Assembly (NCBI GenBank): GCA_017651425.1
Contig: JAGCCZ010000004.1
Span: 1 to 64,000, forward strand
Length of the DNA: 64,000 nucleotides
Direction: 5' to 3'
Source: Bacteroidales bacterium
GTDB lineage: Bacteria > Bacteroidota > Bacteroidia > Bacteroidales > WCHB1-69
Each line of letters starts with the position of its first letter. Position 1 is the first letter of the stretch. Below the pieces are notes generated by a model. The model did not search any database. It was given only the letters and a program-made list of their open reading frames with translations, and had not been told where the DNA came from. Shown here in pieces: positions 1 to 64,000 of this stretch. The position numbers and the translations under genes were made by a program.

Positions 1-415
1 AATAATTGATAATAATCTTCCTTAAGCAGTCCCGGAGGGACAAAATCTCAATAACCCCAGACTAAACGCAGTGCAGTCTGGGGATGGGCGGCGCGCTTGA
101 TGACAATCGCGGCGCGGGAGAAGGTTGAGACGAGGGTGTGCGTTGTTCGCCGCGAAACGGGTGTGGGGTTCGACGAGCCTGCGTGAGGGATTGCAGTGGA
201 AATGATTTTGGCGGGAATGCGTTCCCTGCGAGACGGAGGTTCCGCTTGACGCTTCGCGTCTCGCGGAATGGTGGTGGGTTCTAAGCCAAAATCATTGGAA
301 CGGAAAGCCCGACGGCGCGGCGGCGGAAACGTCCGTTCTGTAGAGACGCGCCATGGCACGTCTCTACTGCGAGAACGCAGATGCCGCCATAGCCGCCGCG
401 CCGGCACGCCCAAAT
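1..415 (-). repeat. Dispersed structured repeat, copy 1
   Basis: Read on the minus strand from 415 down to about 15, this GC-rich non-coding block matches 14862-15320 (plus) in the same order. It starts with a GGGCGTGCCGGCGCGGCGG block (392-415). Next comes a 96-nt core (201-296) closed by AATGATTTTGG (201-211) and CCAAAATCATT (286-296). It ends with a TCCCGGAGGGACAA/CTCAATAACCCC tail (about 30-58). Inside the core are GCGAGAC (228-234) paired with GTCTCGC (258-264), and a GGGAA/TTCCC hairpin (213-226). A REP-like palindrome (340-367) lies within this copy but not in copy 2. Open frames exist but are not conserved in frame between copies, so I do not call a gene. It could be a non-autonomous mobile element or a structured RNA. 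Confidence 0.75.
340..367 (-). repeat. REP-like palindrome 1
   Basis: A 28-nt near-perfect palindrome with ends GTAGAGACG and CGTCTCTAC and centre CCATGG. There is one mismatched pair (349/358). It has the length and the GTAG/CTAC ends of the other REP-like elements in this window. The GTAG tetranucleotide is the hallmark of REP elements mobilised by RAYT transposases. No RAYT gene is in the window. Confidence 0.7.
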
Positions 416-430
416 AAAAAAAATGTCAAC

Positions 431-460
431 AAAAAAAGCCCGACATTCCTGCCGGGCTTT
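431..460 (-). terminator. Rho-independent terminator after EF-G2
   Basis: On the minus strand AGCCCG pairs with CGGGCT (437-442 with 453-458), followed by a run of seven T (431-437). It lies 24 nt beyond the stop codon of the EF-G2 gene. Confidence 0.8.
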
Positions 461-483
461 TATATATGGAAACATTCGAATGA

Positions 484-2613
484 CTATTCTTCGTCCTTGT
501 TCTCCTCTTCGTACTTCTTGATGATTTCGCTCTGGAGGTCAACAGGAACCTGTTGGTATTCGGCGAACTTCATGCTGTAGGATGCACGGCCGGAGGTGAT
601 GGAGCTCAACGTGGTGGAGTATTTGTTGAGTTCTGCCAAGGGGATTTTGGCGTGAATGATGTGGAAGGAACCTTCGTTGTCCATGCCCATCATGATACCA
701 CGACGGCCTTGGAGGTCGGTCATCACATCGCCCATACGGTCGGAGGGAACAAAGATATCGACATCGTAGATGGGTTCGAGAATCTTCGGACCGGCGTTCT
801 TGAAGGCCTCTTTGAAGGCGTTACGACCGGCCAATTTGAATGCCAATTCGTTGGAATCGACGGGGTGCATTTTACCATCGTAGATGTTGACCACGATGTC
901 ACGGGCGTATGAGCCTGTGAGCGGGCCCTCTTCCATCTTCTCCATGATACCCTTGAGGATGGCGGGCATAAAGCGTGCATCGATGGCACCGCCGACGATA
1001 CAGTTGTTGTAGATCAGCTTGCCGCCCCACGGGAGGTCGTAAGACTCAGTGGCACGAATCGGGTACTTGGTCTGGGTGGGCATGCCATCATAGTAGGATT
1101 CGATGAGCATGTGAACCTCACCGAACTGGCCGGAACCACCGGATTGTTTTTTGTGACGATACATGGCCTCGGCAGAGCGCGTGATGGTTTCACGGTAGGG
1201 GATCTTCGGAGCGTAGTATTCGACTTCAATCTTGTTGAGCTTCTCAATCATCCATTTCACGATGTTGAGATGTTGCTCGCCCTGACCGGAGATGATCATC
1301 TGCTTGAGCTCCTTGGACTGTTCCATGAGGAAAGTCGGGTCCACCTTGCGGATTTCGTTGAGGGCGGCACCCAATTTCTCATCGTCGGCGCTGTTCTTGG
1401 CGCGGACAGCGGTGCGGAATTTGGGATCCGGATAGACGGTCGGCTCGATAACGTCTTCACCCTTGGCCACGAGTGTGGTGTTGGTCGGGGTGGACTTGAG
1501 CTTGATGGTGGCCACGATATCACCAGCCACGGCCTTCTCGACTTCAACACGGTTCTTGCCGGCGAAGACGAGCAGCTGGGAGACTCTCTCCTTGGTGTTG
1601 GTGGTGGTGTTGAGCAGGTCGGCAGCCTTGACGACTTCACCGTCGCAAACCTTGATGAAGGCGACTTCGCCGAGGTGTTGTTCGATGGCGGTCTTGAAGA
1701 CGAAGCCGACGAACGGGTTGGCGGCGTTGCACTTGTGCTCATTGCCGTTGGTAGCCTTCATGGCAGGTGCCTCGTCAGGAGCGGGGCAGTTCTTGAGGAT
1801 GAGGTCCATGAGGCGTTCAACACCTTGGTCGTTGCGGGCGGAGGTGCAGATCACGGGGAAGGTGCCGCGGTTGGCGATACCCAATTTCAAGCCCTTGATC
1901 ATATCTTCCTCGGAAAGGGTGCCTTCTTCGAAGAACTTGTCCATGAGGGACTCTTCATTTTCAGCGGCAGCCTCAATGAGGGCGTTGTGCATCTCCTCGG
2001 CCTTGTCGGCGAGGTTGGCGGGAATATCTTCCACCACCATCTTGCCACCGTTGGCGGGGAACTTTAAGAGCTTCATCTGGAGCAGGTCGATGACGGAGTC
2101 GAAGCCGACACCGGCGTTGACCGGGAACTGGAGGGGCATCACGCTGCCACCGAAGTACTCCTTGAGCTGGTGGAGCGTCTCGTCGAAGTTGGCTTTCTCG
2201 TGGTCGAGCTGGTTGACGACGAACATGACGGGCACGTTCATGGCCTTGGTGCGACGCCATTGGATTTCAGCACCCACATCCACACCATTCTGGCTGTTGA
2301 TCACCATCAGGGCGGTGTCGGTCACGCGCAAAGCTCCGATGGTCTCACCAATAAAGTCATCAAAACCCGGGCAATCAATCATGTTGATTTTGGAACCTTG
2401 GTATTCAGCATACATCACGGTGCTCTGGATGGACTGTTGTCTCTCGAGCTCAACCTCACGGTAGTCGGAGATGGTGTTCTTGTCTTCCACAGTGCCTCTT
2501 CTGCTGACTACGCCGCCATGAAAAGCCATGGCTTCGGCCAACGTTGTCTTACCTACACGGTTACCGCCGATGATGGCAACGTTTCTTATTTCTTTGGTTT
2601 GATAAACTTTCAT
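484..2613 (-). CDS. Elongation factor G paralog EF-G2
   Basis: A five-domain translation elongation factor of the EF-G family (709 aa) that would act on ribosomal translocation. The P-loop is intact (G16-T23), and the G4 motif is NQLD (134-137). The G3 motif reads DCPGF: the catalytic His is replaced by Phe84. The switch I Thr of the usual RGIT is also lost, since the equivalent stretch reads QQSIQ (59-63). Domains II-V follow to the C-terminus. This pattern fits Bacteroides EF-G2, reported as a paralog that supports translation without GTP hydrolysis and matters for gut colonisation. The gene is monocistronic, with a terminator at 431-460. I infer that it too is GTPase-deficient. A canonical fusA is expected elsewhere in the genome. 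Confidence 0.9.
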   Translation of the reverse strand: MKVYQTKEIRNVAIIGGNRVGKTTLAEAMAFHGGVVSRRGTVEDKNTISDYREVELERQQSIQSTVMYAEYQGSKINMIDCPGFDDFIGETIGALRVTDTALMVINSQNGVDVGAEIQWRRTKAMNVPVMFVVNQLDHEKANFDETLHQLKEYFGGSVMPLQFPVNAGVGFDSVIDLLQMKLLKFPANGGKMVVEDIPANLADKAEEMHNALIEAAAENEESLMDKFFEEGTLSEEDMIKGLKLGIANRGTFPVICTSARNDQGVERLMDLILKNCPAPDEAPAMKATNGNEHKCNAANPFVGFVFKTAIEQHLGEVAFIKVCDGEVVKAADLLNTTTNTKERVSQLLVFAGKNRVEVEKAVAGDIVATIKLKSTPTNTTLVAKGEDVIEPTVYPDPKFRTAVRAKNSADDEKLGAALNEIRKVDPTFLMEQSKELKQMIISGQGEQHLNIVKWMIEKLNKIEVEYYAPKIPYRETITRSAEAMYRHKKQSGGSGQFGEVHMLIESYYDGMPTQTKYPIRATESYDLPWGGKLIYNNCIVGGAIDARFMPAILKGIMEKMEEGPLTGSYARDIVVNIYDGKMHPVDSNELAFKLAGRNAFKEAFKNAGPKILEPIYDVDIFVPSDRMGDVMTDLQGRRGIMMGMDNEGSFHIIHAKIPLAELNKYSTTLSSITSGRASYSMKFAEYQQVPVDLQSEIIKKYEEENKDEE

Positions 2614-2667
2614 TGGGGATTTTGGATTATAAGTTTGATAATGTTACAGTTAAATAAACTTTGGAAG

Positions 2668-2739
2668 TACTGCGTACGAGAATCGAACTCGTATTGCAAG
2701 ATTGAGAATCTTGATTCCTAACCGTTAGAAGAACGCAGC
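2668..2739 (-). tRNA. tRNA-Glu (CTC)
   Basis: The minus strand folds into a complete 72-nt cloverleaf. The acceptor GCTGCGT pairs with ACGCAGT, discriminator A. The D-stem is TTCT/AGGA. The anticodon stem CAAGA/TCTTG encloses loop TTCTCAA (anticodon CTC). The T-stem is ACGAG/CTCGT around TTCGATT. The four-base variable loop is usual for bacterial tRNA-Glu. CCA is not encoded. Confidence 0.92.
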
Positions 2740-2764
2740 ATTAGGGGTGCCTTTTAAAAGCGTG

Positions 2765-2772
2765 CAAAAATA
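2765..2772 (-). promoter_or_regulatory. -7 element for tRNA-Glu
   Basis: TATTTTTG on the minus strand matches the Bacteroidota TAnnTTTG element and lies 25 nt upstream of the tRNA-Glu 5' end. Confidence 0.6.
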
Positions 2773-2805
2773 AAAAAATTTCGCTTTGGTCGGCAAAAGT
2801 TGTGA

Positions 2806-3648
2806 TTATTTTGCAAAGTCTTGTAACATAGCAATTTCCGAGGCCCAAAGCTTCTCATCGGGCGTTTCAAGGATGATGGGCATGTCATCAAATCGGGAAT
2901 CTTTCATGAAACGTTTGAAAAATTCGATGCCTAAAAGTCCTTTCCCGATGCTGTCGTGACGGTCAACGCGCGAGGCGAATGCCTTCTTGGTGTCGTTGAG
3001 GTGTATAGCGCGCAGATAATGTGCCCCGATGGTTTCGTCAAACTCCCGGAATGTCTGGGCATACCCCTCTTCGCTCTTAAGGTCGTAGCCGGCGGAGTAG
3101 GTGTGGCAAGTGTCGATGCAGACCCCGACGCGCGACTTGTCCTCCACCTTGCCGATGATGTGGGCGATGTGCTGGAAGCTGAACCCGACGTTGGTGCCCT
3201 GCCCGGCCGTGTTCTCAATGACCGCCATGACACCCTGCGTCTTGTCGAGGGCCATGTTGATGCTTTCGGCGATGCGGTCGAGACACTGCTCCAGCGTGAT
3301 GAGCTTGAGGTGGCTGCCAGGGTGGAAATTGAGCATCTTCAACCCCAATTGTTCGCAGCGATGCATTTCGTCGAAAAAGGAACGCCGTGACTTGTCGAGC
3401 GACTCGGCATCTGGCTGTCCCAAGTTGATGAGATAGCTGTCGTGGGGCAGGATGTTGTCGGCACTGATGCCCACCTGCGCGCAATTGGCCTTGAAAGCCT
3501 CGATGGATTTTTCCGTGAGGGGAGGGGAAAACCACTGCCGTTGGTTTTTGGTGAAGAGTGCAAAAGCGTTGGCACCCACCGAAGCGGCGTTCAGCGGGGC
3601 ATTTTCAACGCCACCCGAGGCGCTGACATGCGGTCCGATATATTTCAT
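2806..3648 (-). CDS. nfo: Endonuclease IV
   Basis: Deoxyribonuclease IV (280 aa), a zinc-dependent AP endonuclease of base excision repair. It opens with the family N-terminus (GPHVSASGG, about residues 5-13). The metal-binding His/Glu/Asp residues sit in the conserved blocks NFHPGSHL (about 104-111), VIENTAGQG (about 142-150), [13 protein letters not shown] (about 177-189), HLNDTK (about 217-222) and DRHDSIGKG (about 230-238). The length is that of the family (about 280 aa). The gene follows the tRNA on the same strand and lies 22 nt after the outer-membrane barrel gene at 3671-4477. It may therefore share that transcript. Confidence 0.93.
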
Positions 3649-3670
3649 GAAAAAGACGTTCTAATTAATG

Positions 3671-4477
3671 TTAATTAATGTTATACCCAAGATTGAAAAG
3701 CAAGTTGAAGTTTCGTTGTTCGAAATCTTTGCCAAAAAATTCGGGCTTGGCCATGTTCAGCAATCCGAAATTGGCCCCCACGCCCACATAGAATTTTGAA
3801 ATCTGGTAGCCCAATTCCAAACAGACACCCAAATCGATGCGTTTCAGCATTTTTCCCATATACAAAGGATAATTTTCCACAAAATCACCCGTGTTGACCG
3901 TGTAATAGAGAATCTGGCGCTCATTCTTATAGGGATCAAGATGGCCGTTTCCAAAATATTTGTTTACCACAGGGCCATGATCCGTGGCGGTGGTGACCAC
4001 GGCGGAGGCATCGTAGGCGAGCGTGCAGCCCAATGTGCCGTCCAAGAAGAGGCCGGCGCCTGCCACAAAATGGTTGGGATTGGTGGAAAAATGGAAATTC
4101 AACATCAGCGGCACACGGATATGATGGGAAACGTATTTGTTTTGGGAACCTATGGAGTAGGAGGTGAGGCTGTCCGTGAATTTGGACTGTTGCTCTTGGT
4201 TGAAACGCTGCCAGGAGTACATCACTCCCGTCTGAAATGAAAATCGGTCTTGCAACCGTATGTTGAGGATAAGGCCTGCCTGCGCCCCCAACTTCATTTT
4301 CTGGGTGGAGGAGTATCCGAATAAATATGCGCTGTTGAAAGACGAATTAGGAATTAAAAGGGACGATCCGTTGAGTCCGGCTCTGAAGCTGACCGTCAGA
4401 ATTTGGCTGGAATTGTCCTGGGCAAAAACAGAGAATCCAAGACAAGACACAATAATCCATAGGAGAATCTTTTTCAT
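3671..4477 (-). CDS. Outer-membrane beta-barrel protein, PorT-like
   Basis: A secreted protein of 268 aa with a clear signal peptide (KILLWIIVSCLGFSVFAQ). After it come alternating hydrophobic/polar strands such as FRAGLNGSSL, GAQAGLILNIRLQDRFSFQTGVM and VGVGANFGLL. It ends in a typical barrel closure, NLLFNLGYNIN. This is the layout of the small porin-family barrels (outer membrane protein beta-barrel/PorT) of Bacteroidota. The substrate or role cannot be read from the sequence. It lies 22 nt downstream of the CoA-disulfide reductase gene and so probably belongs to the 11819-to-3671 operon. Confidence 0.7.
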   Translation of the reverse strand: MKKILLWIIVSCLGFSVFAQDNSSQILTVSFRAGLNGSSLLIPNSSFNSAYLFGYSSTQKMKLGAQAGLILNIRLQDRFSFQTGVMYSWQRFNQEQQSKFTDSLTSYSIGSQNKYVSHHIRVPLMLNFHFSTNPNHFVAGAGLFLDGTLGCTLAYDASAVVTTATDHGPVVNKYFGNGHLDPYKNERQILYYTVNTGDFVENYPLYMGKMLKRIDLGVCLELGYQISKFYVGVGANFGLLNMAKPEFFGKDFEQRNFNLLFNLGYNIN

Positions 4478-4499
4478 TCTGTTGACAATTTAAATTATT

Positions 4500-6185
4500 T
4501 TACTGCTTTTTAACCAAATGTTTTCCCACCAGACGATAGGTCCGCATGCCACCGATGAGGTTATAGACTTGGTCGAATCCCGACTGCATGAGGATACGGG
4601 AGGCGACATAGCCGCGCAGTCCGACCTCACAGAAGACTACCGTCTTCTTGTCGCAGGGGATGTCTTCGAGAAACTCGCGCAGCTCGTCCACGGGATAATT
4701 TTCCGCGCCTTGGATGGTGCCGCCTTGGAACTCTTTGATTTCGCGCACGTCGAGCAGTTGGAAATCCTCTCCGCTCTCAATAAGCCGGTCGAGTTCATCC
4801 GCCTGTATGGGGTTCATCAGGTGTGTCATGACGTTTTCGGCCACCATGCCGGCGAACATCACGGGGCTCTTGGCGGAGGCGTAGGGCGGGGCGTAAGCGT
4901 GTTCGCTGTAAACGAGGTCATAGATGGTGCCTTCGTGTTTGAGCAGCAGGGAGATGGCATCGATCTGCTTGTCCACGTTCATCTTGCCCACGGCTTGTGC
5001 GCCGAGCACTCTGCCATCGTGGGGTGAGAAGTTGAGCTTTAGCGACAAAGGGGCGCCGCCCGGGTAGTAGGTGGCGTGCGCGGCGGGATGTACGATGACA
5101 GTCTGAAACGGGATTCCCTCTCTTTGCAAAGCCATTTCAGAGAGGCCCGTGCTGGCCGCCGTGAGGTCGAAAACCTTGGCGATGGCGGTGGTGACGGAGC
5201 CGCTGTAGGGCGTGCTTTCGGGATAGACCATGTTCATCGCCACAATGCGGGCCTGCAGGTTGGCGGGACCCGCCAGGAAGTTGCAATAGGGCTTGCCCGT
5301 GATAGGGTGCGGGAACTCAATGGCGTCGCCCACAGCGTAGATGCTCTCGTCGGAGGTGCGCAAGTATTCGTCCACGGATATGCCACCCGTCTCGCCGACA
5401 GCGAGGTCCGCTTCGCGGGCCAACTTGCTGTTGGGGCGCACACCGATACTGAGGATGGCGATGGTACAGGGCAGCTTGGTGCCATCCTCCAAGCAGACGG
5501 ACATGTGGCCGGCATTTTCCTCAAACGCGGCCAGTCCGTTGCCCGTGATGACGCGCACACCCTTGTCGGCCAAGTGCTGCTGCACGATGGCAGCCATCGG
5601 GGTGTCCAACGGCATGAGCACATGGGAAGCCTTCTCCACAACCGTCACCGCATAGCCGATTCTTTGCAGGTTCTCGGCCATCTCCAAACCGATGAAGCCG
5701 CCGCCGATGATGACAGCTTCCGGTTCTCTCGCTTGTGACAGGGTCTCCACGGCCTGCGCCTTGATGCGGTCGCAGTCGGCCACGCTGCGCAACGTGAAGA
5801 TGTGGGGCAGGTCTATGCCCGGCACAGGCGGCACAACAGGCTCTGCACCCGGCGAAAGCAAAAGGATGTCGTATTTTTCCTCGTACTCCTTACCGTTGTG
5901 CAAATTCTTGACCGTGACACACTTGCGGTCCCGGTGGATGACCATGGCCTCGTTAAGCGTGCGCACATCCACATCGTAGCGGTTGCCGAAGGAGACGGGG
6001 GTCTGCACGAACAGTTTCTTCCGTTCCTCAATGGTGTCGCCGATATAGTACGGAAGACCGCAATTGGCGTATGAGATGTGCTCGCCCTTTTCGAGCAGGA
6101 CGATTTCTGCATCTTCGCTAATTCTCCTGAGGCGTGCGGCGGCGGAAGCTCCTCCGGCCACGCCGCCGATGATGACATATTTCAT
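4500..6185 (-). CDS. CoA-disulfide reductase with rhodanese domain
   Basis: FAD/NAD(P)H-dependent disulfide reductase (561 aa) fused to a rhodanese domain, the CoADR-RHD architecture. The N-terminal FAD site is GGVAGGASAAARL (7-19). The single redox Cys is Cys42 in SYANCGLPYY. A second nucleotide-binding motif, IIGGGFIGLEMAENL, is near residue 160, and the FAD-closing block YAVGDAIEF is near 280. The rhodanese part (about 465-555) keeps its active-site loop, FCEVGLRG. Relatives reduce CoA disulfide or CoA persulfides and polysulfide, which suggests a role in low-molecular-weight thiol or sulfane-sulfur metabolism. It lies between a giant surface protein and an outer-membrane barrel with short gaps. 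The functional link among these three is not obvious. Confidence 0.85.
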   Translation of the reverse strand: MKYVIIGGVAGGASAAARLRRISEDAEIVLLEKGEHISYANCGLPYYIGDTIEERKKLFVQTPVSFGNRYDVDVRTLNEAMVIHRDRKCVTVKNLHNGKEYEEKYDILLLSPGAEPVVPPVPGIDLPHIFTLRSVADCDRIKAQAVETLSQAREPEAVIIGGGFIGLEMAENLQRIGYAVTVVEKASHVLMPLDTPMAAIVQQHLADKGVRVITGNGLAAFEENAGHMSVCLEDGTKLPCTIAILSIGVRPNSKLAREADLAVGETGGISVDEYLRTSDESIYAVGDAIEFPHPITGKPYCNFLAGPANLQARIVAMNMVYPESTPYSGSVTTAIAKVFDLTAASTGLSEMALQREGIPFQTVIVHPAAHATYYPGGAPLSLKLNFSPHDGRVLGAQAVGKMNVDKQIDAISLLLKHEGTIYDLVYSEHAYAPPYASAKSPVMFAGMVAENVMTHLMNPIQADELDRLIESGEDFQLLDVREIKEFQGGTIQGAENYPVDELREFLEDIPCDKKTVVFCEVGLRGYVASRILMQSGFDQVYNLIGGMRTYRLVGKHLVKKQ

Positions 6186-6203
6186 ATACTGTCTTTTATG
6201 ATT

Positions 6204-9200
6204 TTATTTTTTGACAAATCGTTTGGTAATAACGCCTTCGCTCATTGTAATGCGTGCAAAATAGACTCCCGCCGCATAATCCGACATGTCAATGATGGCA
6301 CTCTTGTCGTTCACATTGACCATGTTCAACATTCTTCCATAAGCATCATACACCTCCACGCTCTGAATGTTAAATTCTGAATTCTGAATCTTGATGCTGC
6401 CTTCCGTCGGGTTCGGATACAACGTCACGGCTTGGTTGAGGTATTCCGCAATACCGGTGGTGTCTTCCGTGGTGTAGAAAGAGGTTACGGCGGGGCTGCT
6501 CACGCTGTTGGCGTCACAGATGGCATAGATTCTCACCATGTAGCGCGAATTGGCTTCCAATCCGGTCATATTGTATGTGGGGGTGGAAACCACGACCGTG
6601 TCCCAGGAGCCGCCCACCTTCCTGAAGCTAACTCTCCAGGAAGATGCAGAGTTGTCGGGTTGGGTCCAAGTGACGGTGGCTGTGTGCGGGGTGATGTCGG
6701 AAACTGTTGTGTTCGTAGGCACAGGACACGGGGCTTCCGGCGTCACGATGGTGTTGGCGTATTCCGTCCAGAAACTCTCCTCCGTGCTGCTGCAGTTGGC
6801 TTTGACGCGCACATTGTAGGTGGTGGAGCCTGAAAGTCCCGTGACAGTGTAAGGATGAGAGGTCACTGGCAAGTCGGTCCATGTGGAGGCGGTGTTGACG
6901 CGGTAGCTCACCGTCCAACTCGTCTCGCTGCCGGCGGGGGTCCAGTTCACCACAAAGCTGTTGTAGGTAATGTTGGAGACCACAATGCCGACAGGTTGCG
7001 GGCAGGTCACACCCGTGGTGAAGGTGTTGGCGAAGGAGGGCTGGCTGATGGTGTTTGCAACAGGGTCGCAGACAGACTCCACATAGATGTCGTAGGTAGT
7101 GCCCTCGCTGAGGTTGGTGAGCGTGCAAGGCTTGGGGGCATCCATGATGGCAGTCCATGCGGTGGTGGTGGAGGGCTTGTAGTAGAGGTTCCAATGGGTG
7201 GCCTCGCCGGTTTCATGCCAGATGACAGTGGCGGAATTAGGCGTGACGTTGTAGGCGTAAATGTTCACAGGTTGGGAGCAGCCGGGCTGTTGCTGTGTTT
7301 GCAACGAAACTGAGACATTGTCCACGGCAATGGGGGGTTGGTTATCAACGCTTGGGTCGTTGTGCCACATGAAATAGAGACGTTGCACACCGCCGGTATT
7401 TCTGCCGGGCAGGGTGGTGGTGAAGGTCTGGAATGTGGAGCTTTGGTTCAATCTTCCCGAGATATCCTCTGTGCCGGGTGGTGTCGTGAGCGATGTGCCG
7501 GCAACGGGAGCGGAGGGATTGCCAAAGTAAACTGTCAGATAGTCATAGGAGCCTTCTCCCACACAACGCCAATCGAAGGAGAGCGTGTAGCCTCCCGGGT
7601 TGGCGGGCAGGTATATGTCGCGGTAGGCCCAAACATAACAGCTGGAGGAGGTGTAGTGGTTGGTGACACCGTTGTCATCGGAGATGTAGAGCCCTCGACT
7701 GCCGCCGTTGTGCGCCGCCGTGTCGATATACCAGCGGTTGGTGCTGGTGCCGTTGGCAAAGAGCCAGTGTTCGGCTGTATCCTCGAAAGTGCAGACAAAA
7801 GGCGCAATCAGAGGTGTTTGGGTGGTCTGGAACTGCACGCTCTGCCACTCACTGTACGTGTTGCCGCAGTTGACACGCACGTATGCCGTATAGTCGGTCA
7901 TCGGGGTCAGCATGTCCACCAAATAGGAGGGTTCCGTGGGGTATAAGACCGTGCAGGTGTCAAGGTCCACGCTGTCGGCAGGGGTGGGGATGACGATGAG
8001 TTCCCAGCCGGTTTCGTCACGGCCGGGAGTCCATACAATGCGGGCACTGGCCGAATCCACCTCGGTGGCGGCGAGCTGCATGACATGTATGCACTCGGGC
8101 AGATAGTCGATGGCTATGTCGTCAATATAGAAACTGCTGGAGGTGCCCATAGGCAATCGTACGGCAACGTAATGTCCGGTGCCATGGTAATTGCGCGTAA
8201 GGATCTCCTGCTCCTCCCATTGCGAGATGACGTTGGGGGTGATGGTGGCCAAAGAGGTGAAAGAGGAGGCATCAGTGGGATTTTCCATCACGCCCACTTC
8301 CATCATGGCGCTGAGCGAGGTGGTGTAGGTCTGGAACGTGATGCGCAGACTGTCCATGGCAATGGCGTTGCTGAATCGCGGCAACATTCCGATGGCGTAG
8401 TAGCTGCTGCCACCGTTGTACAGATATAGGGATCTGCTTCCAGAAACAGAATAGCTGCCGCTCACGTATGGATAGGGAGTGGAAGAGGTGTTCAGACGAG
8501 TCCAGCAGTCGGGAAATGAGGTGCTGCCGGAGGCGTATTGGTCAAAGTCCTCCATGAAGGGCAAGGTGTCCAGATACTCACAGTCGGTATGGAAGGAGAC
8601 TTGCGTATAGTTGCTGGTGTCGAAATCGCAAAAGCTGCGCATACGCACCCTATAGGTGTTGGAGGAGAAGAGGTTGTTGAACGAGTAGCTGTTGCCGTTC
8701 TGCACGCCGACGGAAGTCCAGGTGGAATCGCCTTCCATCTGGTAATCCAAATCCCAACTGCTTTCCTGATAGCCTTGTGCCCAGGTGATTTGTGCGGTAT
8801 GAGGGGTTACATCGCCCACCACGACCACAGGCGGCACACAAGAGACCACGCTGTCGCAGATGCCTCCGAAGATGATATTGTTGCGGCTGGAGGTGGAGGT
8901 GCCGGTCGAGGACACATTCATGGGGTTGTAGGCAGCGGCGTCCTGATAGACATAACGCGAAGTGGTGGTGGCGGTGTGGGCGCGGAAATTGTTGCCGCTG
9001 TAGTAAACACCCGTGTTGTCCAGCACTAACAAGGCCAAGTTGCGCACACCGTCGTAATGGAACATGGTGTCAAGGGAGATGGTGTTCCAGCCTGTCTGCC
9101 AAGTGATGTTGCCCGTATAGACCAACTTGGCGGAGTCGGCGGGCAGCCATCCTGCGCTGGCACCGGTTTCCGTGGTGTGCATCAGATAGATCTGGTAGTT

Positions 9201-11819
9201 GCGGGTCGGGGTGGAAGCCAATCCGCTACAGTCGAAAGCAATGGTGTGGAAAGTGTTCTCGCCACCCAACTCGCTGGCCAAATAGACTTGTTGTGTATAA
9301 CTGTAATTATAAAAACTGTAGGAAGGGAAGTATGAGGTGGTGGTGGTTCCCGTGCCAACGCTGATGTCACCACCCGAGATGCAGTGGGTGTTGAACATGG
9401 CGGTCAGGGTGTCGCTGGTCCCGTTGTCACAGAGAACATAGAGACGCACGTCGTAAGTGGTCAGCGGATTGAGGTTCGTGAGGAAAAACTGGGTGTTTGT
9501 TGTGGTAACGGACATCCAGTTGTCCAAGCCCTGTTCGGAATATTCGATTGTATAGACGTCGCTGGCATCGGACAGGTCGCCGGTTTGCCAAGCGAGGGTG
9601 GCCACTGTTCCCGTAGTGGAGACAACACGGAAGTGGGAGGGCATGCCACATCCGGCGATGTAGTTGACCTCAACGTCATCTACATGCACATAGTTGGTGA
9701 AATAGCCCGGGGCGCGCAGGGCTATATAGCGGCCTGTACCCGTATAGCCGTTGAAGTAGGTGACAAATTCCTGCCACTGGTTGGTGCCGTCGTACATGCT
9801 GCCATCAAGACTCTTGACAAGGGTGAAGGTGGAGGGGTCGCGGGGATCCGACATCACACCGATTTCGAGGCTGCCGTACGTTGTGGAGGTCTTGCGGGCC
9901 TTGAAGCGCAACTGGAGCGTGGTTAAATCTATGGCCGCATCCAACGAGGGAAGTATGGCGTAGGCGGGCGCATCAGAATAGGAATACAGATAGAGGTAAC
10001 TGTTGCTGCTGTCCGCCTCCTGGTTCACGTAGGCGGTGCTGTTCAAGGTTGTTTCGCGCATCCAACAGTCGGGCAGGAGGTTGCCAGAACCCAAAACCTC
10101 AAAGTCGGTGCTGTAGGGCAGCTGGCTGTTCGGCAGGCAGAGAGTGGTGAAGGAGTATGTCGCCCAGTTGCTGTAGTCACTCCCGCAGTTGCCGCGCAAA
10201 TAGAGGGTGTAGTTGGTGTTGTCCGTCAATCCCTGCATGGTGAAGATTGTGTCGGTGACCGTCTGCATGGCTTCGGACCCCAAGCTGCTTCCTTCGGGCA
10301 CAAGCACCACATCGAACGAGGAGACACCGCCACGGGGAATCCAGGAGGCCGTCGCGCTGTTGTCAGTGATTTCAGACACCTGCAGCTGCGTGGGCATGGG
10401 ACAGGCGATTGGCTCACCGATCATGAAACGGATATTGCTGCGGATGGTGCCCCGCGTGCCACTGTAGGTATTGCTCTCCGGCGTGAGGGGCGAGGTTGAG
10501 GTCTGGTAGTAGAGCGACTGGTTGGTGGCGGCGTGAGCATAGAAGGTGTTGACGTAGCCGCCGGCGACACCGGTGTTGTCAAGCACGGTGACAACCAAAT
10601 TGTCGGAACCGTTCCACTCGAACGGCTGGTCCAACGGAATGTTCAGCCAATAGTTGGGGCCTCCGTTGTGGAAATAAAGAGTACCGTCATATACGAGCGT
10701 CATGGCACTGATGGGCAGCCAGTCGGTGGTGCTTGAAAAGATACTCTTGTTGGTATGGGAGAGATAAATCTTCAGATGACGGTATTGCGGACTGGCCTGG
10801 AAATATTGGAAGGAGATACAGTTTATCAAACCGTTGATGTGGTTGATTTCGCTTGCCGTGTAGATTTGTTGGCTATAGGAGTATGGATAATAGGTGGAGG
10901 TGGGCAGGCGGTAGTTCTCCGTATTGCCATTGCTGACAAAAACACTGTCCATGCAGTTGATGCATGGGTTGTCGGCCATGGTGACGGTGGCCGTGACCGG
11001 TGTTGACTCGCAGCCGTTGCGGAACTTGGCAGTGACATCATACTGGTAGGTGCCGTTGGCCACGTTGTCGGTATAGTCAAGGGAGACAACAGGCGTGGGG
11101 GTCAACAGGTTGTTGTCGCGATATACTTTGTATCCTTCCACAATTTGGTCGTTGTCAGTCACAATGCCGATAATAATCCAGTTGTAGTCGGGCAGGGAGC
11201 CTTGGGTCAGGGTGGACCAGCTGCCGCCAAGGTTGATGAGCTCGCCTTTTCCCACAACGGCACCGCCGCTGCTGGCACCGAGCGGATAGCACTCCTCCGT
11301 GCTGTTGCTCACGCACTGGATGCCAATCCACAGCTCCTGGTCGTGGTTGATAGCCACCGCACTGTCGAGCATAATGGTGTTGAGGCTGCTCACAACCAAT
11401 TCCTCGGTGATGAGCTTGCTATATACCAAAGTGCCTGCATTGTAGGAAGATCCATGGCTGCCACCACGCCAAATCTTGATGGTATATTGGCACAAAGATG
11501 TCTCCTCACCCGGTATGAAACTCACAGCCGTGAGAGAGTGGTGGGTATATGCGGACAAGTCGGAGGCCTCAAAGCGCACGGCACCCGTCAGGTTCACAGG
11601 ACCTGTGGAAAGTCCGATGCGCGTGGCCATCGTCGTGGTGGACCACATCAATTGCTGTTGGGAATTGTTGGCTGGCGCGTCCCATTGCAAACGCACATTG
11701 TTCCAAGACGGGTAGTGCATAATCGCATTCAGAGACGCCGGAGCCTCACAATAAGTCTGTGCCGACAGAGACCACATCCCCATTGTCAAAATTGCAAAAA
11801 GGGTAAAGATTTTTTTCAT
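6204..11819 (-). CDS. Giant FN3-repeat surface protein with T9SS sorting domain
   Basis: A secreted modular protein of 1871 aa. The signal peptide is residues 1-20 (ending WSLSAQ). About eight fibronectin type III modules, most opening with Cys-x-x-Pro, alternate with other domains. There are two related lectin-like beta domains (about 285-470 and 820-1000; shared core TQQVYLASEL / SQQIYTASEI). Three MAM- or choice-of-anchor-J-like domains begin near 566, 1086 and 1343. Three FN3 modules follow at about 1510-1785. The last 80 residues are a type A T9SS C-terminal domain (LYPNPTEG ... GVYFARI ... KRFVKK). The protein is predicted to cross the outer membrane by T9SS and be surface-anchored or released. 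Adhesion or glycan binding is a reasonable guess only. The CTD contains a repeat-derived stretch (see findings). Confidence 0.85.
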   Translation of the reverse strand: MKKIFTLFAILTMGMWSLSAQTYCEAPASLNAIMHYPSWNNVRLQWDAPANNSQQQLMWSTTTMATRIGLSTGPVNLTGAVRFEASDLSAYTHHSLTAVSFIPGEETSLCQYTIKIWRGGSHGSSYNAGTLVYSKLITEELVVSSLNTIMLDSAVAINHDQELWIGIQCVSNSTEECYPLGASSGGAVVGKGELINLGGSWSTLTQGSLPDYNWIIIGIVTDNDQIVEGYKVYRDNNLLTPTPVVSLDYTDNVANGTYQYDVTAKFRNGCESTPVTATVTMADNPCINCMDSVFVSNGNTENYRLPTSTYYPYSYSQQIYTASEINHINGLINCISFQYFQASPQYRHLKIYLSHTNKSIFSSTTDWLPISAMTLVYDGTLYFHNGGPNYWLNIPLDQPFEWNGSDNLVVTVLDNTGVAGGYVNTFYAHAATNQSLYYQTSTSPLTPESNTYSGTRGTIRSNIRFMIGEPIACPMPTQLQVSEITDNSATASWIPRGGVSSFDVVLVPEGSSLGSEAMQTVTDTIFTMQGLTDNTNYTLYLRGNCGSDYSNWATYSFTTLCLPNSQLPYSTDFEVLGSGNLLPDCWMRETTLNSTAYVNQEADSSNSYLYLYSYSDAPAYAILPSLDAAIDLTTLQLRFKARKTSTTYGSLEIGVMSDPRDPSTFTLVKSLDGSMYDGTNQWQEFVTYFNGYTGTGRYIALRAPGYFTNYVHVDDVEVNYIAGCGMPSHFRVVSTTGTVATLAWQTGDLSDASDVYTIEYSEQGLDNWMSVTTTNTQFFLTNLNPLTTYDVRLYVLCDNGTSDTLTAMFNTHCISGGDISVGTGTTTTSYFPSYSFYNYSYTQQVYLASELGGENTFHTIAFDCSGLASTPTRNYQIYLMHTTETGASAGWLPADSAKLVYTGNITWQTGWNTISLDTMFHYDGVRNLALLVLDNTGVYYSGNNFRAHTATTTSRYVYQDAAAYNPMNVSSTGTSTSSRNNIIFGGICDSVVSCVPPVVVVGDVTPHTAQITWAQGYQESSWDLDYQMEGDSTWTSVGVQNGNSYSFNNLFSSNTYRVRMRSFCDFDTSNYTQVSFHTDCEYLDTLPFMEDFDQYASGSTSFPDCWTRLNTSSTPYPYVSGSYSVSGSRSLYLYNGGSSYYAIGMLPRFSNAIAMDSLRITFQTYTTSLSAMMEVGVMENPTDASSFTSLATITPNVISQWEEQEILTRNYHGTGHYVAVRLPMGTSSSFYIDDIAIDYLPECIHVMQLAATEVDSASARIVWTPGRDETGWELIVIPTPADSVDLDTCTVLYPTEPSYLVDMLTPMTDYTAYVRVNCGNTYSEWQSVQFQTTQTPLIAPFVCTFEDTAEHWLFANGTSTNRWYIDTAAHNGGSRGLYISDDNGVTNHYTSSSCYVWAYRDIYLPANPGGYTLSFDWRCVGEGSYDYLTVYFGNPSAPVAGTSLTTPPGTEDISGRLNQSSTFQTFTTTLPGRNTGGVQRLYFMWHNDPSVDNQPPIAVDNVSVSLQTQQQPGCSQPVNIYAYNVTPNSATVIWHETGEATHWNLYYKPSTTTAWTAIMDAPKPCTLTNLSEGTTYDIYVESVCDPVANTISQPSFANTFTTGVTCPQPVGIVVSNITYNSFVVNWTPAGSETSWTVSYRVNTASTWTDLPVTSHPYTVTGLSGSTTYNVRVKANCSSTEESFWTEYANTIVTPEAPCPVPTNTTVSDITPHTATVTWTQPDNSASSWRVSFRKVGGSWDTVVVSTPTYNMTGLEANSRYMVRIYAICDANSVSSPAVTSFYTTEDTTGIAEYLNQAVTLYPNPTEGSIKIQNSEFNIQSVEVYDAYGRMLNMVNVNDKSAIIDMSDYAAGVYFARITMSEGVITKRFVKK

Positions 11820-11980
11820 AATTTTATACTTTTAATTTTTATATATTATTGTTTTTCAATCGTTTATAAATAACAATATAAAACCAAGCCCGTCAGATTT
11901 CTCCAAGAAAACATTCCAACCGGAGAAAATTCCTTCAATATGAAAAGGAAACAATACACCCAAGTTGAAAATAGGGCACA

Positions 11981-11988
11981 AAAGTATT
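11981..11988 (-). promoter_or_regulatory. Possible -7 element for the giant T9SS gene
   Basis: TACTTTTG on the minus strand, 162 nt upstream of the start at 11819. The leader would be long, so the assignment is tentative. The rest of 11820-12030 is AT-rich with no gene seen. Confidence 0.35.
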
Positions 11989-12030
11989 ATATTTTTTTGA
12001 AAAAGAAAAGAGGGGGAAGAAAAAAAAGAT

Positions 12031-12066
12031 GGGGATTACAAATAGGCCAATGGCCATGTAATCCCC
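12031..12066 (-). repeat. REP-like palindrome 2 (divergent)
   Basis: GGGGATTACA (12031-12040) pairs perfectly with TGTAATCCCC (12057-12066). Inside it GGCC pairs with GGCC (12045-12048, 12052-12055). The right end reads CCCCTAA instead of CCCTAC, so membership of the REP family is less certain than for the others. Confidence 0.45.
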
Positions 12067-12067
12067 T

Positions 12068-12095
12068 AAAAAAAAATGCCCGCAGGATTGCGGGC
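12068..12095 (-). terminator. Terminator of the sigma-factor operon
   Basis: On the minus strand GCCCGC/GCGGGC (12078-12083 with 12090-12095) is followed by nine T (12068-12076). It lies 48 nt after the stop of the lipoprotein gene at 12143. Confidence 0.8.
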
Positions 12096-12142
12096 ACCAT
12101 TAAAAAATTTTTTACCTATTACAAGTTATAATCTATTGAAGA

Positions 12143-12709
12143 TTATATCGTTGCATCACGTTGAAATACTGCCGGGAAATTGATGGCGTTATCATTTTCA
12201 TCGGCAAGCGGAAGAATAATAGTAATCTCGTCTGTTGTGTCATCATAGGTGAAAGAGAGTTGATAATTGATGGGGTCGCCGTTTTCTTCGATGCCCACAG
12301 CCGTCAGGGTGCCGGTGTGTGTGGAACCATCATAGAAATAGGAGAAGTTCATCTGCTGAATCTCTTCCAAGGTGTATTCCCCAGCCACATCAGCCATGTG
12401 GTACACACTGATGTTGTCGGAAAAAGTGATGTGCGCAAATTCGGTGCCGAAATTGAGATGATACACCATCGCCGAATCTGCTCCGAGCTCACATCCATAG
12501 TCGCTGAGATGCATGCCCGACATGGCATAGACAAAATCGTCAAGCGAGATGGTGGCGGTCCAATTGGTGCCGGTGAGGTCAGAGGTGGTGGTCACTCTTG
12601 GAGTGTTTTGGGGTGTACCTTCGTTGTCCAAGGTGATCTCTTCTCTTTGACAGGAATTCAGGCAAAGTGCGATGGCAAAAAAAGCCAGAACCAAAATGTT
12701 TTTCTTCAT
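12143..12709 (-). CDS. Putative lipoprotein, end of ECF sigma operon
   Basis: A small exported protein of 188 aa with a lipoprotein signal: MKKNILVLAFFAIALCLNSC, predicted lipidated Cys20. The mature part is acidic and beta-rich (SFYDGSTHTGTL, INYQLSFTYDDTTDEITIIL), resembling the lipocalin-like lipoproteins common in Bacteroidota. I recognise no family with certainty. The start is set at the ATG at 12709, because the frame extended upstream would overlap the neighbouring lipoprotein gene and lacks a signal peptide. It is the last gene before a strong terminator and lies about 100 nt after the gene at 12810-13613. Confidence 0.65.
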   Translation of the reverse strand: MKKNILVLAFFAIALCLNSCQREEITLDNEGTPQNTPRVTTTSDLTGTNWTATISLDDFVYAMSGMHLSDYGCELGADSAMVYHLNFGTEFAHITFSDNISVYHMADVAGEYTLEEIQQMNFSYFYDGSTHTGTLTAVGIEENGDPINYQLSFTYDDTTDEITIILPLADENDNAINFPAVFQRDATI

Positions 12710-12809
12710 TGTTTTTGTTTTTTTGTGTTTAGATAAATTATTTGAATTGAAAAATGTTTCTGTCATAAGAACGGAACAAGTCGGATAAAAACTACAGCCG
12801 TGAAAAAAA

Positions 12810-13613
12810 TTATTGTTTTTCGAATTGTAGTTGGTAGTAATGGCTGCCAGTCTCCGGACTTGAGGCTGTCTGGGAGATGACCAGATTGCCGGATGTGATC
12901 CAATTGACGTTCCATAAACCACTGTTCGGCAGAAGGTCGCTGGAAAGTTCGCCTTCCGATGTCAGATTCCAGAGGGCGTGTTCGGTGACAGTAATATCGC
13001 TACCTGCGCCGACAAGGGTCATTTCCAGGGTGTCGTTGGCAAAAAAAGTGTAGAACAGGGTTCCTCCGTTCTCTCCAATCACGAAATAGCTGGTGTCCTG
13101 CGTGTTACCATTGGGATCCATTGGTGTCACAACCATTTCCTCCAATTTCCAGGTGCCCAGGATGAGATTGGAGGTGAGGTTGGAGGGGTTTGAGGCGTAT
13201 GCCATGCCGTTCCATCTTCCGGTACTGGAATCGAATGAGACGCTCACGGTACGACCTTGTTTTTCCATCTCTTTCATCCAAGCCACCATCTCGTCGCGGT
13301 TGGTGGTGCTGAAGCTTATTGCACGCTTGGTGTTGCAACTTTTCTTGTCGGAAAAAGTCTGGGCATGACTTGTGTTGTAAAATTTCACCACCTTGCCCTC
13401 TTGGGCGTAGCTGCAGAAAAGATCCAGCAGGGCATCCCATTCCTTGTCGGTTTCCAAGGTTTGCCGCATTTCAACAGCATCCACGGAATAGAGGACGACA
13501 CGCTCCCGCGAGTCGGAGTTTCCGTCATCGGGAGTGACCGGTTCGGGTCCACAGGCGGCAAACGACAGTGCCAGCATAACTGTCAATGTTGTAAATCTCA
13601 ATATTGTTTTCAT
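12810..13613 (-). CDS. Putative lipoprotein in ECF sigma operon
   Basis: A protein of 267 aa with lipoprotein signal MKTILRFTTLTVMLALSFAACG (lipidated Cys about 21) and a disordered Pro/Asp linker. It has two parts. The first (about 40-130) contains EWDALLDLFCSYAQ and the motif MVAWMKEME ... GRWNGMAYAS. The second (about 140-267) is a lipocalin-like beta domain starting at ILGTWKLEEMVV. The first part resembles the 134-aa product of the adjacent gene (shared W-x-x-EM and RWNG blocks, ALLD helix). The ATG at 13613 is preferred to a TTG 9 nt upstream, because it begins directly at the signal peptide. Function unknown; probably an envelope target or sensor of the sigma system. Confidence 0.6.
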   Translation of the reverse strand: MKTILRFTTLTVMLALSFAACGPEPVTPDDGNSDSRERVVLYSVDAVEMRQTLETDKEWDALLDLFCSYAQEGKVVKFYNTSHAQTFSDKKSCNTKRAISFSTTNRDEMVAWMKEMEKQGRTVSVSFDSSTGRWNGMAYASNPSNLTSNLILGTWKLEEMVVTPMDPNGNTQDTSYFVIGENGGTLFYTFFANDTLEMTLVGAGSDITVTEHALWNLTSEGELSSDLLPNSGLWNVNWITSGNLVISQTASSPETGSHYYQLQFEKQ

Positions 13614-13623
13614 TTTCGTCAAA

Positions 13624-14028
13624 TTATTGTTTTTGCATTTTGTTCATTTGATAATCCAGGAGGGCGTCGTACTGTTTTTCCGTGTCGAGTCGATAGAAGC
13701 CGACGGCATGTCGAGTGTGCGAGGCCACCACGCGCAGCAGGGGCCTGCCGTTCCATCGTGTGCGTTTGGAGGGCTGTTTCATTTCTCCCAGCCAACTGGT
13801 GACGCCCTCTTCGCCACGGATGTCGAGTTCTTGCTTGAGCTGTTGCCATGCCTTTTCGTTGTCCGCCACCACAAGCACCACATCCACACGCACGGAGTCG
13901 TTAAGCTTGAAGCCGCTCACCTGCGCCACTGTCAGGTCCTGCCGTGAAGCGTAGCGTTTGTAGAGTTCGCTCTGCGCCATCATCGACACAGGCAACAGCA
14001 AAATAAGTATGATCAATATTCTTTTCAT
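13624..14028 (-). CDS. Small secreted protein, DUF4252-like
   Basis: An exported protein of 134 aa with signal peptide MKRILIILILLLPVSMMAQ. After it, SELYKRYASRQDLTVAQVSG resembles the opening of DUF4252 proteins, which usually sit in Bacteroidota ECF sigma operons. The start ATG overlaps the stop of the preceding membrane gene by one base (TAATG), which suggests translational coupling. The C-terminal half (TSWLGEMKQ ... TRWNGRPLL) is echoed in the next lipoprotein. No catalytic motif is seen. Confidence 0.55.
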   Translation of the reverse strand: MKRILIILILLLPVSMMAQSELYKRYASRQDLTVAQVSGFKLNDSVRVDVVLVVADNEKAWQQLKQELDIRGEEGVTSWLGEMKQPSKRTRWNGRPLLRVVASHTRHAVGFYRLDTEKQYDALLDYQMNKMQKQ

Positions 14029-14297
14029 TATTCCATCAGCATTTCAGCGGCCATGGTGACCCATTGCGCATCGGTAGTGCCCGCGCGGTTGCAATATACA
14101 TTTTCATATCCTTGAGGCTGGCGCAGCCAAACGGTGAGTATGGACACCGTCACTATCACAAAAGCAACTATCATGGTGGTTGTTCGAATAACCCGACTTC
14201 TGCTTTGTCGCCACCCCGGGTATTCTTCCACCAGCCGTTTGCCATAGCGTTCCGCCTCGGCCTGTAACCAAAGTTCGTTGAATTCGTTTTCTGTCAT
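14028..14297 (-). CDS. Single-pass membrane protein, possible anti-sigma partner
   Basis: A protein of 89 aa with an N-terminal acidic/amphipathic segment (about 1-30), then a basic stretch (RQSRSRVIRTT). One transmembrane helix follows (about 40-58, MIVAFVIVTVSILTVWL), then a short C-terminal tail. Its start overlaps the sigma-factor stop by four bases (ATGA). A cytoplasmic N-terminus next to an ECF sigma gene suggests an anti-sigma role. The sequence is too short and diverged to assign to a known anti-sigma family. The tail (TTDAQWVTMAAEMLME) would be periplasmic. Confidence 0.5.
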   Translation of the reverse strand: MTENEFNELWLQAEAERYGKRLVEEYPGWRQSRSRVIRTTTMIVAFVIVTVSILTVWLRQPQGYENVYCNRAGTTDAQWVTMAAEMLME

Positions 14298-14761
14298 AGT
14301 TCCATTGATTTTCGTAATTTTTCTTTTATTCTCACCAATCTCACACTCACATTCTTCACCGTAATCCCCACCCGCTCGCCTATTTCTTCGTAATTGTAAC
14401 CCTCCAGCTGTAGATTGACAATAGTCCGGTCGGGTTCATCCAACAAAGCGATCCGCTCGTGCAACTCGCGTAGCAGACTGCGGTCCTCGTCGATTTTCTC
14501 ATAGTCATCCGGCAGCTTGTCGGTCTTTTTTTCACGACGCAGACTGTCGATCACTGTGTTGCGTCCCATTTTCCAGATGAGCGCTGCCTGTTGTACCTTT
14601 GGCAGGTCCAGCAATTTCTCACGGTTGCGCCACAAAGCCACTGCGACATCCTGCAACAGGTCGTCCACCTCAATTCCACGCTGGCCATATCGGCGGCATA
14701 TTGAGAAAATCAAACCACGGTAGCGGTGGAGCATGCTTTCAAAAGGATCCTGTGATCTCAC
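14294..14761 (-). CDS. ECF-type RNA polymerase sigma factor
   Basis: A sigma-70 family ECF factor of 155 aa. Region 2 (about 10-75) contains the core-binding FSICRRYGQRG...VDDLLQDVAVALW. Region 4 (about 95-150) carries the helix-turn-helix LEGYNYEEIGERVGITVKNVSVRLVR, split here by description: LEGYNYEEIGERVG then ITVKNVSVRLVR. It heads a five-gene operon (14761 down to 12143) joined by ATGA and TAATG overlaps for its first three genes. The products downstream are a membrane protein, a secreted protein and two lipoproteins. This suggests an envelope-stress type response. No TAnnTTTG element is obvious upstream, consistent with autoregulation from an ECF promoter I cannot define. Confidence 0.88.
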   Translation of the reverse strand: MRSQDPFESMLHRYRGLIFSICRRYGQRGIEVDDLLQDVAVALWRNREKLLDLPKVQQAALIWKMGRNTVIDSLRREKKTDKLPDDYEKIDEDRSLLRELHERIALLDEPDRTIVNLQLEGYNYEEIGERVGITVKNVSVRLVRIKEKLRKSMEL

Positions 14762-14861
14762 ATGTATAATAACGTAAAGGAAAGACTAAAAACTACAGGC
14801 GTTCAAAAAAAAAATTATATACCTGATGGCACAAATCAGGGCTTTTGCATCTTTTTTTTTG

Positions 14862-15320
14862 ATTTGGGCGTGCCGGCGCGGCGGCGGGAATTGTGTCTCC
14901 TTCGCACAAGCCATCAAATGCCGCCACGCCGTCGGGCTTTCCGCTGCAATGATTTTGGTTTAAAACCCACCACCATTCCGCGAGACGCGAAGCGTCAAGC
15001 GGAACCTCCGTCTCGCCAGGGGACGCATTCCCACCAAAATCATTTCCGCTTCAATCCCTCACGCATGCTCGTTGAACCATACAGCCGTTTCGCGGCGAGC
15101 AACTTGCAGCCTCGTCTCAACGTTCTCCCGCGCCGCGATTTTCCTGCGCACGCACCCCTCCCAGGGGTTGCAGCGCTCGTTCCTCGCGCTTTAACCCCTG
15201 GCTACCAAGCTCTTGCCCCTAACGGGGCTGCTCAAGGAAAACTCTTAATTATAATTATTGCCTCTATTGTCCCGGAGGGACAACATCTCAATAACCCCAC
15301 ACAAGCGACGAAGGAGCGCA
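14862..15320 (+). repeat. Dispersed structured repeat, copy 2
   Basis: Plus-strand copy of the element at 15-415. Shared blocks in order: ATTTGGGCGTGCCGGCGCGG (14862-14881); core 14948-15044 closed by AATGATTTTGG/CCAAAATCATT; inner GCGAGAC (14980-14986) with GTCTCGC (15010-15016); GGGGA/TTCCC hairpin (15019-15032); CTCGTCTCAACGTTCTCCC (15111-15129); and a TCCCGGAGGGACAACATCTC block (15270-15289) before AATAACCCCA. It also carries an extra segment with AGGGGTT/AACCCCT (about 15161-15199) that copy 1 lacks. A one-base indel relative to copy 1 shifts every reading frame, while the paired arms are kept. Confidence 0.75.
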
Positions 15321-15620
15321 GTATGGGGCGGAACGGCGTCACCGACACCCTCTCGCGGCGCGGAAATCGGCACCCAAGATGCAAGAAACCTGCTCGCCGC
15401 GAAAGGGAGGCGTTGGAAAAAAGCGTTGCTTAAAGACCTGCTCATGCAGGTCTGATGCCATCAGGTATATAACCACCTAAAAAAAAGTGGGCAATGATAT
15501 AGATGTTGACCCGCGAAAACAGAAGCGATTTTTTCCCGGCGCTAAATGATACTCGCGACACTGAAGTGCCTCGGAATCAAAATCGCAAGTTGCAAACAGA
15601 ATCTCCCGAATTCGTCGCCT
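15321..15620. other. Gene-free spacer after repeat copy 2
   Basis: No gene is seen. One perfect 8-bp hairpin AGACCTGC-TCAT-GCAGGTCT (15434-15453) is followed on the minus strand by TTAAG. It could terminate the CoA-transferase operon, although it lies 168 nt past that stop codon. Confidence 0.4.
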
Positions 15621-16916
15621 TCAACTTTTTACTCCTCCAAACCGTTCCTGCGCTGCCCTTTCGAGTGCCTCGCGGGCGGCGGGGTGCGCGATGGAGATCA
15701 GCAGCCGCGCGCGCTCCTGCAGGGGACGGCCGAACAGGTTGACGGCACCGTACTCGGTAACCACCCAGTGTACCACCGTGCGCGGGGTCACCACGCCGGC
15801 CCCTTCGGCCAAGGTCGGCACAATCTTGCTCACACCCTTGGCAGTGGCGGCCGGCATCGCGATGACAGGGATGCCCCCCTCGCTGGCCACAGCTCCCAGC
15901 ATGAAGTCGAGCTGCCCGCCCGAGCCGCTGAAGTGGCGCGTGCCAATGGAATCGGCGCACACCTGGCCCGTCAGGTCAATCTGGATGGCCGAGTTGAGCG
16001 CCACCACCTTGGGGTTCTGTGCGATAACGGCCGGCGAATTGGTATAGGCCACATCCTGCATCAGCACGTCAGTATTGCGGTGTACGAAGTCGTAAAGCTT
16101 TTGGGTACCCTTCAAGAATGTGGCCACATGCTTGCCCTGGTCGATGCGCTTGCGACTGCCATCGATGACACCCTGCTCAATCAGGGGCAGCACCCCGTCG
16201 GAGAACATCTCCGAGTGGATGCCCAAATGCCGGTGGTCGCCCAACTGGGCCAGCACCGCGTTGGGGATATTGCCGATGCCGATCTGCAAGGTGGCCCCGT
16301 CGGGGATGAGCGCGGCCACACGCTTGCCGATGGCCACGTCCTGCTCGCTCAGCGGAGGGAATTCGGCCTCCAACAAGGGCACGTCATGCCGCACCAGGGC
16401 CGTGATGGACGACAACGGGATGCGCGCGTCGCCGTAACAGAAAGGCATATAGCGGTTGACCTGGGCAATCACATACCGGGCCTGCTCAATAGCCGCCAAT
16501 GTGCAGTCCACCGAGGTACCCAACGACACATAGCCCTCCTCGTCGGGCTCGCTCACCATCAGCAGCACACCGTCCACGGGTTGTATGCCCTCGCGAATAA
16601 TGCGGGCTGTATCGGAAAGCGAACAAGGGATATAGTCCGCCCTGCCCTCCTGCGTGGCCTTGCGCACATTGCCACCCACGAAGAAGGAGTCCAGATGGAA
16701 ATGGCCGGCATATTGCGGCAGCACATAGTCGGCATAGCCCTCCGTGTAGAGATGGGTGATATGCACGTTGCGCAACTCAGGGGCACGGGCCACCAAGGCG
16801 CGGATGAGATGCTCGGGAGCGGCGGCCACACAAGGCCAATGCAGGCGGTCACCGGACCGCACCCGCTGGAGTGCCTGCTCTGCCGTGACCGTCTGTGGGA
16901 AAATGCGGGAGTCCAT
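15621..16916 (-). CDS. Acetyl-CoA hydrolase/CoA-transferase family protein (4-hydroxybutyrate or butyrate type)
   Basis: A class I CoA-transferase of 431 aa, the length of AbfT/Cat2-like enzymes. It would move CoA between acetyl-CoA and a carboxylic acid (4-hydroxybutyrate, butyrate, propionate or succinate). The catalytic Glu lies in GIHSEMFSDG (about residue 220). The CoA-binding glycine loop GSGGQLDFMLGA is near 345, and VVTEYGAVNLFG near 400. The frame extends upstream, but the ATG at 16916 fits the family start (MDSRIFPQTVTAEQAL) and leaves a 5-nt gap to the CNNM gene, so the two form an operon. The substrate cannot be fixed from sequence. A fermentative role is likely. Confidence 0.85.
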   Translation of the reverse strand: MDSRIFPQTVTAEQALQRVRSGDRLHWPCVAAAPEHLIRALVARAPELRNVHITHLYTEGYADYVLPQYAGHFHLDSFFVGGNVRKATQEGRADYIPCSLSDTARIIREGIQPVDGVLLMVSEPDEEGYVSLGTSVDCTLAAIEQARYVIAQVNRYMPFCYGDARIPLSSITALVRHDVPLLEAEFPPLSEQDVAIGKRVAALIPDGATLQIGIGNIPNAVLAQLGDHRHLGIHSEMFSDGVLPLIEQGVIDGSRKRIDQGKHVATFLKGTQKLYDFVHRNTDVLMQDVAYTNSPAVIAQNPKVVALNSAIQIDLTGQVCADSIGTRHFSGSGGQLDFMLGAVASEGGIPVIAMPAATAKGVSKIVPTLAEGAGVVTPRTVVHWVVTEYGAVNLFGRPLQERARLLISIAHPAAREALERAAQERFGGVKS

Positions 16917-16921
16917 AGTTG

Positions 16922-17965
16922 TTATTGTTGAGGTTGGTCTTTCTCTTTCTGCTTGAGCCACCGCTCGCGGGCGTAGGCCTGCATGTCGGGAGCGACGTCG
17001 TTCTCATCGACAATCTCGGAACCCAACAGTGTTTCGATGACATCTTCCAGGGAGAGTATGCCCTCAAAGCAGCCGTATTCGTCGATAATGCAGCATATCT
17101 GCTCGTTTTTGGTGAGCATGGCGTCCCAAATCTCGCCGAGGGGGGTCTCCTCGTTGAAAAGCTCTATGTCGCGCCGGATGCTGCCTAATGTCCGGTCGAA
17201 CTTGTCCTCCGCGAGCAGCTGCAGAGCGTCCATGCGGAGGATGTAACCTGTGATGTATTCGTCGTTGTCGGCATAGACAGGAATGCGGCTGTGATGGCGG
17301 AAGCTCTTGTCGCGGTAGAAGGCGCTGACAGTCATCGACTCCGGGGCGATAGCGGCGACCACGCGGGGGGTCATCGCCTCCGACGCGGGGATGTCGTCCA
17401 TCTTGATGAGGTTCTGGATAACGGCATTCTCGTCCTCATCAAGGACCTCCTCCTCCTCGGCCACGTTGGCCATGGCGCTCACCTCCTCACGCGACACGGA
17501 AGTCTCATCCTTGTTGGATGCAATCAGCTTGGAAAGCCATTCGAAAATGATGACCAACGGGAAGAGTGCGAAAACCAAGAAACTGATACAGCGGGTGGTC
17601 AATCCCATGAGGTGTTTCCACTGGGTGGTGCCGATGGTCTTGGGGATGATTTCGGAAAAGATAAGAATGAGGATTGTAGTGATGGCACTGACCAATCCGA
17701 ACCATTCGCTCCCGAAAATGAGGGTACACTGTCGGCCCACACCGGCAGCCCCTATGGTGTTGGCGATGGTATTCAGAGAAAGAATCGCCGCAATCGGACG
17801 ACCTGACTCTTGCTTGAATTTCTTGAATTTGGTGGCGGGCTTATACCCCTCCTCCTCTCGCATGGTGATGTACGACAAGGGCGTGGACATCAGTGTTGCC
17901 TCCAGTATGGAGCAGAGGAAAGAGATGGACATTGCCCCAAGCAGAAAGACTAATAACAGACCCAT
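16922..17965 (-). CDS. CNNM/CorC-type membrane protein with CBS pair
   Basis: A hemolysin C/CNNM family protein of 347 aa. The DUF21/CNNM membrane domain (about 1-175) has hydrophobic segments at MGLLLVFLLGAMSISFLCSI, near 60-75, 88-108 (LVSAITTILILIFSEIIPKT) and 125-150. It keeps the family SEIIPKT motif. Two CBS domains follow (about 195-320; MTPRVVAAIAPES, RIPVYADNDEYITGYI, IIDEYGCFEGILSLEDV). Relatives transport or sense Mg2+ or Co2+. The C-terminal CorC/HlyC domain is missing; the protein ends with a charged tail. It shares an operon with the CoA-transferase, which is probably incidental. Confidence 0.87.
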   Translation of the reverse strand: MGLLLVFLLGAMSISFLCSILEATLMSTPLSYITMREEEGYKPATKFKKFKQESGRPIAAILSLNTIANTIGAAGVGRQCTLIFGSEWFGLVSAITTILILIFSEIIPKTIGTTQWKHLMGLTTRCISFLVFALFPLVIIFEWLSKLIASNKDETSVSREEVSAMANVAEEEEVLDEDENAVIQNLIKMDDIPASEAMTPRVVAAIAPESMTVSAFYRDKSFRHHSRIPVYADNDEYITGYILRMDALQLLAEDKFDRTLGSIRRDIELFNEETPLGEIWDAMLTKNEQICCIIDEYGCFEGILSLEDVIETLLGSEIVDENDVAPDMQAYARERWLKQKEKDQPQQ

Positions 17966-18000
17966 TATGCTCTATTTCTACGGTTAATGTTTTCAGGCTG

Positions 18001-18008
18001 CAAACATA
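18001..18008 (-). promoter_or_regulatory. -7 element for the CNNM gene
   Basis: TATGTTTG on the minus strand, 36 nt upstream of the start at 17965. The surrounding ATGTATGTTTGCAGCCT is identical to the element upstream of gpsA. Confidence 0.6.
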
Positions 18009-18044
18009 CATAAAATAACGGTATCAAACTCCATAATTTTATTG

Positions 18045-18052
18045 TATTTTTG
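18045..18052 (+). promoter_or_regulatory. -7 element for the M13 peptidase gene
   Basis: TATTTTTG matches TAnnTTTG and lies 47 nt upstream of the ATG at 18099. It is divergent from the CNNM promoter. Confidence 0.6.
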
Positions 18053-18098
18053 CCGCCGCATTGTTAATATTGAATTTGTCAACAAAAATACACCGTTT

Positions 18099-20144
18099 AT
18101 GATGAAAAAATTCCTGTTGTGTACGTTATGCACCGTTTTTCTGTTTTCCGCTTTTGCACAAGAAAAGAAAGTGTTGTTTAACAAAGCGGTCAAGTCTGGC
18201 ATCCATTATGAAAACTTGGACAAGTCCGTGAAGCCGGGCGATGACTTTTTCCAATATGCCACAGGCAATTGGATCAAACATAATCCCCAGCCCCCCATCT
18301 ACCCGATGTGGGGTTCCTTCACCAAACTCGACGATGACAACACCAAGGCGGTGGCCGGCATCATCCAAGACATCGCCGGTCGCCTCAACAAACCCGGCTC
18401 CATAGAACAGAAGATCGGCGACCTCTACAACTTGGCCATGGACAGCGTACGCCGCAACCGCGAAGGCGCCACGCCCGTCATGGCGGAAGTCAACAAGATC
18501 AAGGCCATCTCCACCCGCGAAGAGCTGTTCCAATACTTGACCCGCGAGCACGACAACCTCCTGTGGTCGCTCTACATCGGCGTGGACGACAAGAACGCCA
18601 GCCAGCACATCATTTCCGTGAACCAGGGCGGACTCTCCATGGGCAACCGCGACTATTACATTTCAAAGGATCCCGAGATTGCCAAAATCCGCAAGGCGGC
18701 CATCGAGCACTATGAGAACCTTTTCAAACTGTGCGGCTACTCCGCCAAAGAGGCCAAGAAGAACGTGAAGACCATCTGGGCAATGGAGACCAAGCTCGCC
18801 AAGGCCAGCTACTCCATCGAGCAGATGCGCGACCCTGAGGCCAACTACCACAAGATGAGCGTGGACGAGCTCTCGAAGACCTGTCATGGCTTCGACTGGG
18901 CTTCCTACCTGCGCAACTACGGCTACGACAAGACCACCGAGGTGCTGCTCGGCCAGCCTGAGCCTGTGGCCCTTGCCTGCGACATGATGATGAAGGAAAA
19001 GCTCGAAGACCTCAAGCTCCTTTACATCTTCCGCGCCATCAAAGGGGCTTCTCCCTATCTCTCCGACGACTTTGTGGCAGAGAATTTCGACTTCCGCCGC
19101 AAGATTTCCGGCGCCAAGGAGATGACCCCGCGGTGGCAACGCTCTGTTGATCTGGTCGGAAGCCTCCTCTCCGACGCTGTCGGACAGATGTATGTCAAGA
19201 AATACTTCCCGCCCGAAGCCAAGACCCGCATGCTCGAACTCGTCAAGAACCTCCAGACTGCGCTCGGCGGGCGCATCAAAGCCCAGGAATGGATGAGCGA
19301 GGATACCAAGAAGGTGGCCCTCGAAAAACTCAATGCCTTCTATGTCAAGATAGGCTATCCTGACAAGTGGGACGACCTCTCCAAGTTGGTCATCGATCCC
19401 AAAAAATCACTCTACGAGAATGTGGTGGAGGCCGGCAAATTCTATTTTGAATTAGACAAGCAAAAGAACTACAACAAGCCCGTCGATCGCGACGAGTGGC
19501 AGATGCCCGCCCAGATGGTCAACGCCTACTACAACCCTACCACCAACGAAATATGCTTCCCCGCCGGCATCCTGCAACCGCCCTTCTTTGACATGAAAGC
19601 CGACGATGCCACCAATTACGGCGCCATCGGTGTGGTCATCGGCCATGAGATGACCCACGGCTTCGACGACCAAGGCAGCCAATACGACAAGAACGGCAAC
19701 CTCAAGACCTGGTGGGCTGAAGAGGACGTCAAGGCCTTCAAACTCGCCACTGAGCAGATGGCCGTCTATTTCGACTCCCTGTGGGTGATTCCCGGCCAAC
19801 TGCGCAGCAACGGCCGCCAGTGCCTGGGAGAGAACATCGCCGACCACGGCGGCCTCAACATTGCCTACGACGCCCTGCAGATGGCCCAGAAAATGCATGG
19901 CCGCCTGCCCGACGAGAATAGCTTCACGCCCGAACAGCGCTTCTTCCTCTCCTTTGCCAACGTGTGGGCCGGCGTCTCCTCCGAACAGATTCTCCGCTAC
20001 CTCACCATCAACGACGTACACTCCGCCAACCATCTCCGCGTCAACGGCGGCGTGGCCCAGTGCGAATATTGGTACAAGGCTTTCGACATCCAGCCTGATG
20101 CCAAATTGTATGTCGATCCGAAAAAGAGGGTGAATATCTGGTAA
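18099..20144 (+). CDS. M13 family zinc metallopeptidase (PepO/neprilysin-like)
   Basis: An exported endopeptidase of 681 aa with signal peptide MMKKFLLCTLCTVFLFSAFAQ. The N-terminal M13 domain has the landmark PGDDFFQYATGNWIKHNP (near 45-62). The catalytic domain carries the zinc motif HEMTH (516-520) and the third ligand in GENIADHGG (E578, D582). NAYYNP and the C-terminal CEYWYKAFD ... PKKRVNIW are also family landmarks. The length matches bacterial M13 enzymes (about 670-700). It probably degrades oligopeptides in the periplasm or at the surface. The first of two tandem ATGs after the TAnnTTTG promoter is used; an upstream in-frame ATG at 18042 would start before the promoter. It is monocistronic. 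Confidence 0.93.
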   Translation: MMKKFLLCTLCTVFLFSAFAQEKKVLFNKAVKSGIHYENLDKSVKPGDDFFQYATGNWIKHNPQPPIYPMWGSFTKLDDDNTKAVAGIIQDIAGRLNKPGSIEQKIGDLYNLAMDSVRRNREGATPVMAEVNKIKAISTREELFQYLTREHDNLLWSLYIGVDDKNASQHIISVNQGGLSMGNRDYYISKDPEIAKIRKAAIEHYENLFKLCGYSAKEAKKNVKTIWAMETKLAKASYSIEQMRDPEANYHKMSVDELSKTCHGFDWASYLRNYGYDKTTEVLLGQPEPVALACDMMMKEKLEDLKLLYIFRAIKGASPYLSDDFVAENFDFRRKISGAKEMTPRWQRSVDLVGSLLSDAVGQMYVKKYFPPEAKTRMLELVKNLQTALGGRIKAQEWMSEDTKKVALEKLNAFYVKIGYPDKWDDLSKLVIDPKKSLYENVVEAGKFYFELDKQKNYNKPVDRDEWQMPAQMVNAYYNPTTNEICFPAGILQPPFFDMKADDATNYGAIGVVIGHEMTHGFDDQGSQYDKNGNLKTWWAEEDVKAFKLATEQMAVYFDSLWVIPGQLRSNGRQCLGENIADHGGLNIAYDALQMAQKMHGRLPDENSFTPEQRFFLSFANVWAGVSSEQILRYLTINDVHSANHLRVNGGVAQCEYWYKAFDIQPDAKLYVDPKKRVNIW

Positions 20145-20204
20145 AATTTGAAGGGGGGCGGGGGACACCGTAAAACGTTTTCACAACCAAATAAAGAAAA
20201 AGCG

Positions 20205-20212
20205 TATCTTTG
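20205..20212 (+). promoter_or_regulatory. -7 element for mntA-hepT
   Basis: TATCTTTG lies 20 nt upstream of the mntA start, giving a very short leader. Confidence 0.6.
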
Positions 20213-20232
20213 CGCAGACAAAAGATCTTGTT

Positions 20233-20532
20233 ATGAACACCGAAATGATAGAGACCATTCGCGAGTATTTCAAAACCCAGCCGGTTTTGAAGGCCTGGCT
20301 GTTCGGCTCGTTCGCCCGCGGCGAGGAGACCGAAGACAGCGATGTGGATATTCTGGTGGTTTTCGACAGACATAATCATCCTGTTGGATTATTTGAACAT
20401 GTACGAATGATTAATTCACTGGAAGATTTGCTTAAACGCAGGATTGATTTGGTTGAAGACGGAACTCTTCTGCCTTTTGCTGCCGCCAGCGCCAACAAAG
20501 AAAAAGTATTATTGTATGAGAGAACCAGTTAG
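20233..20532 (+). CDS. mntA: MntA-type nucleotidyltransferase antitoxin
   Basis: A minimal nucleotidyltransferase of 99 aa with the signature GSx10DxD (G25, S26, D37, D39 in GSFARGEETEDSDVD) followed by ILVVF. In characterised MntA-HepT pairs the antitoxin transfers AMP to the Tyr of the toxin RX4HXY motif and so neutralises it. The 3' end overlaps hepT by 17 nt, the usual arrangement. The last 15 residues (NKEKVLLYERTS) are typical. I see no loss of catalytic residues, so the pair is probably active. Confidence 0.9.
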   Translation: MNTEMIETIREYFKTQPVLKAWLFGSFARGEETEDSDVDILVVFDRHNHPVGLFEHVRMINSLEDLLKRRIDLVEDGTLLPFAAASANKEKVLLYERTS

Positions 20533-20869
20533 AGACAAAGGCAGGTTGGAACATGTTTTATCTGCCATTAGCAAAATAAACACATTCTTGGAGGGACAGG
20601 ATTTTGAGAGTTTCTCCAAGAATGAGATGATGTATTTTGCGATTGTCAAAAACGTGGAAATCATTGGTGAGGCCGCATATATGCTCACAAATGAGTTTCG
20701 GGACACGCATTCCGATGTTGAATGGAGAGACATCATCAGCATGCGACATGTGTTGGTACACGGATACTATCAAATCAGCAAAGAGGAAGTATGGGACACC
20801 GCCAAGAATAATTTGCCACCGCTAAAAACCCAAATAGAACAATATCTCTCCGAAATGGAGCAGCAATAA
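20516..20869 (+). CDS. hepT: HepT-type HEPN ribonuclease toxin
   Basis: An all-alpha HEPN-domain protein of 117 aa with the catalytic/AMP-acceptor motif RX4HXY intact (R77, H82, Y84 in RHVLVHGYY). HepT toxins cleave RNA (tRNA in studied cases) and are silenced by their MntA partner. The start at 20516 is the ATG inside the end of mntA. A frame extended further upstream would only re-read mntA. A hairpin with T-rich tail (20942-20962) lies 73 nt past the stop. Confidence 0.9.
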   Translation: MREPVRDKGRLEHVLSAISKINTFLEGQDFESFSKNEMMYFAIVKNVEIIGEAAYMLTNEFRDTHSDVEWRDIISMRHVLVHGYYQISKEEVWDTAKNNLPPLKTQIEQYLSEMEQQ

Positions 20870-20941
20870 ATATCAACCCCAATTTTTCACCAAACCCTTA
20901 TAGCGTATAGAGACAGAACAGACTTTTTAACATATTGACAT

Positions 20942-21100
20942 AAAGCGTTTTCGCTTTTCTTTGTTGCACGAGAATCTGGACAATTTTCAGCATACCACAA
21001 AGAGGAAACGATGCGCTTGCGATGTAAATCGTGAGCTTAATTGTTTGTGGTATAGGTGTCCAGACCTTCGTGCAGCGCAAAACAGGCTCACGATTTTTTT
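20942..21100 (+). ncRNA. Candidate pseudoknotted structured element
   Basis: No gene is supported here, yet the sequence is exceptionally self-complementary. There is an AAAGCG-TTTT-CGCTTT hairpin (20942-20957). Three nested arms follow: TGCACGA (20965-20971) with TCGTGCA (21068-21074), TCTGGACA (20975-20982) with TGTCCAGA (21057-21064), and ATACCACAAA (20992-21001) with TTTGTGGTAT (21044-21053). ATCGTGAGC inside the apical loop (21028-21036) is perfectly complementary to GCTCACGAT outside the stem (21086-21094). That second pairing is followed by seven T, giving either a pseudoknot or a switch between two folds. The alternatives are a palindromic MITE or a leader or terminator region between hepT and the XRE gene. 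The strand is inferred from the T-run. Confidence 0.5.
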
Positions 21101-21107
21101 ATGTTTG
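21100..21107 (+). promoter_or_regulatory. -7 element for the XRE regulator gene
   Basis: TATGTTTG starts within the T-run that ends the structured element and lies 15 nt upstream of the ATG at 21123. Confidence 0.5.
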
Positions 21108-21122
21108 TGATGCAAGTAGTAA

Positions 21123-21380
21123 ATGATAAATACGATACAGGAAACAATGCAAGATAGTACCCCTCATATAGGCAAAATAATCAGGGAAGTTGTGGTGCGA
21201 AAGGAGGTGAAAATCTCTTGGCTGGCAAAACAGTTGAATTGCCACCGCAACAACATCTATCTGATTTTTTCCAGAAGCTGGATTGACACCGAGACCCTGA
21301 TGCGCCTATGTCATGTGCTGCAACATGACTTCTTCAAGGATTTGAGCTCATGTTACACTAATGATTGTGCAAAGAAATAA
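21123..21380 (+). CDS. XRE-like helix-turn-helix regulator
   Basis: A DNA-binding protein of 85 aa. The helix-turn-helix (about 20-68) reads IGKIIREVVVRKEVKISW then LAKQLNCHRNNIYLIFSRSW then IDTETLMRLCHVLQHDFF. This is the Bacteroidota form of the XRE fold, with the recognition helix around RNNIYLIF. It stands 111 nt before the GrpE-like/Hsp70 genes on the same strand. It is the obvious candidate regulator of that cassette or of its own promoter. The start is the ATG just after the -7 element at 21100. Confidence 0.75.
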   Translation: MINTIQETMQDSTPHIGKIIREVVVRKEVKISWLAKQLNCHRNNIYLIFSRSWIDTETLMRLCHVLQHDFFKDLSSCYTNDCAKK

Positions 21381-21440
21381 TGGGCACAACTGCCTATTGT
21401 TTCTTTGCATATCTATCACAAACAAAAATGTTAATCTGGT

Positions 21441-21448
21441 TAAATTTG
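21441..21448 (+). promoter_or_regulatory. Possible -7 element for the Hsp70 cassette
   Basis: TAAATTTG lies 43 nt upstream of the GrpE-like start at 21492. I see no clear operator palindrome next to it. Confidence 0.45.
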
Positions 21449-21491
21449 CATTTTAATTTCTTTGAAATGATTTTCTAATAATTTATTGATT

Positions 21492-22313
21492 ATGATAACA
21501 ATACCGTCAACAGAAAGTGAATATCCCAAACAAGTGGAGAATGTCCCAGATGAATCCCGTTTCGTAACGGAAAGCGGTACAAAAGATGAGGAAAATGTAA
21601 ATGAAGTCCCTTCTGATGAATGCCCTGATGACCAGGACATTCATCAGTCTTCAACGGAAGAACCTTCCGATGAAAAGCCAGATGAATGCGAAGAAGTCCC
21701 TCTTGCTCCTGAACCGAAGCAGGAATCGGAAAAGATAGAAAACCTTATACGCCAAAAGGCAGAGGAATTTGACCTAAAATTGCAAGAAATGATCTTGGAA
21801 CGGAAGGCACTCGCCGAAAAATTGGCACATAGTGAGGAACGGTTTTACCAACTCACACAGTCGGTGCAGGAAGACCGCTATCGGAAAGACAAGTCGCGGC
21901 TGCTCGGTGCCTGCATCGATGAGGCCAATCTGATACGCAGCTCGCTGTATGATTTCCGCAAACGGCGCGATAATGGCGAATTGAAAAAAAATGCGGAAGA
22001 AGAACTGGAGGAGATGCTGGAAAAAATCGTGGATCATTTCGACAAACGCATCCTTCGGATAGAACGCGTGGAGGTGCTGCCGAAGGCAGAACCAGGCAGC
22101 GGCTTCCGCGAAGACATCCAGGATGTAGTGGACTACCAGCCCACCGACGACCCGCAAATGGTTGGAAAAGTGGCCTGTTCTGAATCGCCAGCCTACGTGT
22201 GGACGCTTCCCTACATCCTCAAAGCCAAGGTGGATGGCGACGGGAACGAAATCAACAGCTATCGTTTTCTGTTGGAAAGAGAAAAAGTAATCATTTATAA
22301 AAACCAAAATTAA
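21492..22313 (+). CDS. GrpE-like nucleotide exchange factor of an Hsp70 cassette
   Basis: A protein of 273 aa, longer than housekeeping GrpE (about 190-200). Residues 1-85 are acidic, Pro/Glu/Ser-rich and probably disordered. A long helix or coiled coil spans about 85-145 (LIRQKAEEFDLKLQEMILER...). The C-terminal part keeps GrpE head-domain features: YQPTDDPQMVGKV (compare the GrpE PTDDP/G-x-V block) and a terminal beta strand REKVIIYK. It ends 6 nt before the Hsp70 start, so the pair is co-translated. I infer that it serves the adjacent Hsp70 rather than the general DnaK. The ATG at 21492 is chosen over a TTG two codons upstream. Confidence 0.75.
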   Translation: MITIPSTESEYPKQVENVPDESRFVTESGTKDEENVNEVPSDECPDDQDIHQSSTEEPSDEKPDECEEVPLAPEPKQESEKIENLIRQKAEEFDLKLQEMILERKALAEKLAHSEERFYQLTQSVQEDRYRKDKSRLLGACIDEANLIRSSLYDFRKRRDNGELKKNAEEELEEMLEKIVDHFDKRILRIERVEVLPKAEPGSGFREDIQDVVDYQPTDDPQMVGKVACSESPAYVWTLPYILKAKVDGDGNEINSYRFLLEREKVIIYKNQN

Positions 22314-22319
22314 AGCTTT

Positions 22320-23873
22320 ATGGGAAAATATTACGGAATAGACTTAGGCACGACCTACTCCTGCATCGCGGTGGTGGACGGTGATGCGGAAACCCCCAAC
22401 CCGGAGGTTATCATGAACCAGAAAACCCAGAAGTTCGTGGTGCCCAGTGTGGTCAGAATCACCGACAAGTTGGATGAGAACGGTGAGAATGTGGTCCAGG
22501 TCGGCGATCAGGCAAAAAACAACTTCGGGGCAGACCCCGAAAACACCGTGGCCTTCATCAAGAGAAGCATGTCAGACCCGAATTACAAGCGTGCCATACG
22601 CGGCAAAGACTACACCCCAGAGCAAATCTCCGCGCTGATTCTGAAGCATTTGGTGAACACAGCCAACGAACAACGCCGTCAAGTGGAAGAAAATGCCGAA
22701 CCCATCTACGACGTGGTAATTACAAAGCCGGCGTATTTCGCCGAGTTGGAAACCCGCCGAACCATGGAAGCCGGGAAACTCGCTGGACTTAACGTGATGC
22801 GGCTCATTAACGAGCCCACTGCGGCAGCGTTGTCGTACGGTCAGCGCCAACCCGACGATAAAACCCTTTTAGTTTACGACCTCGGCGGGGGCACTTTCGA
22901 TGTCACCATAATGCGGTTTCAAGACAAAGTGGCTAATGTGCTCTCCACCGACGGCGACAAGCAATTGGGTGGATACAACTGGGACATGGCATTGGTCAAT
23001 TACGTTCTGAGTAAAGTCGACGGAAAATACGAAGAACTTTCCCTGTCCGATCAGAACAGGATACTCAAAACAGCCGAGGAGGTGAAAAAGCAACTCAGCG
23101 ACTTGGAGGAATACCTCTTCGCATTCAACTACAAAGGGATGCAGGAGGTGAATGTGACGCAAGAGGATTTTGATGAATGCACGAAAGTCTTGTTGGGAAA
23201 AACGAGTCGTATGGTGAAAGAAGCCCTGAAAAAGGCCAATCTACAGGAAGACTCCATTGATGAAGTGCTGCTGATTGGCGGCTCCACGCACATGCCCCAG
23301 GTGAGAAAACTTATTGATGAACTTTTCCCTAACAGTGAGGTGAAAGACGAGGTGAATCCTGAGAGAGCTGTAGCGTTGGGCGCAGCTGTGTTAGCATGGC
23401 AGGAAAGCCAGGGCGGAAGAACAACAAAAAATCCAGGTCCCACAATTGATAAAGACAAAAACCCCTACTCATACGGCGTGCAAGCCTATAACACCAGCGG
23501 GAAATTGAAGATTTTCAATCTGATAAAAGCTCAGGAAAATTTGGAGATTGAACGGACAGACGAGGCTTTCTATACCTCTGAAGAAGGTCAAACCCACATA
23601 AGACTCCATTTTTATCAAGCCAAGTCCACGGATTACGAGATGGAGTTGTCGTTAGGCGATGAAATCTATGCGGAAGGGAATGAAGGTGGCCTGCATCCAG
23701 AGAAACAGGATGTGTCGTGGGGAGTGCCTGCTCCAAAAGGATCTCCAGTTGTCTATCGAGTAAAACGCGACAAAAACGGAATCGTCAAGGTGTTTGTGGA
23801 ATGCTGCGGCGCAAAGGGCGAGTTCAAGTTGGGTATGCCGGCCAGCAAAAGCTCTGACGTCAGTCGTAGATAA
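22320..23873 (+). CDS. Shortened Hsp70 (DnaK-like) chaperone
   Basis: An Hsp70 family ATPase of 517 aa, about 120 residues shorter than DnaK. The nucleotide-binding domain is complete: phosphate-1 DLGTT (8-12), RLINEPTAAALSYG (about 161-174), phosphate-2 YDLGGGTFDVTIM (about 184-196) and adenosine motif LLIGGSTHMPQVRKLI (about 318-333). After about residue 380 only a beta-sandwich-like segment remains (YSYGVQAYN ... CCGAKGEFKLGMPAS). The alpha-helical lid and the EEVD-type tail are absent. This suggests a specialised chaperone with an altered client cycle. No J-domain protein is encoded nearby. It lies directly after the GrpE-like gene and before two membrane-protein genes. Confidence 0.88.
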   Translation: MGKYYGIDLGTTYSCIAVVDGDAETPNPEVIMNQKTQKFVVPSVVRITDKLDENGENVVQVGDQAKNNFGADPENTVAFIKRSMSDPNYKRAIRGKDYTPEQISALILKHLVNTANEQRRQVEENAEPIYDVVITKPAYFAELETRRTMEAGKLAGLNVMRLINEPTAAALSYGQRQPDDKTLLVYDLGGGTFDVTIMRFQDKVANVLSTDGDKQLGGYNWDMALVNYVLSKVDGKYEELSLSDQNRILKTAEEVKKQLSDLEEYLFAFNYKGMQEVNVTQEDFDECTKVLLGKTSRMVKEALKKANLQEDSIDEVLLIGGSTHMPQVRKLIDELFPNSEVKDEVNPERAVALGAAVLAWQESQGGRTTKNPGPTIDKDKNPYSYGVQAYNTSGKLKIFNLIKAQENLEIERTDEAFYTSEEGQTHIRLHFYQAKSTDYEMELSLGDEIYAEGNEGGLHPEKQDVSWGVPAPKGSPVVYRVKRDKNGIVKVFVECCGAKGEFKLGMPASKSSDVSRR

Positions 23874-23890
23874 TACTCTGAAAAATGTAC

Positions 23891-23929
23891 TTTTCGATGG
23901 GACAGCTGTGCAGGCCGTCTCATCGAAAA
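23891..23929 (+). terminator. Hairpin between Hsp70 and the first membrane gene
   Basis: A 13-bp stem (23891-23903 with 23917-23929, one G-T pair) is followed by ATTTATTG. The tail is not a strong T-run. It looks more like an attenuator or an RNA-processing hairpin within the operon than a full terminator. Confidence 0.5.
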
Positions 23930-23945
23930 TTTATTGTGCAGTGGT

Positions 23946-25292
23946 ATGAATACAATTACCCAAAAACGAATTGACGAATGGCTGCAATTAGGCAAGAAGA
24001 TAGACCAAGAATATCAAGACTTACTATCCGCAAATCATTGTCTTGACGGCTTCAACCGCACCTATAACTTCGCAGGCAAATACGGCAGGGACAATATAGA
24101 CTCGTCCTATGAAAGCATCGAGGATGTTGCAAGCGCGATCAGTGATGACAGGGCGAATATATTGTATGACTATTGCTCTAATGGCAGGGTGCTCTTTGGG
24201 GAGGACAGTTCGCCGGAGGTCTGGTTATACATGCGGAATAACCATAAACTACCAGGCATGGAGGATGTGGCCAAATGGTACCGTGCCGGACAGCAGTTGG
24301 CCAACTCCGACCTTCTCCTGCAAATTGGGGATGATATGGAAGGCGAAGGGGCGGCGGAAATGTTTTTGTCATCTTTTGACCGTGGCGGCATAAACGTTAG
24401 TATCAGGACATTGGAACTCGCCTATAACGTGCTCAAAAATTGGGCGGAGCGGCATCCAAACAACCCTATGCGCCCCCAAGTCTCTGAGTATGAGAAGGCC
24501 GGACGGCGGCTCTTCTTCTCTAAACATTACGACATAGAGGCGGTACGGAATTTTATGTTAGAGACTGAACTGTTGATGGACTTGACGAAGATCCGCGAGA
24601 AGTACCGGCAGCAGCTTGACCGCAGGAAAAAGGCGGATGAGGAACGGCGGCGCAAAGAGAAGGAACGACGGGACAGGTTGGCGCAGGAAGAGTCGTTCTG
24701 GATCTCCACCCTTCAGACGGACACCAAGGTTGCTTATAAAAATTACTTGCAAAAATATCCAGATGGTAAGCATAAGAAACAGGCCAAACAGCGGCTTCAC
24801 GAAAAGAACAAACGCAAAAGGCTAATCCTGATTGCGGTGGCGGTGGTGGCAGCCCTGAAGTTCCTTCCCTCTCTATATGTGCTTGTGTCCGACTTCTATG
24901 AAACGCATTTCCAGTGCCACACTTTGGAGGTTTTGAACGACCCTGTCTTTACAACCACCGATTATGACGCACAATTGGCCATTCTTGACAGTGTGATCAA
25001 GGATACGAAGCGAAAAAAATGCGTTGAGGACATTCTTCCATATTATCAACATATCGATTCCCTGCATTTTGTTCTTCAAGAACTCCGTCCGCTGTTTTCT
25101 AAGCCCAAATACGGACGCTCGAAAGTTGAGAACTATTGCAGGAAAAAGGCTGATTATATGGATAGTATTACTGTTGTAAGAGACTATCTGCTCCAGGCGG
25201 AAACGGCCGCACCCGATGACAATGAAATCAAAAAATACAAGACAACCTTTGAAAAATTGGTGAAAAAATACAGAATCACATTTCCAAACTAA
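23946..25292 (+). CDS. Single-pass membrane protein with coiled coil, Hsp70 cassette
   Basis: A protein of 448 aa of no family I recognise. Residues 1-215 are a helical cytosolic domain (MNTITQKRIDEWLQLGKKI ...). A strongly charged coiled coil follows (about 215-250, KKADEERRRKEKERRDRL). The block AYKNYLQKYPDGKHKKQAKQRL (about 262-283) resembles the TPR-like AY-x-x-YL-x-x-YP-x-G repeat seen in Bacteroidota signalling proteins. One transmembrane helix is at about 294-318. The C-terminal 130 residues would be periplasmic by the positive-inside rule. It follows the Hsp70 gene by 72 nt including a hairpin. The soluble N-terminal domain could be the site where the chaperone docks; that is inference. 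Confidence 0.6.
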   Translation: MNTITQKRIDEWLQLGKKIDQEYQDLLSANHCLDGFNRTYNFAGKYGRDNIDSSYESIEDVASAISDDRANILYDYCSNGRVLFGEDSSPEVWLYMRNNHKLPGMEDVAKWYRAGQQLANSDLLLQIGDDMEGEGAAEMFLSSFDRGGINVSIRTLELAYNVLKNWAERHPNNPMRPQVSEYEKAGRRLFFSKHYDIEAVRNFMLETELLMDLTKIREKYRQQLDRRKKADEERRRKEKERRDRLAQEESFWISTLQTDTKVAYKNYLQKYPDGKHKKQAKQRLHEKNKRKRLILIAVAVVAALKFLPSLYVLVSDFYETHFQCHTLEVLNDPVFTTTDYDAQLAILDSVIKDTKRKKCVEDILPYYQHIDSLHFVLQELRPLFSKPKYGRSKVENYCRKKADYMDSITVVRDYLLQAETAAPDDNEIKKYKTTFEKLVKKYRITFPN

Positions 25293-25315
25293 TATCAACA
25301 AAAATCAATAAAGGT

Positions 25316-26821
25316 ATGAGAAAAAACCTCTGTAAAATAGTGCTATTTATAGCTTCGATCATGATGATGTCTTCGCTTTCCGCCCAGAATGACCGCGCAA
25401 CTTTTGGACTGAAAGGGAACGTGACCAAAGTTTCAGCTGACCATGGCAATTATGCGGTCTATCCTATAGGAAGGAATGATTGGGTGAGATACGACCTGCT
25501 GTTCTCCAACACCGGAAAATTGGAGGAGGTGAACGGAATGCATGTTACATCTGAAAGTTTCGCATACGATCATGAAATTCAGCGGGATTCACAAAACAGG
25601 ATTTCGAAACTTTCCTCCGTGGCAGGCGAAGGGTTGCAGTGGGTAGTGTTCCATTACGATGATCAAGGGCGGGTCTCCTCGGAAGATTATGTTTACGAGA
25701 ATCTTGATGCAGGATCGGAAGACAACATCGGGAACACTCGGTATTATTACGATGACAACGGCAATGTGGTGAAAGCAGTGGTATATGACGCATACGACTC
25801 CACAACGAACACGGTGAACTATACCTACAGGAAAACGGATGAGTCGGGGAATTGGGTGGAACGAGTTGCCAATTGCCCGAACTTGGGGTTGAACAATCAG
25901 GTGGAAAAGAGAGCTTTGTCATATATGGACAAGGCTGTTGCGGGCACAACGGATAGTGACACCACTGCAATGCAGACGGTGCCGGGTGTAAGTCCTGTCA
26001 CAAAACAGCCAACAAAAAGGTCTTTTTGGGATGTTTTCCTTGGACTCCTTTTGGTTGTGGCCCTGATATTCATGATTGTCTATATGGTTTATATTCTCCT
26101 TATCCGCGACCGGAAGCTGCTACCCAAAACTATTGAAGATTTCAAAGCTTATAGGCAGGAGCACAACATGCCGGAAGAGTCTTCTGACGCAGAGAATGAG
26201 AGCATAACACCTCTTTTTGAAGAGGTTTTCCATAGCCTCACACATGTCAGGAAAGGCGGGGAAGAAGAACATTACTTCACCACGAAGGAGCAGATAGAGG
26301 GACTGCGGGCGGCATTGGTACAGACGTTAGAGACTGCCCCGACGCATCCAGAGTGTGTGGATTTGTACAACGAAATGTTAGCGGAATACAAAACATGCAC
26401 CAAACGGCAGTTCATGGGCAGTAAACCCTATCTGATTATCGGGGGCATCATCACGGTGCTGATGACGATTGGCGGCGGTCTTATGGCACTGCCGTTCATG
26501 CTGCTGAATATCTGCGGCTACTATTTTGCCAGCCAAGAGACCCAGTTCATGATCAACGCCAAAGAACTGAAGGAAGCCGGCAGTAGCGGCAAGTCGAAGC
26601 TGATGACCATCCTGATCGCGATGGGCATAGGAGTGCTGTTTTCGGGGCAGAGCTACAAGACCATCACAACTTGGAGTGACGGGACGACATCGACCGATTA
26701 CGATCATAGCGAGCATCTGGTTGCCTTAATTTTCGGTATGATTATCATTGCCGTTTTAGCTTTCTTTATGTTTGCGGTCGCCTTAGTGAATTTTATCAGA
26801 AACTATTTGATTTACAAATAG
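25316..26821 (+). CDS. Exported/polytopic membrane protein with YD-like repeats, Hsp70 cassette
   Basis: A protein of 501 aa with signal peptide (ends MMSSLSAQ). A beta-rich periplasmic domain (about 30-215) has RHS/YD-like strands: VVFHYDDQGRVSSEDYVYE, RYYYDDNGNVVKAVVYD and NYTYRKTDESGNWVER. A transmembrane segment lies at about 240-262. The cytosolic helical part (about 263-360) contains a KGGEEEHYFTTKEQIEGL block. Three more hydrophobic segments follow at about 368-400, 435-450 and 470-495. It lies 23 nt after the preceding membrane gene and is the last gene of the cassette. Function unknown. The layout (outside sensor-like domain, membrane, inside domain) could suit signal transmission. 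Confidence 0.6.
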   Translation: MRKNLCKIVLFIASIMMMSSLSAQNDRATFGLKGNVTKVSADHGNYAVYPIGRNDWVRYDLLFSNTGKLEEVNGMHVTSESFAYDHEIQRDSQNRISKLSSVAGEGLQWVVFHYDDQGRVSSEDYVYENLDAGSEDNIGNTRYYYDDNGNVVKAVVYDAYDSTTNTVNYTYRKTDESGNWVERVANCPNLGLNNQVEKRALSYMDKAVAGTTDSDTTAMQTVPGVSPVTKQPTKRSFWDVFLGLLLVVALIFMIVYMVYILLIRDRKLLPKTIEDFKAYRQEHNMPEESSDAENESITPLFEEVFHSLTHVRKGGEEEHYFTTKEQIEGLRAALVQTLETAPTHPECVDLYNEMLAEYKTCTKRQFMGSKPYLIIGGIITVLMTIGGGLMALPFMLLNICGYYFASQETQFMINAKELKEAGSSGKSKLMTILIAMGIGVLFSGQSYKTITTWSDGTTSTDYDHSEHLVALIFGMIIIAVLAFFMFAVALVNFIRNYLIYK

Positions 26822-26886
26822 ATTGTCTATCCTGCACGGATTACTGTTTAAGTCAACAGCCCAACAACTAATCCAAAACATCAAAT

Positions 26887-28866
26887 ATGAAAAAACTTAC
26901 AATTTTAATCACCATGATGATGTGCCTGACCATGCTCTTTGCCCAGGCACCCGAGAAATTCAATTACCAAGCGGTGGTGCGCAACAGTTCCAATCAACTG
27001 ATGGCCAATGCTAATGTGGGCGTGCGCGTGAGCATCCTGCAAGGGAATTCAAATGGTTCTGCTGTCTATGTGGAGACCCAAGCGGCCACAACCAATGCCA
27101 ACGGACTTATGACCGTTGAGATTGGCGGCGGCAACGTCCAGCAAGGCAATTTTGCCAATATCGACTGGGCGGACGGTCCCTTCTTCCTGAAAGTGGAAAC
27201 CGACCCCAACGGTGGGAACAGTTACAGCGTGACTTCCAACCAGCAGCTGATGAGCGTGCCGTATGCGCTGTACGCAAAAGAAGCGGGAAACGGCTTCAGT
27301 GGTGACTACAATGACCTGACGAACGCGCCTGCCATCCCGACAGTACCCACCAACGTGAGTGCCTTTACTAACGATGCGGGCTACGTGACGAACATCGGTT
27401 GCAATGGTGTGTCGCTGTGCGACATGTACGACACCCTTGCTGCTTTGAACGGCACTGTTGCTGCATTGCGCGACACCATCACGTTGCTACAGGCCGTCGT
27501 GGAGGTGCTCAGCAACCCCTATGTGGAGAGCACGCCAATGGTAACCACCACGGTGGTGAGCTACATCACCCAGACATCGGCCTATTGCGGAGGCATCGTG
27601 ACCAGCATGAGCAACAACCCCGTGACGGCCCGCGGCATTTGCTGGAGCACCAACCCGCAACCCACTCTCGCGGATGCGTACACCAACGACGGTGCCGGTG
27701 TGGGCAGCTTCACCGGTCTGATGAGCGGTCTTACCCCGAACACCACCTACTACGCCCGCGCTTACGCCACCAACAGTCTCGGCACGGCTTACGGCGCAGT
27801 TGTCTCGTTCACCACCAATGATGTGACTGCCGTGGCCGATCTGCCCACCGTGATCACCTCTCCCGTGACCAACATTATCCAGAACCACGCCAATTGCGGT
27901 GGTATGGTGACTGCAGACGGTGGAGCACCTGTGACTGAGCGCGGCGTATGCTGGAACATCACTGGCAGCCCCTCCGTTACGGGACAGCACTCTTCCGACG
28001 GCAGCGGTTTGGGCGAGTTTATGAGCAACATTGCCGGCCTCACTGTGAACACCACCTACTACGTGCGCGCCTACGCCACCAACAGCGCGGGTACGGCCTA
28101 CGGCGAGGTGATTTCCTTCACTCCCGGCGTTTCTTGCCCCGGCACGCCCACCGTCACAGACTACGACGGAAACACCTACAATACCGTGCAAATCGGCACC
28201 CAGTGCTGGATGAAGGAAAATTTAAGAGTGAAACATTATGCGAACGGAAATGGCATAGTTTTTGGTGGAGGTCTGCCATCCTTATCAACCGAAACAGAAA
28301 AACGTTACTATTACCCCAACAATAATAACAACAATGAGAACGTGTATGGTCTTCTTTACAATTGGATTGCTGCAATGAATGGATCTGATACGAGCAATAC
28401 GATTCCGAGCGGTGTGCAGGGTATATGTCCAACGGGATGGCATTTGCCGAGTGATGCTGAATTTCAGACCCTAGTTGGTTATCTTTATGCGAATAGTGAA
28501 TATTCTTGTGGATTGAATCAAAATTATATTGCAAAAGCATTGGCTGATACTATTACTTGGGAGCAAGTGCCTGTATCATACCAATTCCACAATCAGTACT
28601 ATTGTATGGTTGGATATGATACAACGTCAAACAATGCTACTTTTTTTTCAGCGAGAGCTGCAGGACAGGCGCCAGCGAACGAATATGCTGTTCAACCAGC
28701 GTATTTTAATCAGTCTACATTTTATTGGACAACAACACAGATGAACAACTATCCGAACTGTGCGACAACCTATGGGTTAGATTATGATTATGCAACAATA
28801 CAAACCCCTTTCTATCTGAACAGTAATAAGGGTTGCTATAATTCTGTCCGCTGCCTGAAAGACTAA
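26887..28866 (+). CDS. Secreted FN3 protein with FISUMP domain
   Basis: An exported protein of 659 aa with signal peptide MKKLTILITMMMCLTMLFAQ. The N-terminal beta domain (about 22-140, NYQAVVRNSSNQLMANANVG) is typical of Bacteroidota cell-surface proteins. A short coiled segment follows (about 180-205). Two FN3-like repeats sharing ARAYATNSLGTAYG / VRAYATNSAGTAYG lie at about 215-315 and 320-412. The C-terminus (about 417-658) is a Fibrobacter succinogenes major paralogous domain (VQIGTQCWMKENLRV, YGLLYNW, CPTGWHLPSDAEFQTL, SVRCLKD). Base composition changes sharply near 28206: GC is about 67 percent in the FN3 part and about 38 percent in the FISUMP part by single-line counts. A domain fusion by recombination is likely. 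No T9SS signal of its own is present. Confidence 0.82.
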   Translation: MKKLTILITMMMCLTMLFAQAPEKFNYQAVVRNSSNQLMANANVGVRVSILQGNSNGSAVYVETQAATTNANGLMTVEIGGGNVQQGNFANIDWADGPFFLKVETDPNGGNSYSVTSNQQLMSVPYALYAKEAGNGFSGDYNDLTNAPAIPTVPTNVSAFTNDAGYVTNIGCNGVSLCDMYDTLAALNGTVAALRDTITLLQAVVEVLSNPYVESTPMVTTTVVSYITQTSAYCGGIVTSMSNNPVTARGICWSTNPQPTLADAYTNDGAGVGSFTGLMSGLTPNTTYYARAYATNSLGTAYGAVVSFTTNDVTAVADLPTVITSPVTNIIQNHANCGGMVTADGGAPVTERGVCWNITGSPSVTGQHSSDGSGLGEFMSNIAGLTVNTTYYVRAYATNSAGTAYGEVISFTPGVSCPGTPTVTDYDGNTYNTVQIGTQCWMKENLRVKHYANGNGIVFGGGLPSLSTETEKRYYYPNNNNNNENVYGLLYNWIAAMNGSDTSNTIPSGVQGICPTGWHLPSDAEFQTLVGYLYANSEYSCGLNQNYIAKALADTITWEQVPVSYQFHNQYYCMVGYDTTSNNATFFSARAAGQAPANEYAVQPAYFNQSTFYWTTTQMNNYPNCATTYGLDYDYATIQTPFYLNSNKGCYNSVRCLKD

Positions 28867-28894
28867 GGTTTACAAATACCCAATAATTTGCATC

Positions 28895-29383
28895 ATGAAT
28901 AAAGTGACAGTTCTTCTAACCCTCTCCCTGCTCTTGTTTGCAGGGATAGCGTCCGCCCAGTCGGCTATCGTGCCGATAGGCGGCGATGCACAAAGCAACG
29001 GCGGCAGTGTGAGCTTCACCGTCGGGCAGATTGCGGTGCAGACCGTCAGTAACAGCAACGGCTCTGTCTACGTGGCTGAGGGCGTGCAGCAACCCTACGA
29101 AATCATGATCGTAGGTGTTGACGACTACCCACAGATTTCCCTCCGCGCAGTGGTCTATCCCAACCCAGCCTCCACCATTGTCAATGTACAATTTATAATG
29201 AACAATGTACAATTAGAGGATGCGGGGATGCAGGTGTTGGATATGTACGGCAAATTGGTGAAAGTTGTTCCGATTACGGGTGAAACCACATCTATTAATG
29301 TCTCCGACTTGGCCGACGGCGTCTATTTTGTGCGTTTGCGCACGGATGCGGGAACAGTAACCAAACGTTTTGTCAAAAATTGA
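28895..29383 (+). CDS. Short T9SS-sorted secreted protein
   Basis: A protein of 162 aa with signal peptide ending IASAQ. A short beta segment (SIVPIGGDAQ-like; GGSVSFTVGQIAVQTVS) and the block VYVAEGVQQPYEI are typical of very short Bacteroidota T9SS proteins. The type A T9SS CTD starts at VVYPNPAS (about 88) and ends GVYFVRLRTD ... KRFVKN. Its position 29 nt after the FISUMP gene suggests it could be a partner or anchor for that protein. The CTD contains the repeat-derived insert VQFIMNNVQL (29183-29212). Confidence 0.75.
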   Translation: MNKVTVLLTLSLLLFAGIASAQSAIVPIGGDAQSNGGSVSFTVGQIAVQTVSNSNGSVYVAEGVQQPYEIMIVGVDDYPQISLRAVVYPNPASTIVNVQFIMNNVQLEDAGMQVLDMYGKLVKVVPITGETTSINVSDLADGVYFVRLRTDAGTVTKRFVKN

Positions 29384-29420
29384 TCAATGTAACCAAAATG
29401 TAATGGTTTTTTCCGAACAT

Positions 29421-29448
29421 GCAGGGACGGGGCACACCTCGTCCCTAC
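29421..29448 (-). repeat. REP-like palindrome 3
   Basis: A 28-nt imperfect palindrome with left end GCAGGGACG and right end CGTCCCTAC. It lies 37 nt after the T9SS gene stop and is followed by ATTTTATT, so it may also end that transcript. Confidence 0.6.
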
Positions 29449-29505
29449 ATTTTATTATGCCCCACCCCTGCCATTTCATTTGTACGTCTGTATTCATAAA
29501 TTATG

Positions 29506-29513
29506 TACCTTTG
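29506..29513 (+). promoter_or_regulatory. Promoter of the ABC permease gene
   Basis: TACCTTTG with an upstream TTTG at 29479-29482 (23-nt spacing) fits the Bacteroidota -33/-7 pair. Transcription would begin close to the GTG at 29519. Confidence 0.6.
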
Positions 29514-29518
29514 CCGCC

Positions 29519-30595
29519 GTGGTTCGATATATTGTCAAAAAGATCGGTTATGGCCTGCTGCTGATGCTCGGTGTGGTGACATTGGTGTTCTTTCTGTTCA
29601 CCGTGTTGCCCTCCGACCCGGCCCGTATGATGATGGGCCAGCGCAGCGACCTCCAAACCGAGGAGGCCATCCGCAAGGAGATGGGCCTCGACCTGCCCCT
29701 CGGCGTGCAGTATCTGGCCTACCTCAACGACGTCTCCCCCATCTCTTGGCACAAGACCCAGGACACGGAATCCTTCTTCTATCTCGATGACAAAGACTAC
29801 CACTATGTAAAAATCCTGCCTATGGGCAAGTCCGCGATTGTGCTGAAGGCTCCCTACCTGCGGCGCTCCTATCAAAGCAAGCGTCCCGTGGGCGAAATCA
29901 TCACCGAGGCCTTCCCGAAAACCGTGCTTCTGGCCATCGTCTCCATTGTCTTCGCCCTCATCGTGGGCATTATCATCGGCATCTTCTGCGCCCTCTTCAA
30001 GGACACCTGGTTCGACCATGTGGCACTTGTCTTTTCAGTGCTCGGCATGTCTGTGCCCTCCTTCTTTGCGGCTATCCTCTTCGCCTGGGTGTTTGCCTTT
30101 CTGCTGTCGGACTTGACAGGACTCAGCATGTTTGGCAGCCTCTACACGGTGGATGACTACGGCACCGGGCAATATCTGGACCTCAAAAACCTGATTCTTC
30201 CCGCCATCACATTGGGCATCCGTCCGTTGGCGGTTGTGGTGGAGCTGACCAAGAACTCCCTGCTCGACGTGCTGTCGCAAGACTACATCCGCACCGCCAA
30301 GGCCAAAGGGTTGGGCAAGGCGCGCATCGTGACACACCACGCCCTGAAAAACGCCCTCAACCCAGTGGTCACCGCCATCTCCGGCTGGTTAGCAGGGCTG
30401 CTGGCAGGTGCCGTCTTCGTGGAGTATATCTTCGACTGGAAAGGCATGGGCGTCGTCATCGTGGACGCCCTTGACAAATACGATTTCCCCGTGGTGATGG
30501 GGTCGCTGCTCTATGTGTCCATCGTCCTCATCATCATCAACATCGTGGTGGACATCATCTACGGATGGCTGGACCCGAGGGTGAGTCTCTCGTGA
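29519..30595 (+). CDS. ABC transporter permease, DppB/OppB type
   Basis: An inner-membrane permease of 358 aa of the binding-protein-dependent peptide/nickel class. TM1 is near residues 10-28. An extended loop of about 80 residues (about 45-125) comes before the core helices. The cytoplasmic coupling (EAA-like) loop reads YIRTAKAKGLGKARIVTHHALKNAL, written here in parts: YIRTAKAKGLGKARI then VTHHALKNAL. The C-terminus is DPRVSLS. The GTG at 29519 is chosen because earlier codons fall upstream of or inside the promoter. No sister permease, ATPase or binding-protein gene is adjacent, so it is an orphan here. Peptide uptake is the likely role. Confidence 0.85.
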   Translation: MVRYIVKKIGYGLLLMLGVVTLVFFLFTVLPSDPARMMMGQRSDLQTEEAIRKEMGLDLPLGVQYLAYLNDVSPISWHKTQDTESFFYLDDKDYHYVKILPMGKSAIVLKAPYLRRSYQSKRPVGEIITEAFPKTVLLAIVSIVFALIVGIIIGIFCALFKDTWFDHVALVFSVLGMSVPSFFAAILFAWVFAFLLSDLTGLSMFGSLYTVDDYGTGQYLDLKNLILPAITLGIRPLAVVVELTKNSLLDVLSQDYIRTAKAKGLGKARIVTHHALKNALNPVVTAISGWLAGLLAGAVFVEYIFDWKGMGVVIVDALDKYDFPVVMGSLLYVSIVLIIINIVVDIIYGWLDPRVSLS

Positions 30596-30600
30596 TCCAT

Positions 30601-31545
30601 TCATTTACGGATCAACCTGTATAATTTCAACAGCAGATCCCAATAGACCTGCCGAGAATAGCTGAGCATCTTGATGGGTACAGGCTGGCCGCCGAAACTT
30701 TTGTAGAGACGGGCGATGTTTTCATTCATGGAACCATTGAAATCCAATATGGCAGGTGTATCGGCATGTTCACGGATGAAATTGTCAAGCAGGAAAAACA
30801 TGGCTTTGCGGTCGGCGAAACGCTCGTCGCGACCCGAAAACCAGAAGCGGTAAGTGTCGAAGTCGCGCACCATTAGGGCCCCGGCCAACAGGTTGCCGTC
30901 CCCGTCGCGCACCACAAGCGGATCCAGGCACCCGAGCTCGCCCAAAGCAGCTGCCGTGTGTGTTAAAATTTCATAATCCCGCTCCTTGAAATGCACCTCC
31001 TTGTTCTTGCCTTTGTTTTCCCGGAAAAGACTGACAATGTTGCCCACAGAATCCATGTCCCGATGCAATGTGAGATTGAAATTGCCGGCAGCCTTGATGT
31101 TGCGACGCGTGTTCTGTGAAAACCCGGCCCGTATCTCCTTGTACGGCCTGTTCAAAGACATTTGGTATGTGACCAGCGAAATCGTATAATTATTAATAAA
31201 ATCAGTATTGTTGGAACTGTTGAACAGGAAGTCCACATGCTTGTCGGACGCTGGTAGAGCGTTGAAAAAGTCAGAAGTGACCTGCGCGGTCACGGGCATT
31301 TCGGAAAAAATGCCCATCTGGGAAACAAAAAAGGGCGGATACACATAGTGGATGCCCAGGCGCGAGCGCTCCGGCAAAGGCATCACATATTGGTAATCGT
31401 CCATCACGAGGGCATTCCACGTAGCATCGCCCACAAGGATATCCAGCATCCTGTAGGTACAGAAAATCGTCGGATACTGGGATTTACGGATGGTTGCATC
31501 CCACTGCACCGGGTCGATATCCTCATGTTTGAGAAAATGTATCAT
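30601..31545 (-). CDS. GNAT/FemAB-like acyltransferase
   Basis: A protein of 314 aa with the double-GNAT layout of FemAB-like proteins. The N-terminal half contains YVYPPFFVSQMG (about 66-77). The C-terminal half has the substrate block SQNTRRNIKAA (about 138-148), then LAGALMVRDFDTYRFWFSGRD and LDFNGSMNENIARLYKSFG. These features resemble FemAB/Acetyltransf_6 proteins that transfer aminoacyl or acyl groups in cell-envelope synthesis. Its start overlaps the gpsA stop by one base (TAATG). That coupling to glycerol-3-phosphate synthesis hints at lipid or envelope metabolism. Substrate not determinable. Confidence 0.65.
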   Translation of the reverse strand: MIHFLKHEDIDPVQWDATIRKSQYPTIFCTYRMLDILVGDATWNALVMDDYQYVMPLPERSRLGIHYVYPPFFVSQMGIFSEMPVTAQVTSDFFNALPASDKHVDFLFNSSNNTDFINNYTISLVTYQMSLNRPYKEIRAGFSQNTRRNIKAAGNFNLTLHRDMDSVGNIVSLFRENKGKNKEVHFKERDYEILTHTAAALGELGCLDPLVVRDGDGNLLAGALMVRDFDTYRFWFSGRDERFADRKAMFFLLDNFIREHADTPAILDFNGSMNENIARLYKSFGGQPVPIKMLSYSRQVYWDLLLKLYRLIRK

Positions 31546-32591
31546 TATATAAAATGCTCGGCAATGCGCTTCATCTCTGAAGAGACATTGTTGTTTTCGT
31601 ATAGAATGCCATAGATGGTTTCCACAATGGGGATGTCGGCCTGGTATTTCTTGTTGATTTCATGGACCGTACGGCAGGCCGTATAGCCTTCCGACACCAT
31701 GCGCAGCTCGAGCAAAGAGACGCGCACGGAAAGTCCGTGCCCGATCATGATGCCGAAGAGACGGTTGCGGCTGTAGGTAGAGTAGGCGGTCACCAAGAGG
31801 TCGCCGAGATAAATAGAGTCGGAAATGTGGCGGTTTTCGTTGGGATAGACCTTGGAGACAAAATATTTCATCTCCTTGAGGCTGTTGGCCACGTAGGCGG
31901 CGATAAAGTTGTCGCCATAGCCCAAACCACTGTAGATGCCAGCACCGAGAGCATAGATGTTCTTGAGCACAATGGACAACTCCGCACCCATCATGTCATC
32001 AGAAACGGAGGTGCGGCAATAGCGGTTGGTAAAGAACTTGGCCACCGTTTCAGCCAGCTCGCGGTTGGTGGAGGCCGCCGTCAGGAAGGTGAACTTCTCC
32101 TGGGCGATCTCCTCTGCGTGCGAGGGACCGCTGATGATGGACAAGTTTTCCAACGGCACCTTGAACTCCGTCTGCATATAGTCGCTGATGAGCTGGAGCG
32201 TCTCCGGCACAATGCCCTTCACGGCAAGAATGATCTTCTTGCGACTCAACTGGCTGCGCTTCAGCGGCGCCAACGACTGGTGCAGGTACGCCGACGGCGT
32301 GACAATAATCACATAATCGGCCTTGCTTACAACGGCCTTGATATCGGTATTGACCTTGACATCGTCCGGATTGATGAACACCGAGCTGAGATACTTGGAA
32401 TTATGGCCATACTTCACCACATCCTCCGCCACCTCGGGAGAACGTATCCACCAATGAATGTGCTCCAAATTGGAGGATATGATCTTGATGATGGCTGTGG
32501 CCCAACTCCCGCTACCCAACACGGCAACCCGATAACGCAACCGGGTCTTCTTGCTCCGCGGGACTATTGGCACAAAATCTTTGTCGGTCAT
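31545..32591 (-). CDS. gpsA: Glycerol-3-phosphate dehydrogenase [NAD(P)+]
   Basis: An enzyme of 348 aa that reduces dihydroxyacetone phosphate to sn-glycerol-3-phosphate for phospholipid synthesis. The N-terminal dinucleotide fold is VAVLGSGSWATAI (about 23-35). It keeps SGPSHAEEI (near 158) and the catalytic Lys in IVLKNIYALGAGI. The C-terminal helical domain contains NSLKEMKYFV and RNRLFGIMIGHG. It has about 20 extra N-terminal residues (MTDKDFVPIVPRSKKTRL). It heads a two-gene operon with the FemAB-like gene. Confidence 0.93.
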   Translation of the reverse strand: MTDKDFVPIVPRSKKTRLRYRVAVLGSGSWATAIIKIISSNLEHIHWWIRSPEVAEDVVKYGHNSKYLSSVFINPDDVKVNTDIKAVVSKADYVIIVTPSAYLHQSLAPLKRSQLSRKKIILAVKGIVPETLQLISDYMQTEFKVPLENLSIISGPSHAEEIAQEKFTFLTAASTNRELAETVAKFFTNRYCRTSVSDDMMGAELSIVLKNIYALGAGIYSGLGYGDNFIAAYVANSLKEMKYFVSKVYPNENRHISDSIYLGDLLVTAYSTYSRNRLFGIMIGHGLSVRVSLLELRMVSEGYTACRTVHEINKKYQADIPIVETIYGILYENNNVSSEMKRIAEHFI

Positions 32592-32618
32592 ATCTTGTTT
32601 TAACTTTTTTTAAGGCTG

Positions 32619-32626
32619 CAAACATA
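32619..32626 (-). promoter_or_regulatory. -7 element for gpsA
   Basis: TATGTTTG on the minus strand, 28 nt upstream of the gpsA start. The context (ATGTATGTTTGCAGCC) is shared with the CNNM promoter. Confidence 0.6.
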
Positions 32627-32777
32627 CATAAAAATTTTGGATTATCAACATCATGAAAAGATGAAAATATTTTCATGTCGCCGTTTTTCCTCTTTCTTTT
32701 CAATTTTTTTTGAAAAAAAACCATGTGAACTGTTTGGAAAACAGCCTATTTTAAAAAAATCACATTTTTCAGATTTT

Positions 32778-33317
32778 TTATCCGATTATAACGGCCGTAT
32801 GACCGGTATATGCCAAAAAGTTGTCGAGAATTTTCGGCATCGGAAGTTTCAGGAAGCAGGTGGTGGTGCCATCGGTGCAGCCGAGCTCGGTGCGTGCCGC
32901 CACATCTCGGTCGATAACCAAGGTGACCTGTTGGTCCATATCGTTGATGAGGCTCAGCATCGTGGTGGCGCCCATGCGCGTGCCCAACTTCTCCCACAAC
33001 ATCTCTGTGGGGGCAAACGAGACACGAGGCACGCCCAGCGCACCGCAGAAGTCGCGCGTCACGAAAGGCTTCTCCGCCGCAGTGACATACAGGTAGAACA
33101 CGGTCTGCTGCCGATTGCAAAGAAAGATGGTTTTCACCACGGGGCACCCTAACCCCTTGGAAATATGCACACAGCTCTCCATGGTAGTGCCATCATCCGT
33201 GTCCACCCGCCCGAACTCGACACCAAGTTTCTCCAACGTCTCATAAATCCGCCTCTGGGTGTCCGTTTCGAACTCCACAGGTGCCTCTTTCTTTATTTCA
33301 CTTACGAAAAATGTCAT
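32778..33317 (-). CDS. YbaK/ProX-type aminoacyl-tRNA deacylase
   Basis: A single-domain YbaK/prolyl-tRNA-synthetase-associated protein of 179 aa. The domain runs about 20-175: VDTDDGTTMESC, CPVVKTIFLCNRQQTVFYLYV with the conserved Lys, and GATTMLSLINDMDQQVTLVID. Free-standing members (ProXp, PrdX) clear mischarged tRNA such as Ala-tRNA-Pro. It is monocistronic. The gap to gpsA (32592-32777) is very AT-rich and contains a weak CATGAAAA/TTTTCATG dyad. Confidence 0.82.
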   Translation of the reverse strand: MTFFVSEIKKEAPVEFETDTQRRIYETLEKLGVEFGRVDTDDGTTMESCVHISKGLGCPVVKTIFLCNRQQTVFYLYVTAAEKPFVTRDFCGALGVPRVSFAPTEMLWEKLGTRMGATTMLSLINDMDQQVTLVIDRDVAARTELGCTDGTTTCFLKLPMPKILDNFLAYTGHTAVIIG

Positions 33318-33372
33318 GTTTATTCTTTTATTTTACTGATATTCAATTATATGTAATGATATTTGAGCGGGA

Positions 33373-33380
33373 CAAAGATA
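33373..33380 (-). promoter_or_regulatory. -7 element for the YbaK-like gene
   Basis: TATCTTTG on the minus strand, 56 nt upstream of the start at 33317. Confidence 0.5.
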
Positions 33381-33445
33381 GTAAATTTTATCATCTAACA
33401 ATATCTCTTATCTTGTTTTCGTTTTATTATTGTAAAAATTGTGTT

Positions 33446-34135
33446 ATGAAAATATTAAATAATGTATTATCGTTGTTTTATCCAAGGCTATGCGCAGGCT
33501 GCGGCGACGCACTGCAGCATCATGAAGCGTGTCTGTGCCTTCACTGTCAGCTGCATCTCCCGGAGACCAATTTCCACAAGGAACACGACAATCCGCTAAA
33601 ATTGGTCTTTGCGGGGCGAGTAAAGGTGGAAGAGGTGGCGGCGCTGCTCTATTACAAAAAAGGAACCTCAACCCAGCACATCCTGCACAATCTCAAATAC
33701 AACGGACAGAAGGAACTGGGCGATTTTCTCGGGGCCTATTACGGGCGGCAGTTGGCTATGGAACCGCGCTTTCAGGAGATCGACACCATTATTCCGATTC
33801 CACTGCATCCGCGCAAGGAACGGAAACGCGGCTACAACCAGAGCGAGTGGATTGCAAAGGGATTGAGTCGCGGGATGGGAATCCCCTATCGCACGGATGT
33901 GCTGGTGCGCACACATTTCACGGAGACACAAACGCGAAAAAGCCGCTTTAACCGGTGGGAAAACGTGAAGGAGGTCTTTGTGGTGCAAAACGGCGAGAAG
34001 GTCAAAGGACAGCACCTGTTAGTCTGCGACGACGTGCTGACCACCGGTGCCACCACGGAGGCAGCTGTCCGGCAGCTTCTCGAAATAGAGGGCGTGCGCG
34101 TCAGCGTGGTGACATTGGCGACAGCAACACATTAG
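33446..34135 (+). CDS. ComF family phosphoribosyltransferase-like protein
   Basis: A protein of 229 aa. An N-terminal zinc-ribbon-like cysteine cluster (CAGC, CLCLHC; about 17-36) precedes a type I phosphoribosyltransferase fold. The PRPP-binding motif is LLVCDDVLTTGATTEAAV (about 190-207). IDTIIPIPLHPRKERKRGYNQSE, here as IIPIPLHPRKERKRGYNQSE, is the ComF signature near 114-135. ComF acts in DNA uptake in competent bacteria, but the family is widespread and its Bacteroidota role is unproven. The start is the ATG at 33446; the longer upstream frame has no family match. It converges on mutS2 with a 2-nt gap. Confidence 0.85.
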   Translation: MKILNNVLSLFYPRLCAGCGDALQHHEACLCLHCQLHLPETNFHKEHDNPLKLVFAGRVKVEEVAALLYYKKGTSTQHILHNLKYNGQKELGDFLGAYYGRQLAMEPRFQEIDTIIPIPLHPRKERKRGYNQSEWIAKGLSRGMGIPYRTDVLVRTHFTETQTRKSRFNRWENVKEVFVVQNGEKVKGQHLLVCDDVLTTGATTEAAVRQLLEIEGVRVSVVTLATATH

Positions 34136-34137
34136 CC

Positions 34138-36606
34138 TTAACCGTTTGCCATTTTCACCACGGTAATCCCACTGCCGCCCATTTCGAGGATCTCGTCTTC
34201 AAAAGATTCCACATCGCTGCGGCGGGTGAGCTGCTGGCGCACCACCTGACGCAGGATGCCGTTGCCCTTGCCGTGGAGGATGCGCACATAGCGGATGCTC
34301 AGCAATGTCGCCTCGTCAAGGTAGTCGGACAGGATGGGCAACAGCTCGTCCACGCGCATGCCGCGCACATCGAGGGTGGACTCAAATGCCGCCAACCGCT
34401 TGTTCATCGCGTCGGCGAGCGAGCCTTGGTCGAAGCGGACCACACTCCCGCGGCGCACCTCCCGAGCCTCTTTCTTGCTGATTTTCGCCAATTTGCGAAT
34501 GTCCGTGCGAAAAGAGATGGAGTTGAACGCGATGGTCGCATCGTTGCCATTGATGGCCGTGACCTCGCCCGTGACTTGCATGTCGGCCATGAATACCGAA
34601 TCGCCCACGCGAATGGTGGTGTCCTCCACGGGCTGTTCCTCCTTCTTGGGACGCGGCTTGGACAGCTTCACCGGCACAATGGGCTTGAGTGTCTCCTCCT
34701 GCTCGATGGAGGTGATCTCCTCCTGCAACTCCTGCTTGAGCTTGCCCACGTTCTCGCGCGCTTTCTTGGTCCGCTCGGCATCAGCCTTGGCCTCCTTGAT
34801 TTCGCGGATAGTCTTCTCTATCACTTTGTTGGCACTCTCCACAATCGTGTTGGCCTGGTTCTTGGCCTTTTGGAGAATCTCCTTGCGCTGCTTGTCAAGC
34901 TCGGAGAACTTCTCGGCATAGCCATCAATCATCTCGGCCAGCTGGTCATCGGCGGCATGGACCTGTTTTAACATTTTTTCAGTCTTCAAGCGCATGATCT
35001 CTATCTCCTCCAACTTGCGCTCATAGTCGATTTGTGCGGTGCCCGACTTGGCGATGGCATTGTCGATGATGCGGTTGTCCAAGCCGATATGGCGGGCAAT
35101 TTCGTATGTAAAGGAGCTGCCCGGCTTGCCGATTTTCAATGTATAGAGCGGCTTAAGCGCCTGAGTGTCATAGAGCATCGCACCGTTCTCGGCCTCGGGA
35201 TGGCTGTCGGGAAACATCTTGAGATTGCCATAATGCGTGGTGATAATGCCGAAAGCATTTTTGGCATAGAAACTCTCAAGAATTGCTTCGGCCAATGCAC
35301 CACCCAACGTGGGCTCCGTACCCGACCCGAACTCGTCTATTAAAAAAAGTGAATTTGAATCAAGGTTGTCGTCCATGGCCTTGAGGTTCGACAAATGGGA
35401 GCTGTAGGTGCTGAGGTCGTTTTCGATGGACTGCTCGTCGCCGATGTCGATGAAGAGGCTGTGGAACATGCCCATGTCGGAGGTGCTCTGCATGGAGACG
35501 AGCAGGCCGCATTGCATCATGTATTGCTGTAGTCCGACGCATTTCAGGCAGACAGATTTGCCGCCGGCGTTTGGTCCGGAGATAATGAGGATGCGCTGCT
35601 CCTGGGAGAGGGCGACATCAAGAGGCACCACCTTGCGGGAGGTCCGCTTCAGGGAGAGATGCAGCAGCGGATGGAGGGCCTGCTGCCAATTGACCATCGG
35701 TTTGTCATGGACATGCGGCAGCGAACCGTCAATGTCGATGGCCAACAGAGCTTTGGCACGCAGAAAGTCGTAGCGACCCATTAGCTGCTGGACCTCCAAC
35801 AGTTCCGGAATAGCAGGCCGTATCTGATTGGAAAGCTCGGTGAGGATGCGAACCACTTCGCGCTGTTCGGCATTTTGGAGGTCGCGCAGCTCGTTGTTGG
35901 CATCGAAAACCTCCGTGGGCTCGATAAAGACAGTCTGGCCGGTGGCCGACTCGTCGTGGACGAAACCCTTGAGCCGCCTTTTGAACTGCGCGGCAACGGG
36001 TATGCAGAGACGGCCGTTGCGAACCGTCATCTCGGCATCCTCTTTCACGAGGCCGTCTTGCTTGGCGGCGGTGAGAATCTTGCGAATCTGGCGGTCGGCA
36101 GCATTGGAGATGCGGTTGATCTCGCTTTTGATGCGGGCAAGCTCGTCGGAGGCATTGTCTCGCAGATTCCCCTTGTCGTCGAGCACACGGTTGATGGCCG
36201 CGGTGAGCTCGCGCTGCAGGGGCATCTCCTCGCACAACGACCACAAATACGGGTAACGCTTCTCTTCACGGCGCACCTTGAGATAGACATAAATGGCGGT
36301 CATGGTGGCAATGAAACCGCGCAGACACGCCAGCTCCTCCAACTCAATGTAGGTGCCCTCGGTGTGCAGACGTTTCAGCTCGGCACGCAGGTCGTGGTAC
36401 TCCTGTGCTGGAAACGGGTCATCGAAGAGCAGCAGCTGCCGCATCTCCTCCACACTCTCCAACTCGGGCATCAGCCCGTCAATGTCTGTTCGGAAACGGA
36501 TGTCATCCACGAATCCGCGCCCTAACGGACTGAGACAGTGGCCTAACAACAGTTGTCGTATGGTTGTGAATCCTATTTTATCTTCAAAATTATCGGGATA
36601 AAGCAC
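34138..36606 (-). CDS. mutS2: MutS2 family ATPase with Smr domain
   Basis: A protein of 822 aa. The MutS-like core and clamp region occupy about 1-310. The ATPase domain has Walker A GPNAGGKS (about 344-351) and Walker B FLIDEFGSGTEP (near 420). The long coiled coil and KOW-like segment extend to about 700. The C-terminal Smr nuclease domain is about 745-822 (LDVRGMRVDELL, RILHGKGNGILR). In other bacteria MutS2 suppresses recombination or splits collided ribosomes. The Smr catalytic-type motifs LDVRG and HGKG are both intact. Confidence 0.92.
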   Translation of the reverse strand: MLYPDNFEDKIGFTTIRQLLLGHCLSPLGRGFVDDIRFRTDIDGLMPELESVEEMRQLLLFDDPFPAQEYHDLRAELKRLHTEGTYIELEELACLRGFIATMTAIYVYLKVRREEKRYPYLWSLCEEMPLQRELTAAINRVLDDKGNLRDNASDELARIKSEINRISNAADRQIRKILTAAKQDGLVKEDAEMTVRNGRLCIPVAAQFKRRLKGFVHDESATGQTVFIEPTEVFDANNELRDLQNAEQREVVRILTELSNQIRPAIPELLEVQQLMGRYDFLRAKALLAIDIDGSLPHVHDKPMVNWQQALHPLLHLSLKRTSRKVVPLDVALSQEQRILIISGPNAGGKSVCLKCVGLQQYMMQCGLLVSMQSTSDMGMFHSLFIDIGDEQSIENDLSTYSSHLSNLKAMDDNLDSNSLFLIDEFGSGTEPTLGGALAEAILESFYAKNAFGIITTHYGNLKMFPDSHPEAENGAMLYDTQALKPLYTLKIGKPGSSFTYEIARHIGLDNRIIDNAIAKSGTAQIDYERKLEEIEIMRLKTEKMLKQVHAADDQLAEMIDGYAEKFSELDKQRKEILQKAKNQANTIVESANKVIEKTIREIKEAKADAERTKKARENVGKLKQELQEEITSIEQEETLKPIVPVKLSKPRPKKEEQPVEDTTIRVGDSVFMADMQVTGEVTAINGNDATIAFNSISFRTDIRKLAKISKKEAREVRRGSVVRFDQGSLADAMNKRLAAFESTLDVRGMRVDELLPILSDYLDEATLLSIRYVRILHGKGNGILRQVVRQQLTRRSDVESFEDEILEMGGSGITVVKMANG

Positions 36607-36730
36607 GAGAGTAATTATTATGTTGCTAAATTATCGAATTGATTATGCCGAAGTTCAAGAGCAAAGACGATGATGACAAAATGCTACATGTTTATATTAT
36701 AAATGAGCAATCAACTGAAACTGCTAACCG

Positions 36731-38044
36731 CTAATCACCAAACAGGGTGGCGGCGGTGCAGTCTTTGACAGCCACATCGATATATTCGCCGATTTGGTGG
36801 TTGCCTTTCGGGAAAATGATGACCTTGTTCTGGCTGTTGCGGCCGTACAAGTAGTCGGCAGAACGCTTGGAAGCGCCTTCCACCAGCACGCGAAAGGTCT
36901 TGCCAAGGTCGCGCTGGTTGCTCACGAGCGACAGTTCGCCTTGCAGGGCGATGATCTCCTCCAAGCGGCGGGTCTTCTCCTCGTCGGGCACATCGTCGGC
37001 ATAGCGCTTGGCAGAGAGGGTGCCGCCGCGTTCGGAGTATTTGAACATGTAGGCATATTCGTAGCCCACCTCGCGCATCACCTCCAACGTTTGCTGATGG
37101 TCTTCCAATGTTTCGCCGCAAAAACCGGCGATGATGTCGGTGGAGATGGCGCAATCGGGCATCAGCTCCTTGATTTTACGCACGCGGCCCATGTAGTAGT
37201 CGCGGGTATAACTGCGGTTCATGCGCTTGAGCACGGCGTCGCTGCCGGATTGGACGGGCAGGTGTATATACTTGCAGATGTTGTCATAACGGGCGATGGT
37301 CTCTATGAGCTCATCGGAAATATCCTTGGGATGGGATGTGGCGAAACGCACGCGCAGGTCGGGCGACAGGTCGGCCACGGCAGCCATGAGCTTGGCAAAG
37401 GTCATCTCCCCTACCCTATCGTCTTCCCAATGGTAGGAGTTGACGTTTTGTCCCAGGAGGGTGACCTCCTTGAAGCCGTCGCGGAGAAGCTGCTCCACCT
37501 CGCCGAGGATGGTTTTGGGGCTGCGGCTGCGTTCGCGCCCACGGGTGTAGGGCACCACGCAGTAGGAACAGAAATTGTTGCAGCCGCGCATGATGGAGAC
37601 ATACGCGGAGACACCATTCACGTCGTATCGCACGGGAATGATGTCCTCGTAGGTCTCCTCCTCGGAGAGCATAACGTTGAAACGCGGCCCTTGGTTTCGC
37701 GAGTCGGCAATAAGCTGCGGCAGCGAACGATAGGCGTCCGGACCGGCGATGAAGTCGAGAACTGGCTCGGTTTGCAGGAGTTCCTCCTTCATGCGCTCAG
37801 CCATGCAGCCCAAAAGTCCCACCTGCATGCCATGGTGGCGGCGCTTTAGGGATTCCAACTCCTGAAGGCGCTTGTGGATGCGCTGTTCTGCCTTCTCGCG
37901 GATGGAACAGGTGTTGATGAGGACCAAATCAGCCTCTTCCACCTCTTTGGTCACCTCGAACATGTCTTTGAGAATAGCCGCAACGACCTCACTGTCAGCG
38001 AAATTCATCTGACAACCATACGTTTCTATGTATAACTTTTTCAT
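36731..38044 (-). CDS. miaB: tRNA-2-methylthio-N6-dimethylallyladenosine synthase
   Basis: A radical-SAM methylthiotransferase of 437 aa that converts i6A37 to ms2i6A37 in tRNAs reading UNN codons. The N-terminal UPF0004 domain has the three cluster cysteines in YGCQMNFADSE, INTCSIREKAE and LLGCMAER. The radical SAM motif is CNNFCSYC (C-x3-C-x2-C, near 157-164). A C-terminal TRAM domain ends near TLFGD. The start at 38044 begins exactly at the family N-terminus. A -7 element ends only 5 nt upstream, so the mRNA is probably leaderless or nearly so. Confidence 0.93.
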   Translation of the reverse strand: MKKLYIETYGCQMNFADSEVVAAILKDMFEVTKEVEEADLVLINTCSIREKAEQRIHKRLQELESLKRRHHGMQVGLLGCMAERMKEELLQTEPVLDFIAGPDAYRSLPQLIADSRNQGPRFNVMLSEEETYEDIIPVRYDVNGVSAYVSIMRGCNNFCSYCVVPYTRGRERSRSPKTILGEVEQLLRDGFKEVTLLGQNVNSYHWEDDRVGEMTFAKLMAAVADLSPDLRVRFATSHPKDISDELIETIARYDNICKYIHLPVQSGSDAVLKRMNRSYTRDYYMGRVRKIKELMPDCAISTDIIAGFCGETLEDHQQTLEVMREVGYEYAYMFKYSERGGTLSAKRYADDVPDEEKTRRLEEIIALQGELSLVSNQRDLGKTFRVLVEGASKRSADYLYGRNSQNKVIIFPKGNHQIGEYIDVAVKDCTAATLFGD

Positions 38045-38049
38045 AAATG

Positions 38050-38057
38050 CAAAAGTA
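38050..38057 (-). promoter_or_regulatory. -7 element for miaB
   Basis: TACTTTTG on the minus strand ends 5 nt before the miaB ATG, which implies a leaderless transcript. Confidence 0.55.
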
Positions 38058-38137
38058 CACAAAAAAAATTTCTGTACCTTTTTAAACCTTATTTTTCTTA
38101 AAAAATCTAATGGGCTCTTTTTTCACGATAAATTTTA

Positions 38138-38145
38138 TATTTTTG
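38138..38145 (+). promoter_or_regulatory. -7 element for lipoprotein gene 38196
   Basis: TATTTTTG, 50 nt upstream of the ATG. The sequence TTTTTGCAGCCT is repeated upstream of the tandem paralog at 39104. Confidence 0.65.
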
Positions 38146-38195
38146 CAGCCTTAAATTTGAAAACCTATTTTTAACAAACTTAAAACTTCAAAAAA

Positions 38196-39005
38196 ATGAA
38201 AAAACACCTTAGTTTGATTCTGATGGCCCTCGTTGCAGGCGCCATGATGTTCACCTCCTGCGGTAAGGAGCAATACACCATCACCGTTGGTGTCAACGAT
38301 GCTTCCATGGGTTCTGCTACCGGCGGCGGCAAGTATGATGTCAACACCGAAGTCACCCTCACCGCTACCCCCAACACGGGCTACGATTTCGTGAAGTGGA
38401 GCGACGGCAACACCGACAATCCTCGTACCGTTGTCGTGACCGCTGACGCTGAATACACCGCTATTTTCCAACGTCACGTTGTGAATGGCGCCACCATTTC
38501 TTTCCAAGGCAGCACTTGGACCGCAGCCAACCTCATCGGTTATGACTATTCTTCTGACGGCGGTTACATTACGTTCTATATGTTCAGAACCGCCAATGAT
38601 CAGAGCGATATCTATGTCCATGGTTACCTTCAAAGCACTCCTGGAACGTATGATTATGAGAGCTCCGGTCACGACATTTTCTACCTTTGCACCCCTGATC
38701 AGACCTATTATGACGCTGATGGCCTGCTGAGCAATGATGGTTCTACCGGCACTTATTATTTGTATGCTGCCAGCCCGAGCACCTTCACCGAGACTATCAG
38801 CGCTATTGACCTCAACAACAAGGTTATCAGCGGTTCTTGGTATGAAGACATGTTCAACCTCGAAGATTATGTGGCTGCTGGCCTTACCACTCCCTCCAAC
38901 CTCTATCCTCTCTCCTGCCAAATGGTTAACGCTACTTGGGTTTGGGGTCAATCTTCCAAGAATGCCCAAAAAGTCAAAGATTCCAAATTTCTTGCCGTGA
39001 GATAA
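38196..39005 (+). CDS. InlB-repeat lipoprotein, tandem paralog 1
   Basis: An exported lipoprotein of 269 aa: MKKHLSLILMALVAGAMMFTSC with lipidated Cys about 22. Residues 27-88 form a single InlB B-repeat/Listeria-Bacteroides type module (ASMGSATGGGKYDVNTEVTL, GYDFVKWSDGNTDNP). A beta-rich domain of about 170 residues follows, of no family I recognise. It shares its whole layout with the next gene (39160). It is a single-gene unit with its own promoter (38138) and a strong terminator (39027-39056). It is probably a surface or periplasmic lipoprotein. Confidence 0.75.
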   Translation: MKKHLSLILMALVAGAMMFTSCGKEQYTITVGVNDASMGSATGGGKYDVNTEVTLTATPNTGYDFVKWSDGNTDNPRTVVVTADAEYTAIFQRHVVNGATISFQGSTWTAANLIGYDYSSDGGYITFYMFRTANDQSDIYVHGYLQSTPGTYDYESSGHDIFYLCTPDQTYYDADGLLSNDGSTGTYYLYAASPSTFTETISAIDLNNKVISGSWYEDMFNLEDYVAAGLTTPSNLYPLSCQMVNATWVWGQSSKNAQKVKDSKFLAVR

Positions 39006-39026
39006 TTATCACGCAAATTTCTATAG

Positions 39027-39056
39027 AAAAAGGTCGCTTCGTGCGACCTTTTTTTT
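39027..39056 (+). terminator. Terminator of lipoprotein gene 38196
   Basis: AGGTCGC (39031-39037) pairs with GCGACCT (39043-39049), with a TTCGT loop and a seven-T run (39050-39056). Confidence 0.9.
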
Positions 39057-39103
39057 ATGCAAAAAAATTTATTCACATTTTAATTTCGGACTTATAAAAT
39101 GAC

Positions 39104-39111
39104 TATTTTTG
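39104..39111 (+). promoter_or_regulatory. -7 element for lipoprotein gene 39160
   Basis: TATTTTTG, 48 nt upstream of the ATG at 39160. Confidence 0.65.
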
Positions 39112-39159
39112 CAGCCTGATTTCATATCCGTTTTTCTATTAACCATTAACCTAACCTAT

Positions 39160-39966
39160 ATGAAAAACATTCTTTTCCTGATGACGACAGTCATAGCTAC
39201 CGTCGTGCTGTTTTGGGGCTGCAAGAAAGACCAATACACCATCACCGTTAGCGTGAACGACCCCGAAATGGGCGGCGTGACGGGCGGCGGCAAGTATGAT
39301 GTCAACACCGCCATCACGCTGTCGGCAATTCCCAAAAACGGATACGTTTTCGTGAAATGGGACGACGGCAACACCGACAATCCCCGGAATATCGTCGTCA
39401 CCCAGGATGCCATCCGCACCGCCATTTTTGACGAAGGAGGCGTTACGGTCACCTTCCAGAACAAATCCTGGAAAGCCGCCGACATCATCAACACCAACAG
39501 CCCGTCCAGCAACTACCTGCAGCTGGAAATCCACAAGACCGCCAACGACGATAACGACATCTTCCTGTTGGGCACCATCACCAAGGAAGTTGGCAAACAT
39601 ACATTCGAGAGCAGCCAAGGCGACTACTTCACCTACATAGACCCTAACCAGACTTGGGTGGATGAAGAGGGCGTCATCATCGATCAAAACGGCGCCGCCC
39701 ATCCCGGTACAAAATATTATGTGTGGCAAGTCGCGGAAAACTCTTTCGTGGAAAAGATCACAGCCCTTGACATCAACGCCAAGACCATCGACGCCGAATG
39801 GTCCGAGAACCTTTTCAGCATCTACGACTACGTTGAACACAACGGAACCCCTTCCGCCTACTATCCGCTGACTTGTAAGATGCGGAAGGCCTCCTGGGAA
39901 TGGGGAACCGCCACAAAGGAAATCGAACCTGTCAACGCCAAAACGGGCCTCCTTTCCGTCAACTAA
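39160..39966 (+). CDS. InlB-repeat lipoprotein, tandem paralog 2
   Basis: A lipoprotein of 268 aa (MKNILFLMTTVIATVVLFWGC, lipidated Cys about 21). It is collinear with the 38196 product. The InlB-type module has near-identical blocks (GGGKYDVNTAITL, VKWDDGNTDNP). The C-terminal domain matches at FQNKSWKAADI versus FQGSTWTAANL, KTANDDNDIFLLG versus RTANDQSDIYVHG, and SIYDYVEHNGTPSAYYPL versus NLEDYVAAGLTTPSNLYPL. The two arose by tandem duplication and have diverged. The start is the ATG at 39160, downstream of the promoter. No terminator is obvious after it. Confidence 0.75.
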   Translation: MKNILFLMTTVIATVVLFWGCKKDQYTITVSVNDPEMGGVTGGGKYDVNTAITLSAIPKNGYVFVKWDDGNTDNPRNIVVTQDAIRTAIFDEGGVTVTFQNKSWKAADIINTNSPSSNYLQLEIHKTANDDNDIFLLGTITKEVGKHTFESSQGDYFTYIDPNQTWVDEEGVIIDQNGAAHPGTKYYVWQVAENSFVEKITALDINAKTIDAEWSENLFSIYDYVEHNGTPSAYYPLTCKMRKASWEWGTATKEIEPVNAKTGLLSVN

Positions 39967-40034
39967 ACCTTCTTTGTCTCATTATTCAAAGAGGGACGTT
40001 CAAAACATGTTTCCTATTATTTTTTTACAATAAG

Positions 40035-40478
40035 ATGAAAAAAATCATTTTTTTGCTCTCTCTCCTTGCGCTGGTGATTCTCTTTGCCAGCTGTAATATC
40101 GATGAGAAGAAAGCCCGGAAAGTGGGCTACGACTATGCTTTCGCCATGGCCAACTACCAAGTGGACGAAGCCGCAAAATACGCAACCGAGGAGACACGGC
40201 AAACCACTCTCGTTTTGGCCAAAAATTACACAGCAGCCGTGGGCGAAGAGTATGTGAAGAGTGATACTCCTGCCAAATTGGAAACGGTGGATTTCACCCG
40301 CATCGATGACACCACTGCCATTATGAACTTTCACAAGACCACTCCCATAAAAGATACCCGCTTTTCCCTGCTACTGCGCAAGCGTAATGGCCAGTGGATG
40401 GCACACGACACGATACCGACAATGACAAAAACGCCAGAGGCTGAAGAGAATGCCGCTCCTGAAGACACGGCACGGTAG
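40035..40478 (+). CDS. Small lipoprotein, DUF4878-like
   Basis: A lipoprotein of 147 aa with signal MKKIIFLLSLLALVILFASC (Cys20). It is followed by a small alpha+beta domain: ARKVGYDYAFAMANYQVDEAAKYAT, then beta strands ending LLLRKRNGQWMAHD. The shape resembles NTF2-like/DUF4878 lipoproteins of Bacteroidota. The tail is acidic and disordered (TPEAEENAAPEDTAR). It converges on the Fe-S protein gene with an 8-nt gap. Function unknown. Confidence 0.6.
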   Translation: MKKIIFLLSLLALVILFASCNIDEKKARKVGYDYAFAMANYQVDEAAKYATEETRQTTLVLAKNYTAAVGEEYVKSDTPAKLETVDFTRIDDTTAIMNFHKTTPIKDTRFSLLLRKRNGQWMAHDTIPTMTKTPEAEENAAPEDTAR

Positions 40479-40486
40479 TGAAAGAA

Positions 40487-41776
40487 TTATAAAACCAGCG
40501 CGTCGGCAACCACCTCGGCGAGGGATTTGATTTCAACGTTGAGCTTGTACTCGTGGTTGAGTTGATTGAGTTGATCAACACAGTTGTGGCACGGGGTGAT
40601 GACAACCTGTGCGCCCGTGGCCTTGATCTGGTCAGCCTTGATCTGACCCACCTTGAGGCGGCGTTCGTTGTATTCGCTCATGGCGAGCATGCCGCCGCCA
40701 CCTCCGCAACAGAAGTTGTCACTGCCTGTGGGACTCATCTCGACGAGTTCGGGCACCACCTGGCGCGTCACATAGCGCAGTGAGTTGTACAGACCGCCGT
40801 TGCGCACAATGTTACATGGGTCGTGAATGGTGTATTTCTTGGTGTTAAGGTTCTTATCGACCTTGATGCGCCCCGTCTTGATGTAGTCCTCTAAAACCTC
40901 AATGAGGGTGACCATCTTGAAGTCGGGGTGCGACTTGAGGTAGTTGGGGGCTTCCCAGCGGAGGGCACGCGAGCCGTGACCACACTCGCCCAGCACAAGC
41001 GTGTTGCATTTCAGCTTGTGAACCTCATCGAACATGTGCTTGGCGATGGCGGTGGCCTCTTCGTCGTTGCCGGAGAAATAGCCGTAGTTGGTCACGTCGT
41101 ACATCTCCGTGGAGAGTGTCCAGCTGGCACCGGCGGCATAGAAGATCTTGGCGGCAGCGGCAATGGAGAGCGGGAAGAACTTGGGCTCGCGGGGATTGAG
41201 CGTGTAGAGGATGTCCACTCCTTCCTTGTTGAGAGGGATGACGGCATCCTCGCCTATTTCGTCCTGCAAGTCCTCCTGCATCCACTCGATGGTATCGACA
41301 AAATCCTCCGTGGGAATGGCCATGTTGTTGCCCGTCTGGATGGCCGCATCGACGGTGGCCTGGAGCGATTGGGGCACATAGCCCATGGCGGCCAGCATGC
41401 GGCGGCCCGTACGCACCACGAAAGGTATGTCCACACCGATGGAGCAGTGCTTCACACAACGTCCGCACATGGTGCAGGCCCCGAAGAGAGAGTCCACCAT
41501 CTCGGTGATGGTCGCCTCGTCCAAATCGCGGGCATGCGTCAGCTTGGGAGCGGTGCGGCCCAACAATGTGCAATAACGGCGATAGATGGAGGAGACCATA
41601 TCAACCTTCTTGCCGGGAATGTATTTCGATTCCTGAAAGGTTTTGTAGAAAAGGCAGCTGGTCTCGCACAACCCGCAATGCACGCAGGCGTTGAGGTGTG
41701 TGAGCAGTTTGCTGTCGGTGAATTTTGTCAGAATGTCAATGGCTTTCTGGACTTTCTCGGGTGCGGGCTCTGTCAT
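40487..41776 (-). CDS. (Fe-S)-binding heterodisulfide-reductase-like protein
   Basis: A protein of 429 aa. Two N-terminal [4Fe-4S] ferredoxin motifs are CVHCGLCETSC (about 31-41) and CTMCGRCVKHC (about 100-110). The C-terminal part carries one canonical CCG motif (DPCNIVRNGG ... NFCCGGGGG ... TPCHNC) and a more degenerate first repeat (GECGHGSRAL). This is the HdrC-HdrB/DsrK/GlcF-type architecture for electron transfer coupled to disulfide or quinone chemistry. The partner is unknown; no flavoprotein or cytochrome gene is adjacent. The start is set at MTEPAPEKV; upstream codons run into the promoter. Confidence 0.8.
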   Translation of the reverse strand: MTEPAPEKVQKAIDILTKFTDSKLLTHLNACVHCGLCETSCLFYKTFQESKYIPGKKVDMVSSIYRRYCTLLGRTAPKLTHARDLDEATITEMVDSLFGACTMCGRCVKHCSIGVDIPFVVRTGRRMLAAMGYVPQSLQATVDAAIQTGNNMAIPTEDFVDTIEWMQEDLQDEIGEDAVIPLNKEGVDILYTLNPREPKFFPLSIAAAAKIFYAAGASWTLSTEMYDVTNYGYFSGNDEEATAIAKHMFDEVHKLKCNTLVLGECGHGSRALRWEAPNYLKSHPDFKMVTLIEVLEDYIKTGRIKVDKNLNTKKYTIHDPCNIVRNGGLYNSLRYVTRQVVPELVEMSPTGSDNFCCGGGGGMLAMSEYNERRLKVGQIKADQIKATGAQVVITPCHNCVDQLNQLNHEYKLNVEIKSLAEVVADALVL

Positions 41777-41800
41777 GACGTCAAGTTTTGTTTGGAGCCG

Positions 41801-41808
41801 CAAAAATA
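41801..41808 (-). promoter_or_regulatory. -7 element for the Fe-S protein gene
   Basis: TATTTTTG on the minus strand, 25 nt upstream of the start at 41776. Confidence 0.6.
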
Positions 41809-41889
41809 CAAAAAATAGGGCCAAAGGCCCTGTGGTGATGGCCTACTCATGAAAAAAATGACATATTCCCGACATACCCATATTTTTCT

Positions 41890-41897
41890 TATTTTTG
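41890..41897 (+). promoter_or_regulatory. -7 element for the RND/MMPL gene
   Basis: TATTTTTG, 51 nt upstream of the TTG start at 41949. Confidence 0.6.
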
Positions 41898-41948
41898 CAG
41901 ATTTGAAAAATTTACGATAACTGTTCGCTATAAATATATTCTATCGGG

Positions 41949-44900
41949 TTGATTTTTAAGAGTTTAGTAGGTCAGAGAAAATGGTATCTCGCCATCACAA
42001 TTGCGGTGGCTGCGGTATGTTTTGTCTTGCTTTTCCACGTCAACATCAACACGGACATGACCAAATACCTGCCCAATGACTCCAACATGAGGGCCGGTTT
42101 GGAAATCCTGCACAACGAATTCGGCGATATGGCCGAGATGGGCGGCAACGGTGTCCGGGTGATGTTCAAGGACCTTTCCGAAGATGAAAAGTTAGACATC
42201 ATGGGCGATTTGCGAAAACTCGAGGAAGTCAACAGCGTGATAGAACAGGAGAACGGCGACCGCACCCTTTATGAGTTGGGAGTCTCAAGCTCCATCGACC
42301 AGGTTGCTTTGGGGTCGGAGATCTCTGAAAACTTCCCCAAGGTCGAGGTTGTCGAGACCAGCCAGGACGGGGCGGCGGCGGAGCCCTCCATGATGATCGG
42401 AGGTATCGCCTTGCTGCTCGTCATCCTCCTGATTATGTGCCGGTCGTGGCTGGAACCCGTGCTTTTCCTCACTTCCACCGGTCTCGCACTACTTATCAAT
42501 ATCGGCACCAACGCCTTGTTGCCCAGTGTGTCTGTCACCACCAACTCTATCGTTGCCGTGTTACAGCTGGTGCTCTCCATGGACTACTCCATCATCCTGC
42601 TCAATCACTTCCGGCAGGATCGGGCAAAAACCGACGACAGCCAACTCGCCATGCAAAGGGCCATCCGGCGGGCCTTCCGCCCTATTCTCAGCAGCGCCAT
42701 AACCACCATTGTCGGACTGTTGATGCTGATTTTCATGAAGCTGAAAATCGGCGCGGACCTCAGCATCGTTCTGTCAAAAGGGGTTTTATGCAGCCTTATC
42801 TGCAACTTCACCGTACTGCCTTCGCTCATCCTGAAATTTGAGAAAGGCTTGGAGAAAACCCGCAAAAAAGTTCCAGTCCCCCCCACGGACAAACTGGCCC
42901 AATTCAGCATGCGCTTCCGCATTCCTTTGACCATCCTGTTTGTCGCCATTTTCGTCAGCTCCTATATTCTTCACAACAAGACCAATATCATCTACCTCAA
43001 CTCCAAAATTTCCAAAATCGAGAAATATTTCCCGAAGAAAAATCCCATGATCTTGGTGTATGACAACGCCGATGAAAAGAAAGTGATCGGACTGTTGGAT
43101 TCCGTCATGGCAGATTCCGGCGTGGAAATGGTCATCTCCTATCCAACCCTGCTGCATCGAGAATACACCGCACCGCAAATGATGGAAGCTCTTACCAATT
43201 TAGGCGACATCATGGGCGGTATTTCTCCCGACAGCACTCCTCCCGTCAGCTTGGATATGCTATCCGACGACATTCTGAAAGTCATTTACAACGCCAAGTT
43301 CAATGGGAACAAAGAGCTGACCATGAAATTCAACGACATGGCGGATTTCATCTTGGAACAAACCCATGATCCGAACTCGATTATCGCCCAACAGGTGGAT
43401 GATGAAATGAGGGAAAAAATCAAATTGCTGGATGATTTGAGACACCACCGGGGTATTTACAGTGCCAAATACGAGAAACCCGTGAAAAAAAGCGCCTCTC
43501 CGGCCACTGTCACGCACAACACCACTCCGGAGGTCCATTCGGAACCTGTCACCACAACAGCACCCAATTCCCCTGAAAGCAAAGTGGACGCACCCGTCGC
43601 ACCGAAAGTCACCCCAAAACCAGCGCAATCCCCATATACCGACACGGCATTGCTGAACAAGCCGTTGAATTACATGGAAATGGCCGGGTTCCTGAACATG
43701 AACGATTCTCAAGCGAAAGCGGTCTATAAACTCGCCAAACGGAATGGCGGCAAAATGACCCCGCTGCAATTCGTCCACTTCGTGACAGAAGACATCCTGA
43801 AACGCAGAGCGTTGGCCATGTTCATCGGCGACTCCGAGCGCACCCAGCTGCTGGCCTTACAATATACCATGGACTCCGCCATGACTGCCGCCTACAATCC
43901 GCCTGCTGTTGTGGATCCTGTGGTGAAATCGGAAGAGGTCACCCCGACACCTGAGAATCCGGACATATCCCCGGTTGAAAACACTCCTGTAACCCACACA
44001 GACACTGTAAAGCACACCAAACCGGTCCCCATTCCTTCGTTCCGTTTGAAACCAAGTGCCAACGACCCTCTGACGGTGTTGGATGAGATGCTCAATTCCA
44101 ATAAAGAATACACCGCCAAGCAGATGTGCCACAACTTAGAGGTTATCGGGGAGAAAATACCCTGTGAGCTGATGGATCTTCTCTTCCTCTACCATAGCGG
44201 TATTCATGATTATGACAGCACTTGGACCATGTCTTTGGAACAGTTGGTCAACTTCCTCGCAGATTCCCTGATAGTGGACGAACGCTTTTCCGCTCTCATC
44301 AGCGACAGCCTGCGAAACGATTTCGGCAACATGCGGCAATCGATGGTTGACGGGGTCGGCAAACTGCGCTCCGACCAACATTCCCTCGCCATGATCATCA
44401 CGAATTATGAGACGGAATCCAATGAGACATACGATTTTATAGACCAATACAACGCTCTCTGCCAAAACGCTTTCAGCCATCCCTACTATTCGATAGGTGA
44501 ATCCATCATGCTGTCGGAGATGCGGGCGGGCTTCGACCGTGAGGTCCTGGTGGTCACCCTGCTCACCATCGCCGCCATATTCCTGATCGTGGCCATCACC
44601 TTCCGCTCCCTGCTGTTGGCGGCGATCTTGGTCATGACCGTCATGTCCGGCGTCTTCGCCAACATCGTGATCAGCGGCTTCGGAGGCGGCTCCATCCTGT
44701 ATATCGCCTACTTGATCGTGCAGAGCATCCTCATGGGCGCGGCCATCGACTACGGCATTCTCTTCGCCAACTACTACCGCACCAAACGAGTCACCATGAG
44801 CATCAAAGACTCCCTGAAAGAGAGCTATCGTTGTGCCACACACACCATCCTCACCTCCGGTCTCATCCTCATCCTCGTGCCCGCCATCATGACCGTCCTC

Positions 44901-45041
44901 GTCAGCGACCCGACCGTCTCCGACATCCTGCAATCCATCGCCATCGGTGCGGCGGTGACGGTGCTGCTTGTCCTCTTCGTGCTTCCGGGCGTGTTGGCCG
45001 CGTGCGACCGCTTCATTGCCAAAAAACGTTTTCAGGAATAA
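41949..45041 (+). CDS. RND/MMPL family exporter with Pro/Thr-rich periplasmic insert
   Basis: An inner-membrane transporter of 1030 aa. TM1 is at about 13-31, followed by a first periplasmic loop. An SSD-like bundle of about five helices lies at about 135-290 (MMIGGIALLLVILLIMC ...), then one helix near 325. A large periplasmic region of about 500 residues comes before the second bundle (about 855-1020, VVTLLTIAAIFLIVAITF ...). The second loop contains two Pro/Thr/Glu-rich linkers (about 515-565 and 650-700) around a helical segment. The proton-relay-type residues lie in the family blocks SMDYSIILLNHF and AAIDYGILFANYY. Only a TTG start is available at the family N-terminus. Relatives export lipids, hopanoids or drugs. 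Confidence 0.82.
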   Translation: MIFKSLVGQRKWYLAITIAVAAVCFVLLFHVNINTDMTKYLPNDSNMRAGLEILHNEFGDMAEMGGNGVRVMFKDLSEDEKLDIMGDLRKLEEVNSVIEQENGDRTLYELGVSSSIDQVALGSEISENFPKVEVVETSQDGAAAEPSMMIGGIALLLVILLIMCRSWLEPVLFLTSTGLALLINIGTNALLPSVSVTTNSIVAVLQLVLSMDYSIILLNHFRQDRAKTDDSQLAMQRAIRRAFRPILSSAITTIVGLLMLIFMKLKIGADLSIVLSKGVLCSLICNFTVLPSLILKFEKGLEKTRKKVPVPPTDKLAQFSMRFRIPLTILFVAIFVSSYILHNKTNIIYLNSKISKIEKYFPKKNPMILVYDNADEKKVIGLLDSVMADSGVEMVISYPTLLHREYTAPQMMEALTNLGDIMGGISPDSTPPVSLDMLSDDILKVIYNAKFNGNKELTMKFNDMADFILEQTHDPNSIIAQQVDDEMREKIKLLDDLRHHRGIYSAKYEKPVKKSASPATVTHNTTPEVHSEPVTTTAPNSPESKVDAPVAPKVTPKPAQSPYTDTALLNKPLNYMEMAGFLNMNDSQAKAVYKLAKRNGGKMTPLQFVHFVTEDILKRRALAMFIGDSERTQLLALQYTMDSAMTAAYNPPAVVDPVVKSEEVTPTPENPDISPVENTPVTHTDTVKHTKPVPIPSFRLKPSANDPLTVLDEMLNSNKEYTAKQMCHNLEVIGEKIPCELMDLLFLYHSGIHDYDSTWTMSLEQLVNFLADSLIVDERFSALISDSLRNDFGNMRQSMVDGVGKLRSDQHSLAMIITNYETESNETYDFIDQYNALCQNAFSHPYYSIGESIMLSEMRAGFDREVLVVTLLTIAAIFLIVAITFRSLLLAAILVMTVMSGVFANIVISGFGGGSILYIAYLIVQSILMGAAIDYGILFANYYRTKRVTMSIKDSLKESYRCATHTILTSGLILILVPAIMTVLVSDPTVSDILQSIAIGAAVTVLLVLFVLPGVLAACDRFIAKKRFQE

Positions 45042-45087
45042 CTGTGCGCAAAAAAAACGCCCCATCATGGTGGAGCGTGTCTTTTTG

Positions 45088-45161
45088 TGACCCCGGCGGG
45101 ATTCAAACCCACGACTTTCAGAACCGGAATCTGACGTTCTATTCAGCTGAACTACGGGGCC
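45088..45161 (-). tRNA. tRNA-Arg (CCG)
   Basis: A 74-nt cloverleaf on the minus strand. The acceptor GGCCCCG/CGGGGTC has discriminator A. The D-stem is GTTC/GAAC. The anticodon stem TCAGA/TCTGA encloses TTCCGGT (anticodon CCG). The T-arm has GTGGG/CCCGC around TTTGAAT. CCA is not encoded. Confidence 0.92.
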
Positions 45162-45172
45162 GAAAGAGGCCG

Positions 45173-45180
45173 CAAAAGTA
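45173..45180 (-). promoter_or_regulatory. -7 element for tRNA-Arg (CCG)
   Basis: TACTTTTG on the minus strand, 11 nt upstream of the tRNA 5' end. Confidence 0.6.
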
Positions 45181-45295
45181 CAAAAAAAACCGATACTCCT
45201 TTTTTCAAATAATGCTTTGCTTATTTTCGGCGAATAGGTGAACGGATTTTCTCTATAAAAAACCATTCCTTTGTTTCTTGTTATTAAAAAAAACG

Positions 45296-45508
45296 TATTT
45301 TTGCGGTGTTGTTTTAGCACGGTTCTATCGTACGATGTCAAAGCCTTTGGGACGTGGATAGCACTAAAAGACCAACAGGAAACCTTATGGAGTGTAAGCG
45401 TAGCGCGTAGGCGGAAGGCACAAAGGTTAAAACTTTAGCGGGGTTCGCTCCCGCTTCCATAAAAGTTTTCTGGATTTTATAACGGCGGTTCTTACAGGAA
45501 TCGCCGTT
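45296..45508 (+). ncRNA. Candidate structured RNA with its own promoter
   Basis: A -7 element TATTTTTG (45296-45303) with TTTG at 45270-45273 (22-nt spacing) faces a stretch with no plus-strand gene. The transcript would fold strongly. TTTTAG (45312-45317) pairs with CTAAAA (45364-45369), and CTATC (45325-45329) with GATAG (45357-45361). A GTC-AAA/TTT-GAC-type inner hairpin lies at 45337-45353. AGCGGG/CCCGCT (45437-45442 with 45450-45455) has a 7-nt loop, framed by AAACTTT and AAAGTTT. An 11-bp hairpin (45481-45491 with 45498-45508) followed by CTTATTT could end it. The 3' part is antisense to the end of the PBECR-like gene. I recognise no known RNA family (not tmRNA, SRP or RNase P). Confidence 0.4.
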
Positions 45509-45837
45509 CTTATTTCCCAAAACTGTTTCTTATAATTGTAATTTAAAGTAACTACTGCCACAAATTTTCTCCCTTCTGAATTAGTTGTAACCAAATCCAA
45601 TGCGTCATTCGGAGCTTGGCGTATTTCTCCAAAAGTAGTAGCAATTATTTTTACAAAATCCATTGCCGATATGCCAAGGGCCTCGAGTTCAACTTTATGT
45701 TTTTTGTTAATATGTTCAATATGCCTGTTGTCAATCATAATGTCGGCACACTTTATATGAGCCTTCCTCGCAATCGGCAAGGTGATTCTGCCCACTTTGA
45801 TGTATCCTGATGTTAATGCCTCGGGATTAGTATTCAT
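45427..45837 (-). CDS. PBECR-like nuclease-domain protein
   Basis: A protein of 136 aa that resembles the phage-Barnase-EndoU-ColicinE5/D-RelE-like (PBECR) nuclease fold. It has ITLPIARKAHIKCADIMI, then NRHIEHINKKHKVELEALGI (two His in an HI-x-x-xH pattern), MDFVKIIATTFGEIR, a beta hairpin (FVAVVTLNYNYK) and the closing strand FWEIRTAIPVR. PBECR domains are usually attached to phage or conjugative portal and head proteins. A free-standing copy beside a tRNA suggests a mobile-element remnant. The last 16 residues are encoded by the hairpin region at 45427-45508 and may be a run-on after a rearrangement. The start is the ATG at 45837. Confidence 0.45.
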   Translation of the reverse strand: MNTNPEALTSGYIKVGRITLPIARKAHIKCADIMIDNRHIEHINKKHKVELEALGISAMDFVKIIATTFGEIRQAPNDALDLVTTNSEGRKFVAVVTLNYNYKKQFWEIRTAIPVRTAVIKSRKLLWKRERTPLKF

Positions 45838-45856
45838 ATTGTTAAAAATTGCAGAA

Positions 45857-45864
45857 CAAAGATA
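45857..45864 (-). promoter_or_regulatory. -7 element for the PBECR-like gene
   Basis: TATCTTTG on the minus strand, 19 nt upstream of the start at 45837. Confidence 0.55.
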
Positions 45865-46252
45865 ATGCAACCTAAACCGTTTGTCAAGAGGGAGGCGATA
45901 CTTTTTTACGGCTGAAAAACAATCACTTATAAAACTGTTTTAAAATATTAATTATCAATAGTTAATTTACAGGTGCGACTTTCGGAGAAAAAAGTCCAGG
46001 TTGTTCATCTTTTGGCAATGTGTTGGGTGGGCATTTTGACCATTGTTATAATTGCGGATGTGCTGATTGACCGCTGAAAAAAAGGACGGATACTTGCGAA
46101 TAGCAGAAACCGATATCAAGGTGTTGATGGATGAAATCACACCTTGACTGTTTGATGAATGGCATAAGGCACCTCTGTTTTGAGATGCTTGCCGCTATAT
46201 TGTAATCAAGCAGTATTTTTACTGAATAGTACTGAAAGGTTTTCCGCGTGTA
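45865..46252. other. Gene-free spacer, possible decayed sequence
   Basis: About 390 nt in which I find no gene, RNA or repeat. Plus-strand frames contain short open pieces interrupted by stops (for example around 46010-46075). This could be a decayed gene, but nothing is recognisable. Confidence 0.4.
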
Positions 46253-46498
46253 CTATAACGGACTTTTACCCGTAAGAATAAACCAAATAATGAGAAATAA
46301 TCCCAACACAATAGGTATAAGGGTATAATTGATCCAATGGATCACATATCCTGCCTTTTCTCCAAAACGTTCTTGCATCTTTTGTAACTTACCGAATTTC
46401 TCCGGATGGCTTTTACGATAAAACAAGGTGAACACGCCAAATGCCAAGCAAAAAACGCCGAACAAAAGACCAAAAATAAAGTTTGAAATACTGTACAT
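46253..46498 (-). CDS. Small two-helix membrane protein
   Basis: A protein of 81 aa with two hydrophobic helices (about 5-27, ISNFIFGLLFGVFCLAFGVFTLF given here as FIFGLLFGVFCLAFGVF, and about 56-76). They are separated by a basic cytosolic loop (YRKSHPEKFGKLQKMQERFG). No known family is recognised. It stands alone between a gene-free spacer and the terminator region of the serine operon. Coding potential is supported by the clean hydrophobic pattern and charge distribution. Confidence 0.5.
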   Translation of the reverse strand: MYSISNFIFGLLFGVFCLAFGVFTLFYRKSHPEKFGKLQKMQERFGEKAGYVIHWINYTLIPIVLGLFLIIWFILTGKSPL

Positions 46499-46543
46499 AA
46501 TTCAGATTGTTGGATGTATATGTTTTTCTTTAATAATAAAAAA

Positions 46544-46574
46544 GCAGGGGACGATGGTGCCCATCGTCCCCTAC
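46544..46574 (-). repeat. REP-like palindrome 4, doubling as terminator of the ser operon
   Basis: GGGGACGATGG (46547-46557) pairs perfectly with CCATCGTCCCC (46561-46571 region), with ends GCAG and CTAC. On the minus strand it is followed by TTTTTT and lies 30 nt after the serA stop. It therefore probably serves as that operon's terminator. Confidence 0.7.
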
Positions 46575-46603
46575 CCTATTCGTAAAATTCAGGAGTTCAA
46601 CGA

Positions 46604-47521
46604 TTATTTGTTGACCTGGAATCTCTTGTCGCCATTGACGAAGAAATTCACAATCTGGTTGGCAGCGGCCAAACCGGCATTGATGTTGGCCTCGGCGGTC
46701 TCGGCACCCTGCTTTTTCGGGGTGGCGAAGAAGCGCTTCTCAAACTTGCTGAACTCTTCCATAGCGTCGGGAGCGATGTCGGTGCAGTATTTGAGGTCTT
46801 CGCGCTCTGCCATCAGGGCGATGAGCTCTTCCTCGTTGATGACCTCCTTGCGGGCGGTGTTGATCACACAGCCGCCTTTGGGCATCAGGCCTACCAAAGC
46901 CTTGTTGATGGACTTCTTGGTCTGGTCGTTGGCCGGGATGTGCAGGGAGATGTAGTTGCAGTTCTTGTACATCTCTTCCAGCGTGGCGGGAACGACGACA
47001 CCTTCGGCTTCCATCTTCTCTTTCGGCACGAACGGGTCGAAGGCCCAGACTTCCATACCGAGGGCGCGGGCTTTTTCAGCCACGAGACGACCCACGTTGC
47101 CGTATGCCTGGATACCGACCTTCTTGCCCTTCAGCTCGGCACCGGTGCCGGGTTTGAAGGTGTTGCGGGCCATGTAGATCATCATGCCGAGGGCCAATTC
47201 GGCCACGGCGTTGGAGTTCTGGCCGGGAGTGTTCATCGCCACGATGTTGTTGGCCGTGCAAGCGGCGAGGTCAAGGTTGTCGAAGCCGGCACCGGCGCGT
47301 ACCACGACCTTGAGGTTCTTGGCGGCGTCAATCACCTGGGCGGTGACTTTGTCGGAACGCACAATCATAGCGTCCACATCCGCCACAGCGGCATAGAGCT
47401 CTTCCGGAGTCTCATACTTTTCCAGTAAAACTAATTCATAACCGGCTTTCTCCACGATAGCGCGAATGCCATCCACAGCGGCTTTTGCAAAAGGTTTTTG
47501 GGTTGCAACTAAAATTTTCAT
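46604..47521 (-). CDS. serA: D-3-phosphoglycerate dehydrogenase, short lysine type
   Basis: The first enzyme of serine synthesis (305 aa), the short form without ACT or regulatory domains. The NAD fold motif is GIQAYGNVGRLVAEKARALG (about 132-151). Substrate and catalytic residues appear in VRAGAGFDNLD and the Arg of INTARKEVINEEEL. The usual catalytic His of the TPH-x-G motif is replaced: here it reads ATPKKQGAETAEAN, so Lys takes its place. This is the type IIIK form known from Entamoeba and common in Bacteroidota. It is separated from serC only by an S23-gene cassette. The REP-like terminator follows. Confidence 0.9.
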   Translation of the reverse strand: MKILVATQKPFAKAAVDGIRAIVEKAGYELVLLEKYETPEELYAAVADVDAMIVRSDKVTAQVIDAAKNLKVVVRAGAGFDNLDLAACTANNIVAMNTPGQNSNAVAELALGMMIYMARNTFKPGTGAELKGKKVGIQAYGNVGRLVAEKARALGMEVWAFDPFVPKEKMEAEGVVVPATLEEMYKNCNYISLHIPANDQTKKSINKALVGLMPKGGCVINTARKEVINEEELIALMAEREDLKYCTDIAPDAMEEFSKFEKRFFATPKKQGAETAEANINAGLAAANQIVNFFVNGDKRFQVNK

Positions 47522-47552
47522 AATTACTTCCGTTTTTGTTGTTTATTTCTAA

Positions 47553-47585
47553 AGTTAAGAAACTAAGAAATTAAGAAGTTAAGAA
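47553..47585 (+). repeat. Left inverted repeat of the S23 cassette
   Basis: Tandem heptad-like units of the TTAAGAA/CTAAGAA type. The block AAACTAAGAAATTAAG (47559-47574) recurs inverted at the right end. The repeat overlaps the stop codon of the S23 gene. Confidence 0.65.
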
Positions 47586-47953
47586 TCTTCGTTGTGGCTT
47601 TTTTTGGATTTTATGGTTTTAAGACTTCGGGTAAGAAGTGTGATAATCTCGTCCGTGTCTTTCAACATACTCTCCGCTTGTTCTGGTGTTAAATATTCCG
47701 TATCTCTCAGCAATCTTAACCAATAATGCGTTTCTTTAGCTTCTTTTAGAGAAATATGCATTTTGGCTATAAAATCTTTATCCGATTGTGCTCCAGAGGC
47801 TTCTTCTATATTTGCCCCTATAGATGTGCCACTACGAATAATTTGCTTCGAGAGATTATACTCGCTTTTTTCACCTTGAAGAAATTTAGAGAGATTCACA
47901 ATCCTTATGGCAAAAAGATAGCTTTTTTCCTTCAAAACATTCTTTTTTGCCAT
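47579..47953 (-). CDS. Four-helix-bundle (S23/23S rRNA IVS-type) protein
   Basis: An all-helical protein of 124 aa of the S23/IVS four-helix-bundle family. It shows IRIVNLSKFLQGEKSEYNL, here SKFLQGEKSEYNLSKQIIRS, then the family core GTSIGANIEEASGAQSDKDF and KMHISLKEAKETHYWLRLL. These genes were first found in intervening sequences of 23S rRNA and are also scattered in Bacteroidota chromosomes. Their function is unknown; they form pentamers with a basic face. Here the gene is flanked by inverted repeats (47553-47585, 47955-47990) and fills exactly the serC-serA gap, so it looks like an inserted unit. Transcription is shared with serC. Confidence 0.88.
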   Translation of the reverse strand: MAKKNVLKEKSYLFAIRIVNLSKFLQGEKSEYNLSKQIIRSGTSIGANIEEASGAQSDKDFIAKMHISLKEAKETHYWLRLLRDTEYLTPEQAESMLKDTDEIITLLTRSLKTIKSKKSHNEDS

Positions 47954-47954
47954 A

Positions 47955-47990
47955 ATTTCTTAATTCCTTAGTTCCTTAATTTCTTAGTTT
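47955..47990 (-). repeat. Right inverted repeat of the S23 cassette
   Basis: On the minus strand AAACTAAGAAATTAAG is followed by GAACTAAGGAATTAAGAAA, the inverted counterpart of 47553-47585. It starts at the S23 ATG and runs into the serC stop codon (47989-47991). Confidence 0.65.
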
Positions 47991-49107
47991 ATTTATTATT
48001 TTTTTCAAACTCCTGCATACAAGCCACAAGTGCTTCGACGTCTTCCACGGTGCAAGCGTTGTAGAGGGAAGCGCGGAAGCCGCCGACGGAACGGTGACCC
48101 TTGATGCCCACCATGCCTTGCTCCTTGGCGAAGGCCATGAAGGCGTCCTGCTTGTCCTCGTAACCCGGGGCCATCACCCAGCAGTGGTTCATGATGGAAC
48201 GGTCGGCCTTGTCGGCGACGGTGCCCACGAACATGCTGTTGCGGTCGATTTCCTCGTACAGGAGGTTGGATTTCTTCAGATTGATCTTGTTCATCTCCTC
48301 AACGCCGCCGATGGTGTTCTTCAGCCAAGTGAGGGTTTCGTGCATCACGAAGATGGGCAGCACGGGAGGTGTGTTGAACATGGAGATGTTCTTGGCTTCC
48401 TCAGCAGCGTGCGTGCGATAGTCCACCATTGTGGGCAGCGGGTTCATATAGGCGCGGTCGCCAATCTGGCCGAGGATGTCCTTGCGCACGATGACGAAGG
48501 TGACACCGGCAGGGCCGACGTTCTTCTGGGCACCACCGTAAATGAGGCCGTATTTGGTCACATCAACGGGACGGCTCATGATGTCGGAGCTCATGTCAGC
48601 CACGAGCATCACGTTGTTGCACTCCTCAGCGGTGAAGTCCTTGCGGATCTCCGTACCGTAGATGGTGTTGTTCGTGGTGATGTGGAAATAGTCGGCGTCA
48701 GCGGGAACGGTCCAGCCTTTGGGGATGTAGTTGTAGGTTTTGTCCTCTGAAGAGGCGATGATCTCCACCTTGCCGAAGTTCTTGGCTTCCTTGGCGGATT
48801 TCTTGGCCCAAACGCCCGTCTGCAAATAGGCGGCTTTTGTCTTCAAAAGGTTGGCAGGCACGGTGAAGAACTGCGTGCTGGCGCCACCGCCGAGGAAGAG
48901 CACCTCGTAGGTGTCGGGAATGTTGAGAAGGTCGCGCCACAATTGGCGGGTCTCAGCCATGACACGTTCCCAACCCGGAGTACGGTGGGAAATCTCCATC
49001 AAACCGATGCCCGTGTTGTCAAAATTGCGGATTGCGTTGATTGTGGATTCAACGGCTTCTTTCGGAAGGACGCAAGGTCCTGCATTAAAATTATGTACTT
49101 GCTTCAT
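47989..49107 (-). CDS. serC: Phosphoserine aminotransferase
   Basis: A PLP-dependent class V aminotransferase of 372 aa that converts 3-phosphohydroxypyruvate to phosphoserine. It begins [10 protein letters not shown] (about 5-14). It keeps the phosphate-binding block [11 protein letters not shown] and GGGASTQF. The PLP Lys is in [16 protein letters not shown] (near 195), and [14 protein letters not shown] near the C-terminus. It is the first gene of the serC-S23-serA operon, with a TATCTTTG promoter at 49164-49171. No serB-like phosphatase is nearby. Confidence 0.95.
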
Positions 49108-49163
49108 AATTAGAGAATTACGTTTATGTTGATATTTTATTGTTGTCTTTTATAAAACGGGGC

Positions 49164-49171
49164 AAAGATAC
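49164..49171 (-). promoter_or_regulatory. -7 element for the serC operon
   Basis: TATCTTTG on the minus strand, 57 nt upstream of serC. Confidence 0.6.
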
Positions 49172-49246
49172 TAAATCAAGTTCATATTTTCAAAAGAAGA
49201 AAAAAATATATTTTAACACTTTTTTTCACGACTTTTGAGGGAAAAC

Positions 49247-50245
49247 TTATTCTTTATTCTCTTCTTCTGTGGTTCCAATCTTCAAATAGGGGTTTTCCAC
49301 CTTTTTGAGCAGATGTTTGTGGCTCTGTGATGCCTTTTCCGGAAGAAGCAGGGTGTAACTCTTCCCGGAGGCAACCGTCAGCTTGTTGTTCTTGATCCAG
49401 GGGTTGAGGTTGCGCAACTCTCGGTAGGTAACACCGTGTTCCTTGGAAAACTTCGGCAGACTTGGGATGGAGCTGGTGACTTTCAGCTCCTTGCACGCGA
49501 CGGGCATATACTGTTCTGCCGGACAGATTTCAACACCGTAAAGTTGCGGGTTCTCGAATATCAGTTTGAAGGAGATAATGCGGTACAGATAGCGGGAGGT
49601 CTCGCTGTTGAGCCAGAGGTTCCAAAAGTCATGGCAGTCCTGGTCGGTGATAGCGGCACTCAGCCCACCCTCTCCCCTGTTGTACGCAGCGGCGGCCAAA
49701 GTCCAGCTGCCAAACTCGTTTTTACATTTTTTAAGATATTTGCAAGCGGCACGGGTGGCCTTCTCCAAGTTGCAGCGCTCGTCCACATCGTTGGAAACCT
49801 CCAGTCCGTAAATCTTGGCCGTTGACGCTATGAACTGCCAATATCCGCCGGCCCCTGCGGGCGACGTGACGTTCTCCAACCCGCTTTCGGCCACACAGAG
49901 GTACTTGAAATCGTCAGGAACACCCTCCTCCTTCAGAATCGGCTCAATGACGGGGAATACGCGCGCCGACAGCTTGAGGATGCGCAGCGTCTTGGAGTGC
50001 TGGTAGCAGTTGATGACCAACTCGCGGTCCAAGGCCTCATGCACCCAATAGATGTCCATGGGCACCTCCTCGCCCGCAAAGGAGACCTTCTTGGGCAAAG
50101 GCGGCGAGGTGATCTTGTTGGCATAATAGTTGGGCATTTGCTCCTCGCAGTGCTTCTGTGTAACCGCATAGCCTACCGTGAACCCGATGCCTCCTGTGAG
50201 CAAGGCGGCGAGAATAAGAATAAGGACAAGTGTGCGTTTTTTCAT
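49247..50245 (-). CDS. Membrane-anchored lytic transglycosylase with LysM-like tail
   Basis: A protein of 332 aa with an N-terminal membrane anchor or uncleaved signal (about 5-27, LVLILILAALLTGGIGFTVG). The SLT domain (about 105-225) has the catalytic Glu in VAESGLENV and the family blocks AGAGGYWQFIASTAKIYGL and AAAAYNRGEGGL. A C-terminal LysM-like module follows (about 258-305: TSSIPSLPKFSKEHGVTYRE, LRNLNPWI, LLLPEK). This is the MltD-like arrangement for peptidoglycan cleavage and remodelling. It lies downstream of the MFS gene, behind a bidirectional terminator. Confidence 0.85.
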   Translation of the reverse strand: MKKRTLVLILILAALLTGGIGFTVGYAVTQKHCEEQMPNYYANKITSPPLPKKVSFAGEEVPMDIYWVHEALDRELVINCYQHSKTLRILKLSARVFPVIEPILKEEGVPDDFKYLCVAESGLENVTSPAGAGGYWQFIASTAKIYGLEVSNDVDERCNLEKATRAACKYLKKCKNEFGSWTLAAAAYNRGEGGLSAAITDQDCHDFWNLWLNSETSRYLYRIISFKLIFENPQLYGVEICPAEQYMPVACKELKVTSSIPSLPKFSKEHGVTYRELRNLNPWIKNNKLTVASGKSYTLLLPEKASQSHKHLLKKVENPYLKIGTTEEENKE

Positions 50246-50275
50246 CTTTTTAATTATGCTTAACGTGTATGAAAC

Positions 50276-50311
50276 AAAAGGGAGACTTTCTTGTGGAAGG
50301 CCTCCCTTTTT
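50276..50311 (-). terminator. Bidirectional terminator after the MFS gene
   Basis: AAAAGGGAG (50276-50284) pairs with CTCCCTTTT (50302-50310), with an inner CTTTC-TTGT-GGAAG helix. T-runs lie on both strands. Confidence 0.75.
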
Positions 50312-50348
50312 ATTGATTATTGATGTTTTATCCAGTCGTCGGAGAGGC

Positions 50349-52067
50349 TTACTTGATGTTCGGCTCCTCCAATCCGAGGTGCTGTTTCTTATCGACAGCC
50401 TTCAGAACGATACCGAGAATGAGGGCGGCGATGCCTAAGCAAGCCAACATCACCAACGGCCAGGTGTAGTCGTATTGAACGGCGGCCTGTTCGGCGACAG
50501 CCTGCACTTGGCTGGCAGCTTGTTCGGGAGTCATCAAACCGTTGGTAACGGCGGCGGCAGTCTCTTCCTTAACTTGGGCGATGGAGGCGACAATGTCAGG
50601 ATTGGTTTTGTCGAGCACCTTGCCGATAAGCAGCGGGAAGAGCCACAAGCCGATGTTCTGGATCCAGAAAATCAGGGCGTAGGCGGAACCGATGATCTTC
50701 TCATCGACCAATTTCGGGACGCTCGGCCACAAAGCGGCGGGCACGAGGGAGAAGGAGGCACCCAACACAAGAATCGTGATGTAAGCCACCATCACACCGC
50801 CAACGGCGCTGCCCTTGAATTGCGGCAGAATGAAAGCGAAGGTCAAGTGACAAATAATCAGCAGCAAAGAGCCAATCATCAGCATGGAAGCGGCTTTACC
50901 CTTGTGGTCCACATAGTTACCGAGAATCGGGGTGATGGCCACGGCCAACAGCGGGAAAACGGCGAAGATGGTCTCGGCCGTGCCGCGCATATAACCCATC
51001 CAACAATAGATCACCAAAGCCACGACAGCAGCTATCATCAAACCGACCTTAGCGGTTTTGTTCTTGGAGAAATTGCTGGTGAAAGAGCAGACAGCCACCG
51101 CCAACATAATGAGGTATTGGATGATGGTCACGGAGCTGCCACCCCAGAAGGTGTTAGGATCCGCTTCGGTAAGCGTCAGGTTGCACTGCAGCATGTTCAC
51201 GGCGTATTTCTGGAACGGGAAGATGGCGCTGTAGTAGAGCACGCAGAGGAGAGCCACCAACCAGAAACCACCGGAAGAGAGGATCTTGCCGATGTCGGAC
51301 ACTTTGAACGGATCGTCCTTCTCTTCAGCCTCACCGGTCTGAGCATCCAGTTTCTTGTCCATGAAGAAATAGACGATGAACATCATCAACGCGATGCAGA
51401 GCAGCACCACACCGAAGGCCACGGAGCGGGAAACTTCAATTTGGCCACCCAATTTGGCGAAGAAGGGTGAGAAAATCATGCAGGTGGCCACACCCAGACG
51501 GGCGAGGGCCATTTCGGAGCCCATTGCCAGAGCCGTCTCACGACCCTTGAACCACTTCACGATACCGCGGGAGACCGTGATGCCAGCCATTTCCACGCCG
51601 CAGCCGAAGATCATGAAACCGATGGCAGCCACCTTGGCGGAAGCGGGCATACCTTCATAGAACGGGGCCACACCTAACTCCTGGAAGCCGGGAATGTAAT
51701 TCAAATGGTTGGTGAACCAAGTCTCCAAGCCGCTGCCAATAAAGGATTTGGAAACGGCATAGTATTTGATCAAGCCACCGATGAGCATCACTGCACCAGA
51801 AAGCACAGCGGTGAAGCGCACGCCCATCTTGTCGAGGATGATACCGGCGAAGATCAGGAAGAACACGAACACGTTCAGGAACGTCTCCGCACCCTGCATC
51901 GTGCCGAAAGCGGTGGAATCCCAACCTCTTGTGGATTGCATAAGGTCCTTGATAGGCGACAGGATGTCCATAAAGATGTACGAACAGAACATCGCCAATG
52001 CCAACAACAGCAGAGCGGTCCATCTCATGGCCGCGCTGTCACGCAAAGTTTGTAGTTTTTCAGTCAT
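50349..52067 (-). CDS. MFS transporter
   Basis: A major facilitator superfamily carrier of 572 aa with 12 or more helices. The A-loop motif between TM2 and TM3 is recognisable (GIILDKMGVRFTAVLSG). The N-terminal bundle starts at MRWTALLLLALAMFCSYIFM. A cytosolic linker lies near 240-260 (DKKLDAQTGEAEEKDDPFKV). An unusual helical insert with Ala/Gln/Thr (about 490-535, VKEETAAAVTNGLMTPEQAA) precedes the last helix. It is larger than the typical 400-450 aa MFS protein. The substrate cannot be assigned; I see no nitrate-signature motif. It has a TATTTTTG promoter at 52122-52129. Confidence 0.85.
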   Translation of the reverse strand: MTEKLQTLRDSAAMRWTALLLLALAMFCSYIFMDILSPIKDLMQSTRGWDSTAFGTMQGAETFLNVFVFFLIFAGIILDKMGVRFTAVLSGAVMLIGGLIKYYAVSKSFIGSGLETWFTNHLNYIPGFQELGVAPFYEGMPASAKVAAIGFMIFGCGVEMAGITVSRGIVKWFKGRETALAMGSEMALARLGVATCMIFSPFFAKLGGQIEVSRSVAFGVVLLCIALMMFIVYFFMDKKLDAQTGEAEEKDDPFKVSDIGKILSSGGFWLVALLCVLYYSAIFPFQKYAVNMLQCNLTLTEADPNTFWGGSSVTIIQYLIMLAVAVCSFTSNFSKNKTAKVGLMIAAVVALVIYCWMGYMRGTAETIFAVFPLLAVAITPILGNYVDHKGKAASMLMIGSLLLIICHLTFAFILPQFKGSAVGGVMVAYITILVLGASFSLVPAALWPSVPKLVDEKIIGSAYALIFWIQNIGLWLFPLLIGKVLDKTNPDIVASIAQVKEETAAAVTNGLMTPEQAASQVQAVAEQAAVQYDYTWPLVMLACLGIAALILGIVLKAVDKKQHLGLEEPNIK

Positions 52068-52121
52068 AGTACTTTTTATTTAATTGAACAATATTAATAT
52101 GTTGTCTAAGAAATGAGGGTG

Positions 52122-52129
52122 CAAAAATA
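52122..52129 (-). promoter_or_regulatory. -7 element for the MFS gene
   Basis: TATTTTTG on the minus strand, 55 nt upstream of the start at 52067. It is in the 3' spacer of the next small gene. Confidence 0.55.
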
Positions 52130-52136
52130 AACTATT

Positions 52137-52367
52137 TTATTCATTCTCGCTTTCATTTTTTCGATTCTTGGCATTGAAAATGAAATCAAACGTAATATAC
52201 CCTACCAAAACACCCCAAAGTGGCATCAATATAGGACTGTTTTTCAAAACATTGTCGGAAAGATGCCCCGCCTTGGCCCAATAGATGGCCGCAAAAGCCG
52301 CACCCAACAACATTCCCACGATGTGATAAACATTACAATTCCTCTTGAAAAAATTTTTCGGCTCCAT
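52137..52367 (-). CDS. Small membrane protein, DUF6132-like
   Basis: A protein of 76 aa with two hydrophobic helices (about 13-31, YHIVGMLLGAAFAAIYWAK, and about 45-62, PILMPLWGVLVGYITFDFIF). An acidic/basic C-terminal tail (NAKNRKNESENE) follows. The layout recalls the DUF6132 family of tiny Bacteroidota membrane proteins, but the family's Cys-Pro motif is absent. It sits between the MFS and carboxypeptidase-regulatory-like genes on the same strand. Function unknown. Confidence 0.5.
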   Translation of the reverse strand: MEPKNFFKRNCNVYHIVGMLLGAAFAAIYWAKAGHLSDNVLKNSPILMPLWGVLVGYITFDFIFNAKNRKNESENE

Positions 52368-52384
52368 TTCTTGTCCTTTATTTT

Positions 52385-52412
52385 TTTGAGACGTATTATA
52401 ATACGTCTCTAC
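52385..52412 (-). repeat. REP-like palindrome 5
   Basis: GAGACGTATTA (52388-52398) pairs perfectly with TAATACGTCTC (52399-52409), and the right end continues to CTAC (52409-52412). The left end reads TTT instead of GTA. It is 28 nt, like copies 1 and 3. Confidence 0.7.
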
Positions 52413-52464
52413 TCTGTTGTTGCCTTATAATTTCATAATCATAGACCATGCTTGATGCCTCGCC

Positions 52465-53250
52465 TTATTGGTCATTAATTGCCTTATTATATTGATATTC
52501 AAAAAACTTTGCCTTTATTTTCGCTTTGATGGTTTCGTCGTCCATGCGGACCAGATCATAATAATTGAAACGGCAATACATCATGAATTTCATCAGCTCG
52601 TCGCCGGTCAAGCCTGTCAGTTCGCTGACAATCTCGCGATTGTATTTTTCCTGGATGCGCGCTACCTCGTCGTCATAATCCAACATCTCATGATAGAGAC
52701 GGTCCATTTTTGACTTGCGGCTGAATTTATCATAAAGATAGGTGATGGGGGAAGTCGTCATCTTGCCGCCCAAGGAAAGAAGGTTACCACCCTCCTCGGG
52801 CTTGAAAGTGGCATTGGCTTTCTGCCATTCCGAAAGCCGCGACTCTTCTATCCTCTTGTAATAATCCGGCAGTTCCAATGTCACAATATCCTTTTTGAAA
52901 CCCTCGTATGAGGGATTGATGGCTAAAATGGTGACCTCCTTCAACATGGTTGCCTTGTAATAGAGGAAGAAATCCTCCATTCCATAATATATTTTGTCGT
53001 TCACTGTTACCACCAATTGCCGGTATGCGGACTTTGAGAACACAAGAGTGTCGTTTTTGGAGAGTTTTATGGTAAAAACGCCGTCTTTGTTGGTGAAAGC
53101 AAATTTTTGCGTGTTCATGTTGTAAACGCTGGCCCCCGACAACGGCTGGTAGGTTATGCCGTCGAACACCTTTCCGGTGTATGTCTTCTGCTGTCCCAGC
53201 ACTGTAAACATGGACAGTAGCAATCCGGCTAAAAGGAACCATTTTCTCAT
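52465..53250 (-). CDS. Carboxypeptidase-regulatory-like domain protein
   Basis: An exported protein of 261 aa with signal peptide MRKWFLLAGLLLSMFTVLGQ. The Ig-like CarboxypepD_reg domain (about 22-95) reads YTGKVFDGITYQPLSGASVY ... AFTNKDGVFTIKLSKNDTLV, the usual opening of Bacteroidota outer-membrane-associated proteins. The C-terminal half is helical and charged (YYKRIEESRLSEWQKANATF; KFMMYCRFNYYDLV). No TonB-dependent barrel is present. The ATG lies 7 nt after a -7 element, so the transcript is probably leaderless. It is the leftward gene at the candidate oriC. Confidence 0.75.
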   Translation of the reverse strand: MRKWFLLAGLLLSMFTVLGQQKTYTGKVFDGITYQPLSGASVYNMNTQKFAFTNKDGVFTIKLSKNDTLVFSKSAYRQLVVTVNDKIYYGMEDFFLYYKATMLKEVTILAINPSYEGFKKDIVTLELPDYYKRIEESRLSEWQKANATFKPEEGGNLLSLGGKMTTSPITYLYDKFSRKSKMDRLYHEMLDYDDEVARIQEKYNREIVSELTGLTGDELMKFMMYCRFNYYDLVRMDDETIKAKIKAKFFEYQYNKAINDQ

Positions 53251-53257
53251 ACGGCGG

Positions 53258-53265
53258 CAAAATTA
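53258..53265 (-). promoter_or_regulatory. -7 element for gene 52465-53250
   Basis: TAATTTTG on the minus strand ends 7 nt before the ATG. Confidence 0.5.
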
Positions 53266-53421
53266 CAAAAAATAGAAACGAACTTTGCTTTTGCTTATTG
53301 CATATTTTGATAATTGTCCATCCTTTTTCTCTGATACATAATTTATTTCAAGGTTACTAACAATGCATTGTTTATAAAAAGGAGGTTTTTCCTTTATCAG
53401 CAAGTTACGTTTTGAAATCTT

Positions 53422-53668
53422 TGTGGATAAAAAACAACAACTTTTTTTATTCACGAAAAAGGAAAAATTTGCACGCTTATTTTCAACAAAAAATGACTCT
53501 TTTTCCAAAAAACTTATTCACTAATAAAAAAGTGAAGAAAAATTTGCATATATCAAACATCAATATTATCAATGAATTAGCCTGTTGATAAAATCAAAAA
53601 GCTGTTGATTATTTTTAATAACTCATTTTGTCAAGCAAAAGCCGTTTTTTTTGTCCACAGTATCAACA
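53422..53668. other. Candidate chromosomal origin (oriC) with DnaA boxes
   Basis: The gene-free, very AT-rich 53266-53812 spacer separates leftward genes (all minus, 45427-53250) from rightward genes (all plus, 53850-62561). It holds several DnaA-type 9-mers: TGTGGATAA (53422-53430, perfect on minus), TTTTCAACA (53480-53488), TTATTCACT (53514-53522), TGTTGATAA (53583-53591), TGTTGATTA (53603-53611), TTGTCCACA (53651-53659) and GTATCAACA (53660-53668). AT-only stretches next to them could unwind. mnmG (gidA), often near oriC, is 7 kb away. dnaA is not in the window. Confidence 0.55.
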
Positions 53669-53812
53669 GAAGAATAATATTCATAATAAAAATAGAAAAG
53701 ATTAATGATTAAGTATTGGATGAATCCACCCCTCTTTTTTTCGATGAAGGGAGCATATTAAATTTACACATTTTTTAAGAGAATGGATGCTCACGCCTAT
53801 TATGTTTTTTTG

Positions 53813-53820
53813 TACTTTTG
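53813..53820 (+). promoter_or_regulatory. -7 element for the rpiB-mnmG operon
   Basis: TACTTTTG, 29 nt upstream of the rpiB ATG at 53850. Confidence 0.6.
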
Positions 53821-53849
53821 CGGCCTTGATTATAATAGGTATATTAGGT

Positions 53850-54287
53850 ATGAAAGTATTGATAGCTTCCGATCATGCAGGATTTGAAATGAAGGCGTTC
53901 CTCCTGTCACAGAACATTCCAGGTGTGGAGTGGGAGGACCTTGGAACGTACTCTTCCGAAAGTGTTGACTATCCTGATTTTGCCCATAAATTGGCATCTG
54001 CGGTTTCCGCTGATCCTAATCAATACGGAGTATTGATTTGTGGCACGGGGAACGGGATGGCGATGTGTGCCAACAAGCACGCCGATGTGAGAGCCGGACT
54101 CTGCTGGTCAACGGAGATTGCAGCTTTGGTGCGCCAACACAACAACGCCAATATTTTAGTGATGCCTGCGCGTTTCATTGACAAATGCACTGCACTCGAC
54201 ATAACAAACACGTTCTTCACCACCGGTTTCGAAGGAGGAAGACATTTGCGTCGGGTTGAAAAGATAAATTTGAAGGATGATGAGTGA
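53850..54287 (+). CDS. rpiB: Ribose-5-phosphate isomerase B
   Basis: A RpiB/LacAB family isomerase of 145 aa that interconverts ribulose-5-P and ribose-5-P in the pentose phosphate pathway. It has the N-terminal substrate loop ASDHAGFEMK (about 6-15), the anion-binding YPDFAHKLA and CGTGNGMAMCANKH with the catalytic Cys in LICGTGNG. NANILVMPARFI is near 115. The ATG at 53850 follows the promoter and matches the family length (about 145-150 aa); the frame continues upstream but only into the promoter. It is the first gene of a tightly packed operon, and its 3' end overlaps the next gene. Confidence 0.92.
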   Translation: MKVLIASDHAGFEMKAFLLSQNIPGVEWEDLGTYSSESVDYPDFAHKLASAVSADPNQYGVLICGTGNGMAMCANKHADVRAGLCWSTEIAALVRQHNNANILVMPARFIDKCTALDITNTFFTTGFEGGRHLRRVEKINLKDDE

Positions 54288-55392
54288 AACGAACAACATA
54301 GACATTACGCGGGACATGCGCGAGAGGGCGAGGTTCCTGAGGCACTCCTTCATTGAGAGCCTTGAGACCCATTTGCTCTCTCTTGAATCTTGTCTGTTGG
54401 AACATAAGGTCAACGTGCGTTGGGTGCAAGAGGAAAGTTCGCTGCTTTCCACCATTGCTGATCTGCTTCCCAACCGCCAGTATAACACCGTGTGCATCGA
54501 TCTGCCGAAAAACATCGACCTGTCGAACGGCATGATCGGTGTTTCCAATAGCTACCCTATAGAAAGTGTGGCAAACCATGAATATGAGGTTGACACCTTG
54601 ATTCTGGATGCCGACTTTGCCATTGCAGAAAATGGATCCCTTGTTTTTATAGACAAGGCTTCCAAGGATTGCTTCAATTTGGTGAACAATATCATTGTCA
54701 TCCTCAATATTGACAGAATTATTGTTTCTCAATCAGACTTGTCCCTCTTTTTGCGGCTAAAAAATGACCCCGAAAAGGGGGATTTTCCTAAAGACATCAA
54801 AATTTTGACATCATCTTTTGAAAAAGTGGTGTCCGATGCTTTTTTGTCTTCGGATTCTGCAGGTTTTACAAAAGAGAAAGTAAATCTCTCTGTGATTTTT
54901 TATGAAAACGGCGTGACTGACATTCTACAAGACGTATCGTTGCGTGAATCGCTCTATTGTATCGACTGTGGCAGATGTGCAAGTGTTTGTCCGGTGACCA
55001 AGGCCACCCAGGGTAGGTCGCCCATCGAGTTGGTGAAATGCAATTGTTTCGACCAGTTTAACAAGACTCAATCGATTTTCCAGCAGACAACTCTTTGCGG
55101 AAATTGTCAGGAAGTGTGCCCTGTGGGCATCCCTTTGATAGATTTGCTTACATACGAGATGAATTTGGTCAATGATAACGTCAGTTACAACAAAACCAAG
55201 AAACTTTTCTCGTTACTGTCAAAAAGAGGCAAAATAAACAAATATAACTCTCCTTTTTTCAGATTTTTCTTTGTAAAACGCTTTTTTGCGAAGAATAAAA
55301 TGCTGATGAACTATTTTGACAAACAGAAAGATCAATTCTACAATATAACACGCAATTCAGAAGTGAAGGATAATGAGCCAGCAGAATTATAA
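54277..55392 (+). CDS. LUD-domain Fe-S protein (LutB-like)
   Basis: A protein of 371 aa. The N-terminal LUD domain (about 15-200; HKVNVRWVQEESSLL, DTLILDADFAIAENGSLVFI) is followed by two [4Fe-4S] motifs, CIDCGRCASVCP (about 228-239) and CGNCQEVCPVGIP (about 273-285). This resembles the LutB/LldF subunit of the three-protein L-lactate oxidation system. However, it is about 90 residues shorter, and no LutA or LutC gene is adjacent. It may act in another electron-transfer step. Either of two tandem ATGs (54277, 54280) could start it, overlapping rpiB. Its end overlaps the DUF4175 gene by 20 nt. Confidence 0.75.
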   Translation: MMSETNNIDITRDMRERARFLRHSFIESLETHLLSLESCLLEHKVNVRWVQEESSLLSTIADLLPNRQYNTVCIDLPKNIDLSNGMIGVSNSYPIESVANHEYEVDTLILDADFAIAENGSLVFIDKASKDCFNLVNNIIVILNIDRIIVSQSDLSLFLRLKNDPEKGDFPKDIKILTSSFEKVVSDAFLSSDSAGFTKEKVNLSVIFYENGVTDILQDVSLRESLYCIDCGRCASVCPVTKATQGRSPIELVKCNCFDQFNKTQSIFQQTTLCGNCQEVCPVGIPLIDLLTYEMNLVNDNVSYNKTKKLFSLLSKRGKINKYNSPFFRFFFVKRFFAKNKMLMNYFDKQKDQFYNITRNSEVKDNEPAEL

Positions 55393-58300
55393 CATATTGC
55401 AAGAAAAGATACGGGATTTCGTCAAGAAATACTACAAGAACGAACTGTATAAGGGAATCATATACTTCGTTCTGATCGTATTGTCTGCTTTTATCGCTTT
55501 CTCTCTGTTTGAGTATTTCTCTTATTCAAACACTACGGTGCGTTCCGTTCTTTTCTATGGTTTTATAGCTCTTTTCTTAGCAAATCTGATATTTTACATT
55601 ATCATTCCTTTGTTCAAGCTTTTTGGCTTGGGAAAACAACTGACCAATGAGGAAATTGCTTCCATTATTGGAAAGCATTTTGATCAGATAGATGATAAAT
55701 TATTGAATCTATTTGAGTTGCAAAAGCAGATGGATGCCGGAGACTACAAGAGCTTCGATTTGTTGTCCGCGGCCATCGACACCAAGATAGAGTCTTTCAA
55801 GCCCTATTCTTTTTCTCAGGCGGTACCTGTCAAAAAGACATTGCGTTTCGCCCGTTGGCTTATCATTCCTGTTGTCCTTTTCTTGCTTCTATTTTCCATA
55901 AAAAGCGAGATTTTCACAGAATCTACAAAGAGAATAGTACATTACCAGACGGTTTATGAAAAACCTGCACCCTACTCTTTCGAAGTCACCAACAAAAAAT
56001 TGGAGGCTTTCCAGCATGACGATTTCACCGTCTCTGTAAAGGTAAATGGCAGTGAAACGCCGGAAGAAGTGTACATCAAATACCAAAACAGGAGTTTCAA
56101 ATGCGAGAAAAACAGCAATACTGAATTTTCATATACTTTTTCTAATGTGCAAAAGAATACTGATTTTCAGTTTGTTACTGATGAAGTAGAGTCTTCGTTA
56201 TATACACTTTCAGTATTGCCAAAGCCGGTAACCCTCGGTTTTGAAATGCACCTCCACTACCCTGCCTACTTGAACAAACCTGATGAAGTTATTGAAAATG
56301 TCGGTAGCGTTACTGTTCCGGAAGGAACCGGTATCCAATGGGTATTCTTCACTAAAAATTCTGACAACTTGATTTTTATTGTCAATGAAAATCCTCAACT
56401 TCTTTCTTCGGAAAACGACAAGTACTCCGTTTATGTGAATGCAAGAAACAGTTTCTCATATTCAATTTTCAATAAAAACAAGTATTTTACCAGTAAAGAT
56501 ACACTTTCTGAAGAAATTTCGGTCATTAAGGACATGTATCCGGAGATTTATGTGCAAAGCCAGCAAGATTCCTCCTATCAAGACCGCATATATTTCAAGG
56601 GCAACATAAAAGACGATTATGGTTTTTCAGGACTCCATTTTGTTTATACTCGCTACAATGCAGATGGAAAAGTGGTGGAATCCGCAAAAAAAGTCAGCAT
56701 CAACATCCAAAATGGCGCCACCATACAGGATTTCTATTATTTCTTTGATCCGGCTACCTTTAATCTCGAACCCGGCGAAAAGATAGACTACTATTTTCAA
56801 GTGGCCGACAACGACGGTGTGAATGGTCATAAGACAAGCAAATCCAATGTTTCCACTTTCCTTGTGCGCACATTGGAGGAAATCAACAAGGATATCCAAA
56901 AAGCCGAGCAACAATCCAAGTCCGATTACAGCAATCTTATAGAGGAATCTTCTGAATTGATGAAGAGCATTGACAAGCTTCAGAAGCAAATGTTGCAGGA
57001 AAAGGAACTTTCCTGGCAGGATAAGAAGAAATTGGAGCAATTGATGCAACAATATCAGGATTTGCAGCAACAAATCAATGAGTTGAAACAGCAGCAGCAG
57101 AACAAGGAAGCGCTTGAAAACCAATATAAGGATATCAACGAGGACATTCTGAAGAAGCAGCAAGAGTTGCAAAAGCGTATGGATCAGGTTTTGTCTGACG
57201 AAATGAAGAAAATGATGGACAAGATGCAGGAGTTGATGAAGGAAATGAACAAAGACCAGATCCAAAAGCAGATGCAGAAAATGAAAACGAGCACGGAGGA
57301 TATCAATCAGGCACTTGACCAGCAACTGCAGTTATATAAGCAGTTAGAGATGGAGAAGAAGGTAACGGAGACGGTCCAGCAGCTGCGTGAGTTGTCAGAG
57401 CAGTTGAAACAGAATGCGAAGCAGACTGAAAATAAGAACATTGGCAAGAATTTGTTGCAGCAACAGCAGCAGAAAATAGAGGAGAAATACAACCAGCTCA
57501 AGAAGGATATGCAGGATATCCAGACGCTCAACCAGCAATTGGAGCAGCCTATCCAATTCAAGAACACGGATGAGCTCAAGAAGGATATTGACCAGCAACT
57601 GCAGCAAAGCCAGCAAAATCTGGAAAAGAATAACCGTTCCAAGTCATCCCAGAATCAAAACAAGGCCTCCGACGACATGGAGACGTTGGCGGAACAGATG
57701 GAGCGCGATTTCAATGAAGACGAGTTGGAACAGGTGACGGAGGATTTAGAGACGATACGTCAGATTTTAGACAATTTGGTGAAGATTTCTTTCGATCAGG
57801 AAGAGATTTTGGACAAAACGAAGGGTTTGCGTGCCGCCTCGCCCATAGTTTCCGAATTGCTTACCAAGCAACACAAGGTGAAAAATGACATGCGTCAGAT
57901 AGAGGACTCGTTGAATGCCTTAGCGCGCCGTCAGATGGCCGTGAAGCCCTTTATTCAAAAAGAGGTAAGCAAGATACAAGACTATCTCGAATCGGCTCAA
58001 AAATACATGAATAACCGCCAATTTGTGCAAGCCAGCAAAGACGAGCAGTTCGTACTGACTTCCATGAACAATTTGGCTTTGATGTTGAAGGAGTCGATGA
58101 ACGAGATGCAGAAGAAGAAGAGTGAGTGCAAGGGAAAGTGCAACAAGTCGGGTGGGGGAGGATCCTGCAGCAAGCCGGGAAACAACAAGAAGAGCAAAAA
58201 GACCTCTGCGCGGGAGTTGCAGCAGCAGCTGAACCGCCAGATGCAGGCCTTGAAGAAGTCCATGGAGCAACAGGGTCAGCAGCAAGGCCAACAGGGACAG

Positions 58301-58732
58301 CAGCAGCAGATGAGCGAGAGTTTTGCCCGCATGGCGGCGCAACAGGAAGCCATTCGTAAGATGCTGGAGGATTACAACAATGCCCAGAAATCAGAGAATG
58401 GGGTAGGGGACAAGACGATTGAACAGTTGATAGAGGAGATGAAAAAGACTGAGAAAGAATTGGTTAACAGAACGATAACACAACAAACCATACAACGTCA
58501 GGAACAGATTACGACACGTCTTTTAAAGAGCGAGCGTGCAGACATGGAAAGGGAGAAGGACGATGAGCGTAAGTCGAACGAAGCGCGTCAAACGCCGCGT
58601 CTTAATCCGCCCAAGGATTGGAACATGGACAAGACAAAGACACAGCAGGAGGAGATGTTGCGTTCCGTGCCCGCCAATCTTAACTACTATTACAAGGAGA
58701 AGGCGAACAACTATTTCTATAACATTGAGTAA
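55373..58732 (+). CDS. DUF4175-type membrane coiled-coil protein
   Basis: A protein of 1119 aa. TM helices lie at about 28-50, 57-85 and 163-179. A large beta-rich periplasmic-like region spans about 195-500 (YSFEVTNKKLEAFQHDDFTV; GLHFVYTRYNADGKV). It is followed by about 550 residues of Gln/Lys/Glu-rich coiled coil, then Gln runs (near 985-1000) and a Cys/Gly-rich stretch (KGKCNKSGGGGSC). This layout matches the DUF4175 proteins found in many Bacteroidota. Their role is unknown; a link to envelope integrity is often assumed. It is translationally coupled to the Fe-S gene before it. Confidence 0.75.
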   Translation: MSQQNYNILQEKIRDFVKKYYKNELYKGIIYFVLIVLSAFIAFSLFEYFSYSNTTVRSVLFYGFIALFLANLIFYIIIPLFKLFGLGKQLTNEEIASIIGKHFDQIDDKLLNLFELQKQMDAGDYKSFDLLSAAIDTKIESFKPYSFSQAVPVKKTLRFARWLIIPVVLFLLLFSIKSEIFTESTKRIVHYQTVYEKPAPYSFEVTNKKLEAFQHDDFTVSVKVNGSETPEEVYIKYQNRSFKCEKNSNTEFSYTFSNVQKNTDFQFVTDEVESSLYTLSVLPKPVTLGFEMHLHYPAYLNKPDEVIENVGSVTVPEGTGIQWVFFTKNSDNLIFIVNENPQLLSSENDKYSVYVNARNSFSYSIFNKNKYFTSKDTLSEEISVIKDMYPEIYVQSQQDSSYQDRIYFKGNIKDDYGFSGLHFVYTRYNADGKVVESAKKVSINIQNGATIQDFYYFFDPATFNLEPGEKIDYYFQVADNDGVNGHKTSKSNVSTFLVRTLEEINKDIQKAEQQSKSDYSNLIEESSELMKSIDKLQKQMLQEKELSWQDKKKLEQLMQQYQDLQQQINELKQQQQNKEALENQYKDINEDILKKQQELQKRMDQVLSDEMKKMMDKMQELMKEMNKDQIQKQMQKMKTSTEDINQALDQQLQLYKQLEMEKKVTETVQQLRELSEQLKQNAKQTENKNIGKNLLQQQQQKIEEKYNQLKKDMQDIQTLNQQLEQPIQFKNTDELKKDIDQQLQQSQQNLEKNNRSKSSQNQNKASDDMETLAEQMERDFNEDELEQVTEDLETIRQILDNLVKISFDQEEILDKTKGLRAASPIVSELLTKQHKVKNDMRQIEDSLNALARRQMAVKPFIQKEVSKIQDYLESAQKYMNNRQFVQASKDEQFVLTSMNNLALMLKESMNEMQKKKSECKGKCNKSGGGGSCSKPGNNKKSKKTSARELQQQLNRQMQALKKSMEQQGQQQGQQGQQQQMSESFARMAAQQEAIRKMLEDYNNAQKSENGVGDKTIEQLIEEMKKTEKELVNRTITQQTIQRQEQITTRLLKSERADMEREKDDERKSNEARQTPRLNPPKDWNMDKTKTQQEEMLRSVPANLNYYYKEKANNYFYNIE

Positions 58733-58743
58733 AACAGACTGCT

Positions 58744-59151
58744 ATGATAAATGTACAATTACCGGACCTAAACAAGGACAACCTCTACAATGAGGTGTTA
58801 GACCTGTTGGAGAAACTCTGTGACCAATATTCGCTATTGTTGGATTTTGGCACGCTTTCCATGGCCAATCAATTGATTATTGATTACTTGAATGTTCAGG
58901 AAGTAGATTTCTCCGTGGATTTCAATTGTTTCATTGAAAACGACAAGTTTTCTTTCTCCTATACTTCCGGTGTACCGATTTTCATGCATTGGAAAGAGTT
59001 CGATACGCGAAGTGTCCTTTCTGTATTGGCGGAAAATATAGAGTATCAGTCTGATTATAAACAAATTAGTTTTTTGGTTCACGTGAAACCGAAAAAAGAA
59101 CGCAGGCGTTTGGTCAACAAGACAATCATCATCAGTCAGCCCATGTCCTAA
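58744..59151 (+). CDS. Conserved small protein between DUF4175 and ybeY
   Basis: A cytosolic protein of 135 aa. The first half is helical (LYNEVLDLLEKLCDQYSLLL ... MANQLIIDYLNVQE). The second half has beta strands (DNFSFSYTS-like: NDKFSFSYTSGVPIFMHW) and ends VHVKPKKERRRLVNKTIII. The location (DUF4175, this gene, ybeY, mnmG) and shape recall the small ATP-binding (HATPase-like) proteins annotated at this locus in related genomes. The N-G-box nucleotide motifs are not convincing here. The start is 11 nt after the DUF4175 stop. The stop overlaps the next start by one base (TAATG). Confidence 0.5.
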   Translation: MINVQLPDLNKDNLYNEVLDLLEKLCDQYSLLLDFGTLSMANQLIIDYLNVQEVDFSVDFNCFIENDKFSFSYTSGVPIFMHWKEFDTRSVLSVLAENIEYQSDYKQISFLVHVKPKKERRRLVNKTIIISQPMS

Positions 59152-60203
59152 TGAAGCGGTTTTTACTCGTTTTAGTGTGCCTTTTGTGCTCTCTCTTTAC
59201 GTTTGCCACCTCGTATAGAGTTCTTTTTATTGGAAACAGTTACACAGAGGTGAACAATTTGCCCCAGTTGGTTACCGACATTGCACAGTCCACAGGTGAT
59301 GAGATCACTTTCATGTCCCATACTCCTGGCGGATGCACATTTCAACAGCATCTTGCAGGAGCCATGTCTTATATTCGCGAAGGCGGTTGGGATTATGTGG
59401 TCTTGCAAGAACAGAGTCAGCTTCCCTCTTTTCCCGAAAATCAATTCATGTCGCAATGTTATCCTTATGCAAAGCAATTATGCGACTCCATTCGGAGATA
59501 TAATCCGGAAGCAGAAATAGTCTTTTACATGACATGGGGCAGAAAAAACGGGGATGCGCAGAATTGTCCCTATTTTCCTCCGCTTTGCACGTATGAGGGG
59601 ATGGATAGTCTGCTGCACGCCCGCTATATGATTATGGCAGCCGACAACCAGGCTTTGGTGTCGCCCGTCGGGCATGTTTGGCACTATATCCGTGACCATC
59701 ATCCAGAGATAGAGTTGTACCAGGCTGACGAGAGCCATCCCTCCTTGGCAGGTTCATACGCGGCTGCCTGCAGTTTCTATGCCACTTTTTTCGCGAAGGA
59801 CCCAACGGGAATTCAATATGACGCGAATCTCCCTGATGAAACTGCTCGTATCATACGCGAAACGGCGAGTCGGTTGGTGTTTGACTCCTTGTCCAGTTGG
59901 TCATTTCTTCCTTTAGATGATGACACGGTCGGCATTTCGCTGATATATGACGAAGCTGACATGTTCGTATCTCCCAATCCGGCTTCTTATCAGGTGGTCG
60001 TATCGTTCGGGGAGTTGTATAATGAAAACACAGAATTGTATCTGTATAACCAAGGCGGGCAACTGGTACGGAGGACATCCACAACAGACGAGTTCAAGGT
60101 TGTCATGCCGCTGTATGATTTGCCTGACGGGATCTATTTTCTTCAGGCCCGTCAGCCGCATCGCTATTATAAGATTCAAAAGATTGTAAAAGTATCCCAA
60201 TGA
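59151..60203 (+). CDS. SGNH/GDSL-type hydrolase with T9SS sorting domain
   Basis: An exported protein of 350 aa with signal peptide (about 1-19, LLVLVCLLCSLFTFA). The SGNH domain has block I FIGNSYT (about 25-31, nucleophile Ser), an EQSQLPS block, MTWGRKNGD, and block V DESHPSLAGSYAAA with the Asp-x-x-His dyad (near 193-196). This resembles DUF4886-type hydrolases. A short C-terminal type A T9SS domain (about 270-350: FVSPNPASYQVVVSF, GGQLVRR, GIYFLQAR, QKIVKV) targets it to the surface. An esterase or deacetylase role is likely. It is embedded in the rpiB-mnmG operon with overlaps on both sides. Confidence 0.75.
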   Translation: MKRFLLVLVCLLCSLFTFATSYRVLFIGNSYTEVNNLPQLVTDIAQSTGDEITFMSHTPGGCTFQQHLAGAMSYIREGGWDYVVLQEQSQLPSFPENQFMSQCYPYAKQLCDSIRRYNPEAEIVFYMTWGRKNGDAQNCPYFPPLCTYEGMDSLLHARYMIMAADNQALVSPVGHVWHYIRDHHPEIELYQADESHPSLAGSYAAACSFYATFFAKDPTGIQYDANLPDETARIIRETASRLVFDSLSSWSFLPLDDDTVGISLIYDEADMFVSPNPASYQVVVSFGELYNENTELYLYNQGGQLVRRTSTTDEFKVVMPLYDLPDGIYFLQARQPHRYYKIQKIVKVSQ

Positions 60204-60628
60204 TCACGTTTGATTTCCAAACTTCCAGCAACTTTACTCCGATGTTGTCTCATAAGCAATGGCTCAAGGAGGTGATACGCCGGGAAGGCCTGACACCGGG
60301 CGACATATCCTATCTTTTCTGTGACGATGCATTTTTGTTGGAGCGCAACATACAATATCTGAATCACGACACCTATACGGACATCATCACATTTGACAGG
60401 TGTGTGGGTGAGTTAGTCTCGGGAGACATCATGATCAGTTTGGAAAGGGTAGGGGAGAATGCCCGGAATTTCGGGGTCACATTTGACGAAGAGCTCTTGA
60501 GAGTAATTGTTCACGGCACCTTACACTTGTGCGGGTACAAGGACAAGAGTGATGAAGAGGCCGCCACCATGCGCCGCAAGGAGCAGGAATCAATGACTTT
60601 GTTTCACGAGAAATTTTTCGCTAAGTAA
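60200..60628 (+). CDS. ybeY: rRNA maturation endoribonuclease YbeY
   Basis: A protein of 142 aa of the UPF0054/YbeY family, a metal-dependent RNase for 16S rRNA 3' processing and ribosome quality control. The metal site is VHGTLHLCGYKD (near 109-120): the first two His are present, and Asp replaces the usual third His, as commonly seen in Bacteroidota. NTDI-like block: DTYTDIITFD. The start overlaps the SGNH gene stop by four bases (ATGA). mnmG follows after 37 nt. Confidence 0.92.
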   Translation: MITFDFQTSSNFTPMLSHKQWLKEVIRREGLTPGDISYLFCDDAFLLERNIQYLNHDTYTDIITFDRCVGELVSGDIMISLERVGENARNFGVTFDEELLRVIVHGTLHLCGYKDKSDEEAATMRRKEQESMTLFHEKFFAK

Positions 60629-60665
60629 TTAGTTTGGTTTCTATTATAAAAACGTTTCACGGGAA

Positions 60666-62561
60666 ATGGATTGCAAATACGATATCATAGTGGTGGGTGC
60701 GGGCCATGCTGGATGTGAGGCCGCGGTGGCCTCGGCGCGCCTGGGAAGTCGCACGCTGCTCGTCACGATGAATCTCGCTTTGGTGGCCCAAATGTCATGC
60801 AATCCCGCCATGGGGGGCATCGCAAAGGGACAAATTGTGCGCGAGATTGATGCCCTTGGTGGCATGTCCGGTGTCGTTACAGATCTTTCCACAATCCAGT
60901 TCCGGATGCTGAACCGCTCCAAGGGTCCTGCTATGTGGAGCCCCAGAGCACAATGCGACAAGGCTCGTTTCTCGTACAATTGGCGACATGTTCTCGAAAA
61001 CACACCCAACTTGCACTTACGCCAGGATACTGTTGTGTCTCTCCTGTTCACCGACGGCGCCGTTTCGGGCATCGTGACACAGTTGGGCATGAGATTTTAC
61101 GCCCAACGTGTCATCTTGACAAACGGAACTTTTTTGAATGGGCGCATCCATGTGGGCGAGGTGAACTTTCCAGGCGGACGGATAGGGGAGAGCGCTTCCT
61201 ATAATATCTCTGAACAACTACTGGAATGTGGTATATGTACCAAGAAACTCAAAACGGGAACCCCCGTGCGCATTGACGGCCGAACGGTTGACTTTTCCCA
61301 AATGGAGGAACAACCCGGCGATGAGAACCCGGGCCACTTTTCCTACCAGGACATCCCAATCCCTTTTCAACAGAAAAGCTGCTGGATAACTTATACCAAT
61401 GAGGAGGTACACAATGTCCTTCGCAAGGGGTTTGACAAATCCCCCATGTTCCAGGGTAGAATACAGGGTGTCGGGCCGCGCTACTGTCCCTCTATCGAGG
61501 ACAAGATTGTGCGTTTCTCCGAACGTGACCGCCACCAACTTTTTTTGGAACCCGAAGGGGACAATACGATTGAATATTACCTGAACGGTTTTTCCTCCTC
61601 TCTTCCGGAAGAGATACAAGTGGAGGCCCTCCATCTCATCCCCGGTTTGGAAAAAGCTGAGATTTTCAGACCCGGATATGCCATTGAATATGACTATTTC
61701 GATCCCCTGCAACTTCACAGCTCATTGGAATCAAAATGTGTGCAGAACTTGTTTCTGGCCGGCCAGGTGAATGGCACCACAGGCTACGAGGAGGCGGCTT
61801 GCCAAGGTTTAATGGCGGGAATCAATGCACACCAGTCCATCCATGGCTTGCCTCCGGTCGTGCTTTCCCGCTCACAGGCCTATATAGGTGTCCTCATCGA
61901 TGACCTGATCACCAAGGGAGTTCAGGATCCCTATAGAATGTTCACCTCCCGCGCGGAATACCGCATCTTGTTGCGTCAGGACAATGCCGATTACCGCCTC
62001 ACTCCCATCGGCCATGAGATAGGCTTGGTGGATGAAAATCGTTTTGCCGCATTTCAGGACAAATATCAGAAACAGGAAAAAATTGTCTCGTACTTGGAAA
62101 ACCACAACACCGACTTTGTGGTTTACAATCCTTTTTTGGAACAAAGGGACTTATCTCCGCTCTCTCAAAACACAAAAATTTCACAGTTGCTGCAGCGCCC
62201 CCAGGTGTGCATTTCAGATGTGATAAGTTGGGATTCACGGATCAGCAAATTCCTTAAAGAGGGAGACTACACCGAAGAACAAATCACAAATGCGGAGACC
62301 CAGATCAAGTACCGCAACTATATTTTGAAAGAGGAAGAGATGGTGCAGCGTTTTTCGCAGTTGGACAAAATAAAAATCCCGTCCGAATTTAACTATGCCA
62401 ATTTGCCGAGTTTGTCAAAGGAGGCCCGCGAGAAATTATCGGCCGTGAAACCTGCGCATCTCGGTCAAGCGTCTCGCATCAGCGGCGTCAGTCCGGCAGA
62501 TATTGCCGCGTTGATGATTATGTTGCAACAAAAGAGTTGTAATAATCTAACATTCAATTAG
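60666..62561 (+). CDS. mnmG: tRNA uridine 5-carboxymethylaminomethyl modification enzyme
   Basis: A FAD-dependent protein of 631 aa that, with MnmE, installs cmnm5 on wobble uridine 34. The FAD motif is VVGAGHAGCEAAVASARLG (about 9-27). It keeps SCNPAMGGIAKGQIVREID, NRSKGPAMWSPRAQ with the conserved Cys/Arg context, TLTNGTF-like ILTNGTFLNG, and LKTGTPVRI. The second redox-type block is NLFLAGQVNGTTGYEEAA, and the C-terminal helical tRNA-binding domain follows (GVSPADIAALMI). It is full length (E. coli about 629). It ends the operon; mnmE is not in the window. gidA/mnmG is a frequent neighbour of bacterial origins. Confidence 0.96.
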   Translation: MDCKYDIIVVGAGHAGCEAAVASARLGSRTLLVTMNLALVAQMSCNPAMGGIAKGQIVREIDALGGMSGVVTDLSTIQFRMLNRSKGPAMWSPRAQCDKARFSYNWRHVLENTPNLHLRQDTVVSLLFTDGAVSGIVTQLGMRFYAQRVILTNGTFLNGRIHVGEVNFPGGRIGESASYNISEQLLECGICTKKLKTGTPVRIDGRTVDFSQMEEQPGDENPGHFSYQDIPIPFQQKSCWITYTNEEVHNVLRKGFDKSPMFQGRIQGVGPRYCPSIEDKIVRFSERDRHQLFLEPEGDNTIEYYLNGFSSSLPEEIQVEALHLIPGLEKAEIFRPGYAIEYDYFDPLQLHSSLESKCVQNLFLAGQVNGTTGYEEAACQGLMAGINAHQSIHGLPPVVLSRSQAYIGVLIDDLITKGVQDPYRMFTSRAEYRILLRQDNADYRLTPIGHEIGLVDENRFAAFQDKYQKQEKIVSYLENHNTDFVVYNPFLEQRDLSPLSQNTKISQLLQRPQVCISDVISWDSRISKFLKEGDYTEEQITNAETQIKYRNYILKEEEMVQRFSQLDKIKIPSEFNYANLPSLSKEAREKLSAVKPAHLGQASRISGVSPADIAALMIMLQQKSCNNLTFN

Positions 62562-62725
62562 TTAATTCGCAAACCAATATTTTTCGCCCATTTTGTAAAA
62601 AAATGAGTGGAAATATGTTTTTTGCACTATTCGTTGCATTAAAGGCAAATTTTCAAAAACACCATTGAATATCAGTGATTTAATGAATAATTTGGAAAGA
62701 TTGTGTTTTTGATTTCTCGCAGGAG

Positions 62726-62797
62726 TAGTCTCGCTGGGAATCGAACCCAAATTTAAAGTTTAGGAAACTTTCGTTCTATCCATTGAACTACAAGACC
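62726..62797 (-). tRNA. tRNA-Arg (CCT)
   Basis: A 72-nt cloverleaf on the minus strand. The acceptor GGTCTTG/CGAGACT has discriminator A. The D-stem is GTTC/GAAC. The anticodon stem AAAGT/ACTTT encloses TTCCTAA (anticodon CCT). The T-stem is TTGGG/CCCAG around TTCGATT. CCA is not encoded. Confidence 0.92.
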
Positions 62798-62807
62798 AAA
62801 GGGGCGG

Positions 62808-62815
62808 CAAAAATA
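62808..62815 (-). promoter_or_regulatory. -7 element for tRNA-Arg (CCT)
   Basis: TATTTTTG on the minus strand, 10 nt upstream of the tRNA 5' end. Confidence 0.6.
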
Positions 62816-62867
62816 CAAAATTTTACTTTTGCCGCCAAATTCATGTTTGGTAAGAAAAAAAGAAGTC

Positions 62868-63638
62868 TTATAAATCCAGCAAGGCTTTCAATGGTTTTTT
62901 GAACGAGCGGCTGACTTTCATAGACTGCGTTCCAATCCAAATTTCATCGCTGTTGGAGATTCTCGTCACTTTGTCGATGTTCACGATGATATTCCGGTTT
63001 ATTTTTTGGAACTTTTCTTTCGGCAATTTCTTCTGAAAATATTTCAGGGTCGTTTGCATCTGTTTAGTGGTTCCATTTTCGAAATGTAGCAAAATGTTAC
63101 CGGGAACAAGCTCAAGATAGAGGATCTCATCAAAAGAGATTCGTAATGAATCCGAGCGTTTTTTCCCATTCAGAAACATTGATTCTTTGGTGAAGAGAGA
63201 CTTGTCCAAAAGAGTTTTGTTGTAGAGCACCTCGCTTTCACCGGCTTCAAAAGCCCTGTCGCGCAAAAAGAAATTGTAAATGCCATAAGTGTTGAGAACT
63301 TTTCCAATGACACTGAAAAGATCCAATTTACCGATGGGCGTCAACAGGAAGTCAAAAAAACCTTGCCTGAGGTATTTGATCAGTTTTTTTGCTTTTTTCT
63401 TGTCACAAAGCCCCACAACAAAGGTTGGTTTGTGAATGAGTTGAAGAAAATCGGCAAGTTCCACATCGAGAAACAAGAGATCGATTTTCTTTTTGTTGAG
63501 TTGTTCGAGCGCTTCCGAGCTGTTTTGCAAGCAAGAAACGACTTTAATGGATGTAAACACTGATAATAAATCTGTTAAGCATCTCAGATGTTCCTCTGAT
63601 TTACTAAACACACTACATAAAATAAATTTTTCTGCCAT
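62868..63638 (-). CDS. LytTR-family response regulator with degenerate receiver
   Basis: A protein of 256 aa. The N-terminal receiver-like domain (about 1-120) keeps the putative phospho-Asp in DLLFLDVEL. It lacks the acidic pair after beta 1 (reads LCSVFSKSE), the conserved Thr/Ser (FVVGLCD) and the Lys before Pro (FLLTPIGK). The C-terminal LytTR DNA-binding domain (about 155-256) is normal: ILYLELVPGNILLHFENG, LKYFQKKLP, FQKINRNIIVNIDKVTRI. This suggests a regulator not controlled by ordinary phosphorylation. The start is the ATG at 63638 after a TATCTTTG promoter; longer frames lie upstream of the promoter. No kinase gene is adjacent. Confidence 0.8.
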   Translation of the reverse strand: MAEKFILCSVFSKSEEHLRCLTDLLSVFTSIKVVSCLQNSSEALEQLNKKKIDLLFLDVELADFLQLIHKPTFVVGLCDKKKAKKLIKYLRQGFFDFLLTPIGKLDLFSVIGKVLNTYGIYNFFLRDRAFEAGESEVLYNKTLLDKSLFTKESMFLNGKKRSDSLRISFDEILYLELVPGNILLHFENGTTKQMQTTLKYFQKKLPKEKFQKINRNIIVNIDKVTRISNSDEIWIGTQSMKVSRSFKKPLKALLDL

Positions 63639-63661
63639 ATTTTTAATTTTTTTAAAACAAA

Positions 63662-63669
63662 CAAAGATA
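63662..63669 (-). promoter_or_regulatory. -7 element for the LytTR regulator gene
   Basis: TATCTTTG on the minus strand, 23 nt upstream of the start at 63638. Confidence 0.6.
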
Positions 63670-63944
63670 ATAAAATAATAAACATTTGCGAAAAAGAACA
63701 TAGAGGCAAAAAACACGACCGGAAAACCCATAAAAAGTAACACTCAAAGCCTCGTTTTCTGCTCAAAGCACATCTTTTTTGGTAAAGGACAAAAAGCAAA
63801 GAGATATTGCAGAAAAAAGCAGGTTTTTAGTTGAAAAATGGAAATAGAATGTAAGATATTGTCATTTGTCCAGAGAAGAAAATTTTTTTAAGAGATAGTT
63901 TTTCCAATTACAGAAAAGTTCTTGAAAACTTTTGATTTTTTATG

Positions 63945-63952
63945 TATTTTTG
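63945..63952 (+). promoter_or_regulatory. Promoter reading out of the window
   Basis: TATTTTTG with a TTG at 63922-63924 (20-nt spacing). The gene it serves begins beyond 64000. The rest of 63670-63944 is AT-rich with no gene seen. Confidence 0.55.
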
Positions 63953-64000
63953 CGGCCCGAATAAAAAGAAAAATTTTTACTCATAAAAAATAACTGTAGA

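Follow-up and report, generated by a model that had tools for sequence, protein, structure and literature searches.

Gene organization of the locus

The window (the whole stretch of 64,000 nucleotides of Bacteroidales DNA that was analysed) belongs to an assembly of 2.83 Mb in 75 contigs, and the gene content of this genome is Bacteroidales-like, with type IX secretion tails and FISUMP proteins. An earlier note, made from the letters alone, described five genes on the same strand with gaps of 6, 72, and 23 nt between four of them, and both the places of the genes and these gaps are correct. The genes of the region are the following:

20233-20532, + strand: MNT-type nucleotidyltransferase (Pfam NTP_transf_2, 1e-17)
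20516-20869, + strand: HepT-like protein (Pfam HepT-like, 4.5e-26)
21123-21380, + strand: XRE/HTH_26 regulator (Pfam HTH_26, E 8e-5)
21492-22313, + strand (TTG start at 21486 possible): P2, GrpE-like by weak similarity and synteny, with a disordered acidic N-terminus
22320-23873, + strand: P3, lid-less Hsp70 of 517 aa (Pfam HSP70, E 1e-91)
23946-25292, + strand: P4, one transmembrane segment (residues 294-312) and a coiled coil; third-gene slot of the cassette
25316-26821, + strand: P5, signal peptide, exported N-terminal domain, and transmembrane segments
26887-28866, + strand: exported protein with a FISUMP (Fib_succ_major) domain (Pfam 3e-29; same order in the sister species G006)
28895-29383, + strand: exported protein with a type IX sorting tail (Por_Secre_tail, 8.5e-16), probably the last gene
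29423-29446, + strand: terminator-like hairpin

The first of the five genes is the small HTH regulator that had been proposed, as its HTH_26 domain shows. The MNT and HepT genes (20233..20869), which are the immediate 5' neighbours of the leader and the operon, form a type VII toxin-antitoxin-like pair. Downstream, the transcription unit probably runs past P5 through the FISUMP and Por secretion tail genes to the hairpin at 29423-29446, an extension missing from the earlier note. Genes of the island have a third-position GC content (GC3) of 50-60%, compared with 77-79% for the housekeeping genes on its flanks (M13 peptidase and ABC permease), a contrast which fits an inserted island.

The lid-less Hsp70 and the GrpE-like protein

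Alignment to the DnaK of the same genome shows that the ATPase motifs of P3 are intact (GIDLGTT, IKR, INEPTAAAL, YDLGGGTFD, and GGST), while the hydrophobic linker, DILLLDV in DnaK, reads PTID-KDK in P3. The beta substrate-binding subdomain is the last part of the chain, which ends at residue 517, and the alpha-helical lid is absent, as had been noticed before. Thus, P3 shows two of the characters of the Hsp70 (DnaK) family, the actin-like ATPase motifs and the beta substrate-binding subdomain, but neither the lid nor the hydrophobic linker. Hsp70 proteins without a lid release their substrates faster. The canonical DnaK is separately encoded in the same genome, split across two contigs. A scan of genome contigs with P3 only found distant Hsp70 homologues, with 31-41% identity; the search in viral contigs gave no match. 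The lid-less tail is rare across 393 genomes of the order and 385 of the phylum. When the 385 phylum genomes were scanned with a tail-based profile, G590, G769, and the window alone stood clearly apart, scoring 171-194 bits against about 74 bits or less for ordinary DnaK, although G590 and G769 were members of the profile and score high by construction.

P2 is less clear. No GrpE match was found with Pfam PF01025 at E 0.1, and against one canonical GrpE sequence, an ORF which itself matches Pfam GrpE at 1e-46, P2 shows a weak match (E 7e-4). Its position is syntenic with PF01025-positive GrpE genes in three related cassettes, and it is this synteny together with the weak similarity that leads us to name it GrpE-like. 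A structural model predicts a long acidic disordered start followed by a long helix, further helices, and a beta wing, an order of elements that would suit a GrpE, with low confidence (pLDDT 56.7). Foldseek with this low-confidence model retrieved no GrpE and no PDB match, and P2 resembled four GrpE proteins only weakly at the profile level. Of the GrpE-like factor with an acidic N-terminus proposed in the earlier note, the N-terminus stands, and P2 is a putative GrpE-like protein, weak in sequence and a candidate in fold. GrpE proteins act in nucleotide exchange. Beyond one weak partial match, P2 was not found in 35 other genomes of the genus; neither P2 nor P4 has a convincing homologue in 60 relatives, and nothing was found for them in plasmids and viral contigs.

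The third gene and the relatives of the cassette

P4 was described as a single-pass protein with a coiled coil and a TPR-like motif, and this holds: it shows a helical part with the coiled coil, which is probably cytosolic, one transmembrane segment, and a C-terminal part beyond the membrane. No clear homology was found beyond the short coiled-coil/TPR motif, and the single-sequence AlphaFold model (pLDDT 42.6) was uninformative. The role of P4 in the cassette is inferred from its gene position.

Three genomes of the same phylum, G208, G590, and G769, also show a lid-less Hsp70 with a GrpE gene directly upstream and a third gene downstream. The third protein of G208 has a J-like start, read by eye and not reported as a J domain by Pfam, and HYDIN/ASH-type Ig domains. 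In G590, it has a degenerate J domain (DnaJ, 0.012), TPR, and a hydrophobic C-terminal part, and in G769 a helical start and an FGE-sulfatase domain, twice. Furthermore, a Rhodococcus plasmid has the triad in a different order, with genes for an Hsp70, a TPR protein, GrpE, and FtsK in a row, adjoining TniB/TniQ and a recombinase. Judged from this gene order, the core of the cassette is a GrpE-like gene, a lid-less Hsp70 gene, and a variable third gene, with rare and patchy recurrence. The absence of a J-protein, pointed out earlier, is correct for the five proteins, which show no J-domain match, and P4 itself has no J motif; however, the related cassettes of G208 and G590 carry J-like third proteins, and since P4 occupies the slot of J-like or TPR proteins, the absence is less odd.

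These relatives also bear on whether P3 might be a degenerate DnaK paralogue, acquired and without selected function, that survives by chance in a variable island. Its presence in one species of the genus only and its degraded linker are consistent with this, but the ORFs are full, the ATPase motifs are kept, the GrpE-like gene has been co-inherited, and the three-gene order is maintained in distant taxa, so that we regard this origin as quite unlikely.

A structured leader RNA upstream of the operon

The region between the HepT-like gene and the XRE gene contains a structured RNA (20960-21101) which the earlier note had missed. Its structure was defined from the alignment of 33 leader copies:

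20942..20957, + strand: 5' hairpin AAAGCG-TTTT-CGCTTT (alignment, RNAalifold), nearly invariant in all copies
20960..21101, + strand: structured leader RNA, 144-position covariance model R1; window match of 124.5 bits
20965..20971 with 21068-21074, + strand: RNA helix P1; changes on both sides in 7/7 pairs
20976..20981, loop of hairpin A (stem 20972-20975/20983-20986), with 21058-21063, loop of hairpin B, + strand: kissing loops; double changes in 5/6 pairs
20992-21001 with 21044-21053, + strand: RNA helix P3, enclosing the apical hairpin; double changes in 7/9 pairs
21015-21023/21028-21036, + strand: apical hairpin, 99.6% paired
21028-21036 with 21086-21094 and T run (to 21100), + strand: intrinsic terminator; 96% of cells paired, 21 double-change cells

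The 3' arm of the apical hairpin is also one strand of the terminator, and the two hairpins are therefore mutually exclusive. Intrinsic terminators with exclusive alternative hairpins usually act by attenuation. The fold of the 181-nt stretch 20930-21110 has a z of -5.0. Double changes are found in 21 of 37 pairs of the 33-copy alignment, and several columns of RNA helix P1 carry all four Watson-Crick types. Double-change cells number 193, compared with 59.5 +/- 6.1 after shuffling and 19-41 for the slid controls, although the kinship of the copies inflates the shuffle contrast and a single alignment served both to derive the structure and to count the changes. In 15 copies, mostly from other genera and aligned by fitting to model R1, double changes occur in 23 of the 37 predicted pairs. 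On this comparative evidence, the leader is a strongly covarying structured RNA with an aptamer-like architecture and an exclusive terminator/apical hairpin pair.

The element shows no match above the gathering score in Rfam 15. Known RNAs of the flanking DNA, namely a SAM-I-IV riboswitch and a DUF805b RNA, are detected by the same scans. It was not found described in the literature searched, whose coverage is thin for subscription journals. The leader thus appears to be undescribed, and it is the more unexpected find in comparison with the chaperone cassette.

Distribution of the leader and its downstream genes

At the DNA level, copies of the leader were found in 21 of 45 relatives, and the genome of the window gave six matches. 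With model R1, 107 of the 393 order genomes give a match; they belong to 70 of 206 genera and often hold several copies each. In 40 of 41 loci, the leader shares its strand with the next downstream ORF, which usually lies about 80 nt past the element, while the upstream genes are distributed between the same (23) and the opposite strand (14; n=37). In a second set of 20 loci taken from the match list, the downstream ORF was on the same strand in 18. All these loci were picked by match rank and the counts stand without a background rate, which makes the link between leader and defence genes described below an association.

Surface genes behind the leader encode large type IX-sorted and BspA-LRR proteins, as well as FISUMP proteins. 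Defence genes encode ZorA2 (2e-163), HsdR/type I and type IV-like restriction enzymes, and HKD+Snf2 (SNF2/PLD) helicases; one HKD+Snf2 gene stands behind another leader copy (L181) in the window's own genome. Furthermore, Tubulin_2 proteins (6e-53) are found behind the leader, in one operon together with a gene similar to the N-terminal part of P5, and Tubulin_2 is absent from the genome of the window. Since the leader also precedes many surface-protein genes, it is by itself no mark of defence. Model R1 gave no match at the G208, G590, and G769 cassettes, and therefore the leader is not tied to the Hsp70.

The element is dispersed and multicopy, and some copies lie near transposase-like genes, as a mobile DNA repeat of attC or REPIN type would, with palindromes acting as DNA. 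Such a repeat is nevertheless improbable: the same-strand bias is marked downstream (40/41) and not upstream (23/37), G-U pairs outnumber A-C mismatches (67 vs. 17), the terminator and its T run are conserved, and kissing loops and three-strand exclusivity are foreign to palindromes. For integron attC and REPIN elements in particular, the strand bias, the wobble bias, and the conserved terminator led to rejection.

The surface module and the composite nature of the operon

P5 was searched in 40 genomes of the genus. A full-length homologue with 73% identity was found in the sister species G006, and a fragment with 84% identity in G034. In both, a gene for an SH3/TM protein lies before the P5 homologue; no homologue of this gene was found in the genome of the window. 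In G006, a leader copy is directly upstream of the SH3/TM-P5 operon, and the FISUMP and type IX-tail genes follow P5 in the same order as in the window. The signal peptide and transmembrane segments assigned earlier to P5 stand, whereas its "YD-like" repeats are weak: an RHS repeat is found only in a homologue, with an E of 0.033 that is below the cut-off.

The G006 genome shows no match to P2 or P4, and so P5, FISUMP, and type IX-tail genes form one module and P2-P3-P4 another. P5, the FISUMP protein, and the type IX-tail protein are thus a separate surface module on an apparently shared transcript, contrary to the earlier claim that both membrane genes belong with the Hsp70/GrpE pair. The refutation named with that claim, membrane genes that do not co-occur with the Hsp70/GrpE pair, holds for P5. 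The order GrpE, lid-less Hsp70, third gene recurs in G208, G590, and G769. Homologues of the XRE regulator, with 33-69% identity, are found behind four further leader copies, which indicates that the XRE gene travels with the leader and is no fixed part of a five-gene set. The locus is therefore a composite operon in which three parts meet: the P2-P3-P4 cassette, the P5 surface module, and the leader with the XRE gene.

Two explanations that join these parts in one function have to be weighed here. The five genes could form a single membrane chaperone machine, as their short gaps, common strand, and apparently common transcript would suggest; this is very unlikely, given that P5 occurs without the pair, the XRE gene accompanies other leader copies, and the full five-gene set was met in a single genome. 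From the earlier proposal of a dedicated chaperone machine acting at the membrane there remains a GrpE-like/lid-less Hsp70 pair with a membrane-anchored partner, and not the five genes as one set. Alternatively, the cassette might serve envelope quality control, with Hsp70, GrpE, and P4 as a station that keeps P5, the FISUMP protein, and the type IX-tail protein export-competent before Sec/type IX secretion. The cassette does share an apparent transcript with three exported proteins, and P4 would provide the membrane anchor. However, the P5-FISUMP-T9SS module is found in G006, whose genome has no GrpE-like or P4 genes, and leader-driven type IX genes elsewhere also occur without the cassette, which makes this explanation unlikely.

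Comparison with known systems

Neighbourhoods with GrpE and Hsp70 genes have been proposed as conflict systems (Kaur et al. 2020, PMC7159879): about 14% of GAP1-N2 neighbourhoods contain HSP70 and GrpE together with FNIII proteins fused to DnaJ or TPR, and others contain tubulins (PMC7159879). The cassette resembles these GTPase-centric systems in its adjacent GrpE and HSP70 genes (P2 being assigned by weak similarity and synteny), in the J-like or TPR third proteins of its relatives, in the tubulin alternative of sister-species operons, and in the FGE-type domain beside the Hsp70 of G769. It differs in its third protein, P4, a membrane protein without a J domain, and in its single Hsp70 with the beta substrate-binding subdomain kept; furthermore, GAP1-N2 systems are mainly reported from actinobacteria and firmicutes, unlike the host of the window. 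DO-GTPase or GAP1 domains were not found by Pfam in the operon and selected flanking genes, where the only GTPase found was encoded by an EF-G-like gene at a distance of about 18 kb. The window likewise lacks an FNIII protein with a DnaJ or TPR fusion: P4 only has its short TPR-like motif, and the FISUMP protein shows weak fn3 matches but is exported. Among the relatives, G208 does have a J-like/Ig protein and G590 a J-like/TPR protein. As the pair is shared but no DO-GTPase or GAP1 is found among the genes scanned, the cassette can be said to work like the GAP1-N2 systems and not to be a member of them.

In comparison with canonical DnaK-DnaJ-GrpE, the cassette shares the ATPase domain, the beta substrate-binding subdomain, and a GrpE-type partner, and lacks lid, linker, and J-protein. 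CnuD of the CoCoNuT systems (PMC11090510), with an Hsp70-like NBD/SBD, also stands in a predicted defence operon and has no typical folding role; however, its ATPase motifs are degenerate and its partners are McrBC, whereas in the window the motifs are intact and McrBC is absent. The leader, for its part, resembles the riboswitches and attenuators collected in Rfam 15 in its aptamer-like covarying domain and exclusive terminator/alternative hairpin, but precedes defence and surface modules instead of metabolism genes. The PADLOC check suggested earlier found no model matching any of the five proteins, and nothing beyond marginal scores for the cassette relatives. In agreement with the earlier note, no described system with exactly this gene set was found in the literature searched. 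As a whole, the chaperone cassette is a new and rare version of a theme, GrpE with Hsp70, that has already been described.

Proposed mechanism and meaning

We favour, with a probability of about 45%, a conflict-type GrpE/Hsp70 switch without GTPase or GAP1, placed under a shared attenuator leader and with defence as its putative function. This reading is favoured by the recurrent GrpE/Hsp70/third-gene order and its patchiness, by the intact ATPase motifs together with the lost linker and lid, by the covariation and placement of the leader and its copies before defence genes, and by the low GC3 of the island. In addition, the tubulin operons behind the same leader match the tubulin and Hsp70 themes of PMC7159879. 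It is weakened by the lack of a PADLOC match and of DO-GTPase/GAP1, the absence of the leader at related cassettes, the lack of P4 homologues, the weakness of P2 as a GrpE, and the surface genes that also stand behind the leader.

According to this conflict reading, a signal or an RNA-binding factor would favour the aptamer-like fold and the apical hairpin, and RNA polymerase would then pass the terminator. Read-through would lead to expression of the operon, with the XRE protein tuning its level. The Hsp70 would act as an ATP-driven, partner-specific switch and not as a general folding machine, the missing lid and altered linker allowing a weak and reversible binding of partners, and the GrpE-like P2 would reset it. 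P4, in the inner membrane, would bring the Hsp70 to the membrane and is likely its client or output. Most likely, the module would serve a conflict (defence-type) response.

More tentatively, the leader may represent a new order-wide attenuator class that couples one signal to an anti-phage and variable surface regulon, and P2-P3-P4 may be an undescribed defence module of that regulon; this is possible, if doubtful. If these proposals are true, the leader would give a handle on the joint switching-on of defence and surface variability, with one RNA upstream of Zorya and restriction enzymes, and its position alone would predict new defence genes. The cassette, in turn, would offer an Hsp70 that has neither lid, linker, nor J-protein and serves as a switch specific to its partner.

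Leader RNA and adjacent elements

The leader, a structured RNA 5' of the XRE gene (20960-21101, +), shows covariation and occurs order-wide, and within it an apical hairpin and a terminator compete. No family in Rfam 15 matches this RNA. Defence and surface genes stand downstream of the leader, and three features were located around it and the XRE gene:

20233-20869, MNT/HepT toxin-antitoxin-like pair, directly 5' of the leader
21098-21111 and 21415-21428, GTTTGTGAT/ATCACAAAC half sites, on either side of the XRE gene
21368-21409, 19-nt hairpin at the stop codon of the XRE gene

Similar MNT/HepT pairs are found just 5' of leader copies at L182 and L206, two other surveyed loci. The hairpin and half sites are possible operators. 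An inverted repeat (20/21 nt matching), with arms in the XRE gene (21214-21234) and the P5 gene (26520-26540), spans the Hsp70 cassette.

Four loci (L179, L165, L177 and L197) carry a further copy of the element's first 22-29 nt, 0.6-2.3 kb 5' of full copies and sometimes preceding small STAS-like or GHKL-looking genes. Other RNAs near leader copies are a SAM-I-IV riboswitch close to an HsdR gene (L204, 1229-1332) and a DUF805b RNA directly 3' of the leader copy (L206, 1440-1475).

Leader-preceded tubulin operons and a probable mobile relative of the cassette

Leader-preceded operons at L169 (1972-4104) and L170 (8685-11798) encode a Tubulin_2 protein, accompanied in L170 by FGE-sulfatase/PEGA genes and genes resembling the N-terminal part of P5, an arrangement similar to tubulin-type conflict systems. 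A Rhodococcus plasmid (L214, NZ_CP070617.1, 69175-75563) contains Hsp70, TPR, GrpE and FtsK genes in a row, adjoined by TniB/TniQ and a recombinase; this row is likely a mobile relative of the window's cassette.
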